NCBI GenBank assembly: GCA_903891095.1
Contig: CAITDI010000036.1
Span: 62,001 to 126,000, forward strand
Reading direction: 5' to 3'
DNA from: an uncultured bacterium
GTDB taxonomy: Bacteria > Planctomycetota > Phycisphaerae > Phycisphaerales > SM1A02
DNA length: 64,000 bases
Below, piece after piece: positions 1 through 64,000 of the stretch. The notes beneath the pieces are model-generated. The model was not told the DNA's origin, made no database searches, and saw only the letters and a program-made list of their open reading frames with translations. A program made the translations under genes and the position numbers. Positions within the stretch are counted from its first letter, which is position 1; the number at the start of each line of letters is the position of its first letter.

Positions 1-861
1 GCGATTCCGCCCAACGGCCAAGGCATCGCCACGCAGATGGTGCGCGGAATCCTCGAGGAATCGCGGGCAAATCCGCGCTTCGCCGATCTCTCCTGCGATT
101 GCGCCGACAGCGTTCATCTCGCCGCCGAGGCGATGAAGCTCGCGTTCCGCGAAGTCCACCGCGAGGTCGGCGATCCCGCCGCGATGCGCGTGAAGCCCGA
201 GGATCTCCTTGCGCGCGCATACCTCGCCAAGCTCGCGGCCGAGATCGATCCCGCGAAGGCGCAGGATTTCCAGCACGGTCCGCCCAAGACCGGCGGCACG
301 ATCCTGCTCTGCACCGCCGACAAGGACGGCAACATGGTGTCGCTCATCCAGTCGAACTACGAAGGCTGGGGCTCGGGCATCGTGATTCCCGGCACGGGCA
401 TCGCGATGCAGAACCGCGGCGCGTGCTTCACGCTCGAGAAGGGCCATGTGAACGAGTACGCACCCGCGAAGCTGCCGTATCACACGATCATTCCCGGCAT
501 GCTGGTCAAGCGCGACGCGAAGACCGGCGCCGCGCAGCCGCACATCGCGTTCGGCTGCATGGGCGGCTACATGCAGCCGCAGGGACAGCTGCAGATCGCG
601 TCGCGCATCGAGGATCACCGCGCGAATCCGCAGGCCGCGCTCGACGCGCCGCGCTGGCAGGTGAGCGACGGACTCAAGCTCGACGTCGAGCCTGGGTTTC
701 CGCAGTCGACGCTCGACGAGCTCGCGAAGCGCGGCCACGCGGTCAAGGTCGCCGCGGAGAAGTCGATCACCTTCGGCCGCGCGCAGTGCATCCAGCGCGT
801 GCCGCACGGCTACGTCGCGGCGAGCGACATGCGTGGCGACGCGCAGGCCGTGGTGGGCTGA
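1..861 (+). CDS. Gamma-glutamyltransferase family protein, C-terminal part (5' end outside window)
   Basis: The reading frame is open from base 1, so the start lies upstream of the window. The visible 286 residues begin with the PPNGQG segment typical of gamma-glutamyltransferases, followed by the GGT junction before ILLCTADKDGN. In this family the precursor cleaves itself just before a threonine, which becomes the N-terminal nucleophile of the small subunit; here that Thr is codon 298-300. The following SLIQSNYEGWGSG and GRAQCIQR segments also fit. The family transfers or hydrolyses gamma-glutamyl groups, usually from glutathione, in the periplasm, but related branches act as cephalosporin or gamma-polyglutamate hydrolases, so the substrate is not certain. 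A signal peptide cannot be judged because the N terminus is missing. Confidence 0.85.
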   Translation, partial: AIPPNGQGIATQMVRGILEESRANPRFADLSCDCADSVHLAAEAMKLAFREVHREVGDPAAMRVKPEDLLARAYLAKLAAEIDPAKAQDFQHGPPKTGGTILLCTADKDGNMVSLIQSNYEGWGSGIVIPGTGIAMQNRGACFTLEKGHVNEYAPAKLPYHTIIPGMLVKRDAKTGAAQPHIAFGCMGGYMQPQGQLQIASRIEDHRANPQAALDAPRWQVSDGLKLDVEPGFPQSTLDELAKRGHAVKVAAEKSITFGRAQCIQRVPHGYVAASDMRGDAQAVVG

Positions 862-964
862 AAGCGAGTCAGACCTCGGAAGCGGCCGCCGTTGCGATCG
901 CTGCATGCGTGAATGCCCGTAGATGAAGGCGAAGCCGAAATCTGCGGAACGGGTTGCGCGCGAA

Positions 965-1049
965 GTCGATGGAATCCCAAGGTCGATGGAATCCCAAGGT
1001 CGATGGAATCCCAAGGTCGATGGACTCTCAAGGTCGATGGACTCCCACG
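965..1049. repeat. 17-bp tandem repeat, five copies
   Basis: Unit GTCGATGGAATCCCAAG occurs perfectly three times (965-981, 982-998, 999-1015) and then twice with one to three changes (1016-1032, 1033-1049). It lies between the convergent ends of the gamma-glutamyltransferase gene and the fucosidase gene. No convincing gene occupies 862-1138. Bases about 1096-1125 resemble the dispersed CTGCGGC/CCTCTGG repeat seen elsewhere in the window. Confidence 0.9.
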
Positions 1050-1138
1050 TCCTGTGTTCCGCAGACTTCGTCTGCGGGCATTCGTGGTCTTTGCGGTCGC
1101 CGCTGCGGCGGCTTCCTCTGGTGGTTGTTGGCTTAAGC

Positions 1139-3682
1139 TCAATCGCGCAGTCGCACGAAGTCGACGGCGAATTTCGGCGCGTGCAGCGTGAATGTGCCTT
1201 GCGGGTCGGCCTTCGCGTTCTGGATCGTCCAGCCATGCGGCGGCCGCACGCGGACAGTCTCTCGTGCGGGCGCGCTGAACTCGACGCGGATCGAGTCCGG
1301 CGTCCATGCAAGCCGGGTCACCGTCACCCCGCCGCGCGCGCGCAGGCCGCGCACTTCGCCTGCCTTCCAACTCGGCGGCAGCGCGGGCAGCACATCGACG
1401 ATGTAGCGCGGCATCTTTCCCGGCGCGAACGCGTCCTGCTCGGCGACATGCGACTGCAGCAGCGCTTCCGCGATGCCTGCCGCGCCGCCGAAGTTTCCGT
1501 CGATCTGGAACGGCGGGTGATCGTCGAAGAGATCAGGCAGCGTCGACTTCGAAAGCAGCGCGCGCAGGTTGTCGCCGACGGCCTTGCCGTCGCCAAGCCG
1601 CGCGAAGAAGTTGATGAGCCACGCGCGGCTCCAGCCCGTGTGGCCGCCGCCGTTGGCGAGGCGGAAATCCAGCGTCTTTCGCGCGGCGTCGAGCAGCTGC
1701 GGCGTGATGTCGCGGGTGAACTGCGCACCCGGATGCAGGCCGAAGAGATGCGAGATGTGACGGTGCCCGGGCTCGGCCTCGCCGAAGGGGCGCGCCCATT
1801 CCATCAGTCGTCCGTCTGCGCCGATCTCGGGCCACGCGAGCTGCGCGCGCGCCTGCTTGACGCGCGCGACGAGCGGGTCCTTGTCGTTCCCAAGCACCGT
1901 CGCGGCATCGAGCAGGTTCGTGAACACATCCCACACGATCTCCTGGTCCATCGAGTTGCCCATGCCGATGTTCGCGTGCTGCCCGTCGGCGGTGATGAAC
2001 GTGTTCTCCGGCGACGAGCTCGGGCCCGACACCAGCCTGTGCGTCGCGGGATCCTCGACGAGGTAGTCGAGGTAGAACTCCGCAGCGCCGCGCAGCATCG
2101 GCCACGCGCGCTCGCGCAGGAAGGCCTCGTCGCCCGAGTGCGCGTAGTGCTCCCAGAAATGCCGCGTGAGCCAGCCGCCGCCATGCGGCCACATGCCCCA
2201 CACGGTGTCGCCGATCGGCTCGGTAAACGCCCACGCATCGCTCGTGTGGTGCGCGACGAAGCCCTTCATGCCATAGAGTTTTTGCGCGGAAATACGGCCA
2301 TTTGCCGCCACGCGCTCGGCGAAGTCGAAGAGCGGCTCGTGGCACTCGGCGAGGTTCGCGCTCTCCGCGTGCCAGTAGTTCATCTGGATGTTGATGTTGA
2401 TGTGGTAGTCGGCGCTCCACGGCGCGGCGAGGTGCTGGTTCCACAGTCCCTGCAGGTTCGACGGCATGTCGCCGGGGCGCGAGCACGAGAGCAGCAGGTA
2501 GCGGCCGAACTGGAAGTAGAGCGCGAGCAGCGCTGGATCCTCGGCGCCGGCCTTGAATTCGGCGAGGCGCACATCGGTCGCCTTCGCGGCCTGCGCGTTG
2601 GCGCCGATGTCGAGCGACACGCGCGACATCAGCGCGGCATGCGACGCGATGTGCCGCGCGAGCAGCTCGTCGAACGGCCGCGCGATCGCCGCGCGCGCGG
2701 TGTTCATCGCGAAGACCTTCGGATCCATCACGCGAACGGCAGGGTTGATGTGCGCGATGAAGTCCGTGCCGCCCGCGATGACCACGGTGTAGGCGCGCGT
2801 GCGCGTCGCGGTGCGATCGATCGATTCGAGCTTCCCGGTCGACTTTCCCGGGGACTTGCCTTCGGACTTCCCTTCGGACTTCCCTTCGGATTTGCCAGCT
2901 GAAACCGCAGGTTTCGCCGCGAGCTCCACCGGTCCGCCGATCGCCGCATCGACCTTGAGCCCGACCGCGGACGCGTAGCGCACACCGCGGTATTCGCCGT
3001 TCACGGCGACGCCGGTCTGCGTGTGGAACTCGACGTCCTTCTCGCTGGAGACGCCGTTCCCGCCGTCGACGACTTCGTCGCGACCGAGCGCGATCGCGGC
3101 GAGCAGCGGCTTGTCGCCGAGCGCTTCCCAGCGCACGACGATCACCTGGTCCGCGTCGCTCGCGAACATGCGGCAGCGGTACTTCGCGCCGTCCGCAGTG
3201 AAGGTCGTCTCCGCAACGCCCGTCGCGAGGTCGAGCGAACGGCGGAAATCCTCGATCGTTTCGAACGATTCGCTCCATCGCGTGCCCACCGTGCAGAGCG
3301 GCTGGTAGCTGCGCGTGACCTCGGGCGTCATGAACTCGTCCTGCATGATCTTCTGCGCGCCGACCACGTCGCCCTTGAACCAGAGCTCGCGCGCGCGTGC
3401 GAGCGAGCCTGGCGCAGGCGTGCGATTGCGGTCCACGACGGAGCCGGCCCAGACGGTGTCCTCGTTCACCTGGATCGTGCCGAACTGATCGCCGAACACC
3501 ATGCCGCCCATGCGGCCGTTGCCGATCGGCAGCGCTTCGGTCCACTTCGCCGCGGGCTGCGCGTACCACATGGTCAGCGCGTCGCTGGCGTGCGCGGCGG
3601 GCGCGATCAACGCGGCAAGCGCGCAGGTCAGCACGCAGGTCCGCAGGAGGCGAACGACCAGACCGATGGATGAACCGCGCAT
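1139..3682 (-). CDS. Secreted glycoside hydrolase family 95 (alpha-L-fucosidase type)
   Basis: This 847-residue protein belongs to GH95, which cleaves alpha-1,2-linked L-fucose (some members L-galactose) from glycans by inversion. The start at 3682 is preceded by AAGGAG at good spacing and opens a signal peptide of about 32 residues ending AHA. Family landmarks are ALPIGNGRMGGMVFG near residue 50, WSADYHININIQMNYW, which carries the Asn pair used to activate water, GHRHISHLFGLHPG, and QIDGNFGGAAGIAEAL near the C terminus. An unusual run of GKSEG/GKSPG/GKST repeats sits at about residues 262-284, coded by a 12-bp tandem repeat. The protein probably acts in the periplasm or outside the cell on sulfated or fucosylated polysaccharide, a common planctomycete diet; the exact substrate is inference. 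Confidence 0.9.
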   Translation of the reverse strand: MRGSSIGLVVRLLRTCVLTCALAALIAPAAHASDALTMWYAQPAAKWTEALPIGNGRMGGMVFGDQFGTIQVNEDTVWAGSVVDRNRTPAPGSLARARELWFKGDVVGAQKIMQDEFMTPEVTRSYQPLCTVGTRWSESFETIEDFRRSLDLATGVAETTFTADGAKYRCRMFASDADQVIVVRWEALGDKPLLAAIALGRDEVVDGGNGVSSEKDVEFHTQTGVAVNGEYRGVRYASAVGLKVDAAIGGPVELAAKPAVSAGKSEGKSEGKSEGKSPGKSTGKLESIDRTATRTRAYTVVIAGGTDFIAHINPAVRVMDPKVFAMNTARAAIARPFDELLARHIASHAALMSRVSLDIGANAQAAKATDVRLAEFKAGAEDPALLALYFQFGRYLLLSCSRPGDMPSNLQGLWNQHLAAPWSADYHININIQMNYWHAESANLAECHEPLFDFAERVAANGRISAQKLYGMKGFVAHHTSDAWAFTEPIGDTVWGMWPHGGGWLTRHFWEHYAHSGDEAFLRERAWPMLRGAAEFYLDYLVEDPATHRLVSGPSSSPENTFITADGQHANIGMGNSMDQEIVWDVFTNLLDAATVLGNDKDPLVARVKQARAQLAWPEIGADGRLMEWARPFGEAEPGHRHISHLFGLHPGAQFTRDITPQLLDAARKTLDFRLANGGGHTGWSRAWLINFFARLGDGKAVGDNLRALLSKSTLPDLFDDHPPFQIDGNFGGAAGIAEALLQSHVAEQDAFAPGKMPRYIVDVLPALPPSWKAGEVRGLRARGGVTVTRLAWTPDSIRVEFSAPARETVRVRPPHGWTIQNAKADPQGTFTLHAPKFAVDFVRLRD

Positions 3683-3908
3683 GCTTCGCTCCTTGCTTGT
3701 GCTTGCGTTCGCGCGCGTCCGAATGTCCGCGAGCCGCGCCACGGTAACGCGCGAAGCCTGATTTCGCGGCGATTTCGGTGGAGATAACCACCGATCCGCG
3801 CGGGATTTCCGCCCGCTTCCGCAACGGTCAACGCTTCGCCGATGAAGCACCGCTTTCGCACCGATAGAGCAAGTCCGCATTCCACGCACGATCGCACGAG
3901 AAAGTCCC

Positions 3909-6038
3909 ATGCTTCGACACAACTTCATCCGCTTCGCCGCCGTGACCGCCGCATTCGTGCTGCAGCCTGCGCTGCAGCCGGTGGCGCAGGCTGACCTCGG
4001 CTGGTTCGACCTTCCGCTCAAGGACGACGTGCCGCATGTGACCTTCGGCGAGATGATCGCGTGGAGCGACGCATGCCTCGCGATCACCGACGCCGAATGG
4101 CCCGCCGTCGAGCGCCTGTACGCCGACTACCTCGCCAAGTGGAAGGGCGAGGACGGCGACGAGGACATCCTGTTCAACGGCCTGCACTCGGTGCTCGGCG
4201 CGAACCGCGCGCTTGCGATCGATACGTTCCGCGAGTGCGCCGCCGCCGTCATGCGTTCGCGCGACGAATCCGACCGGCACTGCATCATCCGCCGCACGCT
4301 GATGGAGCTCGCGGCGACGCGTGGTCCGCTCGCGGTGGACTCGCAGCGTGTCGCGCACGACCTTGCCAAGAACATCTTCATCGCGGTGCGCGATCACTCG
4401 CACCAGGGCTACAACGCGATGCAGGCGATGCGCGAGGCAGGCGACGTGCGCGCCGCGATCAAGCCGCTGTACGGCACGCTGGTCGCGGTCGCCGGCGAGG
4501 AGCGCGCGAATGCCGTGTTCGCGACGCTCGTGCAGTCGTACGAGATCACCGGCGAAGTGGCGCTTTCGACCGAGTTCCGCGCGATCGTCGCGCATGCGAG
4601 CAAGCTCTCGCCCGACGAGCGCGAGGCCCTCGCGACGGCGTATCAGTCCGCAGACGCCCGCCTCCGCAGCGCCGAAGCGATCGAGAATTCGCGCGATCTC
4701 CGCGCCAAGATCGACGACGAGCTCTTCACGACGATCACCGGCATCCTCGGCGAGCAGCGCGCGAAGCTCCTGCGCGGACTCGCGACCGGGGCCGTCGACA
4801 CGCAGGCGTTCTCACCCGAGAACATCGATCCCGGCGCGGGCACCAGCCGCGACGCCGTGAATGGCGCGACCGACGTGCTGCTCGAGCAGTTCGTCGATCC
4901 ATCCGACTTCGAGGCCGTCGCGCACGCAGGCGGCCGCCGCTTCTGGCAGCCGATCCCGCATCCGCTGATGCTGCCGATCGAGGCGCCCGCGCCGGAGCCG
5001 ATGGATGTCGCGTTCCTCGCGGCGATCGTGGGCGCGAAGGGCGACGACGATCTCGCGATCATCGAGGCGCTCCACGCCGACCACGCGCAGCGCTGGGCGC
5101 AGATCGAGCACACCTGCGACGAGATCGTCTCGCGCGACGACCGCATCATGCAGCTCACCGATCTCACGATCGACGAAGACGCGCGCACGCTCACCGAGCT
5201 GCAGGGCGTGTTCGGCGCCGATCGCGTGAACGCCGGCAACGTCGCGCTCGCGCGCTTCACGCGGCTCGAGCGCATCCTGTCGTTTGCCAAGATCGCCGAT
5301 CGGTTCGACACGCTTTCGCGCATCCCGTGGCCCACCGGCTCGATCGGTTGCGCGGTCCTCGGCGTGCGCCTGCCCGGCGCGCCTGTGCTTCCCGATTCGC
5401 GGATCGCGGGTCTGCGCGCGCTGGTCGCCGCGTCCGCCGAGGCGCTCGTCGCGGGGCGGCTCGAGTCGTGGCGCCAGGTCTGCAACGCGAGCAAGTCGTT
5501 CGATCGCGTCGTCGCGGAGCAGCGCGAGCTGCAGATTCCCGAGCATCTCAAGCTGCAGGCGATCCAGAAGCAGCGCCTCGCGAGCCTCGCCGACTGCGCC
5601 GAGGCCGCACGCCGCACCTACGCCGCGCCGCTCGCGCTCATCGATAGCCTCGCAGGCGACAGCCACGACTGGGAGGCGCAGTTCATCGCGCTCACCATCA
5701 TCGAACGCGGGCTCGAGCACACCGACGCAGGCCGTCGCCTCGAGCAGCACCTGCAGCGGACCGCGTCGCCCGAGATGCTCGACAAGGCGCGCGTCGCGCA
5801 GATCCCGTTCGATCCGCGCGGCAGCGACCTGCTCCGCGCCTGCGGAGAAGCCGCGGTCGCCGCAGGAAACATGGACGACGGCGACCTCGGCCGCATCGAG
5901 GCCGGCAACGTGATCCTCCAGAAGCAGATCGACACGCGCCGCCGGCTCGACCGCGCGTTGCGCGCGCAGATCGCCGTCGCGTGGCGCCAGCTCCGCGCGG
6001 CCGGAGATCCCGCCGCGACGAAGGCGTTCGATCCGTGA
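3909..6038 (+). CDS. Large exported protein of unknown function
   Basis: A 709-residue protein with a likely signal peptide (residues 1-28, ending VAQA). The rest is hydrophilic and predicted mostly helical, with repeated Glu/Ala/Arg-rich stretches. No catalytic motif or known domain is recognisable. It starts 226 bp from the divergent GH95 gene, so the two may share a control region, and is followed after 42 bp by the DUF1080 gene in the same direction. Coding quality is good: the frame is uninterrupted and its codon use resembles its neighbours. It may be a planctomycete-specific periplasmic protein, but nothing in the sequence shows a function. Confidence 0.7.
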   Translation: MLRHNFIRFAAVTAAFVLQPALQPVAQADLGWFDLPLKDDVPHVTFGEMIAWSDACLAITDAEWPAVERLYADYLAKWKGEDGDEDILFNGLHSVLGANRALAIDTFRECAAAVMRSRDESDRHCIIRRTLMELAATRGPLAVDSQRVAHDLAKNIFIAVRDHSHQGYNAMQAMREAGDVRAAIKPLYGTLVAVAGEERANAVFATLVQSYEITGEVALSTEFRAIVAHASKLSPDEREALATAYQSADARLRSAEAIENSRDLRAKIDDELFTTITGILGEQRAKLLRGLATGAVDTQAFSPENIDPGAGTSRDAVNGATDVLLEQFVDPSDFEAVAHAGGRRFWQPIPHPLMLPIEAPAPEPMDVAFLAAIVGAKGDDDLAIIEALHADHAQRWAQIEHTCDEIVSRDDRIMQLTDLTIDEDARTLTELQGVFGADRVNAGNVALARFTRLERILSFAKIADRFDTLSRIPWPTGSIGCAVLGVRLPGAPVLPDSRIAGLRALVAASAEALVAGRLESWRQVCNASKSFDRVVAEQRELQIPEHLKLQAIQKQRLASLADCAEAARRTYAAPLALIDSLAGDSHDWEAQFIALTIIERGLEHTDAGRRLEQHLQRTASPEMLDKARVAQIPFDPRGSDLLRACGEAAVAAGNMDDGDLGRIEAGNVILQKQIDTRRRLDRALRAQIAVAWRQLRAAGDPAATKAFDP

Positions 6039-6080
6039 TGAACTGAGCGCCGTCTCGCTACAGTGCGCCTGGAGATCACC

Positions 6081-6824
6081 ATGCGCACGAACACCATCGC
6101 ACTCGCAGCCGTCGTCCTCGTCGCCGTTCCGTTCCTCGCCGCCACGCAGCAGCAGAACGTGCAGCCGCCCACCAGCTCGGGCCAGAGCCTCGGCGCCGTG
6201 CAGGGCCAGTTCATGAACGACGGAAAGCCGATCAAGGTCGGCGAGAAGATCGCGCTCTTCAACGGCAAGGACACCGCGGGCTGGAAGGCCTTCGTGCCCG
6301 ATCTCATCAAGGACAAGAAGGACCCGATGTCGGTGTGGAGCGTGAAGGACGGCGTCCTTCAGTGCGCCGGCCGTCCGATCGGCTACATCGAGACCATCGA
6401 GCTCTACGACAACTACGTGATCGAGCTCGACTGGCGCTTCGATCCCGCGAAGGGCCCGGGCAACTCGGGCGTCCTGCTCCGCACCGTCGGCGACGACAAG
6501 GTGTGGCCGAAGTCGATGGAGGCGCAGCTCGAGTCGCGCAGCGCGGGTGATTTCTGGAACATCGACGAGGTCAAGGCCAAGGTCGACGCCAAGCGCACCG
6601 AAGGCCGCCACACCGTCAAGCTCCACGACACCAACGAGAAGCCGCTCGGCGAGTGGAACCACTACCGCATCGTCGTCAACCAGGGCACGATCGAACTGTG
6701 GGTCAACGGCATGCTCCAGAACGTCGCCACCGACGTCGAGGTCGTGAAGGGACGCATCGCGCTGCAGAGCGAGGGCGCGTACATCGAGTTCAAGAACATC
6801 TCCCTTTCGCCGATCATCAAGTGA
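6081..6824 (+). CDS. Exported DUF1080 (3-keto-disaccharide hydrolase-like) protein
   Basis: A 247-residue protein with an N-terminal signal peptide and a single DUF1080 concanavalin-like domain from about residue 45 (ALFNGKDTAGWKAF) to the end (YIEFKNISLSPI). The middle has FDPAKGPGNSGVLLR, typical of the family. DUF1080 proteins are greatly expanded in planctomycetes; a few characterised ones hydrolyse 3-keto-disaccharides or bind glycans. The ATG at 6081 has GGAG just upstream and is preferred to an upstream in-frame GTG at 6063. The stop overlaps the GTG start of the next gene. Its neighbour GH95 makes a role in sugar uptake plausible but unproven. Confidence 0.85.
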   Translation: MRTNTIALAAVVLVAVPFLAATQQQNVQPPTSSGQSLGAVQGQFMNDGKPIKVGEKIALFNGKDTAGWKAFVPDLIKDKKDPMSVWSVKDGVLQCAGRPIGYIETIELYDNYVIELDWRFDPAKGPGNSGVLLRTVGDDKVWPKSMEAQLESRSAGDFWNIDEVKAKVDAKRTEGRHTVKLHDTNEKPLGEWNHYRIVVNQGTIELWVNGMLQNVATDVEVVKGRIALQSEGAYIEFKNISLSPIIK

Positions 6825-8032
6825 CGCATTCCAATCCACAGAACGGCGACGCGCTCGGCGTCGGTACGCGCCTCGCACACACCGCGCGTGATCCACGCGC
6901 GCAGCATGGCTTCGTCAACACGCCGCTCCACCGCGGTTCCACGGTGGTCTTTCGCACGCTCGACGAGCTCGAGGGCGCGATGCGCGCCGACACGCGCACG
7001 GGTCCGTACATCTACGGCCTCATGGGCAATCCGAACTCGCGCGAGCTCGAGACGATGCTCGCCCGGCTCGATGGCGGCGCAGGCGCCGTGGTCGTCGAAA
7101 GCGGGCTCGCCGCGGTGTCGGTACCGCTCCTCGCGATGCTCTCGTCGGGCGATCACCTGCTGATGACCGACTCGTGCTACGGCCCGTCGCGGCACATCTG
7201 CAACGTCGTGCTCGCGCGCATGGGCATCACGACCTCGTACTACGACCCGCGCATCGGCGCCGGCATCGACGCGCTCATCCGCCCGAACACGCGGGTGATC
7301 TTCATGGAGTCGCCGGGCTCGCTCACCTTCGAGGTGCAGGATGTGCCGGCCATCGCGCGCGTGGCGCGTGCGCGCGGCGTGACCACGATGATCGACGCGA
7401 CGTGGGCGACGCCGCTCTACTTCCGCGCGATCGAGCACGGCTGCGACATCGCGATCCACGCGCTCACCAAGTACCAGTCGGGCAACAGCGACATCCTGCT
7501 CGGCGGCATCGTCGCGCGCGACGAGGACCACTGGAAGCGCGTCAAGCACACCGCCGAAGCCCACGGCCACTACGCGCATCCCGACGATTGCTCGACCTGC
7601 CTCCGCGGCATTCGCTCGCTCGAGGTGCGCCTCGCGTGGCACCAGGCGAGCGCGCTCGAGGTCGCGCGGTGGCTCGAGTCGCGCGCGGAAGTCGCGCGCA
7701 TGCTGCACCCCGCGCTGCCCTCGCACCCCGATCACGCGATCTGGAAGCGCGACTTCACCGGCGCGAGCGGCCTCTTCGGCTGCGTGCTCAAGCCGCATCC
7801 GCGCGGCCGCGCGCATCTCAAGGCGTTCCTCGAAGGACTGCGGTTCTTCGGCATGGGCTTCTCGTGGGGCGGCTTCGAGAGCCTCGTCGTGTCGAGCGAC
7901 GTGCGCAGCTCGCGCGTGGCCGCGCCGTGGACCGACGAGGGCGCGCTGCTGCGCTTCCAGATCGGCCTCGAGGATCCGCGCGACCTGATCGCGGACATCG
8001 CGCAGGCGTTTGACGCGGCCGCGCGGGCTTGA
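6821..8032 (+). CDS. metC: Cystathionine beta-lyase / PLP-dependent trans-sulfuration enzyme
   Basis: This 403-residue enzyme belongs to the Cys/Met metabolism PLP family. Visible marks are VNTPLHRGSTVVF near the N terminus, the cofactor-facing GGAGAVVVESGLAAV, ESPGSLTFEVQDVP, and the lysine that forms the Schiff base in ALTKYQSGNSD. The N-terminal pattern resembles proteobacterial MetC, which splits cystathionine to homocysteine, pyruvate and ammonia in the cytoplasm. The GTG start at 6821 overlaps the stop of the DUF1080 gene (GTGA), suggesting translational coupling despite no clear functional link. A methionine gamma-lyase or related activity cannot be excluded from sequence alone. Confidence 0.85.
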   Translation: MTHSNPQNGDALGVGTRLAHTARDPRAQHGFVNTPLHRGSTVVFRTLDELEGAMRADTRTGPYIYGLMGNPNSRELETMLARLDGGAGAVVVESGLAAVSVPLLAMLSSGDHLLMTDSCYGPSRHICNVVLARMGITTSYYDPRIGAGIDALIRPNTRVIFMESPGSLTFEVQDVPAIARVARARGVTTMIDATWATPLYFRAIEHGCDIAIHALTKYQSGNSDILLGGIVARDEDHWKRVKHTAEAHGHYAHPDDCSTCLRGIRSLEVRLAWHQASALEVARWLESRAEVARMLHPALPSHPDHAIWKRDFTGASGLFGCVLKPHPRGRAHLKAFLEGLRFFGMGFSWGGFESLVVSSDVRSSRVAAPWTDEGALLRFQIGLEDPRDLIADIAQAFDAAARA

Positions 8033-8096
8033 CGCTCGCCGTGACGATTCGCGGACCTTGTCGGGCATCGCACGCGCTCGGGGGAACCGCCGTGAT

Positions 8097-8105
8097 TGCT
8101 ACACT
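8097..8105 (+). promoter_or_regulatory. Candidate extended -10 promoter of the E1 alpha-beta operon
   Basis: TGCTACACT matches an extended -10 box (TG-n-TACACT) 49 bp before the E1 alpha start. No good -35 lies at standard spacing, as expected for extended -10 promoters. A GC-rich palindrome CCCGCCGGCGGG follows at about 8120-8131, inside the presumed leader. Confidence 0.35.
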
Positions 8106-8153
8106 CACCGTTCCACCTCGCCCGCCGGCGGGGGCGGTTTGAGCGAGCGAACC

Positions 8154-9308
8154 ATGCCAATCACCACCGCCTACGAAACCAAGATCGAACACATCTCGAT
8201 TCTCGACGCCAAGGGCAACTTTGACGAGAAGCTCGGCAAGGGTCTCATCCCCGACGCCGACCTCGTCAAGCTCTACGAGGCGATGGTCTCCTGCCGCCAG
8301 CTCGACGAGGTGGCGTTCCGCCTCCAGCGCTCGGGCCGCATGGGCACGTACCCGCAGAACATGGGCCAGGAGGCGACCAGCCTCGGCGCCGCGTATGTGC
8401 TCCGCAAGGACGACTGGATGGTCACCTGCTACCGCGAGAACTGCGGCCTCTTCTGGCGCGGCGTTCCCAAGGAAGGCATCCTCCTCCACTGGATGGGCGA
8501 CGAGCGCGGCAACGCGATGCCCAAGCCGCACTGGGTCACGCCGATCTACGTGCCGCTGGGAACGCAGATGCTCCACGCCGCCGGCCTCACGCTCGCGGCC
8601 AAGTACCGCGGCGAGGACCGCATCGCGTGCACGTTCTTCGGCGACGGCGCGTCGAGCGAAGGCGACTTCCACGAGGCGTGCAACTTCGCGGCGAACCTGC
8701 ACATTCCCGTCGTGTTCGTCTGCCAGAACAACTTCTGGGCGATCTCCACGCCGAGCAAGATCAACAGCGCCGCGCCGACCTTCGCGCAGCGCGGCCTGTC
8801 GTACGGCATGCCATGCCTCCAGTGCGACGGCAACGACATCTTCGCCACCGTCTACGCGATGAAGAAGTCCGTCGAGCACGCGCGCACCACCGGCACGCCG
8901 TGCTTCATCGAGATGGTCACGTACCGCCTCGGTGACCACACGACCGCCGACGACGCCAAGCGCTACCGCGACCAGAACGAGGTCGACGCGTGGAAGGCGC
9001 GCGATCCGATCATCCGCCTCCGCAACTACATGGTCGCGCGCAAGCTGTGGGACGACGCGAAGGAATCCGCGCTCCTCGAGCGCGTCGCGCAGGAGAACGC
9101 CGACGCCGTCGCGCGCGCCGAAGGCATCGCCGCGCCGCACCGCGCCGACTTCTTCGACTCGATGTACGCGGAGATCCCCGCCGACCTCGCCATGCAGCGC
9201 GACACGATGCACACGCACTCGCTCGGCCAGGATCCGTCGCAGCTTCCGCCCGAGGCGCAGGAGCGCGCGCGCCAGATGACGAGCGAAGCCGCGGCCGCCC
9301 ACCACTGA
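8154..9308 (+). CDS. pdhA: 2-oxo acid (pyruvate) dehydrogenase E1 component, alpha subunit
   Basis: A 384-residue thiamine diphosphate-dependent E1 alpha subunit. The TPP/Mg-binding motif starts with GDGASSEGDFHEACNFAAN and ends with QNN, and is followed by AISTP. RMGTYPQNMGQEATSLGAA near residue 60 resembles the Gram-positive type pyruvate dehydrogenase alpha chain more than the proteobacterial type. The phosphorylation-loop region YRLGDHTTADDAKRYR is conserved. With the beta subunit it decarboxylates pyruvate or a branched-chain 2-oxo acid and passes the acyl group to E2 lipoyl. No E2 or E3 gene lies next to it. Leucine dehydrogenase and acyl-CoA oxidation genes 4 kb away leave a branched-chain role open. 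Confidence 0.85.
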   Translation: MPITTAYETKIEHISILDAKGNFDEKLGKGLIPDADLVKLYEAMVSCRQLDEVAFRLQRSGRMGTYPQNMGQEATSLGAAYVLRKDDWMVTCYRENCGLFWRGVPKEGILLHWMGDERGNAMPKPHWVTPIYVPLGTQMLHAAGLTLAAKYRGEDRIACTFFGDGASSEGDFHEACNFAANLHIPVVFVCQNNFWAISTPSKINSAAPTFAQRGLSYGMPCLQCDGNDIFATVYAMKKSVEHARTTGTPCFIEMVTYRLGDHTTADDAKRYRDQNEVDAWKARDPIIRLRNYMVARKLWDDAKESALLERVAQENADAVARAEGIAAPHRADFFDSMYAEIPADLAMQRDTMHTHSLGQDPSQLPPEAQERARQMTSEAAAAHH

Positions 9309-9334
9309 GCAACTCACGAGACACGGACCACCAC

Positions 9335-10303
9335 ATGGCAAACCTCAATCTTGTCCAAGCGATCAACCTCGCGCTCATCCAGGAGATGGAGAAGAACCCC
9401 GACATCGTTCTTCTCGGCGAGGACATCGGCGTCAACGGCGGCGTGTTCCGCGTGACCGAAGGCCTGCAGAAGCGCTTCGGCGAGAAGCGCGTGTTCGACA
9501 CGCCGCTCGCGGAGTCGGGCATCATCGGCCTCTCGATCGGCCTCGCGATGGGCGGACTGCATCCGGTGCCGGAGATCCAGTTCGAGGGCTTCCTCGGACC
9601 GGCGTACGACCAGATCTGCTCGCACGCGGCGCGCATGCGCAGCCGCACGCGCGGCGCGTTCACCGTGCCGATGACGATCCGCATCCCCGTCGGGGGCGGC
9701 ATCCACGCGCCCGAACTCCACAGCGATTCGCCCGAGGCGATCTACGCGCACACGCCCGGCCTCAAGGTCGTGATGCCGAGCTCGCCGTACGACGCGAAGG
9801 GCCTGCTGGTCTCGGCGCTGCGCGAGCCCGATCCCGTGCTCTTCTTCGAGCCGAAGCGCATCTACCGCGCGTTCCGCGAAGAGGTCCCCGAGGACGAGTA
9901 CACGCTCCCGATCGGCAAGGCGCGCACCGTGTGCGAGGGCACCGACCTCACCATCGTGAGCTGGGGCGCGAGCGTCGTGCAGTGCATGCAGGCGATCGAG
10001 AAGTCGAGCCGTTCGATCGAGCTCATCGACCTCCGCACGATCTACCCGTTCGACATGGACGCGGTCGCGCAGAGCGTCTCGAAGACCGGCCGCTGCGTGG
10101 TCGTGCACGAGGCGCCGCTCACCTGCGGCTTCGGCAGCGAGATCGCGGCGCGCATCATGGAGCGCTGCTTCCTGCAGCTCGAGGCTCCGGTGCAGCGCGT
10201 CGCGGGCTTCGACACCACGATGCCGTACTACAAGCTCGAGCTCGACTACCTGCCCGATGCGCCGCGCGTCACGCGCGCGATCGAGGACTGCCTCGCGTAC
10301 TGA
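9335..10303 (+). CDS. pdhB: 2-oxo acid (pyruvate) dehydrogenase E1 component, beta subunit
   Basis: A 322-residue E1 beta subunit starting 26 bp after the alpha subunit gene, clearly the same operon. It shows LNLVQAINLALIQEM, VLLGEDIGVNGGVFRVTEGL, the conserved DTPLAESGIIGLSIGLAMGG segment that contacts TPP, and the C-terminal transketolase-like domain with IELIDLRTIYPFD. The alpha-2 beta-2 heterotetramer performs the first step of the dehydrogenase complex in the cytoplasm. A strong hairpin follows at 10328, ending the operon. Confidence 0.88.
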   Translation: MANLNLVQAINLALIQEMEKNPDIVLLGEDIGVNGGVFRVTEGLQKRFGEKRVFDTPLAESGIIGLSIGLAMGGLHPVPEIQFEGFLGPAYDQICSHAARMRSRTRGAFTVPMTIRIPVGGGIHAPELHSDSPEAIYAHTPGLKVVMPSSPYDAKGLLVSALREPDPVLFFEPKRIYRAFREEVPEDEYTLPIGKARTVCEGTDLTIVSWGASVVQCMQAIEKSSRSIELIDLRTIYPFDMDAVAQSVSKTGRCVVVHEAPLTCGFGSEIAARIMERCFLQLEAPVQRVAGFDTTMPYYKLELDYLPDAPRVTRAIEDCLAY

Positions 10304-10327
10304 TCGACGAGCAACGACTGAACACAG

Positions 10328-10357
10328 GCCCCGCCACGCGCGGGGCTTGTGGTTTTT
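10328..10357 (+). terminator. Rho-independent terminator after the E1 operon
   Basis: A perfect 7-bp GC stem (GCCCCGC / GCGGGGC, loop CACGC) at 10328-10346 is followed by TTGTGGTTTTT. It lies 25 bp after the E1 beta stop. Confidence 0.75.
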
Positions 10358-10519
10358 CGGGCATTTTCGCGGCACTGCGGCGAAAGCGTCGCACGCGTCG
10401 CGCTTTCGTGCACGCGCGGCGAACGGCTCGCGCGACACGCGCGCGCCGATCGACTGAACAAGCGGCATTCACGGACATTCGATCTTGAATGACGGATCCG
10501 CCGCGGGACTCTGCGCGTC

Positions 10520-11857
10520 ATGTCCGCAGCGCACGAGCATCGATCGCAGCCAGCCGTTCTTCACGGCGACCTTCACGGCGACCTTCACGGCGACCTGAAC
10601 GGCCGCCTTCAGTCGCAGGCGCGCGGCATGTTCGCGCTGCTGGTCTCGATGTGCGACGGGTCGCGCAAGGCTGCGGCGCTGCGCGCGTCGGTCGACATCC
10701 GTTCGTTCGACGCGATGCGCGCGGTCCCGAGCATGGACCTCGTCGCGCGCCTCGGCCGCGCGCTCGGGCTCGATGCGAGCGCGGCGGTCGATGCGATCAG
10801 CGCGGATGCGGTGGGGGCGTCGCGCGCGGGACTCGGACTCGGTCTTGCGCGCGAGCGTGTGCGCGAATTCGTATGCGAGGCCGATCTCGACGACGACGCG
10901 TTCGCACTCGAGTGCGCCGCCGAGGTGATGGCGAAGCAGGCCGCGTTGCCGCGCGACCTCGCGCTCGCGCATCTCGTCCGCGCACGAGCGATGGTCGCGC
11001 GCGGTGCACACGAGTCGGCGATGCACGCGGCGGAGATCGCGCTCGACCTCGCGCTCGACATCGGGCTCGCGTCGGACGATGACGGCGCGCACGATGCGAT
11101 CGTCGCGCAGCTCGCCGAGTCGATCGTGTTCGAGTCGATGCTCGGCTCGCCGTGCGAAGCGCGGCAGGTGCGCGGCGACGCGGCGACCGGTGCGGTCGAA
11201 GCGAAGCTCGCGCGGATGCTTCGACAGGTGCTGGGCGATGGCAGTGCGGTCGGATGCGGATCCGCGTCGCTCGTCGCCCGCCGCGATGCGTGGCGCTTCG
11301 CGCGCCGCGCGCTGGCCGGCACGGGTTCGCCGACAGATGCGCTGCACGAGCTGCGCCAGGCGACCGACCGCGCGGTCGAGCGCCTGCGCGCCGTGGGCGC
11401 TGATCCGCGTTCCCGCCATGACGCCGAGCGCGCGCTGGCGTGGACCGCGTCGATCGCCGCGATCGCCGCACTTCGTCTCCACGGGGCCGGAAGCTGCGGG
11501 CGGCACGCGATGTCGACCATCGTCTCATCCGAGCTCGCGCTCGACGATGCGCTCGACGACGCGATGCGCAAAGACCCGTCGCAAGAGGAACTTGCGGTGA
11601 TCACCCGCGCGCTCTTCACACGCCGGGCGCGCGTCGCGATGTGCGAGTGGTCGACGCGCGCAGAGCTCGGCGAAGTCGACGCACGCACGATCGACGGGAT
11701 CGATCTCGACGAGCTCGTGCGGAGCTCACTCCTCTTTCCGCGCGCGCGAACCTCGCGCGTGTTCGATCAAGTCAACCGCGCAAATAGCCGCGGCGAAATT
11801 CAGCGAGTTCGAAAATTTACGCTTGACGCGTTGTCAAGCGACTGTTGGATGTTGTGA
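10520..11857 (+). CDS. Predicted HTH plus helical-repeat regulator A
   Basis: A 445-residue protein not matched to a named family. Near residue 70 VPSMDLVARLGRALGLDASAAVDAI resembles the last helices of an XRE-type DNA-binding fold. The remaining part is a long run of amphipathic helices with TPR-like spacing (for example ALAHLVRARAMVARGAHESAMHAAEIAL). The next gene has the same architecture and a matching segment, so they look like diverged tandem paralogues. The N terminus carries a HGDLHGDLHGDL repeat from a 12-bp tandem repeat at about 10560-10600, and the true start could be the Met before FALLVSM at residue 37. Function is inferred from architecture only. Confidence 0.6.
   Translation: MSAAHEHRSQPAVLHGDLHGDLHGDLNGRLQSQARGMFALLVSMCDGSRKAAALRASVDIRSFDAMRAVPSMDLVARLGRALGLDASAAVDAISADAVGASRAGLGLGLARERVREFVCEADLDDDAFALECAAEVMAKQAALPRDLALAHLVRARAMVARGAHESAMHAAEIALDLALDIGLASDDDGAHDAIVAQLAESIVFESMLGSPCEARQVRGDAATGAVEAKLARMLRQVLGDGSAVGCGSASLVARRDAWRFARRALAGTGSPTDALHELRQATDRAVERLRAVGADPRSRHDAERALAWTASIAAIAALRLHGAGSCGRHAMSTIVSSELALDDALDDAMRKDPSQEELAVITRALFTRRARVAMCEWSTRAELGEVDARTIDGIDLDELVRSSLLFPRARTSRVFDQVNRANSRGEIQRVRKFTLDALSSDCWML
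10560..10600. repeat. 12-bp tandem repeat inside regulator A
   Basis: The unit CACGGCGACCTT repeats three times and then decays, coding His-Gly-Asp-Leu. It lies in the first 30 codons of regulator A, in a region that may be dispensable or even untranslated. Confidence 0.8.
11820..11840. promoter_or_regulatory. Inverted repeat upstream of regulator B, candidate operator
   Basis: CGCTTGAC-GCGTT-GTCAAGCG is a perfect 8-bp inverted repeat with a 5-bp spacer, located in the last codons of regulator A and ending 70 bp before the regulator B start. The left arm contains TTGACG, which could double as a -35 box. It suits binding by a dimeric HTH protein such as regulator A or B itself; no T-run follows, so a terminator is unlikely. 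Confidence 0.45.
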
Positions 11858-11910
11858 CAAGTCCCATGCTTCACGGCCTCGTGGGCCGTAGGCAGCAGAT
11901 CGGAGGATTC

Positions 11911-13194
11911 ATGCTGACGGACGAAATTGGTGGATTGGAAGCAGCGCGCGAAGCGCTCGCACGCGAAAGGCTCGAGGAATTGCAGGCCCTCGCGCGCACG
12001 TACCGCAACTGGTCGGTCAAGGAACTCGCGCTCGCGCTCGGCCGGCAACCAGGCCGGCTCGTGCCCGAGAGCGGCATGCCCAAGATCGACCTCGTGGTCG
12101 GTCTCGCGAAGGCGCTCGACTGGCCCGTCGATGCCGTAGTCGATCACCTCATGAAGCCAGCAGGCGACGTGCGTCGCGCGCCGATCGCGCACGATGTCGC
12201 CGCCGACTACGCGCGGCTCTACGACGAAAGCCTGCAGAAGCGCCTCGAGCGCGACTACGCCGAGGCGATCCGGCTCGCGGTGCGCGCGCGCGCCGTCGCC
12301 GACAATCCCACGCGGCGCGCGGCGGCGCTCTTTGTCGAGGCGTTCGCGCACGAAGCGGCTGGCTCGTACGTCGAGTCGGTGCGCTGCCTGCGCGATGCTG
12401 TGCGCATCGACGGCGTGTCGCTCAACTGGCGATTGCTCTGCGACGCGCATCTCGCAAACGTGCTGTTCATGCAGGGCCACACCACGCAGGCAGTCGGCAT
12501 CGCGAGCTCGGTCATCGACTACATCGGCAGCGTGAGCGCCGCAGATCCCGTGCTGCAGTCGGCATGCGCCGTCGCGCACTGGGCGCGCGGCCACTCGCTG
12601 CGCACGTCGATCCCGCTCGCGAACTTCGACGCGTGGGGCGTGCTCGCGCAGACCGCGCGCGACCATTTCCGGCGTGCGTCGGAGATCGCCGAGGAGCTCT
12701 CGACGAACGACGCGTTCTCGATGCGCAACCTCACCGCGAGCACCTCGATCGACGCCATCGCGATGGAGCTCGACGCGATCTGCGACGAGCAGGCGCATGA
12801 GGAGGTCGTTCGTCGGCTCGTCGACATCGTCCGCGAGGGCGGCAGCGTCGAGCCCGGCGTGTCGGAGCGCAAGGCGTGGGCGTCGATCGCGCTGGCGAAC
12901 ACGGCCAAGCGGTTCGTCACCGATGCGATGCAGCTGCGCGGCATCCTCGAGCTCGCGTCGGCGGCGCTGCGCGCGCACGCCGTCGCGACCAACAACTGGT
13001 ACTTCGCGCATCGTCACCTGCAGCTTGATTCCGAGCGTCGCCGCTCGCTCGTCGACCACGGCGTCGCGTCGCGTGCGCTCGACGCGACCGAGGCGCGGCT
13101 CGTGGCCGGCGTGCTCGGGCAGATCCCCGTCGCACGCAGCGAGGCGGCGAGCTACTTCGAGCTCTACGCCGCGCAGGAAGGGAGCCGTACATGA
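11911..13194 (+). CDS. Predicted HTH plus helical-repeat regulator B
   Basis: A 427-residue protein started by ATG at 11911 with GGAGG at 5-bp spacing. Residues about 15-75 (LQALARTYRNWSVKELALALGRQPGRL, then IDLVVGLAKALDWPVDAVVDHL) look like an XRE-type helix-turn-helix. From about residue 95 helices recur with TPR-like spacing (YAEAIRLAVRARAVADN, AAALFVEAFAHEAAGSYVESVRCL). The architecture is that of peptide-responsive HTH-TPR regulators, though similarity at the family level cannot be tested here. It shares a core segment with regulator A and overlaps the start of the small exported protein by 4 bp (ATGA). Confidence 0.65.
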   Translation: MLTDEIGGLEAAREALARERLEELQALARTYRNWSVKELALALGRQPGRLVPESGMPKIDLVVGLAKALDWPVDAVVDHLMKPAGDVRRAPIAHDVAADYARLYDESLQKRLERDYAEAIRLAVRARAVADNPTRRAAALFVEAFAHEAAGSYVESVRCLRDAVRIDGVSLNWRLLCDAHLANVLFMQGHTTQAVGIASSVIDYIGSVSAADPVLQSACAVAHWARGHSLRTSIPLANFDAWGVLAQTARDHFRRASEIAEELSTNDAFSMRNLTASTSIDAIAMELDAICDEQAHEEVVRRLVDIVREGGSVEPGVSERKAWASIALANTAKRFVTDAMQLRGILELASAALRAHAVATNNWYFAHRHLQLDSERRRSLVDHGVASRALDATEARLVAGVLGQIPVARSEAASYFELYAAQEGSRT

Positions 13195-13508
13195 CGACGA
13201 TCACCAGACTCAGCAGGATTCGCGGGATCGCGTGCATCGGCGTCGTCGCGCTCGCGGCGATGGTCGGCGCACGCACGTCGGCCGACGGCATCGCGCCGCC
13301 GCCGCCGGGGACCGAGGACACCGCGCCGATCTACTCGCGCGCGCTGTGGCGGTTCTACGACTTCGTCGTGTACCCGAGCTACCTCTCGTGGGTCGAGGCG
13401 GGCGGCGCGCCCGACGACAGCCCCGAGAGCTTCCGGCAGTTCCTCACGAAGCTCGAGATGTCGCAGCAGCTTCGGGATGCGTTGTTCACCATCTACATGA
13501 TGCAGTGA
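13191..13508 (+). CDS. Small exported protein coupled to regulator B
   Basis: A 105-residue protein whose ATG overlaps the stop of regulator B, so it is translationally coupled. Residues 1-31 form a clear signal peptide (basic start, GIACIGVVALAAMVGA core, ending TSADG). The mature part is short and mildly acidic, with aromatic residues (YSRALWRFYDFVVYPSYLSW) and a hydrophobic tail LRDALFTIYMMQ. No family is recognised. Its position straight after an HTH-helical regulator recalls peptide pheromone precursors of RRNPP systems, which is only a positional argument; it could equally be a small periplasmic protein. Confidence 0.6.
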   Translation: MTTITRLSRIRGIACIGVVALAAMVGARTSADGIAPPPPGTEDTAPIYSRALWRFYDFVVYPSYLSWVEAGGAPDDSPESFRQFLTKLEMSQQLRDALFTIYMMQ

Positions 13509-13534
13509 GCGCGCTGCGTGACCGACAAGAAGGG

Positions 13535-13581
13535 CGCCCCCGCCGAGCGACTGTGTGCTCGGCGGGGGCGGTTTCGCTTTT
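13535..13581 (+). terminator. Strong terminator between convergent genes
   Basis: A perfect 14-bp stem CGCCCCCGCCGAGC / GCTCGGCGGGGGCG (13535-13548, 13557-13570) with loop GACTGTGT is followed by GTTTCGCTTTT. It ends the regulator B operon and may also serve the convergent tag gene. Confidence 0.85.
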
Positions 13582-13596
13582 CGGCAAGTCGAGCAC

Positions 13597-14190
13597 TCAC
13601 GCCTTCCGCGCCACCCTCGCGCACGCCCGATGCCGCGGGCATGTCACGAGATGCTCGTTGAACACCCCGACCGCCTGCATGAACGCGTGCACGATCACGG
13701 GGCCGCAGAAGGTGAAGCCGCGCTTCTTGAGCGACTTCGCGAGCCTCACGCTCTCCGCGCTCTCGGCGCGGATGTCCTCGCGGCGCGCGAGACGCAGGTC
13801 GATGGTGCGGTGGCCGACGGGCTCCCAGATCACGTCGCGAAACGCGCCGTCGCCGGCCTCCATGATCTCGAGCCACGCGCGCGCGTTCTTGACCGCGCCC
13901 TCGATCTTGAGCCGCGAGCGGATGATGCCTTCGTCCTTGAGCAGCCGCTGCACGTCGCGCTCGGTAAAGCGCGCGATCTTGTGCGGGTCGAACTCCTTGA
14001 ACGCGCGGCGGAACGCGTCGCGCTTCCTCAGGATCGTGATCCACGAGAGCCCGGCCTGGAAGCCGTCGAGCACGAGCTTCTCGAACAGCGCGCGGTCGTC
14101 GGTGACGGGCACGCCCCATTCGGTGTCGTGGTAGTCGACGTAGATCGGGTCGGTGCCGCACCACCAGCAGCGCTCAGCTTTCTTCGCCAT
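13597..14190 (-). CDS. tag: DNA-3-methyladenine glycosylase I
   Basis: A 197-residue Tag glycosylase, which removes 3-methyladenine from alkylated DNA as the first step of base excision repair. It has the N-terminal CWWCG, the YHDTEWGVP segment with the conserved Glu, ALFEKLVLDGFQAGLSWITILRKR, and a C-terminal HLVTCPRH. The Cys and His residues near both termini match the zinc site that staples the ends of E. coli Tag. The start at 14190 gives MAKKAERCWWCG, the normal length; longer in-frame starts run through a repeat region and are unlikely. Confidence 0.92.
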   Translation of the reverse strand: MAKKAERCWWCGTDPIYVDYHDTEWGVPVTDDRALFEKLVLDGFQAGLSWITILRKRDAFRRAFKEFDPHKIARFTERDVQRLLKDEGIIRSRLKIEGAVKNARAWLEIMEAGDGAFRDVIWEPVGHRTIDLRLARREDIRAESAESVRLAKSLKKRGFTFCGPVIVHAFMQAVGVFNEHLVTCPRHRACARVARKA

Positions 14191-14203
14191 CCGCGAAGCG
14201 TAC

Positions 14204-14353
14204 GGTGCCTGGCACCAATCTGGCACCATCCACACACCAACCAGGCGAACCTGGTTGGTGCCAGGTGCCGCACCACATGGCGCCCCGTGCTCGGCACCAA
14301 CCGTGTTCGCGTGGTCGGTGCCAGGTTGGTGCGCGGTTGGTGCCAGGCACCAA
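14204..14353. repeat. Cluster of TTGGTGCCAGG inverted repeats
   Basis: About 150 bp packed with direct and inverted copies of TGGTGCC / GGCACCA, often extended to TTGGTGCCAGG. The clearest hairpin is CACCAACCAGG-CGAA-CCTGGTTGGTG at 14235-14260 (11-bp perfect stem, 4-base loop); another palindrome GGTGCCTGGCACC lies at 14204-14216 and GGTGCCAGGCACC at the other end. It lies between the tag and leucine dehydrogenase genes. It looks like a REP-type mobile or structural repeat. Confidence 0.85.
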
Positions 14354-14385
14354 AAAGACAGCGGCCCCGCGCGAGCGGGGCCGCT
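14350..14385 (-). terminator. Terminator of the leucine dehydrogenase gene
   Basis: A perfect 11-bp stem AGCGGCCCCGC / GCGGGGCCGCT (14360-14370 and 14375-14385) with a 4-base loop. Read on the minus strand it is followed by GTCTTTTTGG, a good U-tract, 22 bp after the stop of the gene ending at 14408. Confidence 0.85.
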
Positions 14386-14407
14386 GGTCATCGGTCCTTC
14401 GAATCTC

Positions 14408-15505
14408 TCAGCTCTTGCAGCCACAGCCCGCGCCGCAGCCGGCGCCGGCCATCTGCTTCTTCGCGGCGCCCGCGGCGATCTTCGCCTTGGCGAACGCGAT
14501 CGCGGCCGCGCCGGTCGAGCCGCCCTTGGCCTGCTTGAGGACCTCGGCGGTGGTGTGCTCGATCTCGACGATCTTGTGGTCGATCTCGCCCTCGGTCATG
14601 CCGAGGTAGAGCCCCGCGAGGCGGATGAGTCCGCCCGCGTTCGCCACGAAGTCCGGCGAGTAGAGGATGCCGCGCTTCGCGAGCGCCTCGCCGTCCTCGA
14701 CGGGATTGCGGAGCTGGTTGTTGGCCGTACCGCACACGATGCCGCACTTGAGGTTGGCGATCGTCTTCGCATCGAGCACGCCGCCGAGGGCGCACGGAGC
14801 GAGGATGTCGACCTTCTCCTCGAAGAGATTGCGGTCGTTGCCGAGCGCGACGCAGCCGAGTTCCTCGACGGCGCGCTTCATGGTCGGCACGTGCACGTCG
14901 GTCACCATGACCGCTGCGCCCGACTGGCGGAGCAGCTTGGCGAGCTTGTAGCCCGTCGCGCCGCAGCCCTGGATCGCGACCGTCATGTTCGCGAAGTCGA
15001 CCTTGCGGCCGGTGTGCGCAAGGCACGCCTTCATCGAGTTGAAGCAGCCGAGCGCGGTGTACGGCGACGGGTCGCCGCCGTGGCTCACGGTGTTGCCACC
15101 CATGACATGCTTGCTCTCGAGCGCCATCCAGTCGCAGTACTGCGGGCTCACGCCCACGTCCTCGGCCGCGATGTACTTGCCCGCGAAGGTCTCGACAAAG
15201 CGACCCATCGCGCGCGCCTCGGCCTCGGTCGGCTGGTGGCCCTGGTTCGGCATGATGATGACGCTCTTCGCGCCGCCCATCGCCAGACCCGAAGCCGCGG
15301 CCTTGTACGTCATGCCTTCCGACAGGCGGAGCACGTCGAACAGCGCGTCGTTCTCGGTGGCGTAGGCCCAGCGGCGGGTGCCGCCGAGCGCGTTGCCGAG
15401 CACGGTGGAGTGGATCGCGATGATGGCCTTGAGGCCGGTCTTCGCATCATGGTGGAAGGCCACGCGCTCGTGACCGTAGGACTGCATCTCTTCGAGAACG
15501 TTCAT
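14408..15505 (-). CDS. Leucine dehydrogenase (Glu/Leu/Phe/Val dehydrogenase family)
   Basis: This 365-residue enzyme oxidatively deaminates leucine, isoleucine or valine to the 2-oxo acid with NAD. Marks of the short leucine dehydrogenase branch are GLKAIIAIHSTVLGNALGGTRRW, the catalytic lysine segments MTYKAAASGLAMGGAKSVI, EDVGVSP, the Rossmann motif IQGCGATGYKLAKLL, and the LKCGIVCGTANNQL segment. It is 114 bp upstream of the acyl-CoA dehydrogenase stop, on the same strand, and fits branched-chain amino acid catabolism. The last residues GAGCGAGCGCKS form a Cys/Gly-rich tail not normal for this family. An ATG start is chosen at 15505 although a GTG directly precedes it. Confidence 0.9.
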   Translation of the reverse strand: MNVLEEMQSYGHERVAFHHDAKTGLKAIIAIHSTVLGNALGGTRRWAYATENDALFDVLRLSEGMTYKAAASGLAMGGAKSVIIMPNQGHQPTEAEARAMGRFVETFAGKYIAAEDVGVSPQYCDWMALESKHVMGGNTVSHGGDPSPYTALGCFNSMKACLAHTGRKVDFANMTVAIQGCGATGYKLAKLLRQSGAAVMVTDVHVPTMKRAVEELGCVALGNDRNLFEEKVDILAPCALGGVLDAKTIANLKCGIVCGTANNQLRNPVEDGEALAKRGILYSPDFVANAGGLIRLAGLYLGMTEGEIDHKIVEIEHTTAEVLKQAKGGSTGAAAIAFAKAKIAAGAAKKQMAGAGCGAGCGCKS

Positions 15506-15618
15506 CACGACTGGCAACCTCGGGGGATTTCGGGGTGAGACCTGAACGGGTGGAAAGATAGCCGCTGCTTCCGGACGGCGTTCTGGAATGGTGCTTGGAC
15601 TCTGCCTGCTGTCGTGCC

Positions 15619-17574
15619 TCAGTGCGACTTGAGCGCGCTCATGTCGCCTGCATATACGGAGCCCGATCCGAACTGCTGGATCGCGCCCTGCTGCGCCGCG
15701 ATGTTGCGGCCGGTTCCGAAGTACTTCGGATCCGGCGTCTTCTCGGGGATCGAGTAGTTCGCGTTCGGAAGGAGATCCGATGCAGCAAATGCCGCAGCGG
15801 CCGCCTTCTTCATCGACGCGTCGTTGTTGACGAACAGCGAGCGCAGCTCGACCGCCTGCTCGCTGCGCGCCATCGCGCAGAGGTGCTCGACGACCGCGAG
15901 CTCGCGCTCCATCGCCGTGCCGTCGAGGCCCGCGCGGAGGTTCGCGTCGCAGCGCGAGAGCGTGCAGCACATCGCGTGGATCCACAGCGCGCTCATCGAG
16001 ATGCGCGCCTGGATCGTCTGGTTCGAGATCAGGCCTTCCTCGTGCTCCTTGAACATCAGCTTGACGTGGTGGCTGTGCTCCTGGATGCGGACCATCAGGT
16101 CGTCGGCGAGGTGGCGCAGGCGCGGGTGGATGCGCGAGGCCTTCGGCGCGCCGCGGCGCACGCCGAGGAAGAGCTCGGCGCCGACCTGCAGCGCGGTGCC
16201 GATGTGCTTGGTCGGATTCGCCTTGACCTGCAGCAGGTACTCGCCGAGCTGCTTGGATCCGTACGCGAAGATGAACGAGTGCATGACCTCGTTCGCGCCC
16301 TCGACGATGATGTTGAGTCGCGAATCGCGCCACATGCGCTCGATGTGGTTCTCCGTCATGAGGGCCTCGCCGCCCATGATCTGGAGCGCGTCATTGACCA
16401 CGCGGTAGCCGAACTCGCTGCAGAAGACCTTGCACATCGCGGTCTCGAGCATGATGTCCTCGTCGTGGCGGTCGAGGAATCCGGTCGTCATGTAGAGCAT
16501 CGCGTCGGCCGCGTAGACATACGCCGCCATGCGCGCGATCTTCTCCTGCATGAGGTCGAACTCGCCGATCGCGCGGTCGAACTGGTGGCGCGACTTCGCC
16601 CACTTGGTCGCCTGCTCGTACGAGTAGCGCGCCGCGCCGAGCATGCCCGCCGACAGCGTGCAGCGGCCGTAGTTGAGGCAGGTGAGCGCGACGTTGAGGC
16701 CCTTGCCCTCCTTGAAGAGCAGGTTCTCCTTGGGAACCTTCACGTTCTTCAGGCGGATGCGCGCCTGCCAGGTGCCGCGGATGCCGCACTTCGAGCGGTT
16801 GCGGCTGAAGATGTCGACGCCTTCCATGTCGGGCGTGCAGATGAGCGCGGTGACCGCGTCCTTCGTCTTGCCCGTCTTCGGGTCGGTGATCTTCTGCTTC
16901 GCCATCACGGTGAACAGGCCGGAGAGCGCGCCCGAGGTCGCCCACTTCTTCTCGCCGTTGAGGATGTAGTGCGTGCCGTCGGCGCTGAGCTCGCAGCGCG
17001 TCTCCTGGCCGCCCGCGTCGCAGCCGACGTTCGGCTCCGAGAGGCAGAACGCGCTGAGCGTCGAGCGCGCCATCAGCGGGAGGAAGCGCTTCTTCTGCTC
17101 GTCGTTTCCGAAGAGCATGACGGCCTTGCAGCCGATCGACTGGTGCGCCGACACGAGCACGGCGGTCGAGCCGCACGAACGGCCGAGGCGCTCAAGCACG
17201 CGGTTGTAGCTGGTGATGCCGAGACCGAGACCGCCGAACTGCGTCGGGATCGTCATGCCCAGCACGCCGAGGTCGAAGAGCTTCTGGATGACCCACTGCG
17301 GGATCTCCTGCTTCTGGTCGATCTCGATCGAGGGGTGCTCGTTCTTCAGATACGTGTCGAGCGCGGCGAGCAGCTGGTCGCACTTCGCGGTCTCCTCGGC
17401 GGAGTTGACCGGGTACGGGAACACGAGCTCCTCGCGGTAGTTGCCCCAGAAGGTGTTCTTGATGACACCCATCGTCGAGGGATCGGGGCCGAGCATCTCC
17501 TGGGCCTGCTCGATCTGCTTGCGGTCCTTCTCGGAGACGTTCTTGAGTTCGTTGGCGAGGTTCGGGTTCGACAT
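15619..17574 (-). CDS. Acyl-CoA dehydrogenase, long (VLCAD/ACAD9-like) form
   Basis: A 651-residue flavoprotein that introduces the alpha-beta double bond into acyl-CoA. GVLGMTIPTQFGGLGLGITSYNRV, AFCLSEPNVGCDAGGQET, the glycine-rich GEKKWATSGALSG, and the C-terminal flavin/tetramer motif YRVVNDALQIMGGEALM with IERMWRDSRLNIIVEGANEV are all visible; the Glu of VEGANEV is the likely catalytic base. The extra C-terminal 200 residues match the length of the membrane-associated very-long-chain class. AAAGGA precedes the start. With the nearby crotonase-fold genes it suggests fatty or branched-chain acyl-CoA oxidation, but the chain-length preference is not readable. Confidence 0.88.
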   Translation of the reverse strand: MSNPNLANELKNVSEKDRKQIEQAQEMLGPDPSTMGVIKNTFWGNYREELVFPYPVNSAEETAKCDQLLAALDTYLKNEHPSIEIDQKQEIPQWVIQKLFDLGVLGMTIPTQFGGLGLGITSYNRVLERLGRSCGSTAVLVSAHQSIGCKAVMLFGNDEQKKRFLPLMARSTLSAFCLSEPNVGCDAGGQETRCELSADGTHYILNGEKKWATSGALSGLFTVMAKQKITDPKTGKTKDAVTALICTPDMEGVDIFSRNRSKCGIRGTWQARIRLKNVKVPKENLLFKEGKGLNVALTCLNYGRCTLSAGMLGAARYSYEQATKWAKSRHQFDRAIGEFDLMQEKIARMAAYVYAADAMLYMTTGFLDRHDEDIMLETAMCKVFCSEFGYRVVNDALQIMGGEALMTENHIERMWRDSRLNIIVEGANEVMHSFIFAYGSKQLGEYLLQVKANPTKHIGTALQVGAELFLGVRRGAPKASRIHPRLRHLADDLMVRIQEHSHHVKLMFKEHEEGLISNQTIQARISMSALWIHAMCCTLSRCDANLRAGLDGTAMERELAVVEHLCAMARSEQAVELRSLFVNNDASMKKAAAAAFAASDLLPNANYSIPEKTPDPKYFGTGRNIAAQQGAIQQFGSGSVYAGDMSALKSH

Positions 17575-17662
17575 GGTTTGGTTCCTTTGGGGGAAGGGAC
17601 CATGATAGGTTCCCCGCCGCCGCAGGTCGTTGCCGCGGACGATGTGAGCGAGCGAGAAATCG

Positions 17663-18076
17663 ATGTCCGACCGAAGCGCGTTCCCAACCACGCAGGCGAC
17701 CTGGCTCGCGACGCTCGTCGGCGACGAAGTTGCGAGTGCAAACACGACGCAAACAGCGGAGATGGCGCGGGTTTTCGTGATGGAGCGCTACGCCGGGCCG
17801 CTCGCGGTCTTTGTCCGCGGGTCAAGCCTTGCGCGCGTTGGCGAGCCTGCGGACATCGTGAACGGGTTCTTCGCGGCGAGGCTCTCGGACGCTGACTTTC
17901 TCCGCGCGTGGCATCGCAGCGGCATGCGGCTGCGGCGATGGCTGATGAACGGGATCCTGTTCTACGGCCAGGGGCTCGCGCGCGACCGTGCGCGGTTGGC
18001 GGAGTTGCTGCTGGAGGAGGGCGTGCCCGAGGGGGAGTTGGATGAGGAGATCGCGCGGGTGCGCGCGGCGTTGTGA
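17663..18076 (+). CDS. Short sigma-like protein (sigma region 2 only)
   Basis: A 137-residue protein whose middle (MERYAGPLAVFVRGSSLARVGEPADIVNGFFAARLSDADFL then LRRWLMNGILFYGQ) closely follows the N-terminal half of the 235-residue sigma-like protein at 47496-48203. Both resemble ECF sigma region 2. The region-4 DNA-binding half is absent here and replaced by an acidic tail (EEGVPEGELDEEIARVRAAL). It may be a decayed sigma factor or an independent regulator that binds core polymerase. It lies 88 bp from the divergent acyl-CoA dehydrogenase gene. Confidence 0.6.
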   Translation: MSDRSAFPTTQATWLATLVGDEVASANTTQTAEMARVFVMERYAGPLAVFVRGSSLARVGEPADIVNGFFAARLSDADFLRAWHRSGMRLRRWLMNGILFYGQGLARDRARLAELLLEEGVPEGELDEEIARVRAAL

Positions 18077-18216
18077 CGGGGGGATCGCGCCTCCGGCGCG
18101 CGCCCGCGTGAACTCCGATGTGTGGCGACCACTACCTCTGCTCCGCAGAGGAAGTGGCACCCGCCCTTCGGGCGGCGGTCGACGTGATCAGCGCGCTCAT
18201 CGCAGCGCCGCCTCAC

Positions 18217-19104
18217 TCACTTCTTCAAAAACCCATCCAGCTTCGCGCGCGCCTCCGGCGTGTGGCGCAGCTTCACCAGATGCTCGCGCTCGCACGCGAT
18301 CGCGGCGTCCCAGCCCTTCGCGATGCCCACGCGCACCGCATCGATGCACGCGGCGCCGTGCTTGGTCGCGCCGGCGGTCTTCGCGAGGTCATCGCACACC
18401 GGCGCGATCGCCGCGGCGTTGCGCGGCGCAATCGCGCGGCGCGGCGCGTGCATCGATACGAAGCAACCGGTCGACGCATCCTGCGCCTTCACCCAGCTGA
18501 TCGCCGCGGCAATCGCGCCTTCCGCGCCGCTGCCCGCATCGGCGCGCACATCGAACAGACAAAGCGGCGCGTCGTTCACGGGCCATGTCGCGCCTGTCGC
18601 GGTGCGCTCGATCGCGAGCGCCGGCAGGATGCGCGCGGGCAGCATCTGCGTGCCGCCCCAACCCGGACAAATGCAGAGTCCTGCCTCGGGCAATCCGATC
18701 TGCCACGGCTTGCCGCCCTCCGCAGGAAGCGCGCCGACGAGCGCATCGCAATGCATCGCGATCTCAAGCCCGCCGCCGAGCGTCGCGCCGTGGATCGCAG
18801 CTGCGCTCGGGCATCCGAGCGCGGGAATCATCGCGAACGCCTCCGCGCCCGCCTTGAGGTACGCGTGCAGCGCCGCGTCATCGAGCGCATCGATCTCCGC
18901 GAGATCCGCGCCCGCGACGAACACGCGCGTCGACGCGCTCGCGAGCACGAAGCCCTTCGGCTTCTCCGCGGCGATCTTGACGAGCGTTGCCTTGATCTCT
19001 GCGATGAGCCATGCGTCGAGCACCACGACGCCGCCGCGCGGCTTCTCGGGATTCGGCTGCAGGAACATGACATGGACGCCGTCGCGGATTTCGTAGGGGA
19101 GCAT
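18217..19104 (-). CDS. Crotonase-fold enoyl-CoA hydratase/isomerase family protein
   Basis: A 295-residue crotonase-fold protein. FVAGADLAEIDAL is the oxyanion-hole segment and AIHGATLGGGLEIAMHCDALVG the second glycine-rich turn; LPEAGLCICPGWGGTQMLPARI holds the position of the catalytic Glu and resembles the hydratase domain of multifunctional FadB/FadJ proteins. The C-terminal part (from about residue 190) is more divergent than usual. It likely hydrates or isomerises an enoyl-CoA downstream of the neighbouring acyl-CoA dehydrogenase. Confidence 0.82.
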   Translation of the reverse strand: MLPYEIRDGVHVMFLQPNPEKPRGGVVVLDAWLIAEIKATLVKIAAEKPKGFVLASASTRVFVAGADLAEIDALDDAALHAYLKAGAEAFAMIPALGCPSAAAIHGATLGGGLEIAMHCDALVGALPAEGGKPWQIGLPEAGLCICPGWGGTQMLPARILPALAIERTATGATWPVNDAPLCLFDVRADAGSGAEGAIAAAISWVKAQDASTGCFVSMHAPRRAIAPRNAAAIAPVCDDLAKTAGATKHGAACIDAVRVGIAKGWDAAIACEREHLVKLRHTPEARAKLDGFLKK

Positions 19105-19131
19105 GGTGCGGCGATTCTACTGGCGTCGCGG

Positions 19132-19758
19132 TCACTCGCCCGCGTTGGTGAACTTGAACAGCCCGCCCGCGAGCACGGCGCCCGCCATCTGCGCGCCGAC
19201 ATACGTGAAGTACGTCGGCAGCGTGAGGTGCCCGAGCGTCGCGAGCGTCGCGCCCACGGCGGGGTTGAACACGGCGGAACTCACGGTCCCCACCGTCAGC
19301 GCGCCAGCGAGCACGACCATCGCGATCGCGACGCCGTAGTAGGAGTTGCCCTTCGACTTCTCCGTGGTCGCGACTTGCAGCACGACAAAGCACATCAGGA
19401 AGGTAAACAGCAGCTCGACGATGATCGCCGAGCGCATGTCCGGCGCGAACGGCTGCGCGGGCATCGTGAGGTTCGGCATCGTCTTCGCGACCAGCGCTGC
19501 GACGACGCCCGCGGCGACCTGCGCGGCCCAGAACACAAGCAGCGTCTTCGCCTGCAGGCTTCCGCGCATCCACAGCGTGACCGTGACCGCGGGGTTGTAC
19601 ACCGCGCCCGACAGATGCCGCCCGCAATGGATGCACGCGACCAGAATCGCAAAGACCGCGAGCGGCGCAAGGTTGGCCGCGATGCCGCCACCGACCGCGA
19701 TCGCGACGACGAAAGCGACGAAGAAGGTCCCGATGAACTCGACGATGGCGTTCTTCAC
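19132..19758 (-). CDS. MIP/aquaporin family channel
   Basis: A 208-residue membrane protein with six predicted helices and two half-helices. The two signature loops are GAVYNPAVT and SAVFNPAVG, both with NPA motifs. It starts with KNAIVEFIGTFFVAF, typical of aquaporins. GTG at 19758 is chosen; a TTG 9 bp upstream is also in frame. Short interhelical loops are more typical of water-selective channels than of glycerol facilitators, but selectivity is not certain. It ends 27 bp before the start of the crotonase-fold gene on the same strand and diverges from the next hydratase gene. Confidence 0.85.
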   Translation of the reverse strand: MKNAIVEFIGTFFVAFVVAIAVGGGIAANLAPLAVFAILVACIHCGRHLSGAVYNPAVTVTLWMRGSLQAKTLLVFWAAQVAAGVVAALVAKTMPNLTMPAQPFAPDMRSAIIVELLFTFLMCFVVLQVATTEKSKGNSYYGVAIAMVVLAGALTVGTVSSAVFNPAVGATLATLGHLTLPTYFTYVGAQMAGAVLAGGLFKFTNAGE

Positions 19759-19787
19759 GGGCCGCAAGATAGCGGTACTCTTTCGCG

Positions 19788-20531
19788 ATGCTCGTCAAGT
19801 CGACCACGCTGAACGGAATCGCAACGATCGAACTCGCCCGCGCCGAAGCGCGCAACGCGCTCTCGCGCGAGCTCATCGCCGAGCTCGGCGCCGCGGTCGA
19901 CGCGGTCGCGCGCGACGCATCGGCGCGCGTGCTCATCCTCGGCGGTCAGGGCAAGTCGTTCTGCGCGGGCATGGATCTCAAGGCCGTCGCCGACGACCCC
20001 GTCGCGATGGGCGAGATGCTGCGCGCGCTGTCGCGCACCTCGCGCGCGATCCGCCGGCTCGCGATCCCCACGATCGCGCGCGTCCAGGGCGCCGCGATCG
20101 GCGGTGGCTGCGGGCTCATGGTCGTGTGCGACTTTGCCGTCACGCACGCCGAGGCCAAGCTCGGCTATCCCGAAGTCGATCTCGGCATCTGCCCCGCGGT
20201 CGTCGCGCCGTGGCTGATGAAGAAGATCGGCGCTGGCGCCGCGCGCGCGATGCTGCTCGCGGGCGGCACGATGTCGGGCGAGGAAGGCTTCCGCCGCGGA
20301 CTTGCGACGCATCTCGTCGCCGAGAGCGAGCTCGCGGCCACCGCACAGCAAATCGCCGAGCGTCTCGCGAAGGGCGGCCCGAAGGCGCTCGCCGCGACCA
20401 AGCAATGGCTCAACGAGCTCGACGGCTCTCTCGACGACGCGATCGCCGAGGAAGCCGCGGAAATCAGCGCGCGCATCATCGCCGGCGACGAAGCGCAGTC
20501 GCGGCTCAAGGCCGCGTGGTCGCGGGCTTGA
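19788..20531 (+). CDS. Enoyl-CoA hydratase family protein
   Basis: A 247-residue crotonase-fold enzyme of standard length. It shows ARAEARNALSRELIAEL, the CoA-binding KSFCAGMDLKAV, VQGAAIGGGCGLMVVCDFAV, and the catalytic region AKLGYPEVDLGICPAVVAPWLMKKIG. The sequence resembles methylglutaconyl-CoA hydratase and related short hydratases more than FadB, which would fit leucine breakdown alongside leucine dehydrogenase; this is inference. Its start is only 30 bp from the divergent aquaporin gene. Confidence 0.85.
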   Translation: MLVKSTTLNGIATIELARAEARNALSRELIAELGAAVDAVARDASARVLILGGQGKSFCAGMDLKAVADDPVAMGEMLRALSRTSRAIRRLAIPTIARVQGAAIGGGCGLMVVCDFAVTHAEAKLGYPEVDLGICPAVVAPWLMKKIGAGAARAMLLAGGTMSGEEGFRRGLATHLVAESELAATAQQIAERLAKGGPKALAATKQWLNELDGSLDDAIAEEAAEISARIIAGDEAQSRLKAAWSRA

Positions 20532-20550
20532 TCAGCACGCGCGGGCGTCG

Positions 20551-21264
20551 TCAGTACACATCCGGCCGCTCATACAGCTCGCTTCCGCACTCCGGGCAAC
20601 GGCCCATCAGGATCGAGTGCTTGGCGTTGTAGCCGCAGTTGGGGCAGTGGCATCGATCGATGCGCGATTGCCGCACGACCGTGCGCGTGCGTCGATAGAG
20701 GAACCACCCGAACTTGATCGGCGCAAGCACCGCCGCGAGCGCGAGCGACAGCATCATCCACCACGCGCCAGACGAGAAGACCCACGACGCGATGTGATTG
20801 TGCGTGACGTCCGCGGTGACCTCGCGTTGCGCGCGGGAAAACACGCTGTTCGCGGCGCGCAGCGCCTCGGCCTCGCGCGACGCGGGGCATGACGCGGTGC
20901 GCGTCGCCACCGTCGTCGTCGCGAACGCCGTGTGTTGCGTGACCAGCGGCCATCCGCGCCATTCGGTGCGCTGCACGAGCTCGACGTCCGCCATCGGCAC
21001 CGAGCCGGACCATGGCTTTGCGCGATCTTCTGGCGCGATCTCGCGGGCCTGCAGCGCGCGCGAGTCGATCGGCTCGAACACGCGCGCGATCACCAGCGTC
21101 TCGCTCGTCTCGCGCACGCGCAGCGACTCCATGCGCGCCACGACCAGCGGCGCGATGAACGCAAACAGCACGAATCCCGCGTCCTGCACGCGATCGAACG
21201 CCGTGCGCTCGACGCGGCGCGAGTTGCGGCGGATCTCGCGGAGGATGGCGAACGGCGAGCGCAT
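20551..21264 (-). CDS. Membrane protein with C-terminal zinc ribbon
   Basis: A 237-residue protein of unknown function. A membrane segment lies near residue 30 (AGFVLFAFIAPLVVARM) and a second near residue 170 (AWWMMLSLALAAVLAPIKFGWF). The C terminus holds a zinc ribbon, CHCPNCGYN then CPECGSELYERP. It overlaps no neighbour but sits between two hydratase genes and ends convergently with the first. Similar zinc-ribbon membrane proteins occur at 58965-61000, where the ribbon is N-terminal. No enzyme motif is present. Confidence 0.7.
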   Translation of the reverse strand: MRSPFAILREIRRNSRRVERTAFDRVQDAGFVLFAFIAPLVVARMESLRVRETSETLVIARVFEPIDSRALQAREIAPEDRAKPWSGSVPMADVELVQRTEWRGWPLVTQHTAFATTTVATRTASCPASREAEALRAANSVFSRAQREVTADVTHNHIASWVFSSGAWWMMLSLALAAVLAPIKFGWFLYRRTRTVVRQSRIDRCHCPNCGYNAKHSILMGRCPECGSELYERPDVY

Positions 21265-21272
21265 GCGGAATC

Positions 21273-22076
21273 TCAGCGCGCTTGCGCACGCGACGCCCAG
21301 AACGCGCGCAGCATCGTCGCGAATTCATCGCCCGACGCGAGCGCGATGCTGGCATCGCGCGCGGCTTCCATCGCGGCGCCATCGCGCGGCGCGACGGGAC
21401 CGAGATCGCCCGCGCCGCGCTCCTCGATCTCGCGGATCCAGCGCTTGGTCGCGCGCATCGCCTGCGGACCCTTCGCGAGCAGTCGCGTGCAGAGCGCGTC
21501 GACCTCCGCGTCGAGCGCGTCGCTCGTCACGCAGTGCGTCGCGAGTCCGCGCGCGAGCGCCGTGCGTCCATCGACGATGTCGTTCGACACCAGCAGCGCG
21601 CGCGCCGCCGCTCCCATGCGTGAGAACAGCGACGGAATGCTGATCGCCGGCGAGATGCCGATCCGGTGCGTGGGATAGCCAAGCTGCGCGTCCTCGGCCG
21701 CGATCACGAAGTCGCAGCCCGTGAGCAGCGCGCATCCGCCCGCGAGCGCCGCGCCTTGCACGCGCGCGACGACGGGAATGTCGAGCATGCGCAGCGCGCG
21801 CACGCAGGCGCTCAGTCCGCGCAGCAATTCCTCGACGCGCACGGGCTCTTCCGCGCATCCCGCGAGATCAAAGCCCGAGCAGAACGCGGAGCCTTCGCCT
21901 GCGATCACGAGCAGATCGACCACTCCGCCGTCGCCATCGCGCGCGACGCGCTCGATCGATTCGCGCAGCACCGCGAGTGCGCGCGCGTCGAGCGCGTTGC
22001 GCCGCGCCGCGTCGCGCAGCGTGATGCGCGCGGTGCGTCCGTCTATGGAGAGCCCAGGCAGCGGAGCGGGGTGCAT
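21273..22076 (-). CDS. Enoyl-CoA hydratase/isomerase family protein
   Basis: A 267-residue crotonase-fold protein with RRNALDARALAVL, SAFCSGFDLAGC, VQGAALAGGCALLTGCDFVIA and AQLGYPTHRIGISPAIS. The usual acidic residue before GIxPA is replaced in THRIGIS, so hydratase activity may be altered. The start at 22076 gives the standard length; an upstream start at 22157 would add 27 non-conserved residues. It lies 8 bp upstream of the zinc-ribbon membrane gene on the same strand. Confidence 0.82.
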   Translation of the reverse strand: MHPAPLPGLSIDGRTARITLRDAARRNALDARALAVLRESIERVARDGDGGVVDLLVIAGEGSAFCSGFDLAGCAEEPVRVEELLRGLSACVRALRMLDIPVVARVQGAALAGGCALLTGCDFVIAAEDAQLGYPTHRIGISPAISIPSLFSRMGAAARALLVSNDIVDGRTALARGLATHCVTSDALDAEVDALCTRLLAKGPQAMRATKRWIREIEERGAGDLGPVAPRDGAAMEAARDASIALASGDEFATMLRAFWASRAQAR

Positions 22077-22669
22077 CCCGATAGTGTGCCGAGAAGCAGT
22101 GAATCCTGCACGAATCGCAGGATTTCGCGGATACGGTCGAACAGCGCGAAGCGGCACCCGTATTTCACCGTGTCAGGTTCATCAACCGCCCTCGCGGCTC
22201 GAAACCTGAAGCGAATTCGACTTCGGTCGGATTCCTAGGCGCAGTGCCTGGGACGCAATTCCTGGGACGCAATTCCTGGGACGCAATTCCTGGCGTGGAT
22301 AGGTACTCACATCCCAGGCTTTCAACATGGCCACCACCACCGGCAAGCCCGGCGGATGCGAGCTCGTGCGCGGTCTTGACTCCCGCGCACACCTCACGAC
22401 GACTCACGCGGAGCGAAAGCACCGCGGCGAGGAGGTTGCTCGCGCGTCCTGCGCGGTCGCACCTGCGACCGCCCCCCAGTTCGAACAGCGCTGGGGCGAC
22501 GATATCCGCCGGGTTTGTCGTGGCTTGAGCGGTTGCAGCTGCGGCTGCGTCCTTTGGCGCGGGCTGCACCCAAGCGAGCGCGCGCACGGCGCGAGCGCTC
22601 AAGATTTGAGCGGTTGCAGCTGTGGCTGCGCCCTCTGGCGTTGGCTACGCCAAAGCGAGCGCGTTCCAA
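22077..22669. repeat. Gene-free stretch rich in short direct repeats
   Basis: No supportable gene. Three exact 14-bp copies of CCTGGGACGCAATT run from 22247 to 22288 with a fourth partial copy. Two 35-bp copies beginning TTGAGCGGTTGCAGCTG lie at 22525-22559 and 22606-22640 (about 90 percent identical), sharing the GCAGCTGCGGCTGC core with the repeat block near 32.4 kb. A short inverted repeat CGGTTTCAG-like segment is not evident. Confidence 0.8.
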
Positions 22670-23593
22670 TCACGCGCCGCCGGCGAACTTCGCCCACGAC
22701 GGCTTGTCGAAGGTGAAGAGCTGGCCCGCGCGATGCGGGACGCCGCGTTCGAAGATCGGCAGCGCCTTGATCGGCCCGAGCGCGATGATCTCGTGGAACT
22801 GGCGACGGAAGTTGCCGCGGTCGAGCGGCGCGCCGAGCAGGCGCTCGTACAGCTCGCGCAGCGACGAGAGCGGGAACGGATCAGGCAGCAGACCGACGAA
22901 GATCGGCATGTCCGGTTCGCTCACCGGCTCGCGCGCGGACGCGAACGCGGTCTCGAACGGGCTGCGGTGCGTGAAGCCGTCGGTCTTGTGGAACAGGATG
23001 TGACGCGGCAGCAGCCGGCGCGTGAGCGCATCGGCCAGCGTCGCGTCGAGGAACGCGTCGAACGCGCAGGCAAGCACCAGGCGAGTGGTCTCGTCGAACT
23101 GCGGCAGGCTGGAAAGCGGCACGAAGACCTCGTCGGCCTCGAGTGTCTGCGTCGATGCGGGCCCCGCGACCACAGGCCGCGCGATTGCCCACGAAACGAC
23201 CACCAGACTCGCCTTACCTCCGCCGGTTCCGCCTCCGCCGGTTCCGCCTCCGCTCGACATGCGCGGGGTCGCGCGCACGCCGGCGCTGGCGATTCGCACG
23301 ATCTCGCGGGCAGGCACCGCGCGCGTCGCAGCGTTGCGCGCTGCATCCGCGAGCCCACCGTCGGCGGACGTCGCGTCAGGCGCGCTGGTGGGAAGCACCC
23401 GCGCGCGCTCGCCTCCGACGGCGCCTGCGGCGAACGGCAGCCCGATGCACAGCTCGCCGCGCACCACGCGGAACACCACGGTGGCGGCGACGACATCAAA
23501 CGCCTGCGCGTCTGTTGGATCGAACGCCGCGACCATCGGTCGCACGGAATCGGACGGAGCTTGAGCGGACGAAGCCTGCATGCCCGCGATCAT
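22670..23593 (-). CDS. NrtR-like Nudix-related transcriptional regulator
   Basis: A 307-residue protein. The C-terminal 70 residues (PLSSLRELYERLLGAPLDRGNFRRQFHEI then GQLFTFDK) match the winged helix typical of NrtR regulators, which control NAD or sugar metabolism genes. The N-terminal part looks like a Nudix domain (VVAATVVFRVVRGELCIGLPF), but the Nudix box region (GLADAARNAATRAV) lacks the Glu residues needed for hydrolysis. A Gly/Thr-rich insert (GGGTGGGGTGGG) interrupts the domain. It probably senses a nucleotide-sugar or ADP-ribose-like ligand; the regulon is not visible, though a phosphatase gene diverges from it 56 bp away. Confidence 0.75.
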   Translation of the reverse strand: MIAGMQASSAQAPSDSVRPMVAAFDPTDAQAFDVVAATVVFRVVRGELCIGLPFAAGAVGGERARVLPTSAPDATSADGGLADAARNAATRAVPAREIVRIASAGVRATPRMSSGGGTGGGGTGGGKASLVVVSWAIARPVVAGPASTQTLEADEVFVPLSSLPQFDETTRLVLACAFDAFLDATLADALTRRLLPRHILFHKTDGFTHRSPFETAFASAREPVSEPDMPIFVGLLPDPFPLSSLRELYERLLGAPLDRGNFRRQFHEIIALGPIKALPIFERGVPHRAGQLFTFDKPSWAKFAGGA

Positions 23594-23649
23594 ACGGTTT
23601 CGCCGCGCGCCTGCGGGTTCGGCTGCCGTTAGACTTCGTCCCGATCAAC

Positions 23650-24240
23650 ATGAGCGACGCCGCAGCGACCAAGCGCATCTTCCTTGTCCGTCACGGCGAG
23701 ACCGAATGGAGCCGTTCATGGCGCCACACGTCGCGTACCGACGTCGCCCTCACGCCCGAGGGCGAGCAGCGCGCGATGCTGCTTGCGCCAAGGCTCGCGG
23801 TCGAGCAATTCAAGCTCGTCCTCACCAGCCCGATGCAGCGCGCGACGCGCACGAGCGAGCTCGCCGGCTTTGGCCAGCGCGCCGAGCGCACGCCCGACCT
23901 GATGGAGTGGGACTACGGTTCGTACGAGGGGCTCACCACCGCGGAGATCCGCGTGAGCAATCCGTCGTGGACCGTCTTCCACGACCTGGTGCCCGGCGGC
24001 GAGACCGGCGAGCAAGTCGCGCAGCGCTGCCAGCGCGTGATCGATCGTGCGCTGGCGGTCGACGGCGACGCGCTCTTCTTCGCGCACGGCCATGTCCTCC
24101 GCGTGCTCACCGCGACCTGGCTCGGCCTCTCGCCCGAGGACGGCGAGCATTTCGTGCTCGACACCGGCGGGCTCTCGATCCTCGGATTCGAGCGTGAGGC
24201 ACGTGTGATCAAGTTGTGGAACACCCGCTCGGGAGCCTGA
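23650..24240 (+). CDS. Histidine phosphatase (phosphoglycerate mutase-like)
   Basis: A 196-residue histidine phosphatase. The N-terminal FLVRHGETEWS contains the phosphohistidine motif RHG, LTSPMQRATRTSE follows, then DLMEWDYGSYEG, and the second catalytic His is in FFAHGHVLRVL. The length and EWDYG segment resemble small acid or sugar phosphatases rather than cofactor-dependent glycolytic mutase. It acts in the cytoplasm. It is divergent from the NrtR-like gene, which may control it. Confidence 0.88.
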   Translation: MSDAAATKRIFLVRHGETEWSRSWRHTSRTDVALTPEGEQRAMLLAPRLAVEQFKLVLTSPMQRATRTSELAGFGQRAERTPDLMEWDYGSYEGLTTAEIRVSNPSWTVFHDLVPGGETGEQVAQRCQRVIDRALAVDGDALFFAHGHVLRVLTATWLGLSPEDGEHFVLDTGGLSILGFEREARVIKLWNTRSGA

Positions 24241-24495
24241 GGGGCGGGAACTCTGCGTCGGTTTTCGGACGGTTCGCGGATGCGCAACTCGCTCCCGTGC
24301 CGGTCTTCAATCGGCCCGAACCGCGTTCCTGCGCTCCAGCGGGGGGTGGACCGAAAACCCCCGCAAAACGCCGAGAGAACTCGCGGAAACCTCGCTCGGA
24401 ATCCGTTCGTTTTCACGCCGCGGCGCGGGGTCGGGGCAACAATGGACTTCGTTCAGTTCGCCCCCTGTCAGCCCCGCCCCTAAGGGAAGACCGTC

Positions 24496-25128
24496 ATGCT
24501 CCTCCGTGACTACACGCTTGCACATGCCCGCACCAAGGTGCGCGGGATCTTCTGTCTCGAGACGGACTGGTCCGAAGTGCGAACTTCCCCCAGCGTCGAG
24601 CCCATGCTCGCGCTGCTCAAGAGTTCGCCTCTCGCGATCCCGTTCGTCCATCGCAACGTGGTCACCATCGACACGCTCGACTACTACCTCAAGAAGTGGA
24701 CGCAGCGTCGCCACGACGATTTCCCGATCCTCTACCTCGCGTTCCACGGGATCGAGGGCGAGGTGCAGTTCGGCGACCTCCGCCGCCGCAGCGCGCGCGT
24801 CTCGCTCGACCAGCTCGAGGAATCGCTCCGCGGCCGCTGCGCCGGGCGCGTGATCCACTTCGGCTGCTGCCAGACGCTCGGCGTGAGCCAGCGCCGTCTC
24901 CGCAAGTTCATCGAGGAAACCGGCGCCCTCGCCGTCAGCGGCTACGAGAAGGACATCGACTGGGTGCGCTCGGCGATGCTCGACTTCACGCTGTTCGCGA
25001 GCATCCAGCAGAACACGATGACCGTGTCCGGCCTGCGCGCGGTGCAGCGCCGCATGCAGCTGCGCCAGGGGCGTGAGATCCGCTCGCTGGCGTTCCGGAT
25101 GGCGTTGCGCGAGCCGAGGCGAGTCTAA
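24496..25128 (+). CDS. DUF6642-like protein with caspase/CHAT-type His-Cys pair
   Basis: A 210-residue protein starting MLLRDYTLAHARTKVRGIFCLETDW. The segment FPILYLAFHGIEGEVQFGD holds a His-Gly (H84) and GRVIHFGCCQTLG holds adjacent Cys residues (C124, C125) after a beta strand, the order and spacing seen in caspase-fold peptidases. SGYEKDIDWVRSAMLD follows. From memory this pattern matches the DUF6642 group. The substrate is unknown. It lies alone, with 255 bp upstream that contain no other gene, and is followed by a hairpin-rich repeat. Confidence 0.7.
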   Translation: MLLRDYTLAHARTKVRGIFCLETDWSEVRTSPSVEPMLALLKSSPLAIPFVHRNVVTIDTLDYYLKKWTQRRHDDFPILYLAFHGIEGEVQFGDLRRRSARVSLDQLEESLRGRCAGRVIHFGCCQTLGVSQRRLRKFIEETGALAVSGYEKDIDWVRSAMLDFTLFASIQQNTMTVSGLRAVQRRMQLRQGREIRSLAFRMALREPRRV

Positions 25129-25131
25129 TTT

Positions 25132-25190
25132 TGAGCGGCCGCGACTTTCGCTGCTGCCCTGGAGGGCAGCTGCTCTTCGCGGCCTTGTGG
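25132..25190. repeat. Hairpin-forming intergenic repeat
   Basis: The sequence opens TTTTGAGCGGCCGCGA and contains complementary GCTGCCCT-GGA-GGGCAGC in its centre and GGCCGCGA / TCGCGGCC at its ends, so the whole segment can fold into one long stem. It lies between convergent genes and probably acts as a bidirectional terminator. The TTTGAGCGGC start links it to the dispersed repeat family. Confidence 0.65.
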
Positions 25191-25191
25191 G

Positions 25192-26622
25192 TTAGTTGCC
25201 GAGCTTCTTGACGCCGGTGCCGCGCTTCGTGCCCTTTTCGATCGGGGTGTTCGACTTCGTGCCGCGCAGCTGCTTGGAGTCGTAGCGGATCGCCTTCATC
25301 TTGCGCTTGCGCGCGGTTTCCTTGAGGCGCTTCGCCTTCTCCTTCTCGGCGCGTTCCTTGGCTTCGAGGGCGGCGATGATCGCTGCTTCCTCGTCCTTCG
25401 CGCGCTGGTGCAGCGCCTTGTCGCGGTCGCGCATGAAGCTCGCGACATCGTCAGGCACCTCGGCCGCCTCCCACTCGGGCTGCGAGAGCGAGACGACGGC
25501 TTCCCAGCGCATGCGCTCCTCGCGCGAGACGAAGGTGATGCTCGAGCCTTCGCCGCCGCCGTGGCCGGCGCGGCCGACGCGGTGGATCCATTCTTCGGGC
25601 GAAACGGGCACGTCGTAGTTCACGACCAGCTTGATGCCCGGCACGTGCAGGCCGCGCGCCGCGACATCGGTCGCGACCAGCACGCGGCAGCGGCCGTGCG
25701 CGAAGCTCTCGAGCGCCTTCTCGCGCTGGAGCTGCGAGCGGTCGCCGTGCACGACGGCCGTCGAGATCTCATGCTTGCGCAGCGCGCCCGCGACCCAGCC
25801 CGTGCGGCGGCGGCTCGCGCAGTAGATCACGATGCCGCGGCGAAGCTCTTCCTTGGCGAGCAGCGAGAGCAGCGCGGGAGTCTTGAGTTCCTCGTCCACC
25901 AGCATGCGCTTGTGCGCGAGATGCTCGGCGGCCGCGTTGCGCGTGCCGACGGCGATCTTCTTGGGCTTGTCGAGCTTCTTGTGGACCAGGTCCTCGACCT
26001 GCTTGGGCAGCGTCGCGGAGAGCAGCCACTTGGCGCGGCCTTCGGGCGCGCGCGACAGCACCCAGTCGACCTGCGGCAAGAAGCCCATGTCGAGCATGCG
26101 GTCCGCCTCGTCGCACACGAAGTACATGAGGTGCGCGAGCGTCATCGCGTCGGCCTCGATCAGCTCGCGCGCGCGGCCCGGCGTGGCGACCACGATGTCG
26201 ACGCCCTTCTTGAGCGCCTCGACCTGCGGCGGGAGCGCGACCTTGCCGTACACCGCAGCCACCTTCAGGAGCGAGCCGCGCGTGAGGTTGCGGATCTCCT
26301 CGGCGACCTGCTGCGAGAGCTCGCGCGTGGGCACGAGCACCAGCGCGCGCAGTCGCGCACGCGGATCGCGGCGACGGCCGCCCGTCTCGACCGGCTTGTG
26401 TCGCAGCAACAGGTCCGCGAGCGGAATGCCGTAGGCGAGCGTCTTGCCCGTACCCGTCGGCGCGAGACCCACGAGGTCGCGGCTGCGGAACTGATCGCCG
26501 TCCTCCGCCGGCGCGAGCGCGACGGGAATGAAGTCAGCCTGGATCGGAGTGGGGGACTTGAAGCCCATCTCCGCGATGCCGCGGAGGACGAGTCGATGAA
26601 GCGTGTCGGGAAATGCAGTCAC
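25192..26622 (-). CDS. DEAD-box RNA helicase
   Basis: A 476-residue ATP-dependent RNA helicase. Motifs in order: PTPIQ, APTGTGKT, PTRELSQQ, TPGR, DEAD (in VCDEADRMLDMGF), SAT, then the second RecA domain with ATDVAARGLHVPGI and HRVGRAGHGG. The C-terminal 90 residues are very basic and lysine-rich (KEKAKRLKETARKRKMKAI), as in RNA-binding tails. The GTG start at 26622 gives the usual N terminus and avoids overlap with the divergent gene. It likely works in RNA decay or ribosome assembly. Confidence 0.92.
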   Translation of the reverse strand: MTAFPDTLHRLVLRGIAEMGFKSPTPIQADFIPVALAPAEDGDQFRSRDLVGLAPTGTGKTLAYGIPLADLLLRHKPVETGGRRRDPRARLRALVLVPTRELSQQVAEEIRNLTRGSLLKVAAVYGKVALPPQVEALKKGVDIVVATPGRARELIEADAMTLAHLMYFVCDEADRMLDMGFLPQVDWVLSRAPEGRAKWLLSATLPKQVEDLVHKKLDKPKKIAVGTRNAAAEHLAHKRMLVDEELKTPALLSLLAKEELRRGIVIYCASRRRTGWVAGALRKHEISTAVVHGDRSQLQREKALESFAHGRCRVLVATDVAARGLHVPGIKLVVNYDVPVSPEEWIHRVGRAGHGGGEGSSITFVSREERMRWEAVVSLSQPEWEAAEVPDDVASFMRDRDKALHQRAKDEEAAIIAALEAKERAEKEKAKRLKETARKRKMKAIRYDSKQLRGTKSNTPIEKGTKRGTGVKKLGN

Positions 26623-26639
26623 TCCCGAAGTATCGCACA

Positions 26640-27281
26640 ATGCGCCCCATGTCGAAGTCGCGCGCATCCGGATCGCTCGTTCGCCTCACGGTTGGGCTGC
26701 TGTTGGGCGTTGCAGCCACCTTCCTCGCCGCATTTATGCCGCTCTTCATGATCGAGCGCGGTCACGGTGCCAAGATCGACAGCATCCACCGCGGCCTCTA
26801 CGGCTGGTGGCACGCGACCGACCACGTGTTCGGGCTCGACTGGTCCAACCTGCAGCTCATGGATCCGCCGCTCTCGACGCCGATCACCGACGGCGAACTC
26901 GCCCCGTGGGAAGAGCCGCCGCCGCCGCCGTATCCCGCGGCGCAGTTCCTCCGCATCGGCACGCTCACCGCGGGCTGGCCGCTGCGGGTGGTCACCTATC
27001 GCTGGACGGTGACGTCGACCACGCAGAACTTCCCCGTCCCTGCCGAACTCGACGACGGCGACACGAGCATCGTCTACGCCGCCGAGAGCGTGCTCCTGGG
27101 AACCCGCGGCGGCGGACCGCAGCAGCGACAGATCCTGTGGCTTGGCGTCGTGATCGATGTGGTGCTCTACGGAGCCGTCGTCGTCGGCCCGATCGCGCTT
27201 GCACGGCGCTTTGCGCGCGGAGAGTTGCGGCGCCGCGGCGGTCAGGTCACTCCGCCGGCAGCAGCGGCAGGACGAGGATGA
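26640..27281 (+). CDS. Membrane protein of unknown function
   Basis: A 213-residue protein with a transmembrane segment near residues 15-37 (LVRLTVGLLLGVAATFLAAFMPLFMI) and another near residue 170 (WLGVVIDVVLYGAVVVGPIALA). Between them lies a Pro-rich and Trp/Tyr-rich loop (WEEPPPPPYPAAQ). No family is recognised. A second possible ATG lies 9 bp downstream. It ends convergently with the small membrane protein gene and overlaps it by 35 bp at the 3' ends. Confidence 0.6.
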   Translation: MRPMSKSRASGSLVRLTVGLLLGVAATFLAAFMPLFMIERGHGAKIDSIHRGLYGWWHATDHVFGLDWSNLQLMDPPLSTPITDGELAPWEEPPPPPYPAAQFLRIGTLTAGWPLRVVTYRWTVTSTTQNFPVPAELDDGDTSIVYAAESVLLGTRGGGPQQRQILWLGVVIDVVLYGAVVVGPIALARRFARGELRRRGGQVTPPAAAAGRG

Positions 27282-27492
27282 CGAGCACGTAGAGCCCGAG
27301 GGCGATGCCCACGACCGCCGCGAGGATCTGCAGCGTCATGCGCAGCACGTCGCGCGGCCAGTCGGCGAGATCCTTGGTTCGCACGGCCTTGTAGGCCATC
27401 GACACGCCGAGGGCCATCGGGACCACGAGCATCCACCACCAGTGCTGCACGCCAGGCGCAGGCTGCAGGAACGGCGTCCATGCGAGCGTCAT
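27247..27492 (-). CDS. Small membrane protein downstream of DUF6677 gene
   Basis: An 81-residue protein with two predicted membrane helices (WWWMLVVPMALGVSMAYKAV and LQILAAVVGIALGLYVLVILVLPLL). Its ATG overlaps the stop of the upstream gene by 4 bp, indicating one operon and coupled translation. No family is assigned. The pair probably forms a membrane complex. Confidence 0.65.
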   Translation of the reverse strand: MTLAWTPFLQPAPGVQHWWWMLVVPMALGVSMAYKAVRTKDLADWPRDVLRMTLQILAAVVGIALGLYVLVILVLPLLPAE

Positions 27493-27980
27493 GCCGCACC
27501 TCCGTCGACCGCGCGCCGTCCGCTGCTCCGGCCATCGCTCGAGGGCGGGCGCACGGCGGCATCAAGCAGCACGCAGATGTTCAGCAGGCCAGCGAGGAAC
27601 ACGAACAGCGTTCCAAACTCGTTGGCGTGCGCGATTCCCTTGAACGGGCTCACGAAGACCTTCGGCTGGCCGGGGTAGCTCGCCGTCTCGATCAGCGGGG
27701 CGGCATCACCCGACTTGAGCTGCATCTCGTTGACCTTGTCCGCTGCGAACGCAATCGGACCGCAGCAAGCCTGGCCAAAGAACCAAAGCCGGTCCTCCGT
27801 GCGGTCGACACAGTCCACGCCGCCCACCAGGAGGCCACCGAAGAACAGGATCAGCACGCCCGCCATCGCCATGATCCCGCGCTTGGCGTTGCCGGAGGCA
27901 ATGTGGCCGAGGCCGGGAAAGACCCATCCGAGGATGGCGCCGAGCGGTCGGAACGATGTTTCGGATGCAGCGTCGGGCAC
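27489..27980 (-). CDS. DUF6677-like membrane protein
   Basis: A 163-residue protein with a conserved-looking N terminus LGAILGWVFPGLGHIASGNAKRGIMAMAGVLILFFGGLLVGG, a short Cys-containing loop (VDCVDRTED, ACCGP) and another helix (GTLFVFLAGLLNICVLLDA). GWVFPGLGHIASG with a following helix resembles TM2-like proteins and the planctomycete DUF6677 group. Function is unknown. It is coupled to the 81-residue membrane gene by ATGA. Confidence 0.7.
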   Translation of the reverse strand: MPDAASETSFRPLGAILGWVFPGLGHIASGNAKRGIMAMAGVLILFFGGLLVGGVDCVDRTEDRLWFFGQACCGPIAFAADKVNEMQLKSGDAAPLIETASYPGQPKVFVSPFKGIAHANEFGTLFVFLAGLLNICVLLDAAVRPPSSDGRSSGRRAVDGGAA

Positions 27981-28191
27981 GGGGTGTTTCGCAGGATCGG
28001 GCTAGTCCGCGCTGTCTCGCAGGGCGCGCGGCTCTCGGATTCCATCGGCCCCGCGGGATTGGCTGAAGTCGCCTCTCGCCGCGGCCGATAGGCCGACAGT
28101 GTAGCGGTGACGCATGCCCTTCGCGTTCGCCCGCTGCATGGACGGAGTTCCCTCCAACGGACTCCTCGATCGAAACGCACGGAGACGACCC

Positions 28192-28668
28192 ATGGCAGAC
28201 GGCGCAACCAACACCAAGTCAAAGGCCACGGCGGCAACCACGGCGAACACCACGGCGAACACCGCGGCTACCGCCACCGATCCGCGCACGGGCAACGTCG
28301 TCGATCGTCGCCTCGGCATCGATCGCCGCAGCCTTGAAGGCGCGTCGCCCAGCAACCTCGAGCGCCGTCGCGGCCCCGGCCGTCGCCTGAGCGACTTCGT
28401 CCGCGACGCCGAGGAAGGCGAGATGAACAAGGAGCAGTTCATGTTCCTCATGGCCATCGATGCCTTCAAGCGCGCCAACGACAAGTCTTTCCCGACCTGG
28501 ACCGACGTGCTGGAGGTCATCCGAAAGCTCGGATACCGCAAGACCATGCCCAGCGAGCTCAACCTCGGTGGCCGCGCCGAGGATTGGCGCGAGCGTCCCA
28601 ACTCCCCCTCGAACACCACCCACAGCACCCCCGACGACAAGACCGGCCAGCAGCGCAACGCTGCGTGA
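28192..28668 (+). CDS. Conserved small cytoplasmic protein
   Basis: A 158-residue protein started at the ATG with GGAG 7 bp upstream. The N-terminal 30 residues are an Ala/Thr-rich repeat (TANTTANTAATAT). Then come Arg-rich segments VDRRLGIDRRSLEG and ERRRGPGRRLSDF, followed by a compact acidic/aromatic module GEMNKEQFMFLMAIDAFKRANDKSFPTWTDVLEVIRKLGYRK. The last module resembles a small winged-helix-like domain found in planctomycete proteins of unknown function. The arginine-rich stretch suggests nucleic acid or polymerase contact. Confidence 0.65.
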   Translation: MADGATNTKSKATAATTANTTANTAATATDPRTGNVVDRRLGIDRRSLEGASPSNLERRRGPGRRLSDFVRDAEEGEMNKEQFMFLMAIDAFKRANDKSFPTWTDVLEVIRKLGYRKTMPSELNLGGRAEDWRERPNSPSNTTHSTPDDKTGQQRNAA

Positions 28669-28700
28669 CCGTCCGCCGTCGGACCAAGCGACCGCAACGA

Positions 28701-28734
28701 ACAACCGCGGCCCAGGTCGGCCGCGGTTGTCGTT
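28701..28734 (+). terminator. Terminator after the conserved small protein gene
   Basis: A perfect 12-bp stem ACAACCGCGGCC / GGCCGCGGTTGT (28701-28712, 28719-28730) with a 6-base loop is followed by CGTTTT. Confidence 0.85.
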
Positions 28735-28775
28735 TTGAAGTCTGGTTCGGAGGCTCCCCGTCGGTCGGCGGGCGC

Positions 28776-29459
28776 TCAGCCGAGCACGTCTTCCATGCTG
28801 TACGAACCGGGTCCCCGGCCCGCCAGCCACTTGGCGGCGCGGATCGCGCCAGCAGCGAAAAGATCGCGGGAAACAGCCTGATGCATGATGTGCAGCCGCT
28901 CGGACGGACCCGCGAAACGGATCTCGTGCTCGCCGATGGTGTCGCCCGCTCGGATCGCGTGGATCCGCTCGGCGGCGACAGGCATTCCGCCCGCCTCGAC
29001 CGACTTCGCGATCGCGATCGCGGTGCCCGATGGCGCATCCTTCTTGCGATCGTGATGGCTCTCGACGATGTCGACGGCCCAGCCCGATGGACCGAGCAGC
29101 TCGGCGGCGATCTTCGCCAACCGACGCGTCACGGCCACGCCGAGAGAGGTGTTCGGCGCCAAGAGGACCGCGTTCGTCGACCCGAGGTCGAGCAATTCCT
29201 GCTGCATGGCATTCGAGAGGCCGGTGGTGCCGACCAGGAGCGCCGCCTTGCTCTTGCGGGCGAGCTCGATCGACTGCCGCGTGCCCGCCTCGCTCGAGAA
29301 GTCGACGATGACATCGATCGAACCAGAAACAAGCGAATCCATGCGGCTAGAGCGGCCAAACCGCTCGACGATCCGCACGCTGTCATCGCTCGCCGAGAGC
29401 GCATCGATGCGCGTTCCCATGCGTCCATTCGCACCGACGAGAGCGAGCTTCACGACCAT
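28776..29459 (-). CDS. dapB: 4-hydroxy-tetrahydrodipicolinate reductase
   Basis: A 227-residue DapB, the NAD(P)H-dependent reductase of lysine and diaminopimelate synthesis. The Rossmann motif VGANGRMG is at residues 8-15, DVIVDFSSEAG follows, then GTTGLSNAMQ, and the signature ESHHDRKKDAPSGTA with the catalytic His and Lys. The start at 29459 yields a compact but complete protein. No other dap gene is adjacent. Confidence 0.92.
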   Translation of the reverse strand: MVVKLALVGANGRMGTRIDALSASDDSVRIVERFGRSSRMDSLVSGSIDVIVDFSSEAGTRQSIELARKSKAALLVGTTGLSNAMQQELLDLGSTNAVLLAPNTSLGVAVTRRLAKIAAELLGPSGWAVDIVESHHDRKKDAPSGTAIAIAKSVEAGGMPVAAERIHAIRAGDTIGEHEIRFAGPSERLHIMHQAVSRDLFAAGAIRAAKWLAGRGPGSYSMEDVLG

Positions 29460-29574
29460 CGCAGCAGTTCCTTCTCGAGCTTCCGCTCGCGCCTTCGATC
29501 GACCCGCGACGCACTCGATGCATCGCTTGTTGCATATTTCTGTCAAGTGCCTTTTACTCTGTGGCCGATCTGTG

Positions 29575-29580
29575 TATAAC
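29575..29580 (+). promoter_or_regulatory. Candidate -10 box of the histone-like gene
   Basis: TATAAC lies in the AT-rich stretch between divergent dapB and the short lysine-rich gene, in a region otherwise GC-rich. TTTTAC sits 17 bp upstream as a poor -35 match. The gap to the ATG at 29661 leaves a leader of about 75 bases. Confidence 0.4.
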
Positions 29581-29660
29581 ACCACACGGCAGTGGCTCAG
29601 TTACGCCGGCACCTGCCTCACTCCGACACCAAGAGCGTAACTAACGCAAGGGAGCCAACC

Positions 29661-29759
29661 ATGGCTGCAAAGAAGAAGGCCGCTAAGAAGGCCGCGAAGA
29701 AGACCGCGAAGAAGACCGCCAAGAAGTCTGCCAAGAAGGCCGGCAAGAAGGCGAAGTAA
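29661..29759 (+). CDS. Very short lysine/alanine-rich histone H1-like protein
   Basis: A 32-residue protein, MAAKKKAAKKAAKKT then TAKKSAKKAGKKAK, made almost only of Lys-Lys-Ala/Thr/Ser units. It resembles the C-terminal tail of eukaryotic histone H1 and bacterial Hc1/HU-tail proteins, which bind DNA without sequence preference. GGGAG lies 7 bp before the ATG, an AT-rich promoter region precedes it, and a strong terminator follows directly, so it forms its own transcription unit. About half of its residues are lysine. Chromatin compaction is the most likely role, by similarity of composition only. Confidence 0.8.
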   Translation: MAAKKKAAKKAAKKTAKKTAKKSAKKAGKKAK

Positions 29760-29782
29760 TTCTTTCGCTCTGAACGATGCTT

Positions 29783-29815
29783 GGAGGCCGCCGGAAGGCG
29801 GCCTCCGGCGTTTTT
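29783..29815 (+). terminator. Terminator after the histone-like gene
   Basis: A perfect 10-bp stem GGAGGCCGCC-GGAA-GGCGGCCTCC (29783-29806) is followed by GGCGTTTTT. Confidence 0.9.
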
Positions 29816-29979
29816 GGACTGTTTTGCTAGGCATTTTGCATCACTGCGCGCGCATCGATCGTCTTCGCTCCGCGCTATGATCGCGACCCACGCTTCACGT
29901 TGCGCATCACTGCGCGATGCATCGAGCGAGTCGTTCGCACAGTACGCACACGAAAGTTCTCAACGGAGTTCGAAGCGCC

Positions 29980-30243
29980 ATGGCGCATGTCATCACTGAA
30001 CCCTGCATCGGTACGAAGGACACCGCGTGTGTCGAGGTCTGCCCCGTCGACTGCATCCACCCGACCAAGAAGGAAGGGTCGTACGGTGCCCAGCAGCAGC
30101 TCTACATCGACCCCGACACCTGCATCGACTGCGGCCTCTGCGTCGACGAGTGCCCGGTCCAGGCGATCTTCCCCCAGGACGACGTGCCTGCCGAGTGGAA
30201 GAAGTACATCCAGATCAACGCCGACTTCTTCAAGAAGAAGTGA
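29980..30243 (+). CDS. fdxA: 7Fe (3Fe-4S/4Fe-4S) ferredoxin
   Basis: An 87-residue ferredoxin. Cys9, Cys17 and Cys21 in EPCIGTKDTACVEVCPVDC and Cys48, 51, 54 and 58 in CIDCGLCVDECPV give the spacing of seven-iron ferredoxins: Cys9, Cys17 and Cys58 for the 3Fe-4S cluster, Cys21, 48, 51 and 54 for the 4Fe-4S cluster. The YGAQQQLYIDPDTC linker is typical. It carries low-potential electrons in the cytoplasm; the partner is unknown. The start has GGAG upstream, and a perfect palindromic terminator follows. Confidence 0.92.
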   Translation: MAHVITEPCIGTKDTACVEVCPVDCIHPTKKEGSYGAQQQLYIDPDTCIDCGLCVDECPVQAIFPQDDVPAEWKKYIQINADFFKKK

Positions 30244-30289
30244 CGGCCGAAGCGAGGGCCTGGACCCGTCCGGGTTCCCTCGGCACCGA

Positions 30290-30335
30290 ACAAAGCAAAC
30301 GACGCCGGTCCTAGGACCGGCGTCGTTTGCTTTGT
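30290..30335. terminator. Perfect 46-base palindrome, likely bidirectional terminator
   Basis: Bases 30290-30335 form an uninterrupted perfect palindrome with 23-bp arms centred on CCTAGG. The outer part (CAAAGCAAAC / GTTTGCTTTG) supplies T-rich ends in both directions. It lies between the convergent ferredoxin and the next gene, so it can end both transcripts. Confidence 0.85.
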
Positions 30336-30384
30336 GTCGTTTGCTTCGTGTCGTGTGCTTGGGGCGCGTCCCGGCCACGTGAAA

Positions 30385-30852
30385 TCAGGGCTGGAACTCG
30401 TCGCCATTCACCGCTTCGTACAGCGAAAGGGTGGCTTCGTCGGTGGTCTGGTCTGGCACGCGGGCCCGGACGATGCCGCGGACCGGGTTGTACCAGAACA
30501 TCGCGCCGCGACCGCCGCGCAGGGTGGGGTCGCTGGGGTGGTTGCGCGCCAGTTCGTTGGGCATGGCCAGCTCGATCCACGGCGCATGCTCGCTGGCGAG
30601 CACGTTGCGCGTCGGGACGTGGTCAAACCACGTCGTGTCGACGTTCATCGGGTGCCCGAACTCGTTGAGATCCTTGCCGCCGAGCGCAGAACGGATGCCG
30701 ACCTCCGAACGGATGGTCATCAGCGCCGCGCGCGTCGAATCGACGGCGTTCTGCTCCTCGAGATGCGTCTCGTAGAGCCGAAGCGCCGTCATGAGCGCGA
30801 TGGCCGCCGACCCAACCACAAGGACGTCGATACAAGCACGAAGTGGTCGCAT
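30385..30852 (-). CDS. Single-pass membrane protein, pseudopilin-like
   Basis: A 155-residue protein with an N-terminal membrane helix (CIDVLVVGSAAIALMTALRLYE) and a soluble domain containing TRAALMTIRSEVGIRSALGGKDLNEFGHPMNVDTTWF and AMFWYNPVRGIVRARVPD. Helix followed by a small beta domain ending in NPVRG resembles pseudopilins and related planctomycete proteins. No prepilin peptidase site is visible, so this is tentative. A start at 30852 is chosen over a longer in-frame start at 30879. Confidence 0.55.
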   Translation of the reverse strand: MRPLRACIDVLVVGSAAIALMTALRLYETHLEEQNAVDSTRAALMTIRSEVGIRSALGGKDLNEFGHPMNVDTTWFDHVPTRNVLASEHAPWIELAMPNELARNHPSDPTLRGGRGAMFWYNPVRGIVRARVPDQTTDEATLSLYEAVNGDEFQP

Positions 30853-31053
30853 GGTGTGTTTCCCCGCCCGTCGTTTCACTGTCGCCAGAATGGCTGAGGG
30901 GGGTCATCGGACCGAATCGAGGCAAAGTTCGGCACGCGGGCGGTTCATGGAAACCTTGGGATTTGGTTGTGACGGATGTGCCGATCGGGCGGGTTGTGGC
31001 GCGCGCCGGCCCGACCTGGGCGGGGCGTGCGCCATCCCTGTTAGGATCACGCG

Positions 31054-32322
31054 ATGCATTCAGTGTCCACGCTCCGCCAGAACCCCATCCGCGTCCGCAT
31101 CCTCGAATGCGGAATGCCACTCCTTGTCGAGGAGATGGCGGGGGTCCGGACCGCGGCGGTGAGCTGGCTGCTGCCCGCAGGCAACGCGACCGACCCCGAG
31201 GGTGACGCTGGAGACGGCTGGTCGAGCCTTCTCGCCGAACTCGCGCAGCGCGGCGCGGGCGATCGCGACAGCCGTGCCTTTAGCGACGCGCTCGATCGCG
31301 CCGGCGTCCAGCGCGCGGTCACGCCAGCCGCAGTCCACATCGTGGCGAGCGGCACCACCATCGGTTCACGCATTCACGAGGCGCTGCCGCTCTTCGCGGA
31401 TCTCGTGGTTCGCCCGCATCTCCCCGCCGAGGCGCTTGACCCCGTTCGCAGCCTCGCGCTGCAGTCGCTCGAGAGCCTGCAGGACGATCCTCAGCACCGC
31501 GTCACGCTGCGCCTGCGCGAGCGTCACCTTCCGCCGCCGTTCAATCGTTCGGGCTACGGCAACAAGGCTGCGTTCGAGAACGCCGAGATCGGCGCGCTCC
31601 GCGGCGACTGGATGAGCCGCGTGCGTCCCGTCGGCTCGATCCTCGCGATCGCAGGCGCGGTCGATGCCGACGACGTCGCCCGCACGCTCGACCGCCTGCT
31701 CAAGGGCTGGCATGGAACCGCAAGCGACGTCCGTGCGACAGGCTCCGCCATCGGCGGCAAGCTGCACGAGGACGACGAGTCGAACCAGACCCACATCGCC
31801 ATCGGCCTCGACGCGCCGAGCGAGCGCATGGATGAATCGCTGCTCTGCCGCCTGGCCACGAACATCCTCGGCGGCGAGACCTCGAGCCGACTCTTTACCG
31901 AGGTGCGCGAGAAGCGCAGCCTCTGCTACTCGGTCAACGCGGGCTACTCCGGCGGCCGCGACCGCGGCATGGTCGCGATCTACGCCGGCAGCACGCCGGA
32001 ACGCGCGCAGGAGACGCTCGACACGATCCTGCAGGAACTCGAGCATTTCGAGCACGGCGTGAGCGAGGGCGAGTTCCGCCGCGCGGTGATCGGCATGAAG
32101 AGCCGTCTCGTGATGCAGGGCGAAAGCACCGCCGCGCGCGCCGCCGCGCTCGGCAGCGACTGGTACCGCCTGGCGCGCTGCCGCTCGCTCGCGGAGCTTT
32201 CCGCCGAAGTCGAAGCGGTCACGCTCGAAGGCCTGAACACCTGGATCGCGCAGTCGATGGGACATGACTGGCGAACCGCCATGACGATCTGCACCGTCGG
32301 GCAGGCCGCGCTCAAGATGTAA
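31054..32322 (+). CDS. M16 (insulinase) family protein, catalytically degenerate
   Basis: A 422-residue M16 family protein. In active members HxxEH binds zinc; the aligned segment here reads GWSSLLAELAQRGAG (residues 55-69), so both His residues and the Glu are replaced. The C-terminal half keeps the substrate-contacting ETSSRLFTEVREKRSLCYSVNAGYS motif. This pattern is that of the inactive partner of two-gene M16 peptidases, such as the mitochondrial processing peptidase alpha subunit type. No active partner is in the window. It probably assists a peptidase elsewhere or acts as a scaffold. Confidence 0.85.
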   Translation: MHSVSTLRQNPIRVRILECGMPLLVEEMAGVRTAAVSWLLPAGNATDPEGDAGDGWSSLLAELAQRGAGDRDSRAFSDALDRAGVQRAVTPAAVHIVASGTTIGSRIHEALPLFADLVVRPHLPAEALDPVRSLALQSLESLQDDPQHRVTLRLRERHLPPPFNRSGYGNKAAFENAEIGALRGDWMSRVRPVGSILAIAGAVDADDVARTLDRLLKGWHGTASDVRATGSAIGGKLHEDDESNQTHIAIGLDAPSERMDESLLCRLATNILGGETSSRLFTEVREKRSLCYSVNAGYSGGRDRGMVAIYAGSTPERAQETLDTILQELEHFEHGVSEGEFRRAVIGMKSRLVMQGESTAARAAALGSDWYRLARCRSLAELSAEVEAVTLEGLNTWIAQSMGHDWRTAMTICTVGQAALKM

Positions 32323-32335
32323 TGGCCCGCGCAAG

Positions 32336-32540
32336 GTTTGAGCGCTCGCGCCGTGCGCGCGCTCGCTGTGGTGCAGATCACGCCAGAGGAAGCAGCTGCA
32401 GCCGCAGCTGCATGAGCTCGCTTTCGCGTGGAGTACACCAGAGGAAGCAGCCGCAGCTGCACGAGCTCGCTTTCGCGTGGATTGCGCCAGAGGAAGCAGC
32501 CGCAGCTGCGCCCGCTATAGGTTCGAGCGCCCGCTCAAAC
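32336..32540. repeat. Block of direct repeats with GCAGCTGC cores
   Basis: Starts TTTGAGCGCTCGCG. Unit CCAGAGGAAGCAGC... occurs at 32383-32437 (55 bp), 32438-32486 (49 bp, lacking 6 bp of the GCAGCC/GCAGCT run) and in part from 32487, each containing GAGCTCGCTTTCGCGTGGA. The block ends with GCCCGCTCAAAC, the reverse of the opening TTTGAGCG. It separates the convergent M16 gene and the 82-residue gene. Confidence 0.85.
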
Positions 32541-32789
32541 TCAGACCGTCGCGACGACGCTGTAGCGGTCGAGGTTCAGCGTCACCAGCTCGCCGTCGTC
32601 CTTCTTGAGCTCGAGTCGGTCGAGCCAGAGCTTGTCGGCCTTGGCGTGCGCGAACCAGGAGCCGGTCTTCGCCTGCCGGTAGCGGCAGATCGTGCCCTCG
32701 ACCGTGGTGGTCCAGACGGTGTGGGTCTGCGGCAACTGCTGCGTCACGCGAACGCGGGTTCCAGGTGCAAAGGCTTCGGTCTCAAGCAT
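32541..32789 (-). CDS. Small conserved protein
   Basis: An 82-residue protein with FAPGTRVRVTQQLPQTHTVWTTTVEGTICRYRQAKTGSWFAHAKADKLWLDRLELKKDDGE, predicted as a small beta-barrel (SH3-like) fold. GTRVRVTQQ with VEGTICRYRQ resembles nucleic acid or protein binding barrels. It is probably a cytoplasmic adaptor; no function is known. A -10-like TATACT lies 9 bp before the ATG, so its mRNA may be leaderless. Confidence 0.65.
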   Translation of the reverse strand: MLETEAFAPGTRVRVTQQLPQTHTVWTTTVEGTICRYRQAKTGSWFAHAKADKLWLDRLELKKDDGELVTLNLDRYSVVATV

Positions 32790-32798
32790 GGGAGGCGG

Positions 32799-32804
32799 AG
32801 TATA
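32799..32804 (-). promoter_or_regulatory. Candidate -10 box giving a leaderless mRNA
   Basis: On the minus strand TATACT lies 9 bases before the ATG at 32789 and no Shine-Dalgarno precedes the start. A transcript starting about 7 bases after the box would begin at or next to the ATG. Confidence 0.35.
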
Positions 32805-32867
32805 CAGACCGCGGGCAAGGCAAGGCGTCGCTGCCCTGAAGCGCCTGCCGCGCAATACCCTGTGCGC

Positions 32868-33431
32868 ATGCGCCCGAGTGTTCGGAACACCATCCTCGTC
32901 GCGGGTCTCTTGCTCGGCCCCGCATGCGTGATTTCGTGCGTGAGCCGGCCTGTCGACCCGACGGACAACTCGCCGTTGCGGCCGACCGAGACGATGGAGG
33001 CGAACGAGAAGCCCGCCGCCATCGCACCCACGTCGTCGGCCCGGACACTCGGCGAGCCTGCCCAGAACGAGGCCGTCAAGCTCGAGATCTCCACGCTTTC
33101 CAACGTGAGCCGCGGCGCGGAGGGCCGAACGCTGGTCGACATCCGTTTCGACACGCTCGACGGCAAGGGGAACTTTGCGGCGATCGCCGGCGAGCTGCGC
33201 ATCGTGATCACGGCGGCGACGGGCGAGCCCGCCCACCAGATCTTCGACGTCCCGCTGGTCGTCAAGACCGAGGTCGCGCGGCGGTTCGACTCGGTGCTCT
33301 CGCAGTACGTGATGCGGCTCGAGCCCGAATGGGACAAGGCGCCGCAGCTGGGCGAGGAACTCAGGATCTCCGCAACGCTCACCACGCCGACAGGCAGCGT
33401 GCTCGAGTCGAGCGCGCGCATGCGCTGGTGA
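32868..33431 (+). CDS. Predicted lipoprotein
   Basis: A 187-residue protein with an N-terminal hydrophobic stretch (NTILVAGLLLGPACVISC) and a lipobox-like VISC with Cys24 as the likely lipidated residue. The mature part is a small predicted beta domain (GRTLVDIRFDTLDGKGNFAAIAGELRIVITAATGEPAHQIFDVPLVVKTEVARRF). No family recognised. It is divergent from the 82-residue gene and sits in the envelope. Confidence 0.7.
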   Translation: MRPSVRNTILVAGLLLGPACVISCVSRPVDPTDNSPLRPTETMEANEKPAAIAPTSSARTLGEPAQNEAVKLEISTLSNVSRGAEGRTLVDIRFDTLDGKGNFAAIAGELRIVITAATGEPAHQIFDVPLVVKTEVARRFDSVLSQYVMRLEPEWDKAPQLGEELRISATLTTPTGSVLESSARMRW

Positions 33432-33455
33432 CGGTGCGCGTGACGGCCGCGCCGC

Positions 33456-34817
33456 TCACTTCGCCGCGGGGGCTTCCGCGGCCTGCTTCTTCTGCTCGGT
33501 CGCGCGATCGAGCTTCTCCTCGTACTTCTTCTTCATCTCGCTCTGGTGCGAGGAGAGGTCGATCGACTTGCCGTCGATCCACGCCGACGCGACGTCGCTC
33601 GTGAGTTCGAGCGGATGTCCGCGGGTGAGGATGAGCGTCGCGCTCTTGAGCGGCTCGAGCGTGCCGTAGCGCGAGTCGATGCCGGTGATCTTGCACGGCA
33701 CGGCGGTCACCGAGCGCAGCGCCGCCTCGGGATCGAGCCCGAACGCCGCAGCGGTCGCCGCGTGGTGCGGCAGGTTGCGCGTGTGCGCCGGCTCGTCGCC
33801 GGTCATGATCGAGAACTCGATGCCCGCGTCGGCGAGCTTCTTCGGGAGCGCGTAGCAGGCGTCGGTCGACGCGTGACGCGAGCCGGGGACCTTGTGCACG
33901 CCGTTCACGACGACGGGCACGCCCTGCGCCTTGAGGAACGGGATCGCCGTCTCGATGCCCTCGACGCCTATGATCACGCAACGCATGCCGCGCGACTTGA
34001 GCCATGTCACGGCGCTCTCGATCTGCGACGCGCTGCCGACCTCGACGTACACCGGGTCCTTGCCCGAGAGCACGTCGCGCATCGCGTCGGCGCGCTCGTC
34101 GTGCGCGACGGTCGCGTCGGCGTCGCGCGCGGCGAGGATCGCCTTCATCTCGTCGAAGAAGCGGCCGAGCTTGTCGATGTCTTCCTTGGCGCGGCGCTTC
34201 TGGTCCTCGGGCGAGCGGCGCGACGAGAGCGAGCGGGCGGGTTCGACCATCGGCCAGGTCATCACGATGCCGACGGAGCGGTCGATGGTGAGTTCCTCGG
34301 TGGTCCAGCCGTCGAGGCGAATCGCCGAAGCGTTGCCCGATACGAGTCCGCCCTGCGGCACGCTGACCGAGATCAGCACGCCCGCGGCGCGCGCGACGGT
34401 GAGCAGGTCGCTGTCGGGGTTGATCGCGACCGACGGCGTGACCTCGGGGCGGAGATCGCCGAACTCGGTGCGGTCGTCGGTGACCTCGACCTGCAGTGTC
34501 TCGACGAGGCCGAGCGTGGATGGGAACGCACAGAAGCCCGGGCACGCGTGCATGCCCTTGGCGTCGACGATCTCGCAGTTGGGCGGCAGGTCAGGCATGC
34601 CCGCACCGACCGCGGTGATGCGGCCGCCGTCGAACACGATGTAGCCGTCGTTGATCACGGGATTCGCCGCGGTCGCGGTGTGCACGACGGCGTGGACGAT
34701 CGCCACGCCGCGCGACTGCGGCTTGGCGGGGACGATTTCGCTCTGCGCGAACAGCGTGCTGGTTGCGGCGAGCGCGAGCGAAGCGATGAAGAGTCGGGAT
34801 GGCATGTTGGTGTGCAT
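33456..34817 (-). CDS. Exported amidohydrolase-like protein lacking the metal site
   Basis: A 453-residue protein with a signal peptide (residues 1-25, TSTLFAQ end). The fold of amidohydrolases is visible: a beta-sandwich segment (NPVINDGYIVFDGGRITAVG) and C-terminal ALRSVTAVPCKITGIDSRYGTLEPLKSATLIL. The usual HxH metal ligands after PG are replaced by CPGFCAFPSTLG, so the enzyme is probably inactive or metal-independent. The C terminus is a charged coiled-coil-like tail (EMKKKYEEKLDRATEQKK). AGAGGAA precedes the start at 34817. It follows the larger amidohydrolase gene after 22 bp on the same strand. Confidence 0.8.
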   Translation of the reverse strand: MHTNMPSRLFIASLALAATSTLFAQSEIVPAKPQSRGVAIVHAVVHTATAANPVINDGYIVFDGGRITAVGAGMPDLPPNCEIVDAKGMHACPGFCAFPSTLGLVETLQVEVTDDRTEFGDLRPEVTPSVAINPDSDLLTVARAAGVLISVSVPQGGLVSGNASAIRLDGWTTEELTIDRSVGIVMTWPMVEPARSLSSRRSPEDQKRRAKEDIDKLGRFFDEMKAILAARDADATVAHDERADAMRDVLSGKDPVYVEVGSASQIESAVTWLKSRGMRCVIIGVEGIETAIPFLKAQGVPVVVNGVHKVPGSRHASTDACYALPKKLADAGIEFSIMTGDEPAHTRNLPHHAATAAAFGLDPEAALRSVTAVPCKITGIDSRYGTLEPLKSATLILTRGHPLELTSDVASAWIDGKSIDLSSHQSEMKKKYEEKLDRATEQKKQAAEAPAAK

Positions 34818-34839
34818 GGTGTGATTCCTCTCGCGTGGC

Positions 34840-37800
34840 TCAGTTCTTCTCGCTTGCGTTCTCGCTCGCGTTCTCGCTCGAGCTTTCGCTCGCGACCGGC
34901 ACCGCGATCGGCGCGCCGTTGATCGCGCTGCATCCGCAGTCGCCGGGCTTGGTCGAATTGGGATCCTCGCCGCGCGCAATGCGCAGCCAGATCATGTCCT
35001 CGCGCTGCTCGAGCATCCGCTCGATCAGCGACGGCGGACGGCCGCCGCCACCCATGCCGCGTCCACCGCGACCGCCGCGGCCGCCGAAGGCGCCGCCAGG
35101 GCCGCCACCCGGACCACCGCCACCCGCGCCGTCGGTGTTGCTCGTCGCCTTCGCGATGAGTTCGCCGCGCATCTTCACGACCTTCGCGTGCATCTCGTTT
35201 TCCTCCGCGCGCGAGTAGCGGCGCACGCCGTCGACCCAGGTCTCCTCGGTGTGCGAGAACGCGCTGAGCGGGCTGCCGTTCCACACGACGAAGTCCGCGT
35301 CCTTGCCCACTTCGAGCGAGCCGGTGCGGTTGTCGATGCGGAGCTGCTTGGCGGGATTGAGCGTGACGAGCTTGAGCGCTTCTTCCGGCGAGAGTCCGCC
35401 GTAGCGCATCGCCTTCGCGGCTTCCATGTTCAGGCGACGCGCGAGCTCATCGCTGTCGCTGTTGAAGCTCACGACGACGCCGGCCTTGTGCATGATCGCG
35501 CCGTTCCACGGAATCGCGTCCATGACCTCGATCTTGTACGCCCACCAGTCGCTGAAGCTCGACGCGCCCGCGCCGTGCGCGGCGATCTCGGGCGCGAGCT
35601 TGTAGCCCTCGAGCACGTGCTGCAGCGTGGCGATGCGGAAGGCGAACTTCTCCGCGGTGCGGAGGAGCATGAGGATCTCGTCCTGGCGGTAGCTGTGGCA
35701 GTGCACGAGGCGCGAGCCCTCGATGATCTCGGAGAGCGTCTCGAGCTCGAGGTCCTTGCGCGGCGGCAGCGTGCGCGCGCGCGTCGCGTCGTCGAGCGCG
35801 GCGTAGGCCTTCTGCTTGGCGCGGTACTCGCGCGCGGCGGTGAAGTTGTCGTCGAGGAAGGTCGCGACACCCATGCGCGAGCCGGGGTAGCGCGAGTTCG
35901 AGCGCGTGACGTTCTCGCCGAGCGCGAACTTGATGCCGGCAGGCGCGCCCTGGAAACGGAACGCCTCGGCGCCATCGCCCCAGCGGATCTTGACGACGGA
36001 GTTGCGTCCGCCGATCACGTTGGCGGAACCGTGCAGCTGGTTTGCGGCAACGAGGCCGCCCGCGAGCTGGCGATACCAGTCGATGTTGGTCGGATCGATC
36101 ACGTCGCCGATCCACACTTCAGCGGTGCAGGACTGCGAGCCTTCGTTCACGCCGCCCGAGATGCCCGTGTGGCTGTGGCAATCGATGAGGCCTGGCGTGA
36201 TGTGCTTGCCCTTGCCATCGATCACGATCGCGCCTTCGGGCACGGCGATGTCCTGCGCGACCTCGACGATCTTGCCGTCGCGGACGAGCATGTCGCCGTC
36301 GGTCATGATGCCTTGCGCGCCGAGCGTCCAGATCGTCGCGTCCTTGATGACGACGGTGCCGCCGAGCGGCTTCTCGGTGCGGCCGTACTCGCCGAAGGGG
36401 AACGGAAGCGTGTCCTTCCAGAGGTTCTCGCGGTCATCGGGCTTCTTGTCGCCGCGCGGGCCACCGGGACCGTTCGGACCGCCGGGACCGCCGCCGCGTC
36501 CACCGCGACGGCCGCGCTGCGGGCGCTCGCCATCGGCGGGTTGATCTGAAGCGGGCTTCGCTTCGTCAGCCTTCTTTCCGTCGTTGTTCTCCGCAAAGAG
36601 CTTCGGATCTTCCTTCCTCGCATCTTCAGGCTTGGCTTCGTCGTTCTTGGCTTCGTCGTTCTTGGCTTCGTCGTTCTTGGCTTCGTCGTTCTTGGCTTCG
36701 TCCTTCTTCGTGTCGTCCTTCTTGGGCTCGTCCTTCTTGACCTCAGGCGCCACGCGCGTGAGCGTGAAGGCAACGCGCGAGCCGTCGGCCGACTCGGCGA
36801 TCATCGTGGCGGTCTCGCCGGTGCCGGCGATCGCGATGCGGATCTCGCCTTCGAGACCGAAGGGCGCGCCGTCGAAGATGCCCGAGGCGCGGCCGTCGGA
36901 GGTGACGCTGCCGCGTCGAGCGGTTGCGGCGCCGGGGCGCGCGGGTTCGGCGGGCTTGGCGTCGTCCTTCTTCTCGTCCGCCTTCGGGGCGTCGGCGGGC
37001 TTGGTCGGCTCCTCTGGCTTGGCATCCTTGGCTTCCTTGGCATCCTTGGTCTCCGCCGGCTTCTCGCCTTCAGCAGGAGTCCACGTGGCCTTGAGCGAGC
37101 CGTCCTTCGGGTCGAGCGCTATCTTGAGGTCTTGCGCGAGCGGCTTGGCCGTCGTCGCGGTCGTGGTGACGGCGAACGAACCCGCGGCGAGCACGGGCGC
37201 GTCGGGCGGGAGCGTGATCGCCGCGCCAGCGACGAAGAAGCCCTCGAACTTGGTCTCGGCGTCGAACGGATCGCCCGCCGCGATGACGAGGTTGGCGAGC
37301 TTGCCCTTCTCGATGGTGCCGGTGCGTGCGTCGATGCCGAGGAGCTTGGCGGGAGTCGTCGTGAGGGCGGCGAGCGCTTCGTCCTTGGTCACGCCGTGCG
37401 CGATCGCGTCGGCGAGGCGCTTGCGGAACGAACCCTTGTCCTGCATGCGGTGCGTGGTGAGCGCGACCGTCGTGCCCGCGGCGATGAAGCGCTTCGGGTT
37501 CGTGGGCGCGTAACGCCAGGTCATGAGGTCGCGCAGCGAGATGGTGTCGGCCGCGGTCGGCGACACGAGGTCGGGAGCCTGCGGGAACTCCATCGGGAGG
37601 ATGAGCGCGGCGTTCGAGTCCTTGAGGAGACCCGTGAGCTCGGCTTGCGCGCGGAACTCGAGTCCGCTGCCGAGGACCGTGACCGGCGCCTTGGGCATCT
37701 CGGCGTGCGCGAGGCGGAGCAGGCGCGCGACCTCGAGCTCATCGCTCGTGTCGAGCACCATGCCCTGGCGGCCGTCGACGAGCGGAAGGAGCGCGTCGAG

Positions 37801-38613
37801 CGCGTTCATGTCCTCGGGCGGCAGGCCAACGCCGCCGGCCGCGAGGCACTGCGCGCGCCAGTTGGCGTCCATGAAGGTCTGGCGAAGCAGCGCGTACGAA
37901 CCCATGAGGCTCGACGGGAATCCGCCCATGCCGCCGCCGCCGCGCTGGCCCTGCTGGCCGACGCCTGGAGTCTGCGGCATGCCCGGAGTCGCCGGCGTCT
38001 GCTGCTGTGCGAAGAACGCAGCGAAGTCGACGCTGCGTGGACCGACGAAGTGCACGGTCGCGCCGCCGAGTTCGCGACCAAGCACGCGCTCAGACGTGCG
38101 CGCGAGGAGGCGAACCTCCGACGTACCGCGGAACATGCCGTTGCCAGGCATCACGCGAGCGACAGCGAAACCCTGCGCGCGCAGCGACTCCATCGTCGCA
38201 TCGGGAATCGTGAGTGCGGAGCACGAGACCTCGGGCGTGACGTACTGGTTCCAGTGCGCGCCGGGTGCAGCGAGCGCTGCAGCCGCCTGCGCGGAGCTGT
38301 CGAGCACGAGTGCTGGTTCGATGAACGCGGGGAAGATCGTCTTGCCCGTGAAGTCGAACACGCGATAGCCCGCGGGCACCGCAATGTCAGGTCCGATCGA
38401 CTCGATGACGCCGTCGCGCACGAGGATCGTTGCCTTGTCGATCGTGTTGCCGGGTGCAACGATGACCTTTGCGCCAACGAGCGCGTGGCGAGCTGGATCG
38501 CTCGGGCGCATGCCGATGACCGGCGGCTGCTGTGCGAACGAGGAGGAAACGACGGCGAGCGCGGAGAGCGCGATGGCGCGAGTCGAAAGCATGGTCGCGA
38601 ATCGTAAAGGCAT
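34840..38613 (-). CDS. Giant exported double amidohydrolase with lysine/acid-rich linker
   Basis: A 1257-residue protein with a signal peptide (SALAVVSSSFAQ). Two amidohydrolase-like halves are joined by a linker. The N-terminal half begins ARHALVGAKVIVAPGNTIDKATILVRDGVIESIG but lacks the HxH motif (FPAFIEPALVLD). The linker has an Ala/Lys/Asp/Glu-rich part, a KNDEA repeat (five 15-bp units) and a Gly/Arg-rich RGGRGGG part. The C-terminal half is complete, with ITPGLIDCHSHTGI giving the HxH metal ligands, ENVTR, HCHSYRQDEI and a C-terminal GSLEVGKDADFVVW. The protein ends with RGG repeats and Ser-Glu-Asn-Ala units. It probably hydrolyses an imide or peptide-like bond outside the cytoplasm. 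Confidence 0.82.
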   Translation of the reverse strand: MPLRFATMLSTRAIALSALAVVSSSFAQQPPVIGMRPSDPARHALVGAKVIVAPGNTIDKATILVRDGVIESIGPDIAVPAGYRVFDFTGKTIFPAFIEPALVLDSSAQAAAALAAPGAHWNQYVTPEVSCSALTIPDATMESLRAQGFAVARVMPGNGMFRGTSEVRLLARTSERVLGRELGGATVHFVGPRSVDFAAFFAQQQTPATPGMPQTPGVGQQGQRGGGGMGGFPSSLMGSYALLRQTFMDANWRAQCLAAGGVGLPPEDMNALDALLPLVDGRQGMVLDTSDELEVARLLRLAHAEMPKAPVTVLGSGLEFRAQAELTGLLKDSNAALILPMEFPQAPDLVSPTAADTISLRDLMTWRYAPTNPKRFIAAGTTVALTTHRMQDKGSFRKRLADAIAHGVTKDEALAALTTTPAKLLGIDARTGTIEKGKLANLVIAAGDPFDAETKFEGFFVAGAAITLPPDAPVLAAGSFAVTTTATTAKPLAQDLKIALDPKDGSLKATWTPAEGEKPAETKDAKEAKDAKPEEPTKPADAPKADEKKDDAKPAEPARPGAATARRGSVTSDGRASGIFDGAPFGLEGEIRIAIAGTGETATMIAESADGSRVAFTLTRVAPEVKKDEPKKDDTKKDEAKNDEAKNDEAKNDEAKNDEAKPEDARKEDPKLFAENNDGKKADEAKPASDQPADGERPQRGRRGGRGGGPGGPNGPGGPRGDKKPDDRENLWKDTLPFPFGEYGRTEKPLGGTVVIKDATIWTLGAQGIMTDGDMLVRDGKIVEVAQDIAVPEGAIVIDGKGKHITPGLIDCHSHTGISGGVNEGSQSCTAEVWIGDVIDPTNIDWYRQLAGGLVAANQLHGSANVIGGRNSVVKIRWGDGAEAFRFQGAPAGIKFALGENVTRSNSRYPGSRMGVATFLDDNFTAAREYRAKQKAYAALDDATRARTLPPRKDLELETLSEIIEGSRLVHCHSYRQDEILMLLRTAEKFAFRIATLQHVLEGYKLAPEIAAHGAGASSFSDWWAYKIEVMDAIPWNGAIMHKAGVVVSFNSDSDELARRLNMEAAKAMRYGGLSPEEALKLVTLNPAKQLRIDNRTGSLEVGKDADFVVWNGSPLSAFSHTEETWVDGVRRYSRAEENEMHAKVVKMRGELIAKATSNTDGAGGGGPGGGPGGAFGGRGGRGGRGMGGGGRPPSLIERMLEQREDMIWLRIARGEDPNSTKPGDCGCSAINGAPIAVPVASESSSENASENASEKN
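36631..36705. repeat. 15-bp tandem repeat coding KNDEA
   Basis: CTTGGCTTCGTCGTT repeats four times exactly and a fifth time with one change, each 15 bp long. On the coding (minus) strand it encodes Lys-Asn-Asp-Glu-Ala in the linker of the double amidohydrolase, a site prone to copy-number change. Confidence 0.9.
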
Positions 38614-38640
38614 TCGCGCATGCGCTGCGACCAAACGAAC

Positions 38641-38671
38641 AGCCCCGCACAGGTTTGTCCTGCGCGGGGCT
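38641..38671 (-). terminator. Terminator after flgM
   Basis: AGCCCCGC (38641-38648) pairs with GCGGGGCT (38664-38671); on the minus strand the hairpin is followed by GTTCGTTTGG. It lies 30 bp beyond the flgM stop and before the double amidohydrolase start. Confidence 0.65.
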
Positions 38672-38700
38672 TGAGTTTGTGAGGTCAGAACGACCGTCGA

Positions 38701-39006
38701 TTATCCGCCGATGTCGTCGATCATGCGGTTGACCGCAGTCGCGAGCCTGTCGTCGGTGTCGAAGGTGCCGTTCGCGATCGCGGCCTTGGCGGCTGCGACC
38801 TTGTCCTGACGGATTGCCGGAAGGCGATCCATCTCCTGGAGCCAACGGGCGACTTCGGAGACCTGCACCTGGTCCTGCGACGAGGTGCGCGAAGTGACCG
38901 AAGTCAGATTCGCGGAGCGACGGGCCGCAGCCGAGTCGTTCGAGGTGCGAACGCCCTGGGAAATGCCAGAAGCGAAGGACGAGCCAATGTTGCTGATGTC
39001 CGACAT
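38701..39006 (-). CDS. flgM: FlgM-like anti-sigma-28 factor
   Basis: A 101-residue protein whose C-terminal half (VQVSEVARWLQEMDRLPAIRQDKVAAAKAAIANGTFDTDDRLATAVNRMIDDI) matches FlgM: the RxDKVAxxxxAIxxGTF motif and the final helix that binds sigma-28. The N-terminal half is Ser/Thr-rich and probably disordered, as in FlgM. FlgM holds sigma-28 until the flagellar hook is finished and is exported. Start at 39006 has AAGGAG 7 bp upstream. No other flagellar gene is in the window, so the gene is an orphan here. Confidence 0.85.
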   Translation of the reverse strand: MSDISNIGSSFASGISQGVRTSNDSAAARRSANLTSVTSRTSSQDQVQVSEVARWLQEMDRLPAIRQDKVAAAKAAIANGTFDTDDRLATAVNRMIDDIGG

Positions 39007-39346
39007 TGCAATACTCCTTGGGATGAGCGTACCGAGTTCGTCGATCACGCCAATCCCGCACGACGCCAAACCATCCTGGTTCTGTCCGTGGGTTGAGGTC
39101 TCGAACCACGCGATGTCGAGACCTGCATCCTGCCCATACCTACATCGGCGGACTCGCCCGAAAGACTTGAGCGACTGCTACAATCCAACCCTTCGTGTAA
39201 GTCTTGTTCTGCAAGCGACTTCTGATCGATACTCGCGCGCCAAGAGCAGGTGAATGCCCGCCACTTCCATGAGGTCGGTAAATGAGCCTTCCCGACCTTT
39301 GCGCGGCAATCTTTATGAGACGGCTATACAACCCGTGAGGCAAGAC

Positions 39347-40372
39347 ATGCATCGAATCGCGCAGAAACTTCTCCGTCCAAGCAAAGTCAGCATGGTCGCC
39401 ATTGCACTCCTTCTTATGCAGTCTGGTTGCGGCGATGGCCCGACCACGACGCAGAAGAAGAGCACGACCAGCACGACGAAGGAATCTGCCGTCGACATGC
39501 AGCTCCTCGATCCGGGCGACGCGGTTGTTGACGACGTGCCGATGTCGAAGGGCGCTGCGCCTAAGACCAACAGCGTGAAGAAGACCGATGCGCCGAAGGC
39601 GGGCAAGCCCGCTGTTGCGGATGCGAGCAAGCCGGCGACTGCGACTGCGCCTGCGACGAGCGACGACGCGTCGTCCTCGAAGGCGCACTGGTCGGTGATC
39701 ATCGCGACGTTTGCCGACGCGGACCACGTGGCCCGCGCGAACGCGATGAAGGCGCAGCTGATGCAGCAGTACCCCGAGCTCGGTCAGGTCACGGTGCGGC
39801 GCGTGGGCAAGGGCTCGGCGATCGTGCTGGGCCGGTTCGCGGGTCCCGATGATCCCGCGGCTCGCCCAGAGCTCAAGCGCATCAAGGCGATCGAGCGCGA
39901 CGGTCGCAAGCCGTTCGCTGGCGCGATGCTCATGCGCACGACCGCCGACGACACCAGCGGGCCGCGCAAGCCGAACGACCTCCGCAACCTGCGCGAGAAG
40001 TACCCCAACGTGCGCCCGATGTTCACGCTGCAGGTCGCGGCATGGTCGACCCTTGGCGAGAAGGACGCCGACTACGCGCCGATGCGCCAGGCCGCCGAGC
40101 GCTACTGCGCCGAGCTTCGTCAGAAGGGCCACGAGGCGTGGTTCCTGCACGACTCGGACAGCGAGACCAGCATCGTGACCGTGGGGCACTTCGATCGCCG
40201 CGCGTACGACCCGAAGTCGACGCTGTATGCGCCCGACGTCGAGGATCTCATGCGGCAGTTCCCCGCGAACCAGCTCAACGGCGAGCCGCTGATGATCCCC
40301 GTCGATCCGAAGAACACCAAGGGCAAGACCGTGCCGCAGCCGTGTCGTCTGGTCGAAGTGCCGTCGGTGTGA
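39347..40372 (+). CDS. Lipoprotein with SPOR-like repeat domains
   Basis: A 341-residue protein with an N-terminal lipoprotein signal (MVAIALLLMQSGCGDG, Cys28). A long low-complexity linker of Thr/Lys/Ser/Ala follows. Then AHWSVIIATFADADHVARANAMKAQLMQQYPELGQVTVRRVGKGSAIVLGRFAGPDD resembles a SPOR-type fold that binds denuded peptidoglycan glycans, and a second, similar segment runs FTLQVAAWSTLGEKDADY to HDSDSETSIVTVGHFDRRAYD. The upstream gap of 340 bp (39007-39346) holds no gene. GAGG sits 8 bp before the start. Probably a cell wall-linked envelope protein. Confidence 0.7.
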   Translation: MHRIAQKLLRPSKVSMVAIALLLMQSGCGDGPTTTQKKSTTSTTKESAVDMQLLDPGDAVVDDVPMSKGAAPKTNSVKKTDAPKAGKPAVADASKPATATAPATSDDASSSKAHWSVIIATFADADHVARANAMKAQLMQQYPELGQVTVRRVGKGSAIVLGRFAGPDDPAARPELKRIKAIERDGRKPFAGAMLMRTTADDTSGPRKPNDLRNLREKYPNVRPMFTLQVAAWSTLGEKDADYAPMRQAAERYCAELRQKGHEAWFLHDSDSETSIVTVGHFDRRAYDPKSTLYAPDVEDLMRQFPANQLNGEPLMIPVDPKNTKGKTVPQPCRLVEVPSV

Positions 40373-40402
40373 GCGCGAGCGACGATCCCGTAGCATCCCG
40401 AC

Positions 40403-41584
40403 ATGGCCAAGCGCGCGACAACTTCTGCGACCACGAAGCCTGCCGCGCGCGCGCCGCGTGGTCGCGCCGGCGAGCAGCCGCCTGAAGAGCGCGTGCGGCC
40501 GGTGCATCACGACGGCCCCGTGCTGTTTGGGCAGGACGCGGCGACGGCGCAGCTCGCGCACGCGATCCGCTCGGGACACATGCATCACGCGTGGATCCTG
40601 CACGGCCCCGCGGGCGTGGGCAAGTGCACGGCGGCGATGGAATGCGCGCGGCTCATGCTCGACGCCGAGACGGGCGACGCCGAGATCGATGCGTTCAAGG
40701 CGCCGCGCGACACGCGCGTGGCGGAGCTGATCGACGTCTCGTCGCATCCCGACCTGCACATGATCCGCAAGGAGCGCGCGGAGGACTCGTCGATCAAGGA
40801 GATGCGCGACCGCAAGCAGACGAACATCCCGCTCGATCTCCTGCGCGAGCTGATGATCGGTGGCGTGGTCGGCGACGGCAAGAGCTTCGACTCGCCGGTG
40901 TGGCGCGGCGCGTACCTCGGGCACAACAAGGTGTTCATCATCGACGAGGCCGAGCTGCTCGATCCGTACGGGCAGAACGCGCTGCTCAAGACGCTCGAGG
41001 AACCGCCGCCGGGGACGTACATCTTTCTCGTGACGACGCAGGAAGAGCGGCTGCTGCCGACGATTCGCAGTCGTTGCCAGCGCGTGGCGTTCCGCGCGCT
41101 CGATGCGGCGTCGATGCATGCGTGGTTCGAGCGATTCGAGGTCCCGAGCGACGCGCGCGCGTGGCTCGCGGAGTTCAGCGAAGGCGCGCCGGGAACGGCG
41201 GAGCTCGCGCACAAGCACGGCCTGCGCGCGTGGAGCGAGGAGTTGCTGCCGCGATTCGCCGCGCTCGAAGGCGGGCGCTTCGACGCGACGCTGGCCGACC
41301 GGCTCGCGGAACTCGTCGGCGACTTTGCCGAGCGCGTGGTCAAGGAGAACCCGAAGGGCTCGAAGGAAGCGGCGAACCGCCTCGGCACGCGCTGCGCGCT
41401 GCTCACGCTTGCCGCGCGCTTGCGCGTGCAGCTTGCGGATGCGGCTCGACGCGGCGACGCGCAGGAGATCGCGCAGACCGCGCGACGCGTCGGCTTGATC
41501 GTCGAGCTCGAGTCGGAGGTGCGTTCGAACGTGAACCTCAAGCACGCGCTCGCGAATCTCGTGGCGCAGTGGGGCATCTGCTGA
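40403..41584 (+). CDS. holB: DNA polymerase III delta-prime subunit (clamp loader AAA protein)
   Basis: A 393-residue AAA+ protein with the clamp-loader arrangement: LFGQDAATAQLAHAIRSG, Walker A GPAGVGKCT, Walker B FIIDEAELLD, ALLKTLEEPPPGTYIFLVTT, and the SRC motif RSRCQRV that senses ATP at the neighbouring subunit. The basic N-terminal 35 residues and long C-terminal helical domain fit delta-prime. It loads the beta clamp with the delta and gamma/tau subunits. The stop overlaps the start of the next gene by one base (TGATG). Confidence 0.9.
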   Translation: MAKRATTSATTKPAARAPRGRAGEQPPEERVRPVHHDGPVLFGQDAATAQLAHAIRSGHMHHAWILHGPAGVGKCTAAMECARLMLDAETGDAEIDAFKAPRDTRVAELIDVSSHPDLHMIRKERAEDSSIKEMRDRKQTNIPLDLLRELMIGGVVGDGKSFDSPVWRGAYLGHNKVFIIDEAELLDPYGQNALLKTLEEPPPGTYIFLVTTQEERLLPTIRSRCQRVAFRALDAASMHAWFERFEVPSDARAWLAEFSEGAPGTAELAHKHGLRAWSEELLPRFAALEGGRFDATLADRLAELVGDFAERVVKENPKGSKEAANRLGTRCALLTLAARLRVQLADAARRGDAQEIAQTARRVGLIVELESEVRSNVNLKHALANLVAQWGIC

Positions 41585-42105
41585 TGGCGGGCGGTGGGCG
41601 GGAGATCGAGCGCGTGTGGGTGTTGCGCGCGGCGCCGGCGATTCCCGCACATGCCGAGGTCGAAACGTGGGAAATCGAGCAGGGATATCTCGCGCCAGCT
41701 GCGGCGAGCGAGGTGGAGTTGGCGAAGCTCGGCTTTCCCGAAGGACGCTTGCGACGCATCGTCGAGCCGAGCGGTGCGGAGCGGTACTTTCACACGATCA
41801 AGTCGGGCAGCGGCGTGGTGCGCGTCGAGACGGAGCGCGAGATCACGCGCGACGAGTTCGAAGGCGCGTGGCCGCGCACCGAAGGGCGGCGTCTTGCGAA
41901 GACGCGGCGGCGCGTGCGTGTCGATGGACTCGTGTGGGAGATCGATGTGTTCCGCGATCTGCCGCTGGTGATGGTCGAGGTCGAGCTTGAGAGCGAGGCG
42001 CAGGAGTTCGTGATGCCTGCGTGGATCACGGGGCTCGTCGAGAAGGAAGTGAGCGACGACGCGCGCTACCGCAACTCGGCGCTGGCGATGTACGGGATGC
42101 CGTGA
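41584..42105 (+). CDS. CYTH domain protein (triphosphate tunnel metalloenzyme family)
   Basis: A 173-residue protein of the CYTH/triphosphate tunnel family, which hydrolyse inorganic or organic triphosphates or cyclise ATP. The N-terminal EIER starts the ExExK motif, but the Lys is replaced (EIERVWVLR). FHTIKSGSGVVRVETEREITRDEF, RRRVRVDGLVWEIDVFRDLPLVMVEVELESEAQEF and EVSDDARYRNSALA follow, giving the alternating charged residues of the tunnel. The start overlaps the holB stop. The missing motif Lys casts doubt on full activity. Confidence 0.82.
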   Translation: MAGGGREIERVWVLRAAPAIPAHAEVETWEIEQGYLAPAAASEVELAKLGFPEGRLRRIVEPSGAERYFHTIKSGSGVVRVETEREITRDEFEGAWPRTEGRRLAKTRRRVRVDGLVWEIDVFRDLPLVMVEVELESEAQEFVMPAWITGLVEKEVSDDARYRNSALAMYGMP

Positions 42106-42124
42106 GGGAATGGGTGAGGGGTTT

Positions 42125-42387
42125 GGGCCGAGACGACTTGGTGTTCGAGTCTTGTTGCGCCCACCCTCAGTCTTCGGCCCTGACGATGGATGTGAAGCAC
42201 CGTGGTCCGTGACTGGCCGGACTGAGGGCACCCGTTGGTGTTGGCGTTTTCGGAAGCGGTGGGTGTGAGCGGACTCGAGGGCCGAGACGACTTGGTGTTC
42301 GAGTCTTGTTGTGCCCACCCTCAGTCTTCGGCCCTGACGATGGATGTGGAGCACCGCGGTCCTTGACTGGCCGGACTGAGGGCACCC
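42125..42387. repeat. 109-bp direct repeat pair with inverted flanks
   Basis: Two 109-bp copies (42125-42233 and 42279-42387) differ at only a few positions and are separated by 45 bp. Each begins GGGCCGAGACGACTTGG and ends CGGACTGAGGGCACCC, and contains CCCACCCTCAG near the middle, the reverse complement of CTGAGGGTGGG found later near 42470. Further on GGGTGCCCTCAGG (about 42399) is an inverted form of the copy end. The block from 42106 to 42573 carries no gene. Confidence 0.9.
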
Positions 42388-42520
42388 CCCGAAGTCGTCT
42401 ATATCAACGGGTGCCCTCAGGCCGCCGAGTCACATGATGACGATCTCGGCACGACGCCCGCGGCGAAGCCTGAGGGTGGGCGTGAGAAGACTCGGTCGCC
42501 GCATCGACTCGGCCCTCATG

Positions 42521-42559
42521 GACTCACGCGTCGGACTCACGCGTCGGATTCACGCGTCG
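42521..42559. repeat. 13-bp tandem repeat, three copies
   Basis: GACTCACGCGTCG occurs at 42521-42533, 42534-42546 and, with one change, 42547-42559, just beyond the scpB stop. Confidence 0.9.
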
Positions 42560-42573
42560 CGTGTGTCGCGCGG

Positions 42574-43407
42574 TTAGCGCAGGTCCTTCGCCTGCGGCAG
42601 ATCGCTCAGGTTGGCGATGCCGAAGACGCGGAGGAACTCCGGCGTGGTGCCGTAGAGCATCGGGCGGCCGACTTCTTCGGCGCGACCGACGATCTTGACC
42701 AGGCGGCGCTCCATGAGGCTGCGCAGCACTTCGCCGCATGCGACGCCGCGGATCGCCTCGAGCTGCGCGCGCAGCATGGGCTGGCGGTACGCGATGATCG
42801 CGAGCGTCTCGAGCGCGGCCTGCGAAAGCCGCGTCTGCGCGCGGGCGCCCTTCATGCGCGAGAGGATCGGACCGAACGCGGCGATGGTGAGCATCTGCCG
42901 GCCGCCCGACACGCTTTCGATGCGGAAGGCGCGGTTGGTGCTCGCGTACTGCTGGTTGAGCGTGTCGACGGCTTCGCGCACGAGGCGGATCGCCTCGCGG
43001 CGACGCGCGACGAGCGCTGCGGAATCACGAGCGGAAAGCTCGCTGTCCGCGGCCGGCTCGGCTTCGCCGTCCTTGAGCGGACGGGTGGAAGGAGGCACGA
43101 GGCCGAGGACTTCGGCGATGCGCGCATCCGACACGGGGCGATCGGCGAGCAGGATCGCGGCCTCGACGCGGAGCGGGAACGGCATGTTGGCCGACGGCAG
43201 CTCGGGGTCGTCGAGATTGATCGCGAAGAGCGAGGGGTGGTCGGCTTCAGCCGCTTCGGCGTTGGCCTTGCGGCGACGCTTGGTGCTCGTGGGCTGCTGC
43301 GACGACACGTCTTCGGACGGAACCGCGGACGAAATCGTCTCGGCCTCCGTGCCGGTGGTTGCTGTGGACGCCTGTTCGGCGACCGCGCTCGCTTCATGCT
43401 CGGTCAT
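42574..43407 (-). CDS. scpB: Segregation and condensation protein B
   Basis: A 277-residue ScpB, partner of ScpA and SMC in chromosome condensation. Two winged helices are recognisable: PFPLRVEAAILLADRPVSDARIAEVLGL at about residue 75, and LSQAALETLAIIAYRQPMLRAQLEAIRGVACGEVLRSLMERRLVKIVGRAEEVGRPMLYGTTPEFLRVFGI. The N-terminal 60 residues are a Ser/Thr/Glu-rich extension absent from short ScpB proteins. No scpA is adjacent. It is 72 bp downstream of atpC on the same strand. Confidence 0.92.
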   Translation of the reverse strand: MTEHEASAVAEQASTATTGTEAETISSAVPSEDVSSQQPTSTKRRRKANAEAAEADHPSLFAINLDDPELPSANMPFPLRVEAAILLADRPVSDARIAEVLGLVPPSTRPLKDGEAEPAADSELSARDSAALVARRREAIRLVREAVDTLNQQYASTNRAFRIESVSGGRQMLTIAAFGPILSRMKGARAQTRLSQAALETLAIIAYRQPMLRAQLEAIRGVACGEVLRSLMERRLVKIVGRAEEVGRPMLYGTTPEFLRVFGIANLSDLPQAKDLR

Positions 43408-43479
43408 ATTTGGAGAGTACCACAGCGGGGAGCGTGGGCTCCGCCGAACTGAAGGAAACAGCCTGTCAACTGCACGAGA

Positions 43480-43890
43480 TCAGCGGCGGCTGCTGCGCGC
43501 GAGCGCGACGCGCGCGTACGCGAGGCGCTGGCGATGCTCGGCCGAGCTGCGGGCGTCGAGCGTTCCGCGCTTGAGGCCTTCGCTGTTGGCGGCGGCGAGT
43601 TCCTTGTCGGCGTCGTCGGCCTTGAGCGCGGAGGCGACCGTCACCGAATCCGCGAGGATCGTGAGCGTGCCGCCGTTCATCTGCGCGAAACCGCCGTCGA
43701 GGAGGAAGACATCGGATCCGCCGGTTGGCTTCTCGATGCGCAGGCGACCCTCGCCGAGACGCACGAGGAACGGAGCCGCGCCAGGCGCGACGCCCTTCTG
43801 GCCGTCCCATGCCGGGAACTCGACATAGGTGGCCTCGCTCTCGAGGACGCTTTCGGTGGGGGTGACGACGTTGCAGCGGAGACCGGCCAT
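43480..43890 (-). CDS. atpC: F-type ATP synthase epsilon subunit
   Basis: A 136-residue protein with the N-terminal beta-sandwich of AtpC: MAGLRCNVVTPTESVLESEATYVEFPAWDGQKGVAPGAAPFLVRLGEGRLRI, then FLLDGGFAQMNGGTLTILADSVTVA, and the C-terminal helical hairpin (LAAANSEGLKRGTLDARSSAEHRQRLAYARVALAR). It couples and regulates the F1 rotor. No other atp gene is near, so it is a displaced copy, perhaps the only epsilon of the genome. A longer in-frame start at 44166 would add an unlikely N terminus. Confidence 0.88.
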   Translation of the reverse strand: MAGLRCNVVTPTESVLESEATYVEFPAWDGQKGVAPGAAPFLVRLGEGRLRIEKPTGGSDVFLLDGGFAQMNGGTLTILADSVTVASALKADDADKELAAANSEGLKRGTLDARSSAEHRQRLAYARVALARSSRR

Positions 43891-44220
43891 GGGGCGGAGA
43901 TCGTACGCCGTCAGGCGGATCGGCTCAAGTTGGTTGAGCGTGGTTCGAAGAGCCTTTCGCGGCGGGGGTTCCGCGCGGGCGTCGAAAAAAGTCGCCGCCC
44001 GCGCGATCGACTTGCGTCTGTCGCGGCGGGCGGCGGGCGGAAAGGGACAGAATTGATCCTGACTCGCGATTCGGATACCCCGAGGTTTGTCACCAAGGGG
44101 CCTCGTCACTCGCGGGCTTGCTTGATGCTGGACTCCGCCAGCCGGGCAAGCCTTTCTGTCTGACACACACTCACTGACACTCTGACTCTGAATCTGACTC
44201 TGGCGTGATCTCGCGATCTC

Positions 44221-44988
44221 TCAACGGCGGCGGCGGCGGGCGCCGAGACCAGCGACGCCGAGCACCGCGAGGGCGCCTGGGGCTGGGACCGGGATTCCGA
44301 CACCGGCGAGGGACGTCGAGAACGACGCCGTCGCACCGGCCGAGAGCATGAAGTTGAACGTGAACGCGATGTTCGTTCCGAACGACGGCGCAGGCACGGA
44401 TGGCTGCGAGCCGCCGAAGGACTGTGATCCGATGAACGTGACGCCCGGGGTCGACCTGGTGACGGGCGACCAGCTGTTGAACAGCGTGGCAACCTGCGTG
44501 GCGCCGGTGGTTGCGACCCACATCGGGGTGGAACCGACTGGAGACATCATTCCCGAGCCAGCCGTCGCCGTCGAGGTGACGAGCGCTGCCGACGCGGAGC
44601 CGCTGAACAGGCCGGTGAACTGCGAGGGGTTCGCGCTGGCTGGCAGCGACATCGTCAGCACGAAGGCCAGGTCGGAGCCGGACGTGTTCGTGAGGCTGAG
44701 CGAGCCGCTCTGCGACGCGCGATCAGCGGTGCTGCTCGCGGTGAAGTTGTAGTTGCAGTTCCAGATCGAGCTCGTGCCGTTGGTACCCGCGGCAGAGCCG
44801 ATGTAGGTTCCAACGCCAGCGGCGCTCGTCGAAGTGGCGTTGACCAGGACGTTCTTCGCGAACGAGCCTTCGCCTGCTCCGGCAGAAATTGTGAGCGACA
44901 TCGGTGGCGCATCTGCGTAGACCGGCGCCACAAAGGCACAGGCCGCCACAGCTGCGGCAATCCGCACGCTGCTTCCATAGGACAGCAT
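44221..44988 (-). CDS. Exported protein with PEP-CTERM-like sorting tail
   Basis: A 255-residue protein with a signal peptide ending VYADAPP and a C-terminal tripartite tail: VPAPGALAVLGVAGLGARRRRR (VPAP-type motif, hydrophobic helix, Arg cluster). The body is Ser/Thr/Ala/Gly-rich and predicted beta-rich, as in surface or matrix proteins. PEP-CTERM proteins are cut and sorted by exosortase; the exosortase is not in the window. GGGAGGGAG 7 bp before the ATG is a strong ribosome site. Role unknown, perhaps extracellular matrix. Confidence 0.82.
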   Translation of the reverse strand: MLSYGSSVRIAAAVAACAFVAPVYADAPPMSLTISAGAGEGSFAKNVLVNATSTSAAGVGTYIGSAAGTNGTSSIWNCNYNFTASSTADRASQSGSLSLTNTSGSDLAFVLTMSLPASANPSQFTGLFSGSASAALVTSTATAGSGMMSPVGSTPMWVATTGATQVATLFNSWSPVTRSTPGVTFIGSQSFGGSQPSVPAPSFGTNIAFTFNFMLSAGATASFSTSLAGVGIPVPAPGALAVLGVAGLGARRRRR

Positions 44989-45114
44989 TTGTAACTCCCT
45001 CCCTGTGTAGAACCTTGCGGTTCCCCTTCTCGTCCGGTCTCAGCCAGTTCCCGCTGGTTGAGGCCTTCCCTTTTCGAGCGTGCCCAACGGGCACATCTCC
45101 CTAACGGCTGAAAT

Positions 45115-46215
45115 CTACTCCCGACTCGGGGCGCGGCAAGTCGGATTCGCGATTTCGTGCGGATCCGAAGGATTCTGCGCAGAACCCCATGTCCGAGAAA
45201 GGGGAAGCAGCGGCAGCTCGTGGTCGCGGAATTCGTCGATCGCGCCCAGGATTGCTTCACGAGCGGCGCTGAAACTTGGGGCGAGCCGGATGGCTTCCTT
45301 GAGCGGCTTCACGTGGCCCATGCTCTTGCCGTACCACGAGATGTGCTGGCGCATCCGGGTGAGCGCCCTGTCCTGGCCGTCATATTCGCGACAGAGGTCA
45401 AGATGACGAAGCACGACTTTGAGTTTTTCGACGAGCAGCGGTTCTGGTGCGACTGCGTTGCGCTCGAGCAGCGCGTGTGCGCGGCGGAAGATCCACGGCG
45501 TGCGCAATGCTCCGCGGCCGATCATGACGCCTGCGCAGCCTGCAACACGCATGAGCTCTGCGACATGCTCGGGCTGCGTGACATCGCCGTTGCCGATCAC
45601 GGGGATCTGCGGCACGGCTTCGACGACTTCGCCGATCGCGTTCCAGTCGGCCTCGCCGGAGAAGAACTGCACGGTGTAGCGCCCGTGCACGGTGACGGCC
45701 GCGATGCCGATGTCCGCGAGCTGCCGCGCGAGGATCGGCGCGACCTTGTGCTCGGGATCCCAGCCGAGGCGCATCTTGGCGGTCACGGGCACGCGGCCGT
45801 TGGTGTGACGCGTGACTGCGTCGACGATCCGTTTCGCAAGAAGCGTCGTGTTGCCGCAATCGCGCAGGAGCAGGCTGCCGCCGCTCTTCTTCGCGACCTT
45901 GTCGACGGGGCAGCCCATGTTGATGTCGATGATCTTGGCGCCGTGGTCGACGGCCCAGATCGCGGCCTCAGGCAGCGGATCGTCGCTGTTGCCGTAGAGC
46001 TGCATGCCCGCGGGCTGGTCGAACTCGTTGGTGCGCGCGAGATCGAGCGTGCGCTCGGTCTCCTTGAGGATCGCGCGCGAGTTGAGGAGATCGGTGTACG
46101 CCGCGCCGACGCCGCCCTGCTCGCGGCAGAGGATGCGGAACGCGATGTCGGTGTGCCCCGCGATCGGCGCGAGGAGCAGCGGTGAATCGAGTTGGACGGG
46201 GCCGATGCGGAGCAC
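45115..46215 (-). CDS. dusB: tRNA-dihydrouridine synthase
   Basis: A 366-residue flavoenzyme that reduces uridines in tRNA. Visible marks are LAPIAGHTDIAFRILCREQGG, QLYGN, INMGCPVDKVAKKSGGSLLL with the catalytic Cys, VPVTAKMRLGWD, AVTVHGRYTVQFFSGEADW, VIGNGDV and GVMIGRGALRTPWIFRR, the order of DusB-type enzymes. The GTG start at 46215 gives the usual N terminus. It lies downstream of the LamG-dockerin gene on the same strand but separated by a terminator. Confidence 0.92.
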   Translation of the reverse strand: MLRIGPVQLDSPLLLAPIAGHTDIAFRILCREQGGVGAAYTDLLNSRAILKETERTLDLARTNEFDQPAGMQLYGNSDDPLPEAAIWAVDHGAKIIDINMGCPVDKVAKKSGGSLLLRDCGNTTLLAKRIVDAVTRHTNGRVPVTAKMRLGWDPEHKVAPILARQLADIGIAAVTVHGRYTVQFFSGEADWNAIGEVVEAVPQIPVIGNGDVTQPEHVAELMRVAGCAGVMIGRGALRTPWIFRRAHALLERNAVAPEPLLVEKLKVVLRHLDLCREYDGQDRALTRMRQHISWYGKSMGHVKPLKEAIRLAPSFSAAREAILGAIDEFRDHELPLLPLSRTWGSAQNPSDPHEIANPTCRAPSRE

Positions 46216-46240
46216 GGGGTGAGGGTAGTCGAGAGGGGCG

Positions 46241-46274
46241 GAAAAACAGCGAGCGCCCGGGGTCGGGCGCTCGC
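46241..46274 (-). terminator. Terminator after the LamG-dockerin gene
   Basis: Perfect 11-bp stem GCGAGCGCCCG-GGGT-CGGGCGCTCGC (46249-46274); on the minus strand it is followed by TGTTTTTC. Confidence 0.9.
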
Positions 46275-46303
46275 GTCGGTGGGATTTGGTGGCGGGTGGC
46301 GAG

Positions 46304-47245
46304 TTACGGGCAGGGGCCCCAGGCGCCGAGGACGATCGCGAGGTCGGAGCCGTTGACGATGCCGTCGTGGTTGCAGTCGGCACGCGGATAGTCGGTCGGA
46401 TTGGTACCCCAGCGGGCGAGAACGATCGCGAGGTCGATGCCGTCGGTTGCGTGACTCTGATCGATGTCGGAATCGCACACGGGCGCACACGCGGGGAACC
46501 CGCCGGCGGTGTTGCCGAGAGTTGGCGAGGTGGCGCTTCCTCCAGGATTCACAGCGACGCCGACATCACACTGAAAGTGGCTCGGACTCTCGTCGATCAG
46601 CGTGGTCGTGCCCGCCGCTTCGTTGAACTTAAGGAGCAGGAGCGTTTGGCTGTCCGCCGCAACTTCGCACTCAAAGGGCGGCGTGAAGGCGTCGAAGTAG
46701 CGGGGGGTAGAGCTCACGCGAATCCAGTCGATGTCGCCGAGGAAGGATGGCAGCGTGGGCTGTTGGTAGGTGTAACGAATCATCCCGATCGCCATCCAAG
46801 AGTCTGGCGAGTCGCCGAGGCAATTCGCCTGGGAAGGCCACTCAGCGTTGAGCGCGCCGTCGAGGTAGAGGCGCGCGATTGATCCTGAGCGAACCCAAGC
46901 GATGTGATGCCAGCCGTCGGAGAGCGAGGTGCTGGTCGGGCTTTGGTTCTCGCTTCCGCAGAAATAGCCGCGGACCATGGATCCATAGAAGCCCGTGGAT
47001 GAGAGATGAACGCCTTTGTCTTCGTAGGAATCCCGCTGCTCGGAGATGACCCGGTTCAAGGGCGCGCCCTTCGCCATGCGAACACGCATCTCGTAGGTGA
47101 AGTCCACCGTCGGAAAGACGGTGTTTCCCTGGATCCGAATCGTGTCACTCACCGCGCCGAAGTGCGCGTAGCCGCTGTTCTGCGCGAGCGCGCTCGATCC
47201 AGCGGTCATCGCCGCGACTGCTCCGAGGATTGCCATCCGCTTCAT
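46304..47245 (-). CDS. Exported LamG-like protein with GC-type dockerin end
   Basis: A 313-residue exported protein. The signal peptide (ILGAVAAMTAGSSALAQ) is followed by a concanavalin/LamG-like domain: VDFTYEMRVRMAKG, DGWHHIAWVRSGSIARLYLDGAL, GDIDWIRVSSTPRYF. The last 55 residues contain two calcium-loop repeats, DIDQSHATDGIDLAIVLARWG and DCNHDGIVNGSDLAIVLGAWGPCP, as in GC-type dockerin anchors. An in-frame start at 47509 would add 88 residues and overlap the sigma-like gene; it carries an internal hydrophobic segment. The short start is preferred. Likely a surface glycan-binding protein. Confidence 0.85.
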   Translation of the reverse strand: MKRMAILGAVAAMTAGSSALAQNSGYAHFGAVSDTIRIQGNTVFPTVDFTYEMRVRMAKGAPLNRVISEQRDSYEDKGVHLSSTGFYGSMVRGYFCGSENQSPTSTSLSDGWHHIAWVRSGSIARLYLDGALNAEWPSQANCLGDSPDSWMAIGMIRYTYQQPTLPSFLGDIDWIRVSSTPRYFDAFTPPFECEVAADSQTLLLLKFNEAAGTTTLIDESPSHFQCDVGVAVNPGGSATSPTLGNTAGGFPACAPVCDSDIDQSHATDGIDLAIVLARWGTNPTDYPRADCNHDGIVNGSDLAIVLGAWGPCP

Positions 47246-47495
47246 GCTCGTCTGCTCCGATTGCGCCGTGCGCTCGCGCGATGAAACGATTCGCGCGCGT
47301 GCGACGGCAGGACTTTGGGCAGACGAGAGAGACGCCGATGCGCCGCCATGCCAGAGCGCGGCGCAAATCGCGAGAAATACCGCGCAGCGGGAAGCGGCGC
47401 GCGAATGCCGGACGACGCGCGGCGCGGCCGCATCGCCCCGTGCGGCAAGCGCTTGCCGCAGGCGGGTGAGTTCCTCGCGCGAGAGACGGCGCCGG

Positions 47496-48203
47496 TCAGG
47501 AACTTGCATCGCCGTCGTCGAAGAGGATCGCGTCGAGTTCCCGCGCGCGCTCCGTGGGATCCGCGAGCTCCTCGGCCAGGATCGCGTCGATCTCCGCGCG
47601 CAGGCGGCGGAGCGCGGTGCGGGTGATCATCGGCGCGCTGGATGCGGGGATGGCGAGCTCGGACTCGAGCGCGGGGTACGCCGCGCCGTCGAGGATGTGC
47701 CGCAGGACCAGCCGCCACGCATCGGAGCGGCCCTCGCGCGCATAGAGCTCGGACACGCGATCGCACGCCGCTTGCAGGACACCGTCGCGCCATGCGCGTT
47801 CGAGCGCGCGCCACGGTGCGGGTTCGATGTTGGCCGGCGGCTCGGCGAGTTCCGTCGCGCGCCGCGCGCGGCGCTCGTCGGCGACGCGTTCGCGCGCGTA
47901 GAAGAGCAGGCCGTTGACGAGCCATCGGCGTAGCGGCAGGGGCGGATACTCGCGCAGCCAGCGCACGAGATACTCGTCGCGCGCGAATCGCGATGCGAAG
48001 AAGCCGCCAACGAGATCCTCAGCTGACGCGATGCTGCGAAGGCTCGACGCGCGTGCGTAGGCGCAGAGCGGCGCGTAGGCGCGGGACATCACGTGATGGC
48101 GCGCGTCGCGGAGATCGCCGCGGCCGATCGCCTCGGTGATGAAGGTGCGCTGCGTCGAGGGGAATTCGTCGAGGAGCGGCATCAAACCATCGTAACTGCT
48201 CAT
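47496..48203 (-). CDS. Sigma-like protein closing the ECF-kinase operon
   Basis: A 235-residue protein. Residues about 35-115 (MSRAYAPLCAYARASSLRSIASAEDLVGGFFASRFARDEYLVRWL, LPLRRWLVNGLLFYARERVAD) resemble ECF sigma region 2; the C-terminal half (VSELYAREGRSDAWRLVLRHILDGAAYPALESEL then MITRTALRRLRAEI) could be region 4. The similarity to classic ECF factors is weak, so it may be a diverged sigma or sigma-interacting factor. Its ATG overlaps the kinase stop by 4 bp. Confidence 0.65.
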   Translation of the reverse strand: MSSYDGLMPLLDEFPSTQRTFITEAIGRGDLRDARHHVMSRAYAPLCAYARASSLRSIASAEDLVGGFFASRFARDEYLVRWLREYPPLPLRRWLVNGLLFYARERVADERRARRATELAEPPANIEPAPWRALERAWRDGVLQAACDRVSELYAREGRSDAWRLVLRHILDGAAYPALESELAIPASSAPMITRTALRRLRAEIDAILAEELADPTERARELDAILFDDGDASS

Positions 48204-50746
48204 TCTCTGATCGGCTGCGGCGTGGCGCGGAGAAGGATCGCGATGCGTTCGCCGACCTGAAGCACCAGATCCGCTGGTGCGCGACTGTTGTTGATGGAGC
48301 GAAGGAAGCGGTCCGTGCGTTCGAGGTCGCGGGTTAGTTCCTCGCGGAAACCGAGTTCGGCGGCGAGCGTGGCGTGCCGATCGATCGCCGCGGCGAAGGA
48401 TGTGTAGGCGGTGTACGGATCCTCTGCCGCCACATCGGTGGAGAGAGCGTCGCCGAGGATCTCGAGGGCCTTCAGGCGACCAGCGCTGGGATTGATGTCC
48501 GCGTTCCGGTGGAGCGCGAGTTCGGCGCGCGCGAGCGCGAAATTGCGGATGTCGGAGTGATCGAGAGTCAGGTGCTTCGATCGGACTACTTCGTCGAGCG
48601 TCTCAAGTGATTTTGTGCATGCATCCCACTCGCCCGCTTGAGCCAGGCGGAACGGTGTGACTTGGAAGTAGTGCAGCGTTACGCAGTGTCGCGTGAGTCG
48701 CGACTTGAACTCGTCGAGCTCATGCTCGATCAGTGCGAGTTCAATGAGAATCGGGCTGAGTTCGGGATTGCGTGCCACGGGGAGATCAGCGGACAGAAGC
48801 ATGTTCGCGCGTGACGCGATCGACCTTGTCTGCCGTCGAACCATCGGATCCGAACTCGCGGCGAGCCGGCGCAGGATCTGGACGCAATTTCGGAGGTTTG
48901 CGAGGTGTTGGTCGTTCAGGATCTCGCCCTGCTGCGTCGACTTGTGCGCGGCTATGACGAGGCGGCTGAGCGCGGCCATGAGCACCTCCGGGCTGTCCGG
49001 CTCTTGCCGCACGAGGAGCTCGGCCACATGCGCGCTCATCGTCGGGTTGCCGTAGTAGTCCACCGCGGCAATCACCGAGAGAGGTTCGGCCCGGACGATC
49101 GCGTATTGACTGAGGAGCGTGGGAATCAGCGTGTCTAAGGCGCTCCGCGCTGCCTGGTTGTTCGGGTCCCGCGCCAGCCTTGCGTAGAGCGAATCGAGAT
49201 TTCGCATGCCGGCGATCGCACCCTTTGGGTCGTTGATGCGGGACTCGATGAGCTCGCGGGCGATGGCGCACCGTTCGGCTTCCGTGACGAGCCCGAGAGA
49301 CAAGCAGGCGTACTGCAATGTCTGCGGAATCTGGAGCTTTCCGTCGAGCTGATCGAGCGGCATGGCCGCTGCTGCCATGCGCTCGAGATTCTGAACGCGC
49401 GAGCGCAGATATTCCTCAACCGAGAGCGATCGGACTTCAGGCTTCGCGATGTCGTCAGGAAGGAAGATCTGGAGAAACGAACCGTAGACCTCGCCGGTCT
49501 TGGTTGCCAGCGCACCGGCTTCGATCGCTGCGCGGCGGGCGTACAGAGCGTAGTAGGTCGAGACTGCTGTGGCAGCGATCAGGCAGAGAAAGACGGCGAT
49601 CACGAGCGCGGCCGCAACTGGATTGCGTCGCACGGCGAGGCGCAGGCGCGCGGCCGCGTTTGGCGGCGCGGCGGCGACAGGCCGATGCGCAAGCAGCGCA
49701 CGCAGATCGTCCGACAGCGCGGCGACCGTGCGATAGCGCTGCTCGGGGTCGCGCGCGGTGGCCTTCGCGATGATCGCGGCGAGATCGCCTCGCGTCTCCC
49801 GCGCCGCGTCGGCTGGGGGTGCAAAGCTCACCGTTGCGAGCGCACGCAGCAGCGCGATCGGATCGCGCTGCGAGAGCCCGGCAGGAAGCGCGCCGAACGC
49901 GAGCTCGTAGAGGATGACGCCAAGTGCGTAGATGTCGGCGCGTGCATCGACGAGCGACGGATCGTGGTCGAGCGCCTCGGGTGCGAGGTACGCCGGCGTT
50001 CCGCACCAGGCGACGGGATCGGCGATGCGCGCGTCCGCGGAAGGCAGCGCGATGCCGAAGTCGATGACCTTCACGCGGCCTGCCGCGTCGACGAGGATGT
50101 TGGACGGCTTGAGGTCGCGGTGGATGAAGCCCGCGGCGTGCGCGTGCGCGATCGCGTCGGCGACATCGGCGAGCAGCGCGATGCGCGTGCGGAGCGGTTG
50201 CGTCCTCGCCGCATCGACCAGGGTCTGCGCGCCGTCGATCAGTTCCATCGCAATCCAGCCGAATCCGCCGTCGATTCCGCTGGCGTGGATCGTCGCGATG
50301 CCAGGATGGCGAAGCGCCGCGAGCGCCTCTGGTTCGCGGACCGCGGCGCTTCGTGTCGCCGCGTGCGCATCGAGCCGCGCGACCTTGAGCGCGACTTCGC
50401 GCGTGGGATTCGACTGACGTGCGCGCCAGACCTCGCCCATGCCGCCCGAGCCGATCTGCTCGAGGAGCTCGAATCCACCGATCCTGCTGCCCGCGACGAG
50501 ATGCGGATGAGGCGCGGGGCCCGTCGATGTGGTCGCGGCGAAACCGGTGATCACGATGGTCGGTCGATCGGCGTTGGCTAGGAGCGAGGCCAGTTGACGC
50601 GCGAGATCGGGATCATCTTCGCTCAGCTTCGCGAGCGCGGCTGCACGTGCGGCGCGGTCGAGCTCGAGCAAGCGGCCGAAGGCGATGACGGTGCGGCCGG
50701 TCGGCATGCCCGCGCCGTTGGTGTCGGTCTCGAAAGGCTGCATCAT
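48200..50746 (-). CDS. Transmembrane Ser/Thr protein kinase of an ECF-coupled operon
   Basis: An 848-residue Hanks-type kinase. The N-terminal 85 residues carry a helical segment typical of planctomycete kinases (DPDLARQLASLLANAD). The kinase domain spans about residues 90-355: GSGGMGEV (99-106), ALKVAR with Lys121, IHRDLKPSNILVD (208-220), DFG (229-231), CGTPAYLAPEALD. A single helix (AAALVIAVFLCLIAATAVSTYYA, about 378-400) anchors it in the membrane. The remaining 440 residues form an outer, helical sensor-like region without known domains. It overlaps both neighbours by 4 bp. It presumably senses a signal outside and phosphorylates a sigma or anti-sigma component. Confidence 0.9.
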   Translation of the reverse strand: MMQPFETDTNGAGMPTGRTVIAFGRLLELDRAARAAALAKLSEDDPDLARQLASLLANADRPTIVITGFAATTSTGPAPHPHLVAGSRIGGFELLEQIGSGGMGEVWRARQSNPTREVALKVARLDAHAATRSAAVREPEALAALRHPGIATIHASGIDGGFGWIAMELIDGAQTLVDAARTQPLRTRIALLADVADAIAHAHAAGFIHRDLKPSNILVDAAGRVKVIDFGIALPSADARIADPVAWCGTPAYLAPEALDHDPSLVDARADIYALGVILYELAFGALPAGLSQRDPIALLRALATVSFAPPADAARETRGDLAAIIAKATARDPEQRYRTVAALSDDLRALLAHRPVAAAPPNAAARLRLAVRRNPVAAALVIAVFLCLIAATAVSTYYALYARRAAIEAGALATKTGEVYGSFLQIFLPDDIAKPEVRSLSVEEYLRSRVQNLERMAAAAMPLDQLDGKLQIPQTLQYACLSLGLVTEAERCAIARELIESRINDPKGAIAGMRNLDSLYARLARDPNNQAARSALDTLIPTLLSQYAIVRAEPLSVIAAVDYYGNPTMSAHVAELLVRQEPDSPEVLMAALSRLVIAAHKSTQQGEILNDQHLANLRNCVQILRRLAASSDPMVRRQTRSIASRANMLLSADLPVARNPELSPILIELALIEHELDEFKSRLTRHCVTLHYFQVTPFRLAQAGEWDACTKSLETLDEVVRSKHLTLDHSDIRNFALARAELALHRNADINPSAGRLKALEILGDALSTDVAAEDPYTAYTSFAAAIDRHATLAAELGFREELTRDLERTDRFLRSINNSRAPADLVLQVGERIAILLRATPQPIRE

Positions 50747-51327
50747 GGCGTGTATTTCGGCTTCGTTTCGGTCGCTTCGGCTGATCGTTGCACATCGAGT
50801 TGCGTGACGAGCCACGTGCGCGCGAAGGCGACGTCGCGCTTCGCCTGCGTGGCGGAGACTCCGAGCGCGATGGCGATGCGGTCGGGCGAAATACCGCCGA
50901 AGATGCGCATCTCGAGCGCCTTCGCTTGCTTCGGATGATCGGCCGCGAGCCGTTGCAGCAGTTCGTCGACGAGGATGATCTCGGCGGGATCCGCAGGATG
51001 GGCAGCGAAATCCGAGGGAAGTTCGCTCGGCGCCTTTCGCGCTCCGCGCTTGAGCGAGGACGCCGCGCGCGCCGCGTCGACCAGCGCCCGTCGCGCGACG
51101 AGCGATGCGAGCGCGAGGAGATGCTGTTGGTCGTTCGCGGGATTGCGGTCGCTTCGTGCGAGGCGCAGCCAGACTTCGTGCACGAGCGATGTGGTGCCGG
51201 GACCGGTCTTCGGGTTCTCGCCGCGCAATGCGCTCGAAGCGATGGCGCGCAGCTCGTCGTAGAGCGAAGCGTCGATCTGCCGAAGCGGATCGTCCTTCGC
51301 GGGATGATCGGATTGGTCTTTGCCCAT
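50743..51327 (-). CDS. ECF sigma factor coupled to the kinase
   Basis: A 194-residue sigma factor of the ECF group linked to Ser/Thr kinases in planctomycetes. Region 2 is seen in LYDELRAIASSALRGENPKTGPGTTSLVHEVWLRLARSD and FRAxxHLLALASLVARRALVDAARA-like positions; region 4 in LAADHPKQAKALEMRIFGGISPDRIAIALGVSATQAKRDVAFARTWL. GGGGAGAAG precedes the start. The stop overlaps the start of the kinase (ATGA). It directs core RNA polymerase to its own promoter set. Confidence 0.9.
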   Translation of the reverse strand: MGKDQSDHPAKDDPLRQIDASLYDELRAIASSALRGENPKTGPGTTSLVHEVWLRLARSDRNPANDQQHLLALASLVARRALVDAARAASSLKRGARKAPSELPSDFAAHPADPAEIILVDELLQRLAADHPKQAKALEMRIFGGISPDRIAIALGVSATQAKRDVAFARTWLVTQLDVQRSAEATETKPKYTP

Positions 51328-51483
51328 GTGTCTTCTCCCCTGTGTCCTCTCTTGGTCTCCATGCAGCGCGATCCGTTGCTCGCGCAGATCAACAATCTAG
51401 GGGAAATCTGACCGATCCGTGGTCCGAGCGGGCGCGCATCGCGCTGTAGACCAGTGAGCGCTTTGCTCGACTAGGAGATTCGA

Positions 51484-52269
51484 ATGCACAAGTTCAGAGT
51501 TTGGATGGCTCCCGCCGCGTTGGCGGGCGTCGTGTTGTCTGCTTCGCCGGCGTTGGCCGGCGACGCTGCGAAGAAGGCGGATTTCGGCGGGTTCTATGTC
51601 GGCACCGACATCGGCGTGAGCCTTGTCCCGAGCGTGAAGATCAAGGACTACACCCCGGCTGATCCGTCGGTTGTCGGCATCTCTGGAGTGGAGGCGCAGA
51701 CCTCGGCTGGTGTCGCCGTGAACTTCGACGTCGGCTTCAAGCTGACCGAGGCGTTCTCGATCGAGCTCGAGGGCGGCTACTACCGCAACGGTTTCGACGG
51801 ATTCTCGTCTGGCGAGTTCGTGGTTGCAGGTCTTGGAGCGACCGACGTCATCGGCGGCTCTGGCAACTTCCGGCAGATCCCGATCTTCCTGAACGGCAAG
51901 TTCGAGCTGCCGCTCACCACGCCGAACGCGGGTTCGGACGGCGGCGCGCTCAAGCTTGAGCTCATGGCGGGTATCGGCGCCGTGAATGTTGGCGCGAACA
52001 TCACGGATATCGCGGCGAACGGCATTCCCGGCGTGACCGCGACGGTCGACGGCAACAGCTGGGAGCTCGGTGGCCAGCTCGGCATCGGACTCGCGTGGGA
52101 ACTCAACTCACGCGTGAACCTCGGCGTCGGCTACCGCTTCATGATGGTGAACTCCGCGAACTTCGGAACCGCGACCTTCAGCGATCCGGCGCTTGTCGGC
52201 ATTGCCGACGTGCAGTCGGAATCCGTGTTCACGCACGCGATCCAGGCGACGCTGTCGATCGAGTTCTGA
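51484..52269 (+). CDS. Outer membrane beta-barrel protein
   Basis: A 261-residue exported protein with a signal peptide (AALAGVVLSASPALAG) and an 8-strand-like OmpA-type barrel: GGFYVGTDIGVSLV, AVNFDVGFKLTEAFSIELEGGYYRNGF, FRQIPIFLNGKFELPL, LKLELMAGIGAVNVGAN, GGQLGIGLAWELNSRVNLGVGYRFMMV, and a terminal HAIQATLSIEF with the aromatic C-terminal residue recognised by the BAM machinery. It lies 157 bp from the divergent ECF operon and could be a target of it. Confidence 0.88.
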   Translation: MHKFRVWMAPAALAGVVLSASPALAGDAAKKADFGGFYVGTDIGVSLVPSVKIKDYTPADPSVVGISGVEAQTSAGVAVNFDVGFKLTEAFSIELEGGYYRNGFDGFSSGEFVVAGLGATDVIGGSGNFRQIPIFLNGKFELPLTTPNAGSDGGALKLELMAGIGAVNVGANITDIAANGIPGVTATVDGNSWELGGQLGIGLAWELNSRVNLGVGYRFMMVNSANFGTATFSDPALVGIADVQSESVFTHAIQATLSIEF

Positions 52270-52338
52270 TCGCAGTTGCGCCTCCAGCGTTGGATCGCCT
52301 GGATCGGCAAGCGTTCCATCCACAAACTTGGTCAGCGG

Positions 52339-52376
52339 GCGAGCGGCGCACGGATCGTGCGTCGCTCGCTTCGTTT
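52339..52376 (+). terminator. Terminator after the outer membrane protein gene
   Basis: A 14-bp stem (GCGAGCGGCGCACG / CGTGCGTCGCTCGC, one G-T pair) at 52339-52369 is followed by TTCGTTTT. Confidence 0.85.
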
Positions 52377-52396
52377 TCGGGTGCCACGTTGTCGCG

Positions 52397-53173
52397 CTAC
52401 TTCGTCTCAAACGTCGCATCGTCGAGCTTGTACAGCCCGAGGAGGAACCCGCCGGTCTCGATCGGCGCGACGGCGAGCTTGCCGCGGAAGGTTCCGAAGC
52501 GCACGACATGCAGGCCGCCCATCTCGAGCGGGCTGCGCATCGTGATCTCGATGGCGTCGAACGGCGTGGGCGGGAGGCCGACGCAGCACCCGTCCCAGCG
52601 GTTGAGCGTGAGGAGCAGGCTCTTCGCGCGCTGCACGCGCACGGCGGTCGAGTAGTAACCGGAGATCTCGACGGTCGATCCGTCGAGGAGCCGCACCCAC
52701 GGCGGCGGCTGCGTGACGCCTTGCGACGCGTCGATGTAGAGCGACGCGGAGGTGAGCAGTTCCCACGAGATGCGGTACGGATCGTCGGGGCTGCCGTTGC
52801 CGATCACGCGAAAGCGGCCGTCGAGCTCGAGCGTGCGCTCGTCGATGCGGCGCGCGACTTCGCTGGGTGCGCGCTTGTCGGTGAGGAGCGTGCGTGCGGG
52901 CTTGGCGCTGTCGTCGGGCTTCTTGCCGATGTCGCCGAGGAAGTCGAGCGGGGCTGGGGTGGCTGCTGGCGTGATCGCGGGTGCCGGCTTTGTCTCGATT
53001 GGCGCGGCGACGGGCGCGGGTTCGGGTTCGCGCGCAGGAGCGGTCACGCGCGCAGGAGCGGCCACGGGCGCAGGAGCGGCCACGGGCGCAGGCGCCGGCG
53101 CGTTGCCCGCGCGGAACGCGAACACGATGCCCACCAGAAACAGCGCGGCAACGGCGCACCAGAACCAGCGCAT
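52397..53173 (-). CDS. DUF3299-like membrane-anchored protein
   Basis: A 258-residue protein with an N-terminal membrane helix (FWCAVAALFLVGIVFAF) and an Ala/Pro-rich linker. The C-terminal part carries VEISGYYSTAVRVQRAKSLLLTLNRWDGCCVGLPPTPFDAIEITM, in which a CC pair and a following P-x-x-x-x-A-I-x-I resemble DUF3299 proteins. The start overlaps the eboF stop (TGATG), so it belongs to that unit. Role unknown. Confidence 0.7.
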   Translation of the reverse strand: MRWFWCAVAALFLVGIVFAFRAGNAPAPAPVAAPAPVAAPARVTAPAREPEPAPVAAPIETKPAPAITPAATPAPLDFLGDIGKKPDDSAKPARTLLTDKRAPSEVARRIDERTLELDGRFRVIGNGSPDDPYRISWELLTSASLYIDASQGVTQPPPWVRLLDGSTVEISGYYSTAVRVQRAKSLLLTLNRWDGCCVGLPPTPFDAIEITMRSPLEMGGLHVVRFGTFRGKLAVAPIETGGFLLGLYKLDDATFETK

Positions 53174-54624
53174 CAGCGACGACCTCCGCGGAGGAGCGCT
53201 TGCGTGCCGGTGGTGAACGCGGACATCACCGCGCTCGCGTGCGTCGGACCGAGCGTGCATGCGAGCACCGCGTCGCGCACGCACTCCATCGGGAGCGACG
53301 GCTCGAGGAACGGATCGGGCAGATCGCCGATCAGCACGGGATCGAAGCCGGACGCCTGCTGCGCGCGGCCGTGCGAGCCGCGGACGAGCGACGCGTCGAG
53401 CGGGATCACGTCGAGCAGCGCGCGGAAGCCGAGCTTGCGCATCGCGAGCTTGCGGAGCGCGCGGCCCTTGGGCCAGAGGAGCTTCGGGTCGTAGAACAGC
53501 TCGCACGGGTCGTAGCCGGGCTTGCGGTGGATGTCGACGGTGCGCGCGTAGTCGGGAGCCTTCGTGTCATCGAGCCACCAGCCGTAGGCGAACCAGCGGT
53601 CGGCGGCGCTCACGCAGACGATGTCGCCCGCGCGCGCGTGATCGAGGCCCGCAGCGGCGCGCGCGTCGCCCGCGAGCGTGCGCTCGACGCCGTCGAGCTT
53701 GGCGAGCACGCGCTCGACGGCCGCGAGATCGCGCGCATCGCGCACGGAGACATGCGCGACCTGGTGATCGGCGACGGCGAAGGCCCGGCTGTTCTCGAGA
53801 TCGAGGATCTCGAGACCATCTTCGAGGCGGACCGCGAGGAATCCCGCGTCGCGCAGGGCGCGGTTGAGCCACACCGCGTCGCGCACGGGCACGATGCCGT
53901 ACTCGCTCACGATGATCGGCTTGACGGCGAGTTCGGCGCAGGTGTCGAGCAAGCCGCCGACCACGCGGTCGATCTCGCGGAGTTCCTGGCGGATCGACGG
54001 GTGGCCCGGTCCGACCTTCTGCAGGGCGTAGTCGAGGTGCGGCAGGTACGAGAGCGTGAGCGTGGCGCGCTCGCGGTCGAGCAGGTGGCGCGTCGCGAGC
54101 GAGATCCAGTCGGTCGAGTCGACGTCCGCGTTCGGCCCCCAGAACTTGAACAGCGGGAAGCGCCCGAAGCGCGCCTGCAGCTGGTCGCGCAATTCCGCGG
54201 GAGCCGTGAGGCAGTCGGGGATCTTGCGGCCATCGGCCTTGTAGATCGGGCGGGGCGTGACCATCGCGTCGGTCGACGCGTGCATCGCGTACCACCAGCA
54301 CGCGTTGGCGCAGGTGAACCTGGGATCGATGCGCCGCGCGGTCTCCCAGACCTTCTCGCCGCTGACGAGCTTGTTCGACTGCTTCCAGAACTGCACTTCG
54401 CCGAGCGTGCGGTCGTGCCAGCCATTGCCCACGATGCCGTGCGCGCTCGGTGCGAGGCCCGTGAGCATCGTCGACTGCGACGTGCACGTGACCGCCGGCA
54501 GCGGCGGACGCAGCGTGCGCACGCCGCCCGACGCACGCGCGAACTCCTTGATGCGCGGGGTCGCCTCGCCGATCAGGTTCGGCGAGAGGGCGACGACATT
54601 GATGAGGCAGACGCGTTGGGCCAC
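53173..54624 (-). CDS. eboF: EboF-like nucleotide pyrophosphatase/phosphodiesterase family protein
   Basis: A 483-residue alkaline phosphatase-superfamily enzyme. LPAVTCTSQSTMLTGLAPSAHGIVGNGWHDR holds the Thr nucleophile (about T46) and a metal-site pattern typical of phosphodiesterases; WISLATRHLL, YLPHLDYALQKVGPGHP and VSEYGI contain further metal ligands. EboF is one of the core Ebo proteins. The GTG start at 54624 leads into MAQRVCLINVVALSPNLIG without signal peptide, so it works in the cytoplasm. It is translationally coupled to the DUF3299-like gene. Confidence 0.82.
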   Translation of the reverse strand: MAQRVCLINVVALSPNLIGEATPRIKEFARASGGVRTLRPPLPAVTCTSQSTMLTGLAPSAHGIVGNGWHDRTLGEVQFWKQSNKLVSGEKVWETARRIDPRFTCANACWWYAMHASTDAMVTPRPIYKADGRKIPDCLTAPAELRDQLQARFGRFPLFKFWGPNADVDSTDWISLATRHLLDRERATLTLSYLPHLDYALQKVGPGHPSIRQELREIDRVVGGLLDTCAELAVKPIIVSEYGIVPVRDAVWLNRALRDAGFLAVRLEDGLEILDLENSRAFAVADHQVAHVSVRDARDLAAVERVLAKLDGVERTLAGDARAAAGLDHARAGDIVCVSAADRWFAYGWWLDDTKAPDYARTVDIHRKPGYDPCELFYDPKLLWPKGRALRKLAMRKLGFRALLDVIPLDASLVRGSHGRAQQASGFDPVLIGDLPDPFLEPSLPMECVRDAVLACTLGPTHASAVMSAFTTGTQALLRGGRR

Positions 54625-54639
54625 GCGTGGATGGTAGAG

Positions 54640-54678
54640 GCTGGAAAGCCCCGCGCGTGCGTGACGCACGCGCGGGGC
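54640..54678 (-). terminator. Terminator within the ebo region
   Basis: Perfect 14-bp stem GCCCCGCGCGTGCG / CGCACGCGCGGGGC with loop TGA (54648-54678); on the minus strand followed by TTTCCAGC. It separates the 279-residue protein gene from eboF. Confidence 0.85.
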
Positions 54679-54711
54679 CGCTGGTGGGAAGAAATCCGTG
54701 GCGCGCGCCGC

Positions 54712-55551
54712 TCATGACTGCGGGCTGAAGAGGAACCGGGCCTCGATGAAGCGCGCGTTCCTGAAGATCGCGATCGCCGCGAACTCCGGGTTGACCTCGA
54801 CGCGCCATGCGTTGCCGTCGGTGCGGAACTCGAGGCTGCGCACGCCCGCCTCGGCGGCGTAGCGCGCGACTTCGTCGAAATCGCCGATCACGCGGATCGA
54901 CGCGCCGATGTCGAAGCGCTGACCGTTGCCCGGGTCGGTGGGCACGCCGTCGGCGAGGACGGTGAGCGTCGGGTACTCGGCCGTCGACGGAAGGCTGCGC
55001 GCGTTGGGCAGGATGAGCGTGGCGTCGGCGTGCGCGAGGTTCTCGTCGCAGACGGCCTGGGCGATGGCGAGCAGGTACTCGTGGCAGTTGAGCTTCTGGA
55101 TGTGCACGCTTTCGTCGACGGGCATCGACGGATCGATGGGCGCGACCTGCGGCGTGCGGGGCAGGACGGGGTAGTACGGACCCGTGCAGTTGAGCTGCAC
55201 GTAGACGGGCGCCTGCGATGCGGGCGAGCAGAAGAAGCAGAACGTGATCTCGCGCCCCGACGTGCGCCAGACCTGGCGACCGCACGGCGCGTAGTCGATC
55301 GGCAGCGTCGCGATCGGCTCGTTGAGCACGCGCGCGAGGATCTCGGGACAGACGCCCAGGACCGCGCGGGCGACGATCGGCAGCGTGCCGCAGCCCGTCA
55401 TCGTGGGCACCGCGGCGACGCTCATCGCGGCGACGAGCGCGCTGAGCGCCGCGCCACGGCGCGAGACGCGCGACAGGATGGATGCACCAGACGATGCACT
55501 TGTTTTGGGCGCCGAACCGGCACGCGAAGACTTCTGGCGTTGGATGGCCAT
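54712..55551 (-). CDS. Cysteine-rich exported or lipoprotein of unknown function
   Basis: A 279-residue protein with a long basic start then a hydrophobic stretch (ALSALVAAMSVAAVPTMTGCG) that may be a lipobox (MTGC). The mature part has nine or so Cys residues (LGVCPEI, APCGRQ, CFFCSPA, LNCTG, LNCHEY, AVCDEN), suggesting disulfides or metal. No family is recognised. Its own terminator downstream and 147-bp upstream gap suggest a separate transcript within the ebo region. Confidence 0.6.
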   Translation of the reverse strand: MAIQRQKSSRAGSAPKTSASSGASILSRVSRRGAALSALVAAMSVAAVPTMTGCGTLPIVARAVLGVCPEILARVLNEPIATLPIDYAPCGRQVWRTSGREITFCFFCSPASQAPVYVQLNCTGPYYPVLPRTPQVAPIDPSMPVDESVHIQKLNCHEYLLAIAQAVCDENLAHADATLILPNARSLPSTAEYPTLTVLADGVPTDPGNGQRFDIGASIRVIGDFDEVARYAAEAGVRSLEFRTDGNAWRVEVNPEFAAIAIFRNARFIEARFLFSPQS

Positions 55552-55698
55552 GGCGACACCTATTCTTTCCCCCGGACTTACCGGGATGCTTGGATGTGCG
55601 CGCCGCGCGATGCGACGCGAGTGGCGCCATCATGCCAAGGAAAATCGCCGCTCCGAAATGTGCGACGGATTTCCGGAGAGATTGTTCGCGGCGCGCGG

Positions 55699-56697
55699 TC
55701 AGCTGCCGGAGATCGAACGCTGCAGCCGGCGCGTGAGGAACGCGAGCACGACCGAGACCATCGCGAGCCCGTTCTGTCCGACGGCGGCGAGCGCCATCGC
55801 GTCGACGAGCGCGAGGCAGGCGATCCATGTTCCGACGGCGGCGGGAGTGGTGCGCGGATCCCACGCCATGCGCACGCGCACGAATGCGGCGAGCGCGGCG
55901 GTGATCGCGGCGATCGCGAGCATGCGGATGATGCGCTGCGAGCCTTGATCCGCGCCGGCGCCTGCGTTCGTGCACAGCGCCAGCGCGAGCATCGCCGCGA
56001 ATGGCGCGAGCGCGATGAGCGTTGCGTGCAGCGCGGTTCGGCGTGATGGCGCGCGTCGTGTGGCGTGCGCCGCCGCGACCTCTCCGCGCGCGGCGATCGA
56101 GAGCCCGAGCGTCCACATCGCCAGCAGCACTGGAAGCACGAACGCGCCGGATCGCGCGAGTACGCGCCAGGGCGAGCCGCTGCTGACTTCGCCATCCGCA
56201 TCGCTCGCAAACGCCAGCATCGGCGCAAGACACGCGAGTGCGCGGCACAGCGCAAGCAGCAGCACGCTCGCCTTGCTTCGCGCGTGCGCCGCGTTGTACG
56301 CGACGATCGCGCACGCAAGCAGCGCGGTGAGCGCGACGGCGGCTTGCGATTGCGACTTCACCGCCGCGGCGATCGACAGCGCGATCAGCGCGAATCCCGC
56401 GGCAAACGCGTGGCTGCGCGCGATGCGTCCGCTCGGGATCGGTCGGCTCGGGCGTTCGCGCGCGTCGATGCGCGCGTCGAACGCGTCGTTGAGAATCATG
56501 CCGCCGACGTACGCGGCGACGGGCGCGCAGATCGACCACGCGTGCGGGAAGCCGATCGTGCGCGGCGCGCCGTCCGCAAGCGGATCAGCCGATGCGGCCA
56601 GAGCGAGGCCAGCGCCAGCGAGGCCGTTGGACACGACCGTCGGAAGATTCGAGATGCGCGCGATCTCGAGCCACGCGCGCACGCGTTGCACGATCAT
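55699..56697 (-). CDS. eboC: EboC-like UbiA family prenyltransferase
   Basis: A 332-residue membrane protein with about eight helices. NDAFDARIDARERPSRPIPSG (residues 70-90) is the first Asp-rich UbiA motif for Mg-pyrophosphate binding, followed by NLPTV-type start and later YNAAHARSK. UbiA enzymes move a prenyl chain to an acceptor ring. In Ebo clusters EboC is the membrane member. The ATG overlaps the eboE stop (TGATG). Confidence 0.85.
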   Translation of the reverse strand: MIVQRVRAWLEIARISNLPTVVSNGLAGAGLALAASADPLADGAPRTIGFPHAWSICAPVAAYVGGMILNDAFDARIDARERPSRPIPSGRIARSHAFAAGFALIALSIAAAVKSQSQAAVALTALLACAIVAYNAAHARSKASVLLLALCRALACLAPMLAFASDADGEVSSGSPWRVLARSGAFVLPVLLAMWTLGLSIAARGEVAAAHATRRAPSRRTALHATLIALAPFAAMLALALCTNAGAGADQGSQRIIRMLAIAAITAALAAFVRVRMAWDPRTTPAAVGTWIACLALVDAMALAAVGQNGLAMVSVVLAFLTRRLQRSISGS

Positions 56698-57860
56698 CAC
56701 GTGCGGACCTCGTAGCCCGCGTGCTCGAGCGCTGCGCGCGTCCACGCGAGTTCCTTCGCGATGCCGCCTGCGAGATCGCGCTCGCGCAGGTGCGGCGGAA
56801 GCACGGTCCACGCGTAGGTCTCGACCTCGAAGCACGGCGGATCGACCTTCGATGCCGCGGCGAGGGCGATCGGGATCTGCCGCGCGGTCGTGCCGAGCCG
56901 GCCGATCTCGTTGAGATGCACGGGCACATGGAAGTGCGTGCGCCACGGGCCGTCGGGCATCGCGTCGAGCGCGAGGTCGAGGTCCTCGAAGAACTGCACG
57001 TCGCCGTTGCCGGCGAGCACGCAGGTCTGGTGCATATAGCGCTGCTCGGCGAATTGCGCGAGTTCGGCGATCTCCTTCGGCGCGCCTGCGCACGAGAGCG
57101 CGGCGCTGACCTGGATCTTGCCCACGCGGATCGCGTGGCGCGCGTAGAGCTCGAGCGCGTCGTCCTGCTCCTCGAACATCACGGCGCTGTGGCAGATGTC
57201 GTGGCAGACGCCGAGATGCGTGCGCGTCTGCTCGGTGTTGAAGCACTGGTCGAAGAGCGACACGACGTGCTCGGCGCGGTCGAGCAGGCAGCCTGGCTCG
57301 GGCTCGAGGTCGAGCGTGATGCGCACGCCGGTCGATTCCTCGAGCTCCGCGAGCTTGCCCGACATCCATTCAAGCTGCGATGCGGCGAGGCCGACGCTTG
57401 CGCCGCAGCCTTCGTTGGAGAAGTCGGGGCGCCAGCCGACCGGCACGGTCGAGATCGACGCGGTGCGCGTGCCGGGCGTGACGAGTTGCGCGAGGATCTT
57501 CGCGAGGTCGAGCGTGAACAGCGAGCGGTTCGGGTCGGCCCAGTGCGGGTGGTAGACGCGCGTCTTGACGGTCTCGCCGTGGAAATCGCCGTACGGGAAG
57601 CCGTTGATCGTGCGCACCGCGAGCGCGCGCGCGTTGAGCCAGTCGCGGAACCGCGCGACGCCGTCGGCCTCGAGCAGCAGTTCGCGCGCGCTCTGCGCGG
57701 AGAGCCAGAGGCCGATGCCGAGCGTGCCGTTTGGCGCGGTGAGCTCGCGCACGCGCACGGCGTGCTGCTCGAGCATCGCCTTGGTGCGTGCGAGGGTCTC
57801 GCCCGGATGGACGTTCGTGCAGTAGGCAAGTTGGGCGGCGGGAAGCGTCACGCCTTCCAT
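56697..57860 (-). CDS. eboE: EboE-like sugar-phosphate isomerase/epimerase family protein
   Basis: A 387-residue TIM-barrel protein with QLAYCTNVHPGETL near the start, the typical EboE opening, then INGFPYGDFHGETVKTRVYHPHWADPNR, STVPVGWRPDF, DLEPEPGCLLDRAEHV, HLGVCHDICHSAV and THFHVPVHLNEIG. His, Glu and Asp ligands of the xylose-isomerase-like metal site are present. EboE is known from cyanobacterial and bacterial Ebo clusters; its reaction is unknown. The start at 57860 is 30 bp from the divergent DUF3500 gene. Confidence 0.88.
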   Translation of the reverse strand: MEGVTLPAAQLAYCTNVHPGETLARTKAMLEQHAVRVRELTAPNGTLGIGLWLSAQSARELLLEADGVARFRDWLNARALAVRTINGFPYGDFHGETVKTRVYHPHWADPNRSLFTLDLAKILAQLVTPGTRTASISTVPVGWRPDFSNEGCGASVGLAASQLEWMSGKLAELEESTGVRITLDLEPEPGCLLDRAEHVVSLFDQCFNTEQTRTHLGVCHDICHSAVMFEEQDDALELYARHAIRVGKIQVSAALSCAGAPKEIAELAQFAEQRYMHQTCVLAGNGDVQFFEDLDLALDAMPDGPWRTHFHVPVHLNEIGRLGTTARQIPIALAAASKVDPPCFEVETYAWTVLPPHLRERDLAGGIAKELAWTRAALEHAGYEVRT

Positions 57861-57890
57861 TGTGGCAGAGATCCTGCGAGGATTGGAGGG

Positions 57891-58949
57891 ATGCGCACCA
57901 GAACAGCACTCGTCGTAGGGGTTTCGCTTGCGGTCGGGATGGCGATGTTCGCTGCGGCTCACGCGGTCAAGCCGCCGAAGCAGGCCGCTGCGGCGGAGGC
58001 GTTCGTGAAGTCGCTGTCGGAATCGGAACGCGCCGCCGCGCTGCGTCCGCTCGACGATGGCGAGCGCACGAAGTGGATCTTCACGCGCGATGCGCGGCCT
58101 GGGCTCTACATCCGCGACATGGACGCGGACACGCGGCAGGCGACGCTGGCGCTGGCGGATTCGTTCCTCTCGGCCGCGGGCCGCGAGCAATGGCGGTTGA
58201 TCCGCGTGGTCGAGGCGATCAACGCGGTCAACGAGAAGGCGCGCGGCACGACGCCGCCGACGTACGGCGACGATCTCTACGCGGTGTGCTTCTTCGGTTC
58301 GCCGAGCGAGAGCGCGTGGGCGTTCCAGATCGAGGGACATCACTTCGTGCTCAACGCGGCGTGCGCGGATGGCGTCGTGACGGTCACGCCGGCGTTCACG
58401 GGATCGTTCCCGGTGGCGGTCGAGAGCGGCGCGGACAAGGGCAAGCGCCCGCTGGGCGCCGCGGTCGAGGTCGCGTTCGAGCTGGCGAAGTCGTTCGACG
58501 ACGCGCAGCGCAAGACCGCGCGCATCATGGACGGCACGCCCGCCGACGTGATGTGGGCCGTCGGCTCCGACGCGAAGGAGCCCGACATGCGCGGCGTGAT
58601 GCGCGATGCGATGACCGACGCGCAGAAGAAGCTCGTCGACAAGCTGCTCGCGGTGCACGCGGGCCTGCTCGACGAGGATGTCGCGAGCGCGCAGCTGCGC
58701 GAGTGGCGCGAGAAGTTCGGCGGAAAGCTGGCGTTCGCGTTCGTCGGCGAGACGGCGCTCGACGCTGGCCTTGCGAAGGCGCACTACTACCGCCTCACGA
58801 GCCCGTGCTTCACGATCGAGTACGACTCGACCAACGCCGATGCGTCGCACGTGCACTGCGTATGGAGCGATCCGCATGCGAACTTCGGCGGCGATGCGCT
58901 GCGCGCGCATATCAAGGGCGCGCATGCGGCGCCCGCAGGCAAGAAGTGA
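57891..58949 (+). CDS. Exported DUF3500 family protein
   Basis: A 352-residue protein with a signal peptide (VVGVSLAVGMAMFAAAHAVK) and a DUF3500 domain: GERTKWIFTRDARPGLYIRDMDADTRQATLALADSFLSAAG, YAVCFFGSPSESAWAFQIEGHHFVLNAACADGVVTVTPAFTGSFP, and the terminal FTIEYDSTNADASHVHCVWSDPHANFGGD. DUF3500 proteins are exported and of unknown role. It is the only plus-strand gene in the ebo region and divides it in two. Confidence 0.88.
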   Translation: MRTRTALVVGVSLAVGMAMFAAAHAVKPPKQAAAAEAFVKSLSESERAAALRPLDDGERTKWIFTRDARPGLYIRDMDADTRQATLALADSFLSAAGREQWRLIRVVEAINAVNEKARGTTPPTYGDDLYAVCFFGSPSESAWAFQIEGHHFVLNAACADGVVTVTPAFTGSFPVAVESGADKGKRPLGAAVEVAFELAKSFDDAQRKTARIMDGTPADVMWAVGSDAKEPDMRGVMRDAMTDAQKKLVDKLLAVHAGLLDEDVASAQLREWREKFGGKLAFAFVGETALDAGLAKAHYYRLTSPCFTIEYDSTNADASHVHCVWSDPHANFGGDALRAHIKGAHAAPAGKK

Positions 58950-58964
58950 CGGGCCGCGCGACCG

Positions 58965-60011
58965 CTAGATCGCGTCGAACATCGCGGCCGAAGCAGCGAG
59001 CGCGAGCAGCGTCGCGACGGTCGTGCATGCCGCGGCCACCGCGGCGGGGTGCTCGAGCCTGAGGTAGCGCTTGGCGATCGCGTGGTTCCACACGAGCGTG
59101 AGCGGAAGCGCAGCAAGCAGGACCGCGTGCGGAACGAGACGGCCCGTGATCGTCGGCGCGCCAAGCACGAGCGGCCAGCGCGTGGCCGACGCGTACAGCG
59201 CGAACGCGAGGATCGGCAGCAGCAGCGCTGCGGAATAGGCCGCGGCCCGCGCAAGGTGCACCGCGCGCACGCGCGCGCGGCGCATCGATGTCGGTAGGAG
59301 CATCACCACGCACGGCGCGGCGATCGGAAGGATCGTGGCGGCGAGGAGGCGTTCTCGCGCAGGCTTCGTGAGCAGCTGCGGTTCGTAGCCGCGCACCGAG
59401 CCGTATCCGGCGCCACTGCCGATCGCGATCTCGGGTGTGTCGGCGCGATCGACGGCAAACGCCGCGACCGCGAGGGTGTTCGCGGCAAGCCAGGCCACTC
59501 GGGCGTTGCCTGCCTTCTCCGCCGCCGCACAGCGCTGGCACTCCTCGAGGATGTCGCTCGCCGCGTAGACCGAGAGCGGTGCGACCGCGCCGAATGCGGC
59601 ATCGACAGCGGGAAGGTGCGTGCCGCGCCAGCGCTGCCACTGCGCGTCGCTGATCGCGATGCGCGCGACCGCCGCGATCGCGTGCGCCGCGACGGCGACC
59701 GCCAGCATGAACGCGACGATGCCGCGCACGCGCAGCGGAATCGACATCGACACGCGCGACCAGAGCGCGAACGGCCGCGCGCACATCGCGAGCGTCTCGA
59801 ACGCGCGCCGCGCGATGTTGCGCCGCGGCATGCGCGACTCGACGAACCACGCGGGATCGTTGCCCTCGTCGCGCAGCTTCGACCACGCGATGTCGAGCCC
59901 GCACTCGGTGCAGGCGCCCTGCGATTCGCCGCGCGACTCGCTGGCCGCGATGGTCGCGTCGAGCGTGTAGCCGCAGCGCGGGCAGCGAAGGTGTGCGGGG
60001 CGCGCGGTCAT
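58965..60011 (-). CDS. Zinc-ribbon multi-helix membrane protein, copy 2
   Basis: A 348-residue protein. The N terminus is a zinc ribbon (LRCPRCGYTLDATIAASESRGESQGACTECGLDIAW) followed by WFVESRMPRRNIARRAFETLAMCARPFALWSRVSM and five or six membrane helices. The same arrangement is found in the next upstream gene, and the two are tandem duplicates overlapping by 4 bp (ATGA). No function is known; such proteins are frequent in Phycisphaerae. Confidence 0.72.
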   Translation of the reverse strand: MTARPAHLRCPRCGYTLDATIAASESRGESQGACTECGLDIAWSKLRDEGNDPAWFVESRMPRRNIARRAFETLAMCARPFALWSRVSMSIPLRVRGIVAFMLAVAVAAHAIAAVARIAISDAQWQRWRGTHLPAVDAAFGAVAPLSVYAASDILEECQRCAAAEKAGNARVAWLAANTLAVAAFAVDRADTPEIAIGSGAGYGSVRGYEPQLLTKPARERLLAATILPIAAPCVVMLLPTSMRRARVRAVHLARAAAYSAALLLPILAFALYASATRWPLVLGAPTITGRLVPHAVLLAALPLTLVWNHAIAKRYLRLEHPAAVAAACTTVATLLALAASAAMFDAI

Positions 60012-61000
60012 AGCGGGCCGACGAGCGTGTACTGCAGCGATACGGCGATCAGCGCCGCGATCGTCACGCATGCGACGGCGACGCCGGGTGCGTGCTGGAT
60101 CCTGAGGTAGCGCGCGGCGAAGGCCCAGCACCACACGAGCGCGAGCGGGAAGGCGACGACCAGCAGCGGCTCGCTCCACAGCATCTCGAGCACGTTGGAT
60201 GTCGGCAACTTGGGCTGTTCGTTGGTCGACAGCAGCAAAGCGAGAATCGGGATCGCCGCGACGAGTGCGTAGACGGAGCCTCGCACGAGATGGCGCTTTC
60301 GTACCTTCGCGCGGCGCATGGAGACCGGCAGGAGCGCGATGAGCAGCGGCGCGGCGAGCGGCGTGGCCATCGCGCTGATGAACCTGCCGGTGATGCGCTC
60401 GCGAGCCGGTTCGCCGCTGAAATCGTCCAGCATGGTGAATGGATACACATAGCCCGCGTACAGCAGGTTGATCACGATCGGCACGGTGGCCGACCCGCGT
60501 CGTGGCCGGATCCTCGTCACCACGTCGGATGCCGGGATGGGAGAAAGCGGCGCGACGACGGCGAAGGCGTAGTCGCTGAGGGGACGCGAGAGCGTGGTCG
60601 GCGGTCCCCAATACGGGATCTGCGACAGCCAGGCGCAGCGAAACGCCGCGGTCGTCAAGTGCGCCGCGACAAGCAGCGCGAGCACGAACGCGACGATGCC
60701 GCGTCGTCGCGTCGGGATGGTCATCGAGATGCTCGACCAGAAGCCGAATGGATTCGCGCAGCGCGCGAGCGTCAGGAGCGCGCGCGTCGCGAGCCGGCGG
60801 TGGCCGTTGCGCGATTCGGTGAACCACCGCGGATCGGCGTCGATATCGCGCAACTGCCGCCACACGATCGGCAGCCCGCACTCCGTGCATGTCCCGCCGC
60901 TCTCGCCGCGCGCTTCACTCGCTTCGATCATCGCGCGCAGCACGTAGCCGCAACGCGGGCAATCGAGCGTCGGTTGCGGCGAAGTGCTGGCTTCGGTCAT
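60008..61000 (-). CDS. Zinc-ribbon multi-helix membrane protein, copy 1
   Basis: A 330-residue paralogue of the gene downstream, with LDCPRCGYVLRAMIEASEARGESGGTCTECGLPIVWRQLRDIDADPRWFTESRNGHRRLATRALLTLARCANPFGFWSSISM at the start and the same helix pattern. Conserved shared tails (RRxKVRxxHLVRGxVYA, LVWxxAxAxRYLRIxH) show recent duplication. It follows the C26 gene by 24 bp and is coupled to copy 2. Confidence 0.72.
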   Translation of the reverse strand: MTEASTSPQPTLDCPRCGYVLRAMIEASEARGESGGTCTECGLPIVWRQLRDIDADPRWFTESRNGHRRLATRALLTLARCANPFGFWSSISMTIPTRRRGIVAFVLALLVAAHLTTAAFRCAWLSQIPYWGPPTTLSRPLSDYAFAVVAPLSPIPASDVVTRIRPRRGSATVPIVINLLYAGYVYPFTMLDDFSGEPARERITGRFISAMATPLAAPLLIALLPVSMRRAKVRKRHLVRGSVYALVAAIPILALLLSTNEQPKLPTSNVLEMLWSEPLLVVAFPLALVWCWAFAARYLRIQHAPGVAVACVTIAALIAVSLQYTLVGPL

Positions 61001-61024
61001 GCGTGCCCCCGTGAGATTGCTCGA

Positions 61025-61684
61025 TTACCGCGACGCCTCGACGAGCCGCCTGACGACGCCGAGGCCGGTTTCCTCGGCCTCGGTGCGCTCGGGATGCCAC
61101 TGCACGCCGACGTAGAAGCGGCGCTTGGGATCGATGATCGCCTCGATCACGCCGTCGTCGGAGCGGGCGATGATCTCGAAGCCCTTCGCCTCGGCGAGCG
61201 CCTGGTGATGCCACGAGCGCACGGCGCCCGATGCGAGCGGCGATCCGCGCTCGGCGTCGACCGCATGCACGGCGTCGTTGCGATGGCGGTCGGCGTTCGG
61301 AAGCACGTCGGCGAGATGCTGGATCATCGCGTTGCCGCGGTGGAAGCCCATCATCTGCATGCCGAGGCAGATGCCGAGCACGGGCTTGTCGGCGCGCGCG
61401 TCGAGCTCGTCGAGCAGCGCGAACTCCGCGTCCTGGCGCTCGGGATTCATGCACTCGGCCTTGGGGTGCAGCGGGATTCCGAACTTGGAGACGTCGATGT
61501 CGTCGCCGCCGGTCATGATCACGCCGTCGACGCGGTCGAGCATCGCGGCGCGCAGTTCGGCGCGCGGCGGAAGCAGGACGGGAATCCCGCCCGCGGCCTC
61601 GACCATGTCGAGATAGGTGCGGCGGAGTCGCGCGTAGCCGTCGACGAAATCGGCGGAGAGACCGATGAGTGGGCGCTTGCTCAT
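61025..61684 (-). CDS. Class C26 glutamine amidotransferase-like hydrolase
   Basis: A 219-residue class-1 amidotransferase-like protein of the gamma-glutamyl-gamma-aminobutyrate hydrolase (PuuD/C26) group. LIGLSADFVDGYARLRRTYLDMVEAAGGIPVLLPP, GVIMTGGDDIDVSKFG, the nucleophile in VLGICLGMQ (Cys106), and the His-Glu pair in VGVQWHPERTE complete the triad. It splits gamma-glutamyl amide bonds. The start overlaps the TatD gene stop by 4 bp, so it is part of the ebo unit. Confidence 0.88.
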   Translation of the reverse strand: MSKRPLIGLSADFVDGYARLRRTYLDMVEAAGGIPVLLPPRAELRAAMLDRVDGVIMTGGDDIDVSKFGIPLHPKAECMNPERQDAEFALLDELDARADKPVLGICLGMQMMGFHRGNAMIQHLADVLPNADRHRNDAVHAVDAERGSPLASGAVRSWHHQALAEAKGFEIIARSDDGVIEAIIDPKRRFYVGVQWHPERTEAEETGLGVVRRLVEASR

Positions 61685-62481
61685 GCGATGCGGAACCTTC
61701 CCGACTGCGAGAGGAACTGGAGCGGATTCTCGAAGCTGACCTTGCGCACGCTCTCGAGCGTGTGGCCGCGCGACTTCATCTCGATCTGCGCCTTGGGCAC
61801 GGCGAGCGGATCGCTCTGGCCCCAGTCGCCGGCGGAGTTGATCCACAGGCGCTCGGTGCCGTGCATCTCGAAGATGTCGACGGCGCGCTGCGGCGTGCAC
61901 TTGGTGTCGGGATAGAGCGTCATTCCCGCCCAGAATCCGCGGTCGAGCACGTGGCGCACCGTGTGCTCCTCGACGTGGTCGATGAGCACGCGCGAAGGAT
62001 CGAGCCGCGCGTGGTTGCGGATCGCGTCCATGATGAGCTTGGTGCCCTTGAGCTTGTCCTCGAGGTGCGGCGTGTGCACGAGCACGAGCAGGTTGTGCTC
62101 GGCGGCGAGCGAGAGATGCGCGTCGAGGATCTCGAGCTCGTTGCGCGAGTTCTTGTTGAGGCCGATCTCGCCGATGCCGAGCACGTTCTCGCACTTGAGG
62201 AACTGCGGGATGAGCTTGATGACTTCCTTGGCGAAGACGGGGTCTTCGGCTTCCTTGGGATTGATGCAGAGCCACGTGTGGTGGCGGATGCCGTACTGCG
62301 CCGCGCGCTTTGGCTCGAAGTCGGTGAGCTGGCGGAAGTAGTCGAAGAATCCCTGCGGCGAACTACGGTCGTAGCCCGCCCAGAACGCCGGCTCCGTGAT
62401 CGCCACGCACCCCGCGAGCGCCATGCGCTGGTAGTCGTCGGTGGTGCGGCTCACCATGTGGACGTGTGGGTCGATGTACAT
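61681..62481 (-). CDS. eboB: EboB-like TatD-family metal hydrolase
   Basis: A 266-residue TIM-barrel hydrolase. The N-terminal MYIDPHVHMVSRTTDDYQRM carries the first HxH metal pair; later GIGEIGLNKNSRNE, VLVHTPH and VLIDHVEEHTV give more ligands. Unlike housekeeping TatD nucleases it starts at once with YIDPHVH and has ALAGCVAITEPAFWAG, as in EboB. The reaction is unknown. It is coupled to the C26 gene. Two 33-bp repeats lie upstream. Confidence 0.85.
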   Translation of the reverse strand: MYIDPHVHMVSRTTDDYQRMALAGCVAITEPAFWAGYDRSSPQGFFDYFRQLTDFEPKRAAQYGIRHHTWLCINPKEAEDPVFAKEVIKLIPQFLKCENVLGIGEIGLNKNSRNELEILDAHLSLAAEHNLLVLVHTPHLEDKLKGTKLIMDAIRNHARLDPSRVLIDHVEEHTVRHVLDRGFWAGMTLYPDTKCTPQRAVDIFEMHGTERLWINSAGDWGQSDPLAVPKAQIEMKSRGHTLESVRKVSFENPLQFLSQSGRFRIA

Positions 62482-62520
62482 GTTAGAAGCCACCCTTTCC
62501 TTTGAAACCGCCAGAGTGCT

Positions 62521-62592
62521 GAGCGGCCGAAGGCCGATTAGCGCGCTCAAATACGAGACGAGCGGCCGAAGGCCGATTGGCGCGCTCAAACA
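62521..62592. repeat. Two 33-bp repeats between eboB and the EboA-position gene
   Basis: GAGCGGCCGAAGGCCGATTRG... occurs at 62521-62553 and 62560-62592, 39 bp apart, two mismatches. Each contains CGGCC-GAA-GGCCG, a short hairpin, and ends CGCGCTCAAA, the reverse of the TTTGAGCGCG repeat start seen in other gaps. Confidence 0.85.
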
Positions 62593-62888
62593 TGCGTCGC
62601 TCCCGTCGCGCCTTTGGTCGACGCCTTCGCGATCGGCTCGGTCGAGTGGTCGCTGAGCAGCTCGAGCACGCGGCGCGCGCGGTCGGGCTTGCCGTCGAGC
62701 AGCACGCGGCAGCATGCTTCGAGCGCCTTCACGCGAAAGTCCTGGGCGTCGGCCTCGCCAGCCGCGGCCTGCGCGCGGTCCACGCGGTCGAGGAACGCCG
62801 CGATGTCGATGACCTTCGCGCGGTGCTCGAGGAAATAGCGGTCGACGACGGCGCGCTTCGAGATCGGTGGCGGTGTGGGGCCGGGCAT
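62586..62888 (-). CDS. Small protein in EboA position
   Basis: A 100-residue protein with KRAVVDRYFLEHRAKVIDIAAFLDRVDRAQAAAGEADAQDFRVKALEACCRVLLDGKPDRARRVLELLSDHSTEPI, all helical. It lies between eboD and eboB. EboA is usually larger, so homology is not claimed; the gene may be a planctomycete-specific Ebo accessory. Confidence 0.62.
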   Translation of the reverse strand: MPGPTPPPISKRAVVDRYFLEHRAKVIDIAAFLDRVDRAQAAAGEADAQDFRVKALEACCRVLLDGKPDRARRVLELLSDHSTEPIAKASTKGATGATHV

Positions 62889-62914
62889 GCGCGCATCCTA
62901 CGCGCCCCGTTCGA

Positions 62915-64000
62915 TCACGCGAGTTCCGCGGCCGCGGCGCGCATGCGCGCGAAGTCGACCTCGTGGATCTCGAAGCCGCGGCCGATGCCGCGCAGCATGG
63001 TGATCGTGAGCGTTCCGCCGAGGTGCTCGCGGAACTCCTCGAGTCCGCGAAGCAGCGTGTCGGCCTCGGCGAACAGCGGGTGGCGCATGGGAAGCCCGAG
63101 CGCGGCGATGCACGCGCGGATCCGTGCGTGGTCGGCGTCGGAGAGCCAGCCCATGAGCTGCGAGTAGCGGCAGTCGAGGAGCAGGCCGAGCGCGACGGCG
63201 TCGCCATGCGAGATCGCGTGCGCGCTCATCGCCTCGAGCCGGTGCGCGGCCCAGTGGCCGAAATCCAGCGGGCGCGCCTCGTTGGCCTCGAATGGATCGC
63301 CGCCGTCGACGATGTGGCGGAGGTGGAGCTCCGCGCTGCGGCGCACGACCGGGCTCGCGGCGTCGAGATCGCACGCGGCGATCGCGGCGGCGCTGCGCTC
63401 GATCTCCGCGAAGAACGCGGGATCCTTGAGCAGCGCGATCTTGACCGCCTCGCTGAAGCCCGCGCGGAACACCGCCGGTTCGAGCGTCGTGAGCAGCGCT
63501 TCGTCGCAGAGCACCGCGTAGGGCACGGCGAAGGCGCCGACGAAGTTCTTCTTGCCGAAGCGGTTGATGCCGTTCTTGACGCCCATCGCGGCGTCGTCCT
63601 GCGCGAGCGTGGTCGTGGGCAGGCGCACGAGGCGCACGCCGCGGTGCGCGGTCGCGGCGCCGAATCCGACCGCGTCGAGCACGGCGCCGCCGCCGATCGC
63701 GATGACGAAGCTCTTGCGGTCGATCTTGTGGCGCTCGACGAGGTCGATCACGAGATCGGCGACGCGCGGGTCGTGCTTGGCGGGTTCGCCGCCTGGGACG
63801 GTCACGATGTCGACGATCGCGGGCATCGCGGCGGCGTGCGCGGCGAAGTACGCGCGCAGCGCGGTTTCAAGCTTGCCGCCGTGCGCGCGGGCGACGCCGT
63901 CGTCGATCACGATGACCGCGCGGCGCGAGGCGGCGGCGGGATCGTCGCGAAAGACTTCGCGCAACGCGGGGTTCGCAGCGTCGAGCGCGCCGCGCGTGAA
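62915..64000 (-). CDS. eboD: EboD-like 3-dehydroquinate synthase family protein, 5' end outside window
   Basis: The frame is open to the window edge, so the start lies beyond 64000. The 361 visible residues belong to the dehydroquinate synthase superfamily: VPGGEPAKHD, AIGGGAVLDAVGFGAATAHRGV, LPTTTLAQDDAAMGVKNGINRFGKKNFVGAF, AGFSEAVKIALL, and the metal His residues in DFGHWAAHRLEAMSAHAISHGDAVALGL. The changed substrate segment KNGINRFGKKN is typical of EboD and not of AroB. EboD enzymes form cyclitol-like products from sugar phosphates; the product is unknown. Visible sequence starts FTRGALDAANPAL. Confidence 0.88.
   Translation of the reverse strand, partial: FTRGALDAANPALREVFRDDPAAASRRAVIVIDDGVARAHGGKLETALRAYFAAHAAAMPAIVDIVTVPGGEPAKHDPRVADLVIDLVERHKIDRKSFVIAIGGGAVLDAVGFGAATAHRGVRLVRLPTTTLAQDDAAMGVKNGINRFGKKNFVGAFAVPYAVLCDEALLTTLEPAVFRAGFSEAVKIALLKDPAFFAEIERSAAAIAACDLDAASPVVRRSAELHLRHIVDGGDPFEANEARPLDFGHWAAHRLEAMSAHAISHGDAVALGLLLDCRYSQLMGWLSDADHARIRACIAALGLPMRHPLFAEADTLLRGLEEFREHLGGTLTITMLRGIGRGFEIHEVDFARMRAAAAELA

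Follow-up and report, generated by a model that had tools for sequence, protein, structure and literature searches.

Does an overlapping gene pair in an uncultured phycisphaeral bacterium encode a regulator together with the exported protein that it senses, and would such a pair belong to the RRNPP pheromone systems? The question is raised by a 64,000-nt stretch of contig CAITDI010000036.1 (the window), in which the gene of a helical regulator (gene B) runs into that of a small exported protein (gene S). A reading made from the sequence alone had assigned B an XRE-like domain and a TPR-like repeat region, noted that its stop overlaps the start of the exported 105-residue protein by ATGA, and proposed a peptide-sensing pair of the RRNPP type. 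The features on which the argument draws are as follows.

10520-11857, + strand: gene A, a diverged paralogue of B, upstream of B (B-family HMM, E 2.4e-11)
11823-11835, + strand: TTGACGCGTTGTC, a -35-like palindrome, candidate operator/promoter of B-S (conserved in the genus)
11856-11864, + strand: GACAAGTCC, a second conserved element 5′ of B, with a putative regulatory role ([GC]ACWWGTCC in 6/12)
11911-13194, + strand: gene B, HTH-TPR regulator, 427 aa (ORF, alignment, AlphaFold model, fold search)
11962-12156, + strand: HTH (XRE-like) domain of B, residues 18-82 (alignment and model)
12190-13170, + strand: TPR-like superhelix of B, residues 94-420 (model and fold search)
12307-12357, + strand: helix 133-149 of B; in relatives, its positions 141, 145 and 148 vary together with the partner motif
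13191-13508, + strand: gene S, predicted exported protein, 105 aa, its start overlapping the B stop by ATGA
13296-13307, + strand: PPPP of S (residues 36-39), at the place taken by H[TS]xQ[DEG] in relatives' partners
13338-13502, + strand: three-helix domain of S, residues 50-104 (AlphaFold block means 94-98)
13535-13570, no strand assigned: terminator-like hairpin 3′ of S, between the convergent S and tag-like glycosylase genes

The ATGA overlap spans 4 nt at 13191-13194, as the sequence-only reading had it, and a home-made detector accepts the signal peptide of S. Stretches resembling Shine-Dalgarno (SD) sequences precede the starts of both B and S, and in most genomes of the genus an orthologue of A precedes B. 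Further downstream, an imperfect inverted repeat at 14204-14351 has 59-nt arms that are 81% complementary and is built from GGTGCC/TTGGTGCC units; it lies either 5′ of a minus-strand glycosylase-like ORF or in the region where that ORF starts.

Fold of the regulator

The domains of B are barely visible to profile searches. Pfam detects no HTH in B and finds TPR_2 below threshold (E 0.035); over 77 family members, TPR_2 is found in 9 and HTH_31 in 1 (E<=0.01). An XRE-like N-terminus is apparent in a 40-member family alignment. The AlphaFold model of B, built from 77 rows with a mean pLDDT of 89.6, is all-helical and consists of an HTH domain and seven TPR-like helix pairs; both domains of the sequence-only reading are thereby recovered. 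Across the family an N-terminal block, LGRDPTKLVPxSGxPKLDLV, is conserved, and the inner-type A helices of the pairs are more conserved than the B helices.

The earlier reading had proposed, as a check, a fold prediction and a search for an RRNPP-type TPR. Comparison of the model with the PDB returns TPR proteins, with Rap, NprR and AimR among the matches. Foldseek places Rap in complex with its pheromone at the top (E 1.4e-3), with LGN and phage Rap also among its best matches and NprR lower. VIA-align places MalT domain III (1hz4) first, with a Z of 18.5 over 290 residues, followed by LGN (17.6), phage Rap (17.2), NprR-NprX (16.4) and AimR (15.0). The predicted fold of B is TPR-like, yet the ranking of matches singles out no pheromone receptors. 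MalT, like B, uses a helical superhelix within a bacterial transcription factor; it is a small-molecule sensor, and is not known to have an exported partner gene behind it. Searches with B of NCBIfam, PDB sequences and plasmids gave no match, nor did a search of NCBIfam with S or one of PHROGs, and no relatives of known function were found by sequence for either protein. In these searches of NCBIfam and PDB sequences, the likeness of B to the named RRNPP receptor families is one of fold only.

A probably folded exported protein

S is 105 aa long, and its counterparts across the genus measure 98-130 aa. In its AlphaFold model residues 1-49 lack helix and strand and have low to middling confidence, and residues 50-104 form three helices. 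A fold search with S returned nothing convincing in the PDB (best Foldseek E 2.2, VIA Z <=4.8), and a weak HTH_31 match (E 0.035) was treated as chance. Across 78 genus pairs, identity averages 0.65 in B, 0.35 in mature S and 0.29 in the signal part of S. In the closest genus pair, mature S has a dN of 0.08 against a dS of 0.62, and the signal part a dN of 0.20 against a dS of 0.38. PPP is invariant in 8/8 aligned genus S proteins. S is thus a constrained and probably folded exported protein, rather than just a vehicle for a short peptide at its end.

The proteins encoded next to related regulators are far more varied. They range from 92 to 523 aa with dissimilar tails; many are 140-200 aa long with PEP-CTERM-like tails, and PAPGxLxLLGLxxxRRRR is found at the end of many. 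TIGR02595 scored above cut-off in 1 of 7 partners scanned. The sorting tail likens many relatives' partners to PEP-CTERM/exosortase proteins; unlike these, S lacks such a tail in the window and in its genus, its C-terminus being a helix of the domain and its NCBIfam search empty. The genus S proteins, the HTxQ-small class and the PPPSP class (that of G042) look alike by eye; homology is not claimed, and a shared origin was set aside after hhalign gave probabilities of 8, 10 and 2%.

A recurrent pairing in an undescribed family

B is a member of an undescribed Phycisphaerales family. Matches to B occur in 51 of 101 genomes searched (that of the window plus 100 relatives), with up to 16 per genome, and in 9 of 392 genomes drawn across the phylum, all nine from the same order. 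A genome scan, in which 80 of 106 confirmed loci were kept, returned named records that are mostly Phycisphaerales, Phycisphaerae or Planctomycetota MAGs, others bearing implausible titles such as Limnohabitans or Chitinophaga. Within the genus, identity to the window's B is 60-68%, and on the regulator tree (a quick tree with some long branches) the window's pair and its genus form a long branch of 2.28.

The proximity of B and S is repeated throughout. In each of the 13 genus genomes that have a full B, S overlaps it, by -4 in nine and by -1 in four. For the wider family, 169 distinct hits were reduced to 139 complete ones with >600 nt downstream and to 124 after removal of those >=90% identical. 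An exported-looking ORF directly follows 100 of these 124 members, compared with 57 of 311 control ORFs that flank the scan loci or lie in the window. A partner was called when an ORF with a signal-peptide-like start, by the home-made detector, lay -40 to +160 nt from the regulator; inspection by eye found 4 of the 100 calls false or doubtful (L126, L141, L133, L176), and the detector missed four partners bearing the motif described below. The regulator-exported protein arrangement from which the sequence-only reading started thus recurs beyond chance. Partner classes cluster on the regulator tree.

Two loci show unusual duplications. At L150:5247-5923 two S copies stand in tandem, with mature parts 86% identical and unlike signal peptides. 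At L125 (G042:C18) three regulators or remnants are each followed by a partner that is identical from PPPSP on and different at the N-terminus, as if the mature parts had been shared via gene conversion.

One clade departs from the arrangement. The window's genome holds a second B-family paralogue (L002:1501-2811; G000:C28:22454-23764), followed by a CDF transporter gene. Together with 10 relatives it forms a clade of 11 in which a cation-efflux (CDF) transporter gene comes next and no exported partner adjoins. The paralogue is perhaps an orphan receptor; a search of the window's genome for its ligand gave one HTxQ[DE] pattern match, rejected because it does not lie in an exported frame.

A partner motif that tracks residues of the superhelix

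The motif H[TS]xQ[DEG] occurs in 52 of the 100 partners, compared with a mean of 0.31 and a maximum of 3 in 100 rounds of shuffling, and in none of 57 control exported ORFs. It lies 8-56 residues past the predicted cleavage site, near the mature N-terminus, and is present in two copies in several partners. It was first noticed by eye in some of the loci later counted; a prior-free gapped k-mer count brings up HT.QD and HT.QE as well, alongside PPPP and two elements of the sorting tails, PAPG and RRRR. The motif-bearing partners belong to genera other than that of the window; in the window's genus the S proteins lack the motif and have PPP or PPPP at a like place.

At the DNA level, HTNQD is encoded at 20 sites in 11 genomes, 12 of which lie in an exported ORF beside a B gene; the reversed pattern has no site in the same 11 genomes. 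Among the eight sites away from B, five are in signal-less frames and two in one large enzyme-like protein. The only exported-looking protein among the eight is L246:1287-3015 (G050:C30), an enzyme-like protein in which HTNQD comes ~20 residues behind the signal peptide; no B gene lies in the stretch retrieved. EVHTNQDPLD, the Ty1 epitope tag, likewise has HTNQD as its core, as given in a passage of PMC11361705. The likeness is a coincidence; owing to it, an anti-Ty1 antibody might label native partners such as L165:5212-5712.

Presence of the motif is closely associated with three residues of the regulator. Counted over the 104 members whose partner looks exported, G145 is found in 57/57 regulators with a motif partner versus 10/47 without, N141 in 53/57 versus 10/47, and D148 in 57/57 versus 16/47. 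Roughly one helical turn separates each of these positions from the next on helix 133-149, which opens a TPR pair. First helices of TPR pairs line the concave side in TPR proteins.

Shared descent could produce such an association, and it was weighed by simulating the partner trait along the regulator tree. Across 226 positions the family-wise p is 0.001 for G145, 0.028 for N141 and 0.043 for D148. For G145 it is 0.004 without the window genus and 0.019 with the CDF clade counted as motif-less. In this first simulation the grid of rates was coarse and the best-fitting value sat at its lower end; a cleaned run widened the grid and added two rate settings. With the four dubious partners removed, the p for G145 is 0.0003-0.0027 depending on the rates used, and under one further rate setting of the cleaned run N141 and D148 reach 0.07. 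Strictly independent pairs on supported branches number six, too few to reach p 0.05. That other groups retain the consensus of the motif group was discarded as evidence, since the motif group itself defines that consensus and the comparison is circular.

The window's own pair, a derived branch, has no motif, lacks most of the linked residues and has an altered groove. The key evidence therefore comes from its relatives; a ligand surface of its own would be needed here, and any mechanism for the window's pair is an extrapolation.

Candidate control elements

Of 12 aligned genus regions upstream of B, four contain the pattern TTGACRCGTNGTC exactly and three more with one mismatch; [GC]ACWWGTCC follows it in 6 of the 12. 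The site upstream of B lies inside the end of gene A and is the single occurrence of the pattern in the window's genome. Its -35-like palindrome, TTGACGCGTTGTC, is a candidate operator. No sigma-70 consensus match was found near B, and in a search for a family-wide operator no palindrome proved common to 120 upstream regions of the B family. An A6GGC element is recurrent in part of the B-family tree. In the form GA6GGCA it recurs 5′ of B genes of the sorting-tail clade (L158, L159, L164, L179, L111, L101 and others), with a CGTATA-like sequence ~30 nt beyond it; the two are a possible operator and promoter.

A proposed cognate pair, a linked operon or a pheromone

The recurrent pairing and a partner motif that tracks TPR residues make B and S look like a cognate pair whose groove reads the partner, and a receptor-like pairing is likely. 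The full reading is tentative and put a little short of even: that B and S are a cognate regulator and exported protein, that B controls the B-S operon, and that its TPR superhelix recognizes the partner. B would bind near its own promoter through the HTH domain and so control the overlapping operon to which it belongs. The superhelix would recognize the partner directly, as unexported precursor or as fragment, and expression of B-S would follow the amount or export state of the partner. If recognition takes place wholly in the cytoplasm, unexported precursor would signal that export is blocked or saturated; alternatively, a fragment might be re-imported by an Opp-type importer and then meet the TPR groove. 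The evidence as a whole favors neither precursor sensing nor a re-imported pheromone. The N-proximal motif, the folded mature part and the sorting tails lean towards the precursor or whole protein, and the presence of the five-residue motif in two copies points rather to a peptide ligand. The motif-less branch of the window may work likewise with its own ligand surface.

Several observations count against a cognate pair, among them the absence from the window's own pair of the motif and most linked residues. The CDF clade of 11 retains groove residues 141, 145 and 148 with no exported partner adjoining; HTH position R36 is likewise linked to the motif (phi 0.62), and the independent pairs are only six; and homology among the small partner classes was not upheld by hhalign. 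A wider and more doubtful proposal is that Phycisphaerales possess a separate, non-RRNPP set of HTH-TPR receptors, each reading an N-proximal motif of its own exported and often surface-anchored partner. H[TS]xQ[DE], or a lineage-specific replacement, would then serve as a private self-sensing code for exported proteins.

The strongest alternative, though an unlikely one, is that the two genes share only an operon. B would regulate genes of exported surface or periplasmic proteins on another signal, the motif would have an extracellular role, and its tie to the TPR residues would be inherited by descent. The great diversity of the partners, up to 523 aa, fits this explanation, as do the clustering of their classes on the regulator tree, the clade that adjoins a cation-efflux transporter gene instead, and the scores of MalT and LGN, as high as those of pheromone receptors. 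It is opposed by the simulation, in which the link between motif and residues exceeds what the tree leads one to expect, and by the three strongest residues, which include one face of a TPR helix.

In RRNPP systems the propeptide gene lies next to the receptor gene (PMC10075063, PMC9765709), and the mature peptide is re-imported and bound by the receptor (PMC10075063). Passages of PMC10075063 specify a propeptide of 10-100 aa (21-50 aa in validated cases), secretion via SEC, a receptor of 250-500 aa with tetratricopeptide repeats, and direct adjacency of the genes. Measured by those passages, B has a fitting length (427 aa) and, by predicted fold and PDB matches, with Pfam below threshold, the tetratricopeptide architecture. 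By the home-made detector S has the signal for SEC secretion, and the genes are directly adjacent, with the 4-nt overlap in the window and an overlap in 13/13 genus genomes with a full B. At 105 aa, S narrowly exceeds the size range of the same passages. As S is >100 aa, has a mature part predicted to be a folded, conserved three-helix domain and has relatives with sorting tails, the pair is not RRNPP by the criteria published there.

The likenesses to Rap-Phr, NprR-NprX, PlcR-PapR and AimR-AimP are a 250-500 aa regulator with an HTH (in most) and a TPR-like superhelix, a gene of an exported protein directly downstream and often overlapping, and many paralogous pairs per genome. Unlike those systems, the partner exceeds 100 aa in the window and reaches 523 aa among relatives, with a probably folded and constrained mature part, an N-proximal motif and, in many relatives, PEP-CTERM-like tails; the host belongs to Planctomycetota, not Firmicutes, and no sequence similarity of B to the named receptors was found in NCBIfam or PDB sequences. 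An RRNPP-like pheromone, in which the partner is cut outside and an oligopeptide transporter brings a short peptide (H[TS]xQ[DE] in relatives, some other piece in the window) back into the cell to be bound in the TPR groove, is improbable: the top Foldseek match to Rap with pheromone, the NprR and AimR matches, the RRNPP-like gene order, the two motif copies in several partners and two SBP_bac_5 proteins in the window's genome favor it, but S (98-130 aa in the genus) exceeds the published range, its mature part is a constrained folded domain, the motif is N-proximal in the mature part and not C-terminal, and many partners have sorting tails.

The sequence-only proposal is thus to be divided. 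A sensing pair remains in keeping with the HTH/TPR fold, the overlapping exported partner, the family-wide pairing and the covariation of motif and TPR residues, all of which fit a sensor and its ligand. Its RRNPP-type propeptide is not retained, because S is above the size range, mature S is predicted to be folded and is under purifying selection, and relatives have sorting tails.

Significance

Literature searches for RRNPP in Planctomycetes found none, and such a pair is not described in the literature found on quorum sensing or peptides in Phycisphaerae, on communication in Planctomycetes or on HTH-TPR proteins in Planctomycetota. If B and S are sensor and ligand, they would represent TPR-type peptide or protein sensing in a Gram-negative phylum, absent from the literature searched. 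Because a candidate ligand motif and candidate contact residues are named, the proposal is directly testable. If true, it would provide a working hypothesis for a whole family of unnamed planctomycete proteins, and the pairing suggests a so far undescribed way for a bacterium to sense its own exported protein.

Follow-up and report, generated by a model that had tools for sequence, protein, structure and literature searches.

The overlapping minus-strand genes described here read, on gene order, as two adjoining modules. In module 1, an ECF sigma factor gene is followed by a kinase gene and flanked by a divergent beta-barrel gene; in module 2, the gene for a second sigma-like protein, SigC, is followed by one for a LamG-dockerin protein. 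The reading that we favour, with somewhat more confidence than doubt, is that module 2, with a sensor made from two starts, is one of many pairs of sigma factor and membrane sensor similar to sigI-RsgI of clostridia, and that it lies next to a separate ECF43-like module. Positions (Table 1) are those of the window, the whole stretch of 64,000 nucleotides that was analysed.

Table 1. Features of the two modules and the evidence for each.
Feature	Position	Strand	Evidence
Module 1
ECF sigma factor (P0001), ECF43-like, paired with kinase	50743..51327	-	PF07638 6.5e-31, TIGR02999 2.6e-40
GTTS motif, residues 44-47, replacing acidic DAED; predicted phospho-Thr switch	51187..51198	-	GTTS likewise in the G008, G011 and G003 orthologs
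Hanks-type Ser/Thr kinase, one TM segment, long C-terminal region	48200..50746	-	PF00069 2.7e-39, catalytic motifs intact
Outer-membrane beta-barrel gene, divergent from ECF, conserved in module 1	51484..52269	+	PF13505 2.1e-8
Module 2
SigC (P0003), two-domain ECF-like sigma factor; conserved start probably 48182	47496..48203	-	AlphaFold2 model, PDB fold matches, family profiles
SAED, residues 60-63, acidic motif at DAED position of SigC	48015..48026	-	Family conservation
Full-length partner gene, 401 aa: cytoplasmic segment, TM, linker, internal signal peptide, LamG, dockerin	46304..47509	-	Frame open in 8/8 orthologs, purifying selection, overlap
Predicted cytoplasmic segment, residues 1-37, 'REELTRLRQALA' helix, candidate sigma-binding part	47399..47509	-	Invariant R-L-R-x-A-L in A2
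Predicted transmembrane helix, then G-G	47342..47395	-	Hydropathy; invariant W53 H54 at outer end
Internal start Met89, upstream Shine-Dalgarno-like GGAG, signal peptide ending ALA/Q (cleavage at the slash)	47180..47245	-	Statistics of Shine-Dalgarno-like sites across modules
LamG/ConA-like lectin domain	46706..47149	-	PF13385 9.6e-10
Dockerin-like tail	46331..46468	-	PF00404 E=0.0015, 19.1 bits, cut-off 22.9

Organization of the cluster

The ECF gene (51327-50743), the kinase gene (50746-48200) and the SigC gene (possible start 48203, end 47496) were re-located as open reading frames on the minus strand where an earlier note on this DNA had placed them. That note had described all junctions as ATGA overlaps, which holds for ECF and kinase (kinase start 50746). 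The kinase/SigC junction takes the same form if SigC starts at 48203, but the SigC orthologs begin at the methionine equivalent to 48182, with no ATGA there and gaps of 36 and 62 nt, and 48203 may therefore not be the true start. A fourth frame, beginning at 47509 within the SigC gene, also overlaps; position 47245, from which the next gene had been read, is an internal start of this longer frame.

Of nine SigC orthologs, only three have the kinase gene immediately upstream. In one genome (G006, 96% complete) the SigC-LamG block is syntenic and an ECF ortholog is absent; in G015 and G031, SigC-LamG is found at other places. Because other genomes also carry SigC-LamG with no kinase beside it, module 2 is considered separate from module 1. 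On these comparisons, the conserved partner of SigC is the overlapping LamG-dockerin gene and not the kinase.

A long frame and an internal start in the partner gene

The start of the LamG gene was called too late. The frame from 47509, whose start overlaps the SigC stop, is open in all eight orthologs and has dN below dS in 27 of 28 pairs; sequence evidence supports the reading frame, the selection on it, the overlap at its start and also the internal start. The codon-usage score of the extension is negative, although least bad in the right frame (-12, against -17 and -23 in the other two). Before the internal methionine, a Shine-Dalgarno-like site scoring at least 5/6 occurs in 21 of 39 modules, whereas two sets of control windows give 1 and 0 of 39; in the present gene, the site upstream of 47245 scores 4/6, below that threshold. 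The structure model of the 401-residue partner is poor (47.6) and gives weak support to helices at residues 11-25 and 37-53. The match to PF00404, the duplicated Ca-binding F-hand repeat of type I dockerins, is below the cut-off in this gene and rises above it in two orthologs (L047, 26.6 bits; L050, 26.2 bits). A Pfam search with ten extensions returned no anti-sigma domain, no RsgI N-terminal domain and no FecR domain. The downstream gene had previously been put forward as a possible regulon member; it proves to be more than that, namely a translationally overlapping and conserved partner of SigC, as judged from the start overlap and the pairing across the family.

Sigma/dockerin pairs across genomes

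Sixteen genomes of the same genus contain between 3 and 18 SigC matches each. There are 84 full-length members of the SigC family, and truncated copies also occur. A dockerin gene on the same strand directly adjoins 57 of these 84 (29 in the order dockerin to sigma, 28 in the order sigma to dockerin), where about 4% would be expected by our own estimate from 91 dockerin matches in 3.6 Mb. In the family tree, dockerin partners accompany 58 of the 64 rows of one clade and none of the 35 of the other. Counting the dockerin partners with a complete 5' side, 39 of 46 have an in-frame transmembrane segment plus an internal signal peptide, as do 14 of 17 partners from other genera; the figure for dockerin genes elsewhere in the genome to which this DNA belongs is 1 of 28. 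Where the sigma gene comes first, 19 of 22 pairs have a partner start that overlaps the sigma stop codon; in 11 of these the junction is exactly ATGA or GTGA. In the genus and in related genera, the outer domains of the paired partners vary (LamG, C-type lectin, beta-helix and some resembling RCC1). A search for a promoter motif shared upstream of the modules (spaced dyads, 7-mers) gave only GC-rich or ortholog-driven matches. The sigma/dockerin pairing has been copied many times in freshwater planctomycetes, and the dockerin genes beside sigma genes have probably been annotated with starts that are too late.

Comparison with known systems and a proposed mechanism

Clostridium thermocellum has several paralogous pairs of sigma (SigI) and membrane-protein (RsgI) genes per genome, mostly overlapping, in which RsgI has a cytoplasmic N-terminal segment of approximately 165 residues, one transmembrane segment and a variable outer domain of carbohydrate-binding type (PMC4711584). 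Module 2 is similar in its multiple overlapping pairs, in the predicted bitopic topology of the partner, in the outer domain of sugar-binding type and in the dockerin-rich organism. It differs in that SigC is ECF-like and not a sigI factor, and in that the partner lacks an RsgI_N domain, has a cytoplasmic part of approximately 37 residues, and has a dockerin tail of its own as well as an internal start that precedes a signal peptide. In cell-surface signalling of the FecI/FecR type, an ECF sigma factor and a bitopic membrane regulator are encoded adjacent to each other, with many paralogs per genome. Module 2 likewise has an ECF-type sigma beside the gene of a putative bitopic membrane regulator, in many paralogs; however, its partner has no FecR domain, the receptor domain is within the same polypeptide and the module includes no outer-membrane transporter.

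We propose that translation of the partner begins at two sites. The long form, with its translation coupled to that of SigC, would be a bitopic membrane protein with a cytoplasmic helix of about 37 residues and with its LamG-dockerin portion exposed outside; the short form would begin at the internal methionine and carry a signal peptide of its own for export. On the sigI-RsgI model, the long form may act as an anti-sigma factor, holding SigC at the membrane and releasing it upon ligand binding or cleavage, and the pairs, differing in their outer domains, would each respond to a surface ligand or polymer of their own. Counting against this mechanism are the lack of a Pfam anti-sigma domain in the ten extensions and the very short cytoplasmic part, and also the codon usage, the lack of a shared promoter motif, the poor partner model and the modest Foldseek E-values (below).

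A bolder scheme, which we put forward only tentatively, is a new type of surface signalling in which many planctomycete ECF-type sigmas are each coupled in translation to a dual-start gene that supplies a tethered anti-sigma/sensor together with a secreted lectin-dockerin, the two sharing their outer domain. The secreted product or its ligand would compete with, or signal to, the tethered twin, and the lineage would derive from a single change of partner, in which dockerin proteins replaced kinases or soluble proteins.

Alternatively, the extension might have no anti-sigma role: the pair would consist of a sigma factor and a co-expressed surface protein, with the long form merely anchoring the lectin to the membrane and SigC controlled otherwise, by transcription or proteolysis. 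We regard this as rather unlikely. The missing anti-sigma domain and short cytoplasmic part would fit it, as would the fact that the secreted form has its own start and signal peptide, but the transmembrane extension is nearly confined to dockerin genes beside a sigma gene (39 of 46 against 1 of 28), with its start codon fused to the stop codon of the sigma gene, as expected of sigma/anti-sigma pairs.

SigC as a predicted sigma factor

The predicted fold and family profiles support the assignment of SigC, a protein of 235 residues, to the ECF type of sigma factor. The AlphaFold2 model (pLDDT 89.7) has sigma2 and sigma4 domains and no sigma3. The earlier note had called the third protein sigma-like and named a structure comparison as the check that could refute this; the top PDB structure matches of the model are ECF sigma factors, with VIA Z of 9.3 to sigma4 (2h27), 8.8 over both domains (1or7) and 8.0 to the region-2 part of SigW (5wuq), so that this check does not refute the claim. 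The Foldseek E-values are modest (best 0.029) and the superposition over the full length is loose. A sigma profile search, also named there, gave a divided result: P0003 alone has no match in Pfam or PDB sequences and no relevant NCBIfam model, whereas 13 of 31 family representatives match TIGR02937 (best 1.6e-4) and 7 of 31 match Sigma70_r4_2. Neither P0003 nor the A1 profile retrieved a significant sigma match from the PDB sequences. The link to sigma factors came through relatives, profiles and fold. At the DAED position, the fourth residue is D or E in 76 of the 84 members and the first in 59.

That SigC, though sigma-like, has lost its sigma function and serves, for example, as a DNA-binding adaptor seems improbable. 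P0003 itself does fall below Pfam and NCBIfam detection, the region-2 sequence of the family is unlike that of known ECFs and truncated copies exist; however, both sigma folds are predicted with high confidence, the acidic RNA-polymerase-contact motif is kept and 84 copies are full length.

The ECF-kinase module

The ECF-kinase pair had been recognized as a known planctomycete arrangement, and rightly so: a Hanks kinase gene adjoins the ECF gene, and the barrel gene lies divergently beside it, in all five genomes carrying an ECF ortholog. The catalytic motifs seen in the kinase are GSGGMG, VALK, HRD, DFG and APE, and its transmembrane segment, read from the sequence, lies at approximately 49620-49545. 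ECF43 sigmas have an uncharged motif at the DAED position (STTA in EcfP) and are activated by threonine phosphorylation (PMC8103513, PMC8999054). Module 1 resembles the ECF43 systems EcfP-PknT and EcfK-PknS (PMC8103513, PMC8999054, PMC13147305) in its uncharged TT motif in place of DAED and its adjoining transmembrane Hanks kinase; it differs in its planctomycete sequence and divergent barrel gene, and is called ECF43-like here on its motif and neighbouring gene. By homology, the transmembrane kinase would phosphorylate threonine in GTTS, after which the ECF could bind RNA polymerase. Since the ECF has the uncharged GTTS where ordinary sigmas have acidic residues, it, rather than SigC, is the expected target of the kinase.

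Wider relatives of SigC lie directly upstream of kinases (for example L184-L186, L077, L079 and L091), which suggests that the lineage was ancestrally kinase-linked. Those at 80-90 bits (L184-L186) are of the same sigma lineage by profile and sit with a kinase, often together with a soluble protein of small size, in contrast to the dockerin partners of the SigC clade.

The earlier note had offered SigC as a target of the kinase, a candidate rejected here on synteny and the acidic SAED motif, or as an alternative subunit, and a single circuit of this kind, with the kinase phosphorylating both ECF and SigC or with SigC serving the ECF-kinase system as an alternative sigma subunit, is very improbable: the genes overlap at this locus and the lineage has its kinase-linked relatives, but the synteny described above (three of nine orthologs, G006, G015, G031) speaks against both roles, the ECF has the kinase as its conserved neighbour, and SigC keeps its acidic residues.

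Significance

Phycisphaerae planctomycetes are common in lakes (PMC6461901). If the favoured reading is true, they would gain a sigma-linked repertoire of surface sensors comparable to clostridial sigI-RsgI, which would help to account for the abundance of sigma factors and dockerin proteins in such genomes, and the ligand and regulon of each module would become testable. The family also shows what appears to be a partner switch within a sigma lineage, from kinase to membrane sensor.

Gene order at the locus

The ECF sigma factor (P0001), the transmembrane kinase and the third protein (P0003, here SigC) had been regarded in the earlier note as the products of one overlapping operon, joined throughout by ATGA junctions. 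Such junctions are present at ECF/kinase and at kinase/SigC, but the second is not conserved, because SigC orthologs begin at a methionine equivalent to 48182, which leaves 36 and 62 nt between kinase and SigC.

Features of the locus
Feature	Coordinates	Strand
ECF sigma gene	51327-50743	-
Transmembrane Ser/Thr kinase gene	50746-48200	-
SigC (third gene)	48203-47496	-
LamG-dockerin gene, same cluster as SigC	47509-46304 (inner start 47245)	-
Outer-membrane barrel gene, divergent	51484-52269	

Synteny speaks against a single operon unit. The kinase lies upstream of SigC in only three of nine orthologs (own genome, G008 and G014). In genomes G001, G003, G006 and G011 no kinase is directly upstream; where the gene caller resolves this, the gene before SigC is a homolog of 53173-52397 in the window, and LamG-dockerin is downstream where the contig permits. 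In G006 (96% complete), in which an ECF ortholog was looked for and none was found, the genes around SigC follow one another unbroken, with no ECF, kinase or barrel among them (phosphatase-like, 53173-52397 homolog, SigC, LamG, dus-like, PEP-CTERM-like, ATP synthase epsilon). SigC-LamG is also retained in G015 and G031, in different surroundings, and each of the five genomes that have an ECF ortholog keeps barrel, ECF and kinase together, with the barrel divergent. Since SigC-LamG is separable from the kinase and barrel-ECF-kinase is kept as a set, there are two blocks here, that of barrel, ECF and kinase having come to lie beside that of SigC and LamG. The closest named ortholog record is QWPT01000001.1, a Lake Zurich-type Planctomycetota MAG (isolate ZH-13MAY13-plancto13).

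ECF43 sigmas have an uncharged motif in place of the acidic DAED (STTA in EcfP), and threonine phosphorylation restores its charge (PMC8103513, PMC8999054, PMC13147305). At this position the window ECF has GTTS, as do its orthologs in G008, G011 and G003, whereas SigC has SAED, and position four is D/E in 76 of 84 SigC-family members. It is therefore the ECF, and not SigC as had been suggested, that is the expected kinase target; SigC probably would not need phosphorylation to bind RNA polymerase.

SigC and its family

P0003 alone has no Pfam match, no PDB sequence match and no relevant NCBIfam match, but its relatives (a set of 84 full-length proteins) do match sigma models: among 31 family representatives, 13 match TIGR02937 (best 1.6e-4) and seven Sigma70_r4_2. 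An AlphaFold2 model built from the family alignment has mean pLDDT 89.7 and pTM 0.82. The top seven places in Foldseek against the PDB go to ECF sigmas, alone or in complex (SigL, AlgU, SigH and others), with probability 0.89-1.00 and E-values of only 0.03-0.17. VIA-align gives Z 9.3 against the E. coli SigE sigma4 domain and 8.8 across both domains of 1or7; helical proteins can reach such values unspecifically. That SigC is sigma-like, as first proposed, is argued from the profile matches and from the fact that nearly all top fold matches of the predicted model, with both domains covered, are sigma factors.

The LamG-dockerin gene, earlier linked to the system as a possible regulon member, is better described as a conserved adjoining partner. 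A same-strand dockerin-tailed gene adjoins SigC-family members in the order dockerin-to-sigma in 29/84 and sigma-to-dockerin in 28/84, chance adjacency being about 4% by our own estimate (91 dockerin matches in the 3.6-Mb own genome). The family tree splits in two (SH-aLRT 84 and 88). In the group of 35 rows the neighbour is mostly a kinase or a soluble protein of ~150 aa, and never a dockerin; in that of 64 rows a dockerin partner is found in 58, several of the other six being at contig ends or divergent. Wider relatives have the order sigma, (small protein), kinase. The simplest history would be a single change of partner within the lineage. In the non-dockerin clade (L069, L095, L099, L100, L226, L227) the gene for the ~150 aa protein, a candidate ancestral soluble partner, overlaps the sigma gene, downstream, by ATGA/GTGA. 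Sigma-dockerin pairs in other genera of the family form tandem arrays at least two deep (L211, L215, L216, L213).

Damaged and fused copies also occur. A truncated SigC paralog in the window (17678-18001, +), in which the region-2 part runs straight into the final helix and the stretch between them is absent, is probably a pseudogene or deletion product. At L044 (3681-4139, -; G000:C36 ~31824) the N-terminal half of a family member is fused with a dockerin-like tail that carries VLGA repeats, and at L180 sigma and dockerin tail share one frame, which suggests recombination or repeat collapse inside modules. Many loci terminate at contig ends; family members often sit there (G001:C2:9-557, G001:C4:46-699, near the end of G002:C49), as if repeated module parts break assemblies, and copy numbers are for this reason probably underestimated.

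The partner gene and its two probable starts

The 88 codons between SigC and the LamG signal peptide form an open frame that continues into LamG in 8/8 orthologs. In this frame 27 of 28 ortholog pairs, which are non-independent, show dN<dS; the other two frames are inconsistent. In the product of the extension a basic amphipathic stretch with invariant R-L-R-x-A-L is followed by a TM helix and an invariant W-H. The resulting layout (short cytoplasmic part, TM, linker of ~20-50 aa, then Met and signal peptide) is found in 39/46 dockerin genes that are linked to a sigma and have complete 5' sides, in 1/28 of the own genome's other dockerin genes and, by our own count, in 14/17 in other genera. 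Of 22 sigma-to-dockerin pairs, 19 have a partner start that overlaps the stop of the sigma gene, by exactly 4 nt in 11. We conclude from the sequence that the partner gene is one that begins earlier than is apparent. Codon usage is not in favour of the extension, the structure model of the partner is poor, and no Pfam anti-sigma domain was recognised in ten extensions.

An AGGAGG-like site (at least 5/6) precedes the inner Met in 21/39 modules, as against 1/39 and 0/39 in control windows, and behind it comes a signal peptide, as a rule with A-x-A|Q at its end; it therefore appears that selection acts on both starts. If the inner signal peptide, rich in alanine, can pass through the translocon, the long form would be a bitopic membrane protein; the short form would be secreted. 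In many partners H....GSL recurs ~8 residues past the TM helix (for example HAAPTTGSL, HASLGTGSL and HNPAPSGSL); just outside the membrane, it might be where a protease cuts or the protein cleaves itself.

The outer domains include LamG, C-type lectin and beta-helix, and others that by eye resemble RCC1 repeats. The G008 ortholog (L047 2731-4647, -) has two tandem LamG domains where the window has one, an outer-domain duplication between close relatives.

A proposed role for the pair

Many sigma factors and dockerin proteins are already known in freshwater Phycisphaerae (PMC6461901); a text search for literature joining sigma/anti-sigma factors with dockerins in Planctomycetes turned up only a cellulosome survey. 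A promoter motif common to the modules was searched for and none was found. In sigI-RsgI, sigma and anti-sigma genes mostly overlap and occur in several copies with differing outer binding domains (PMC4711584); SigC-family pairs likewise have overlapping genes, many copies and varied outer domains. Sequence evidence supports the sigma-like fold, the pairing with the partner, the open frame and the selection on it, the overlapping start and the inner start; binding and inhibition of SigC by the long form are proposed from this analogy, with a putative ligand and regulon. In the best reading, the long form would keep SigC at the membrane until its outer domain senses a ligand and SigC is freed.
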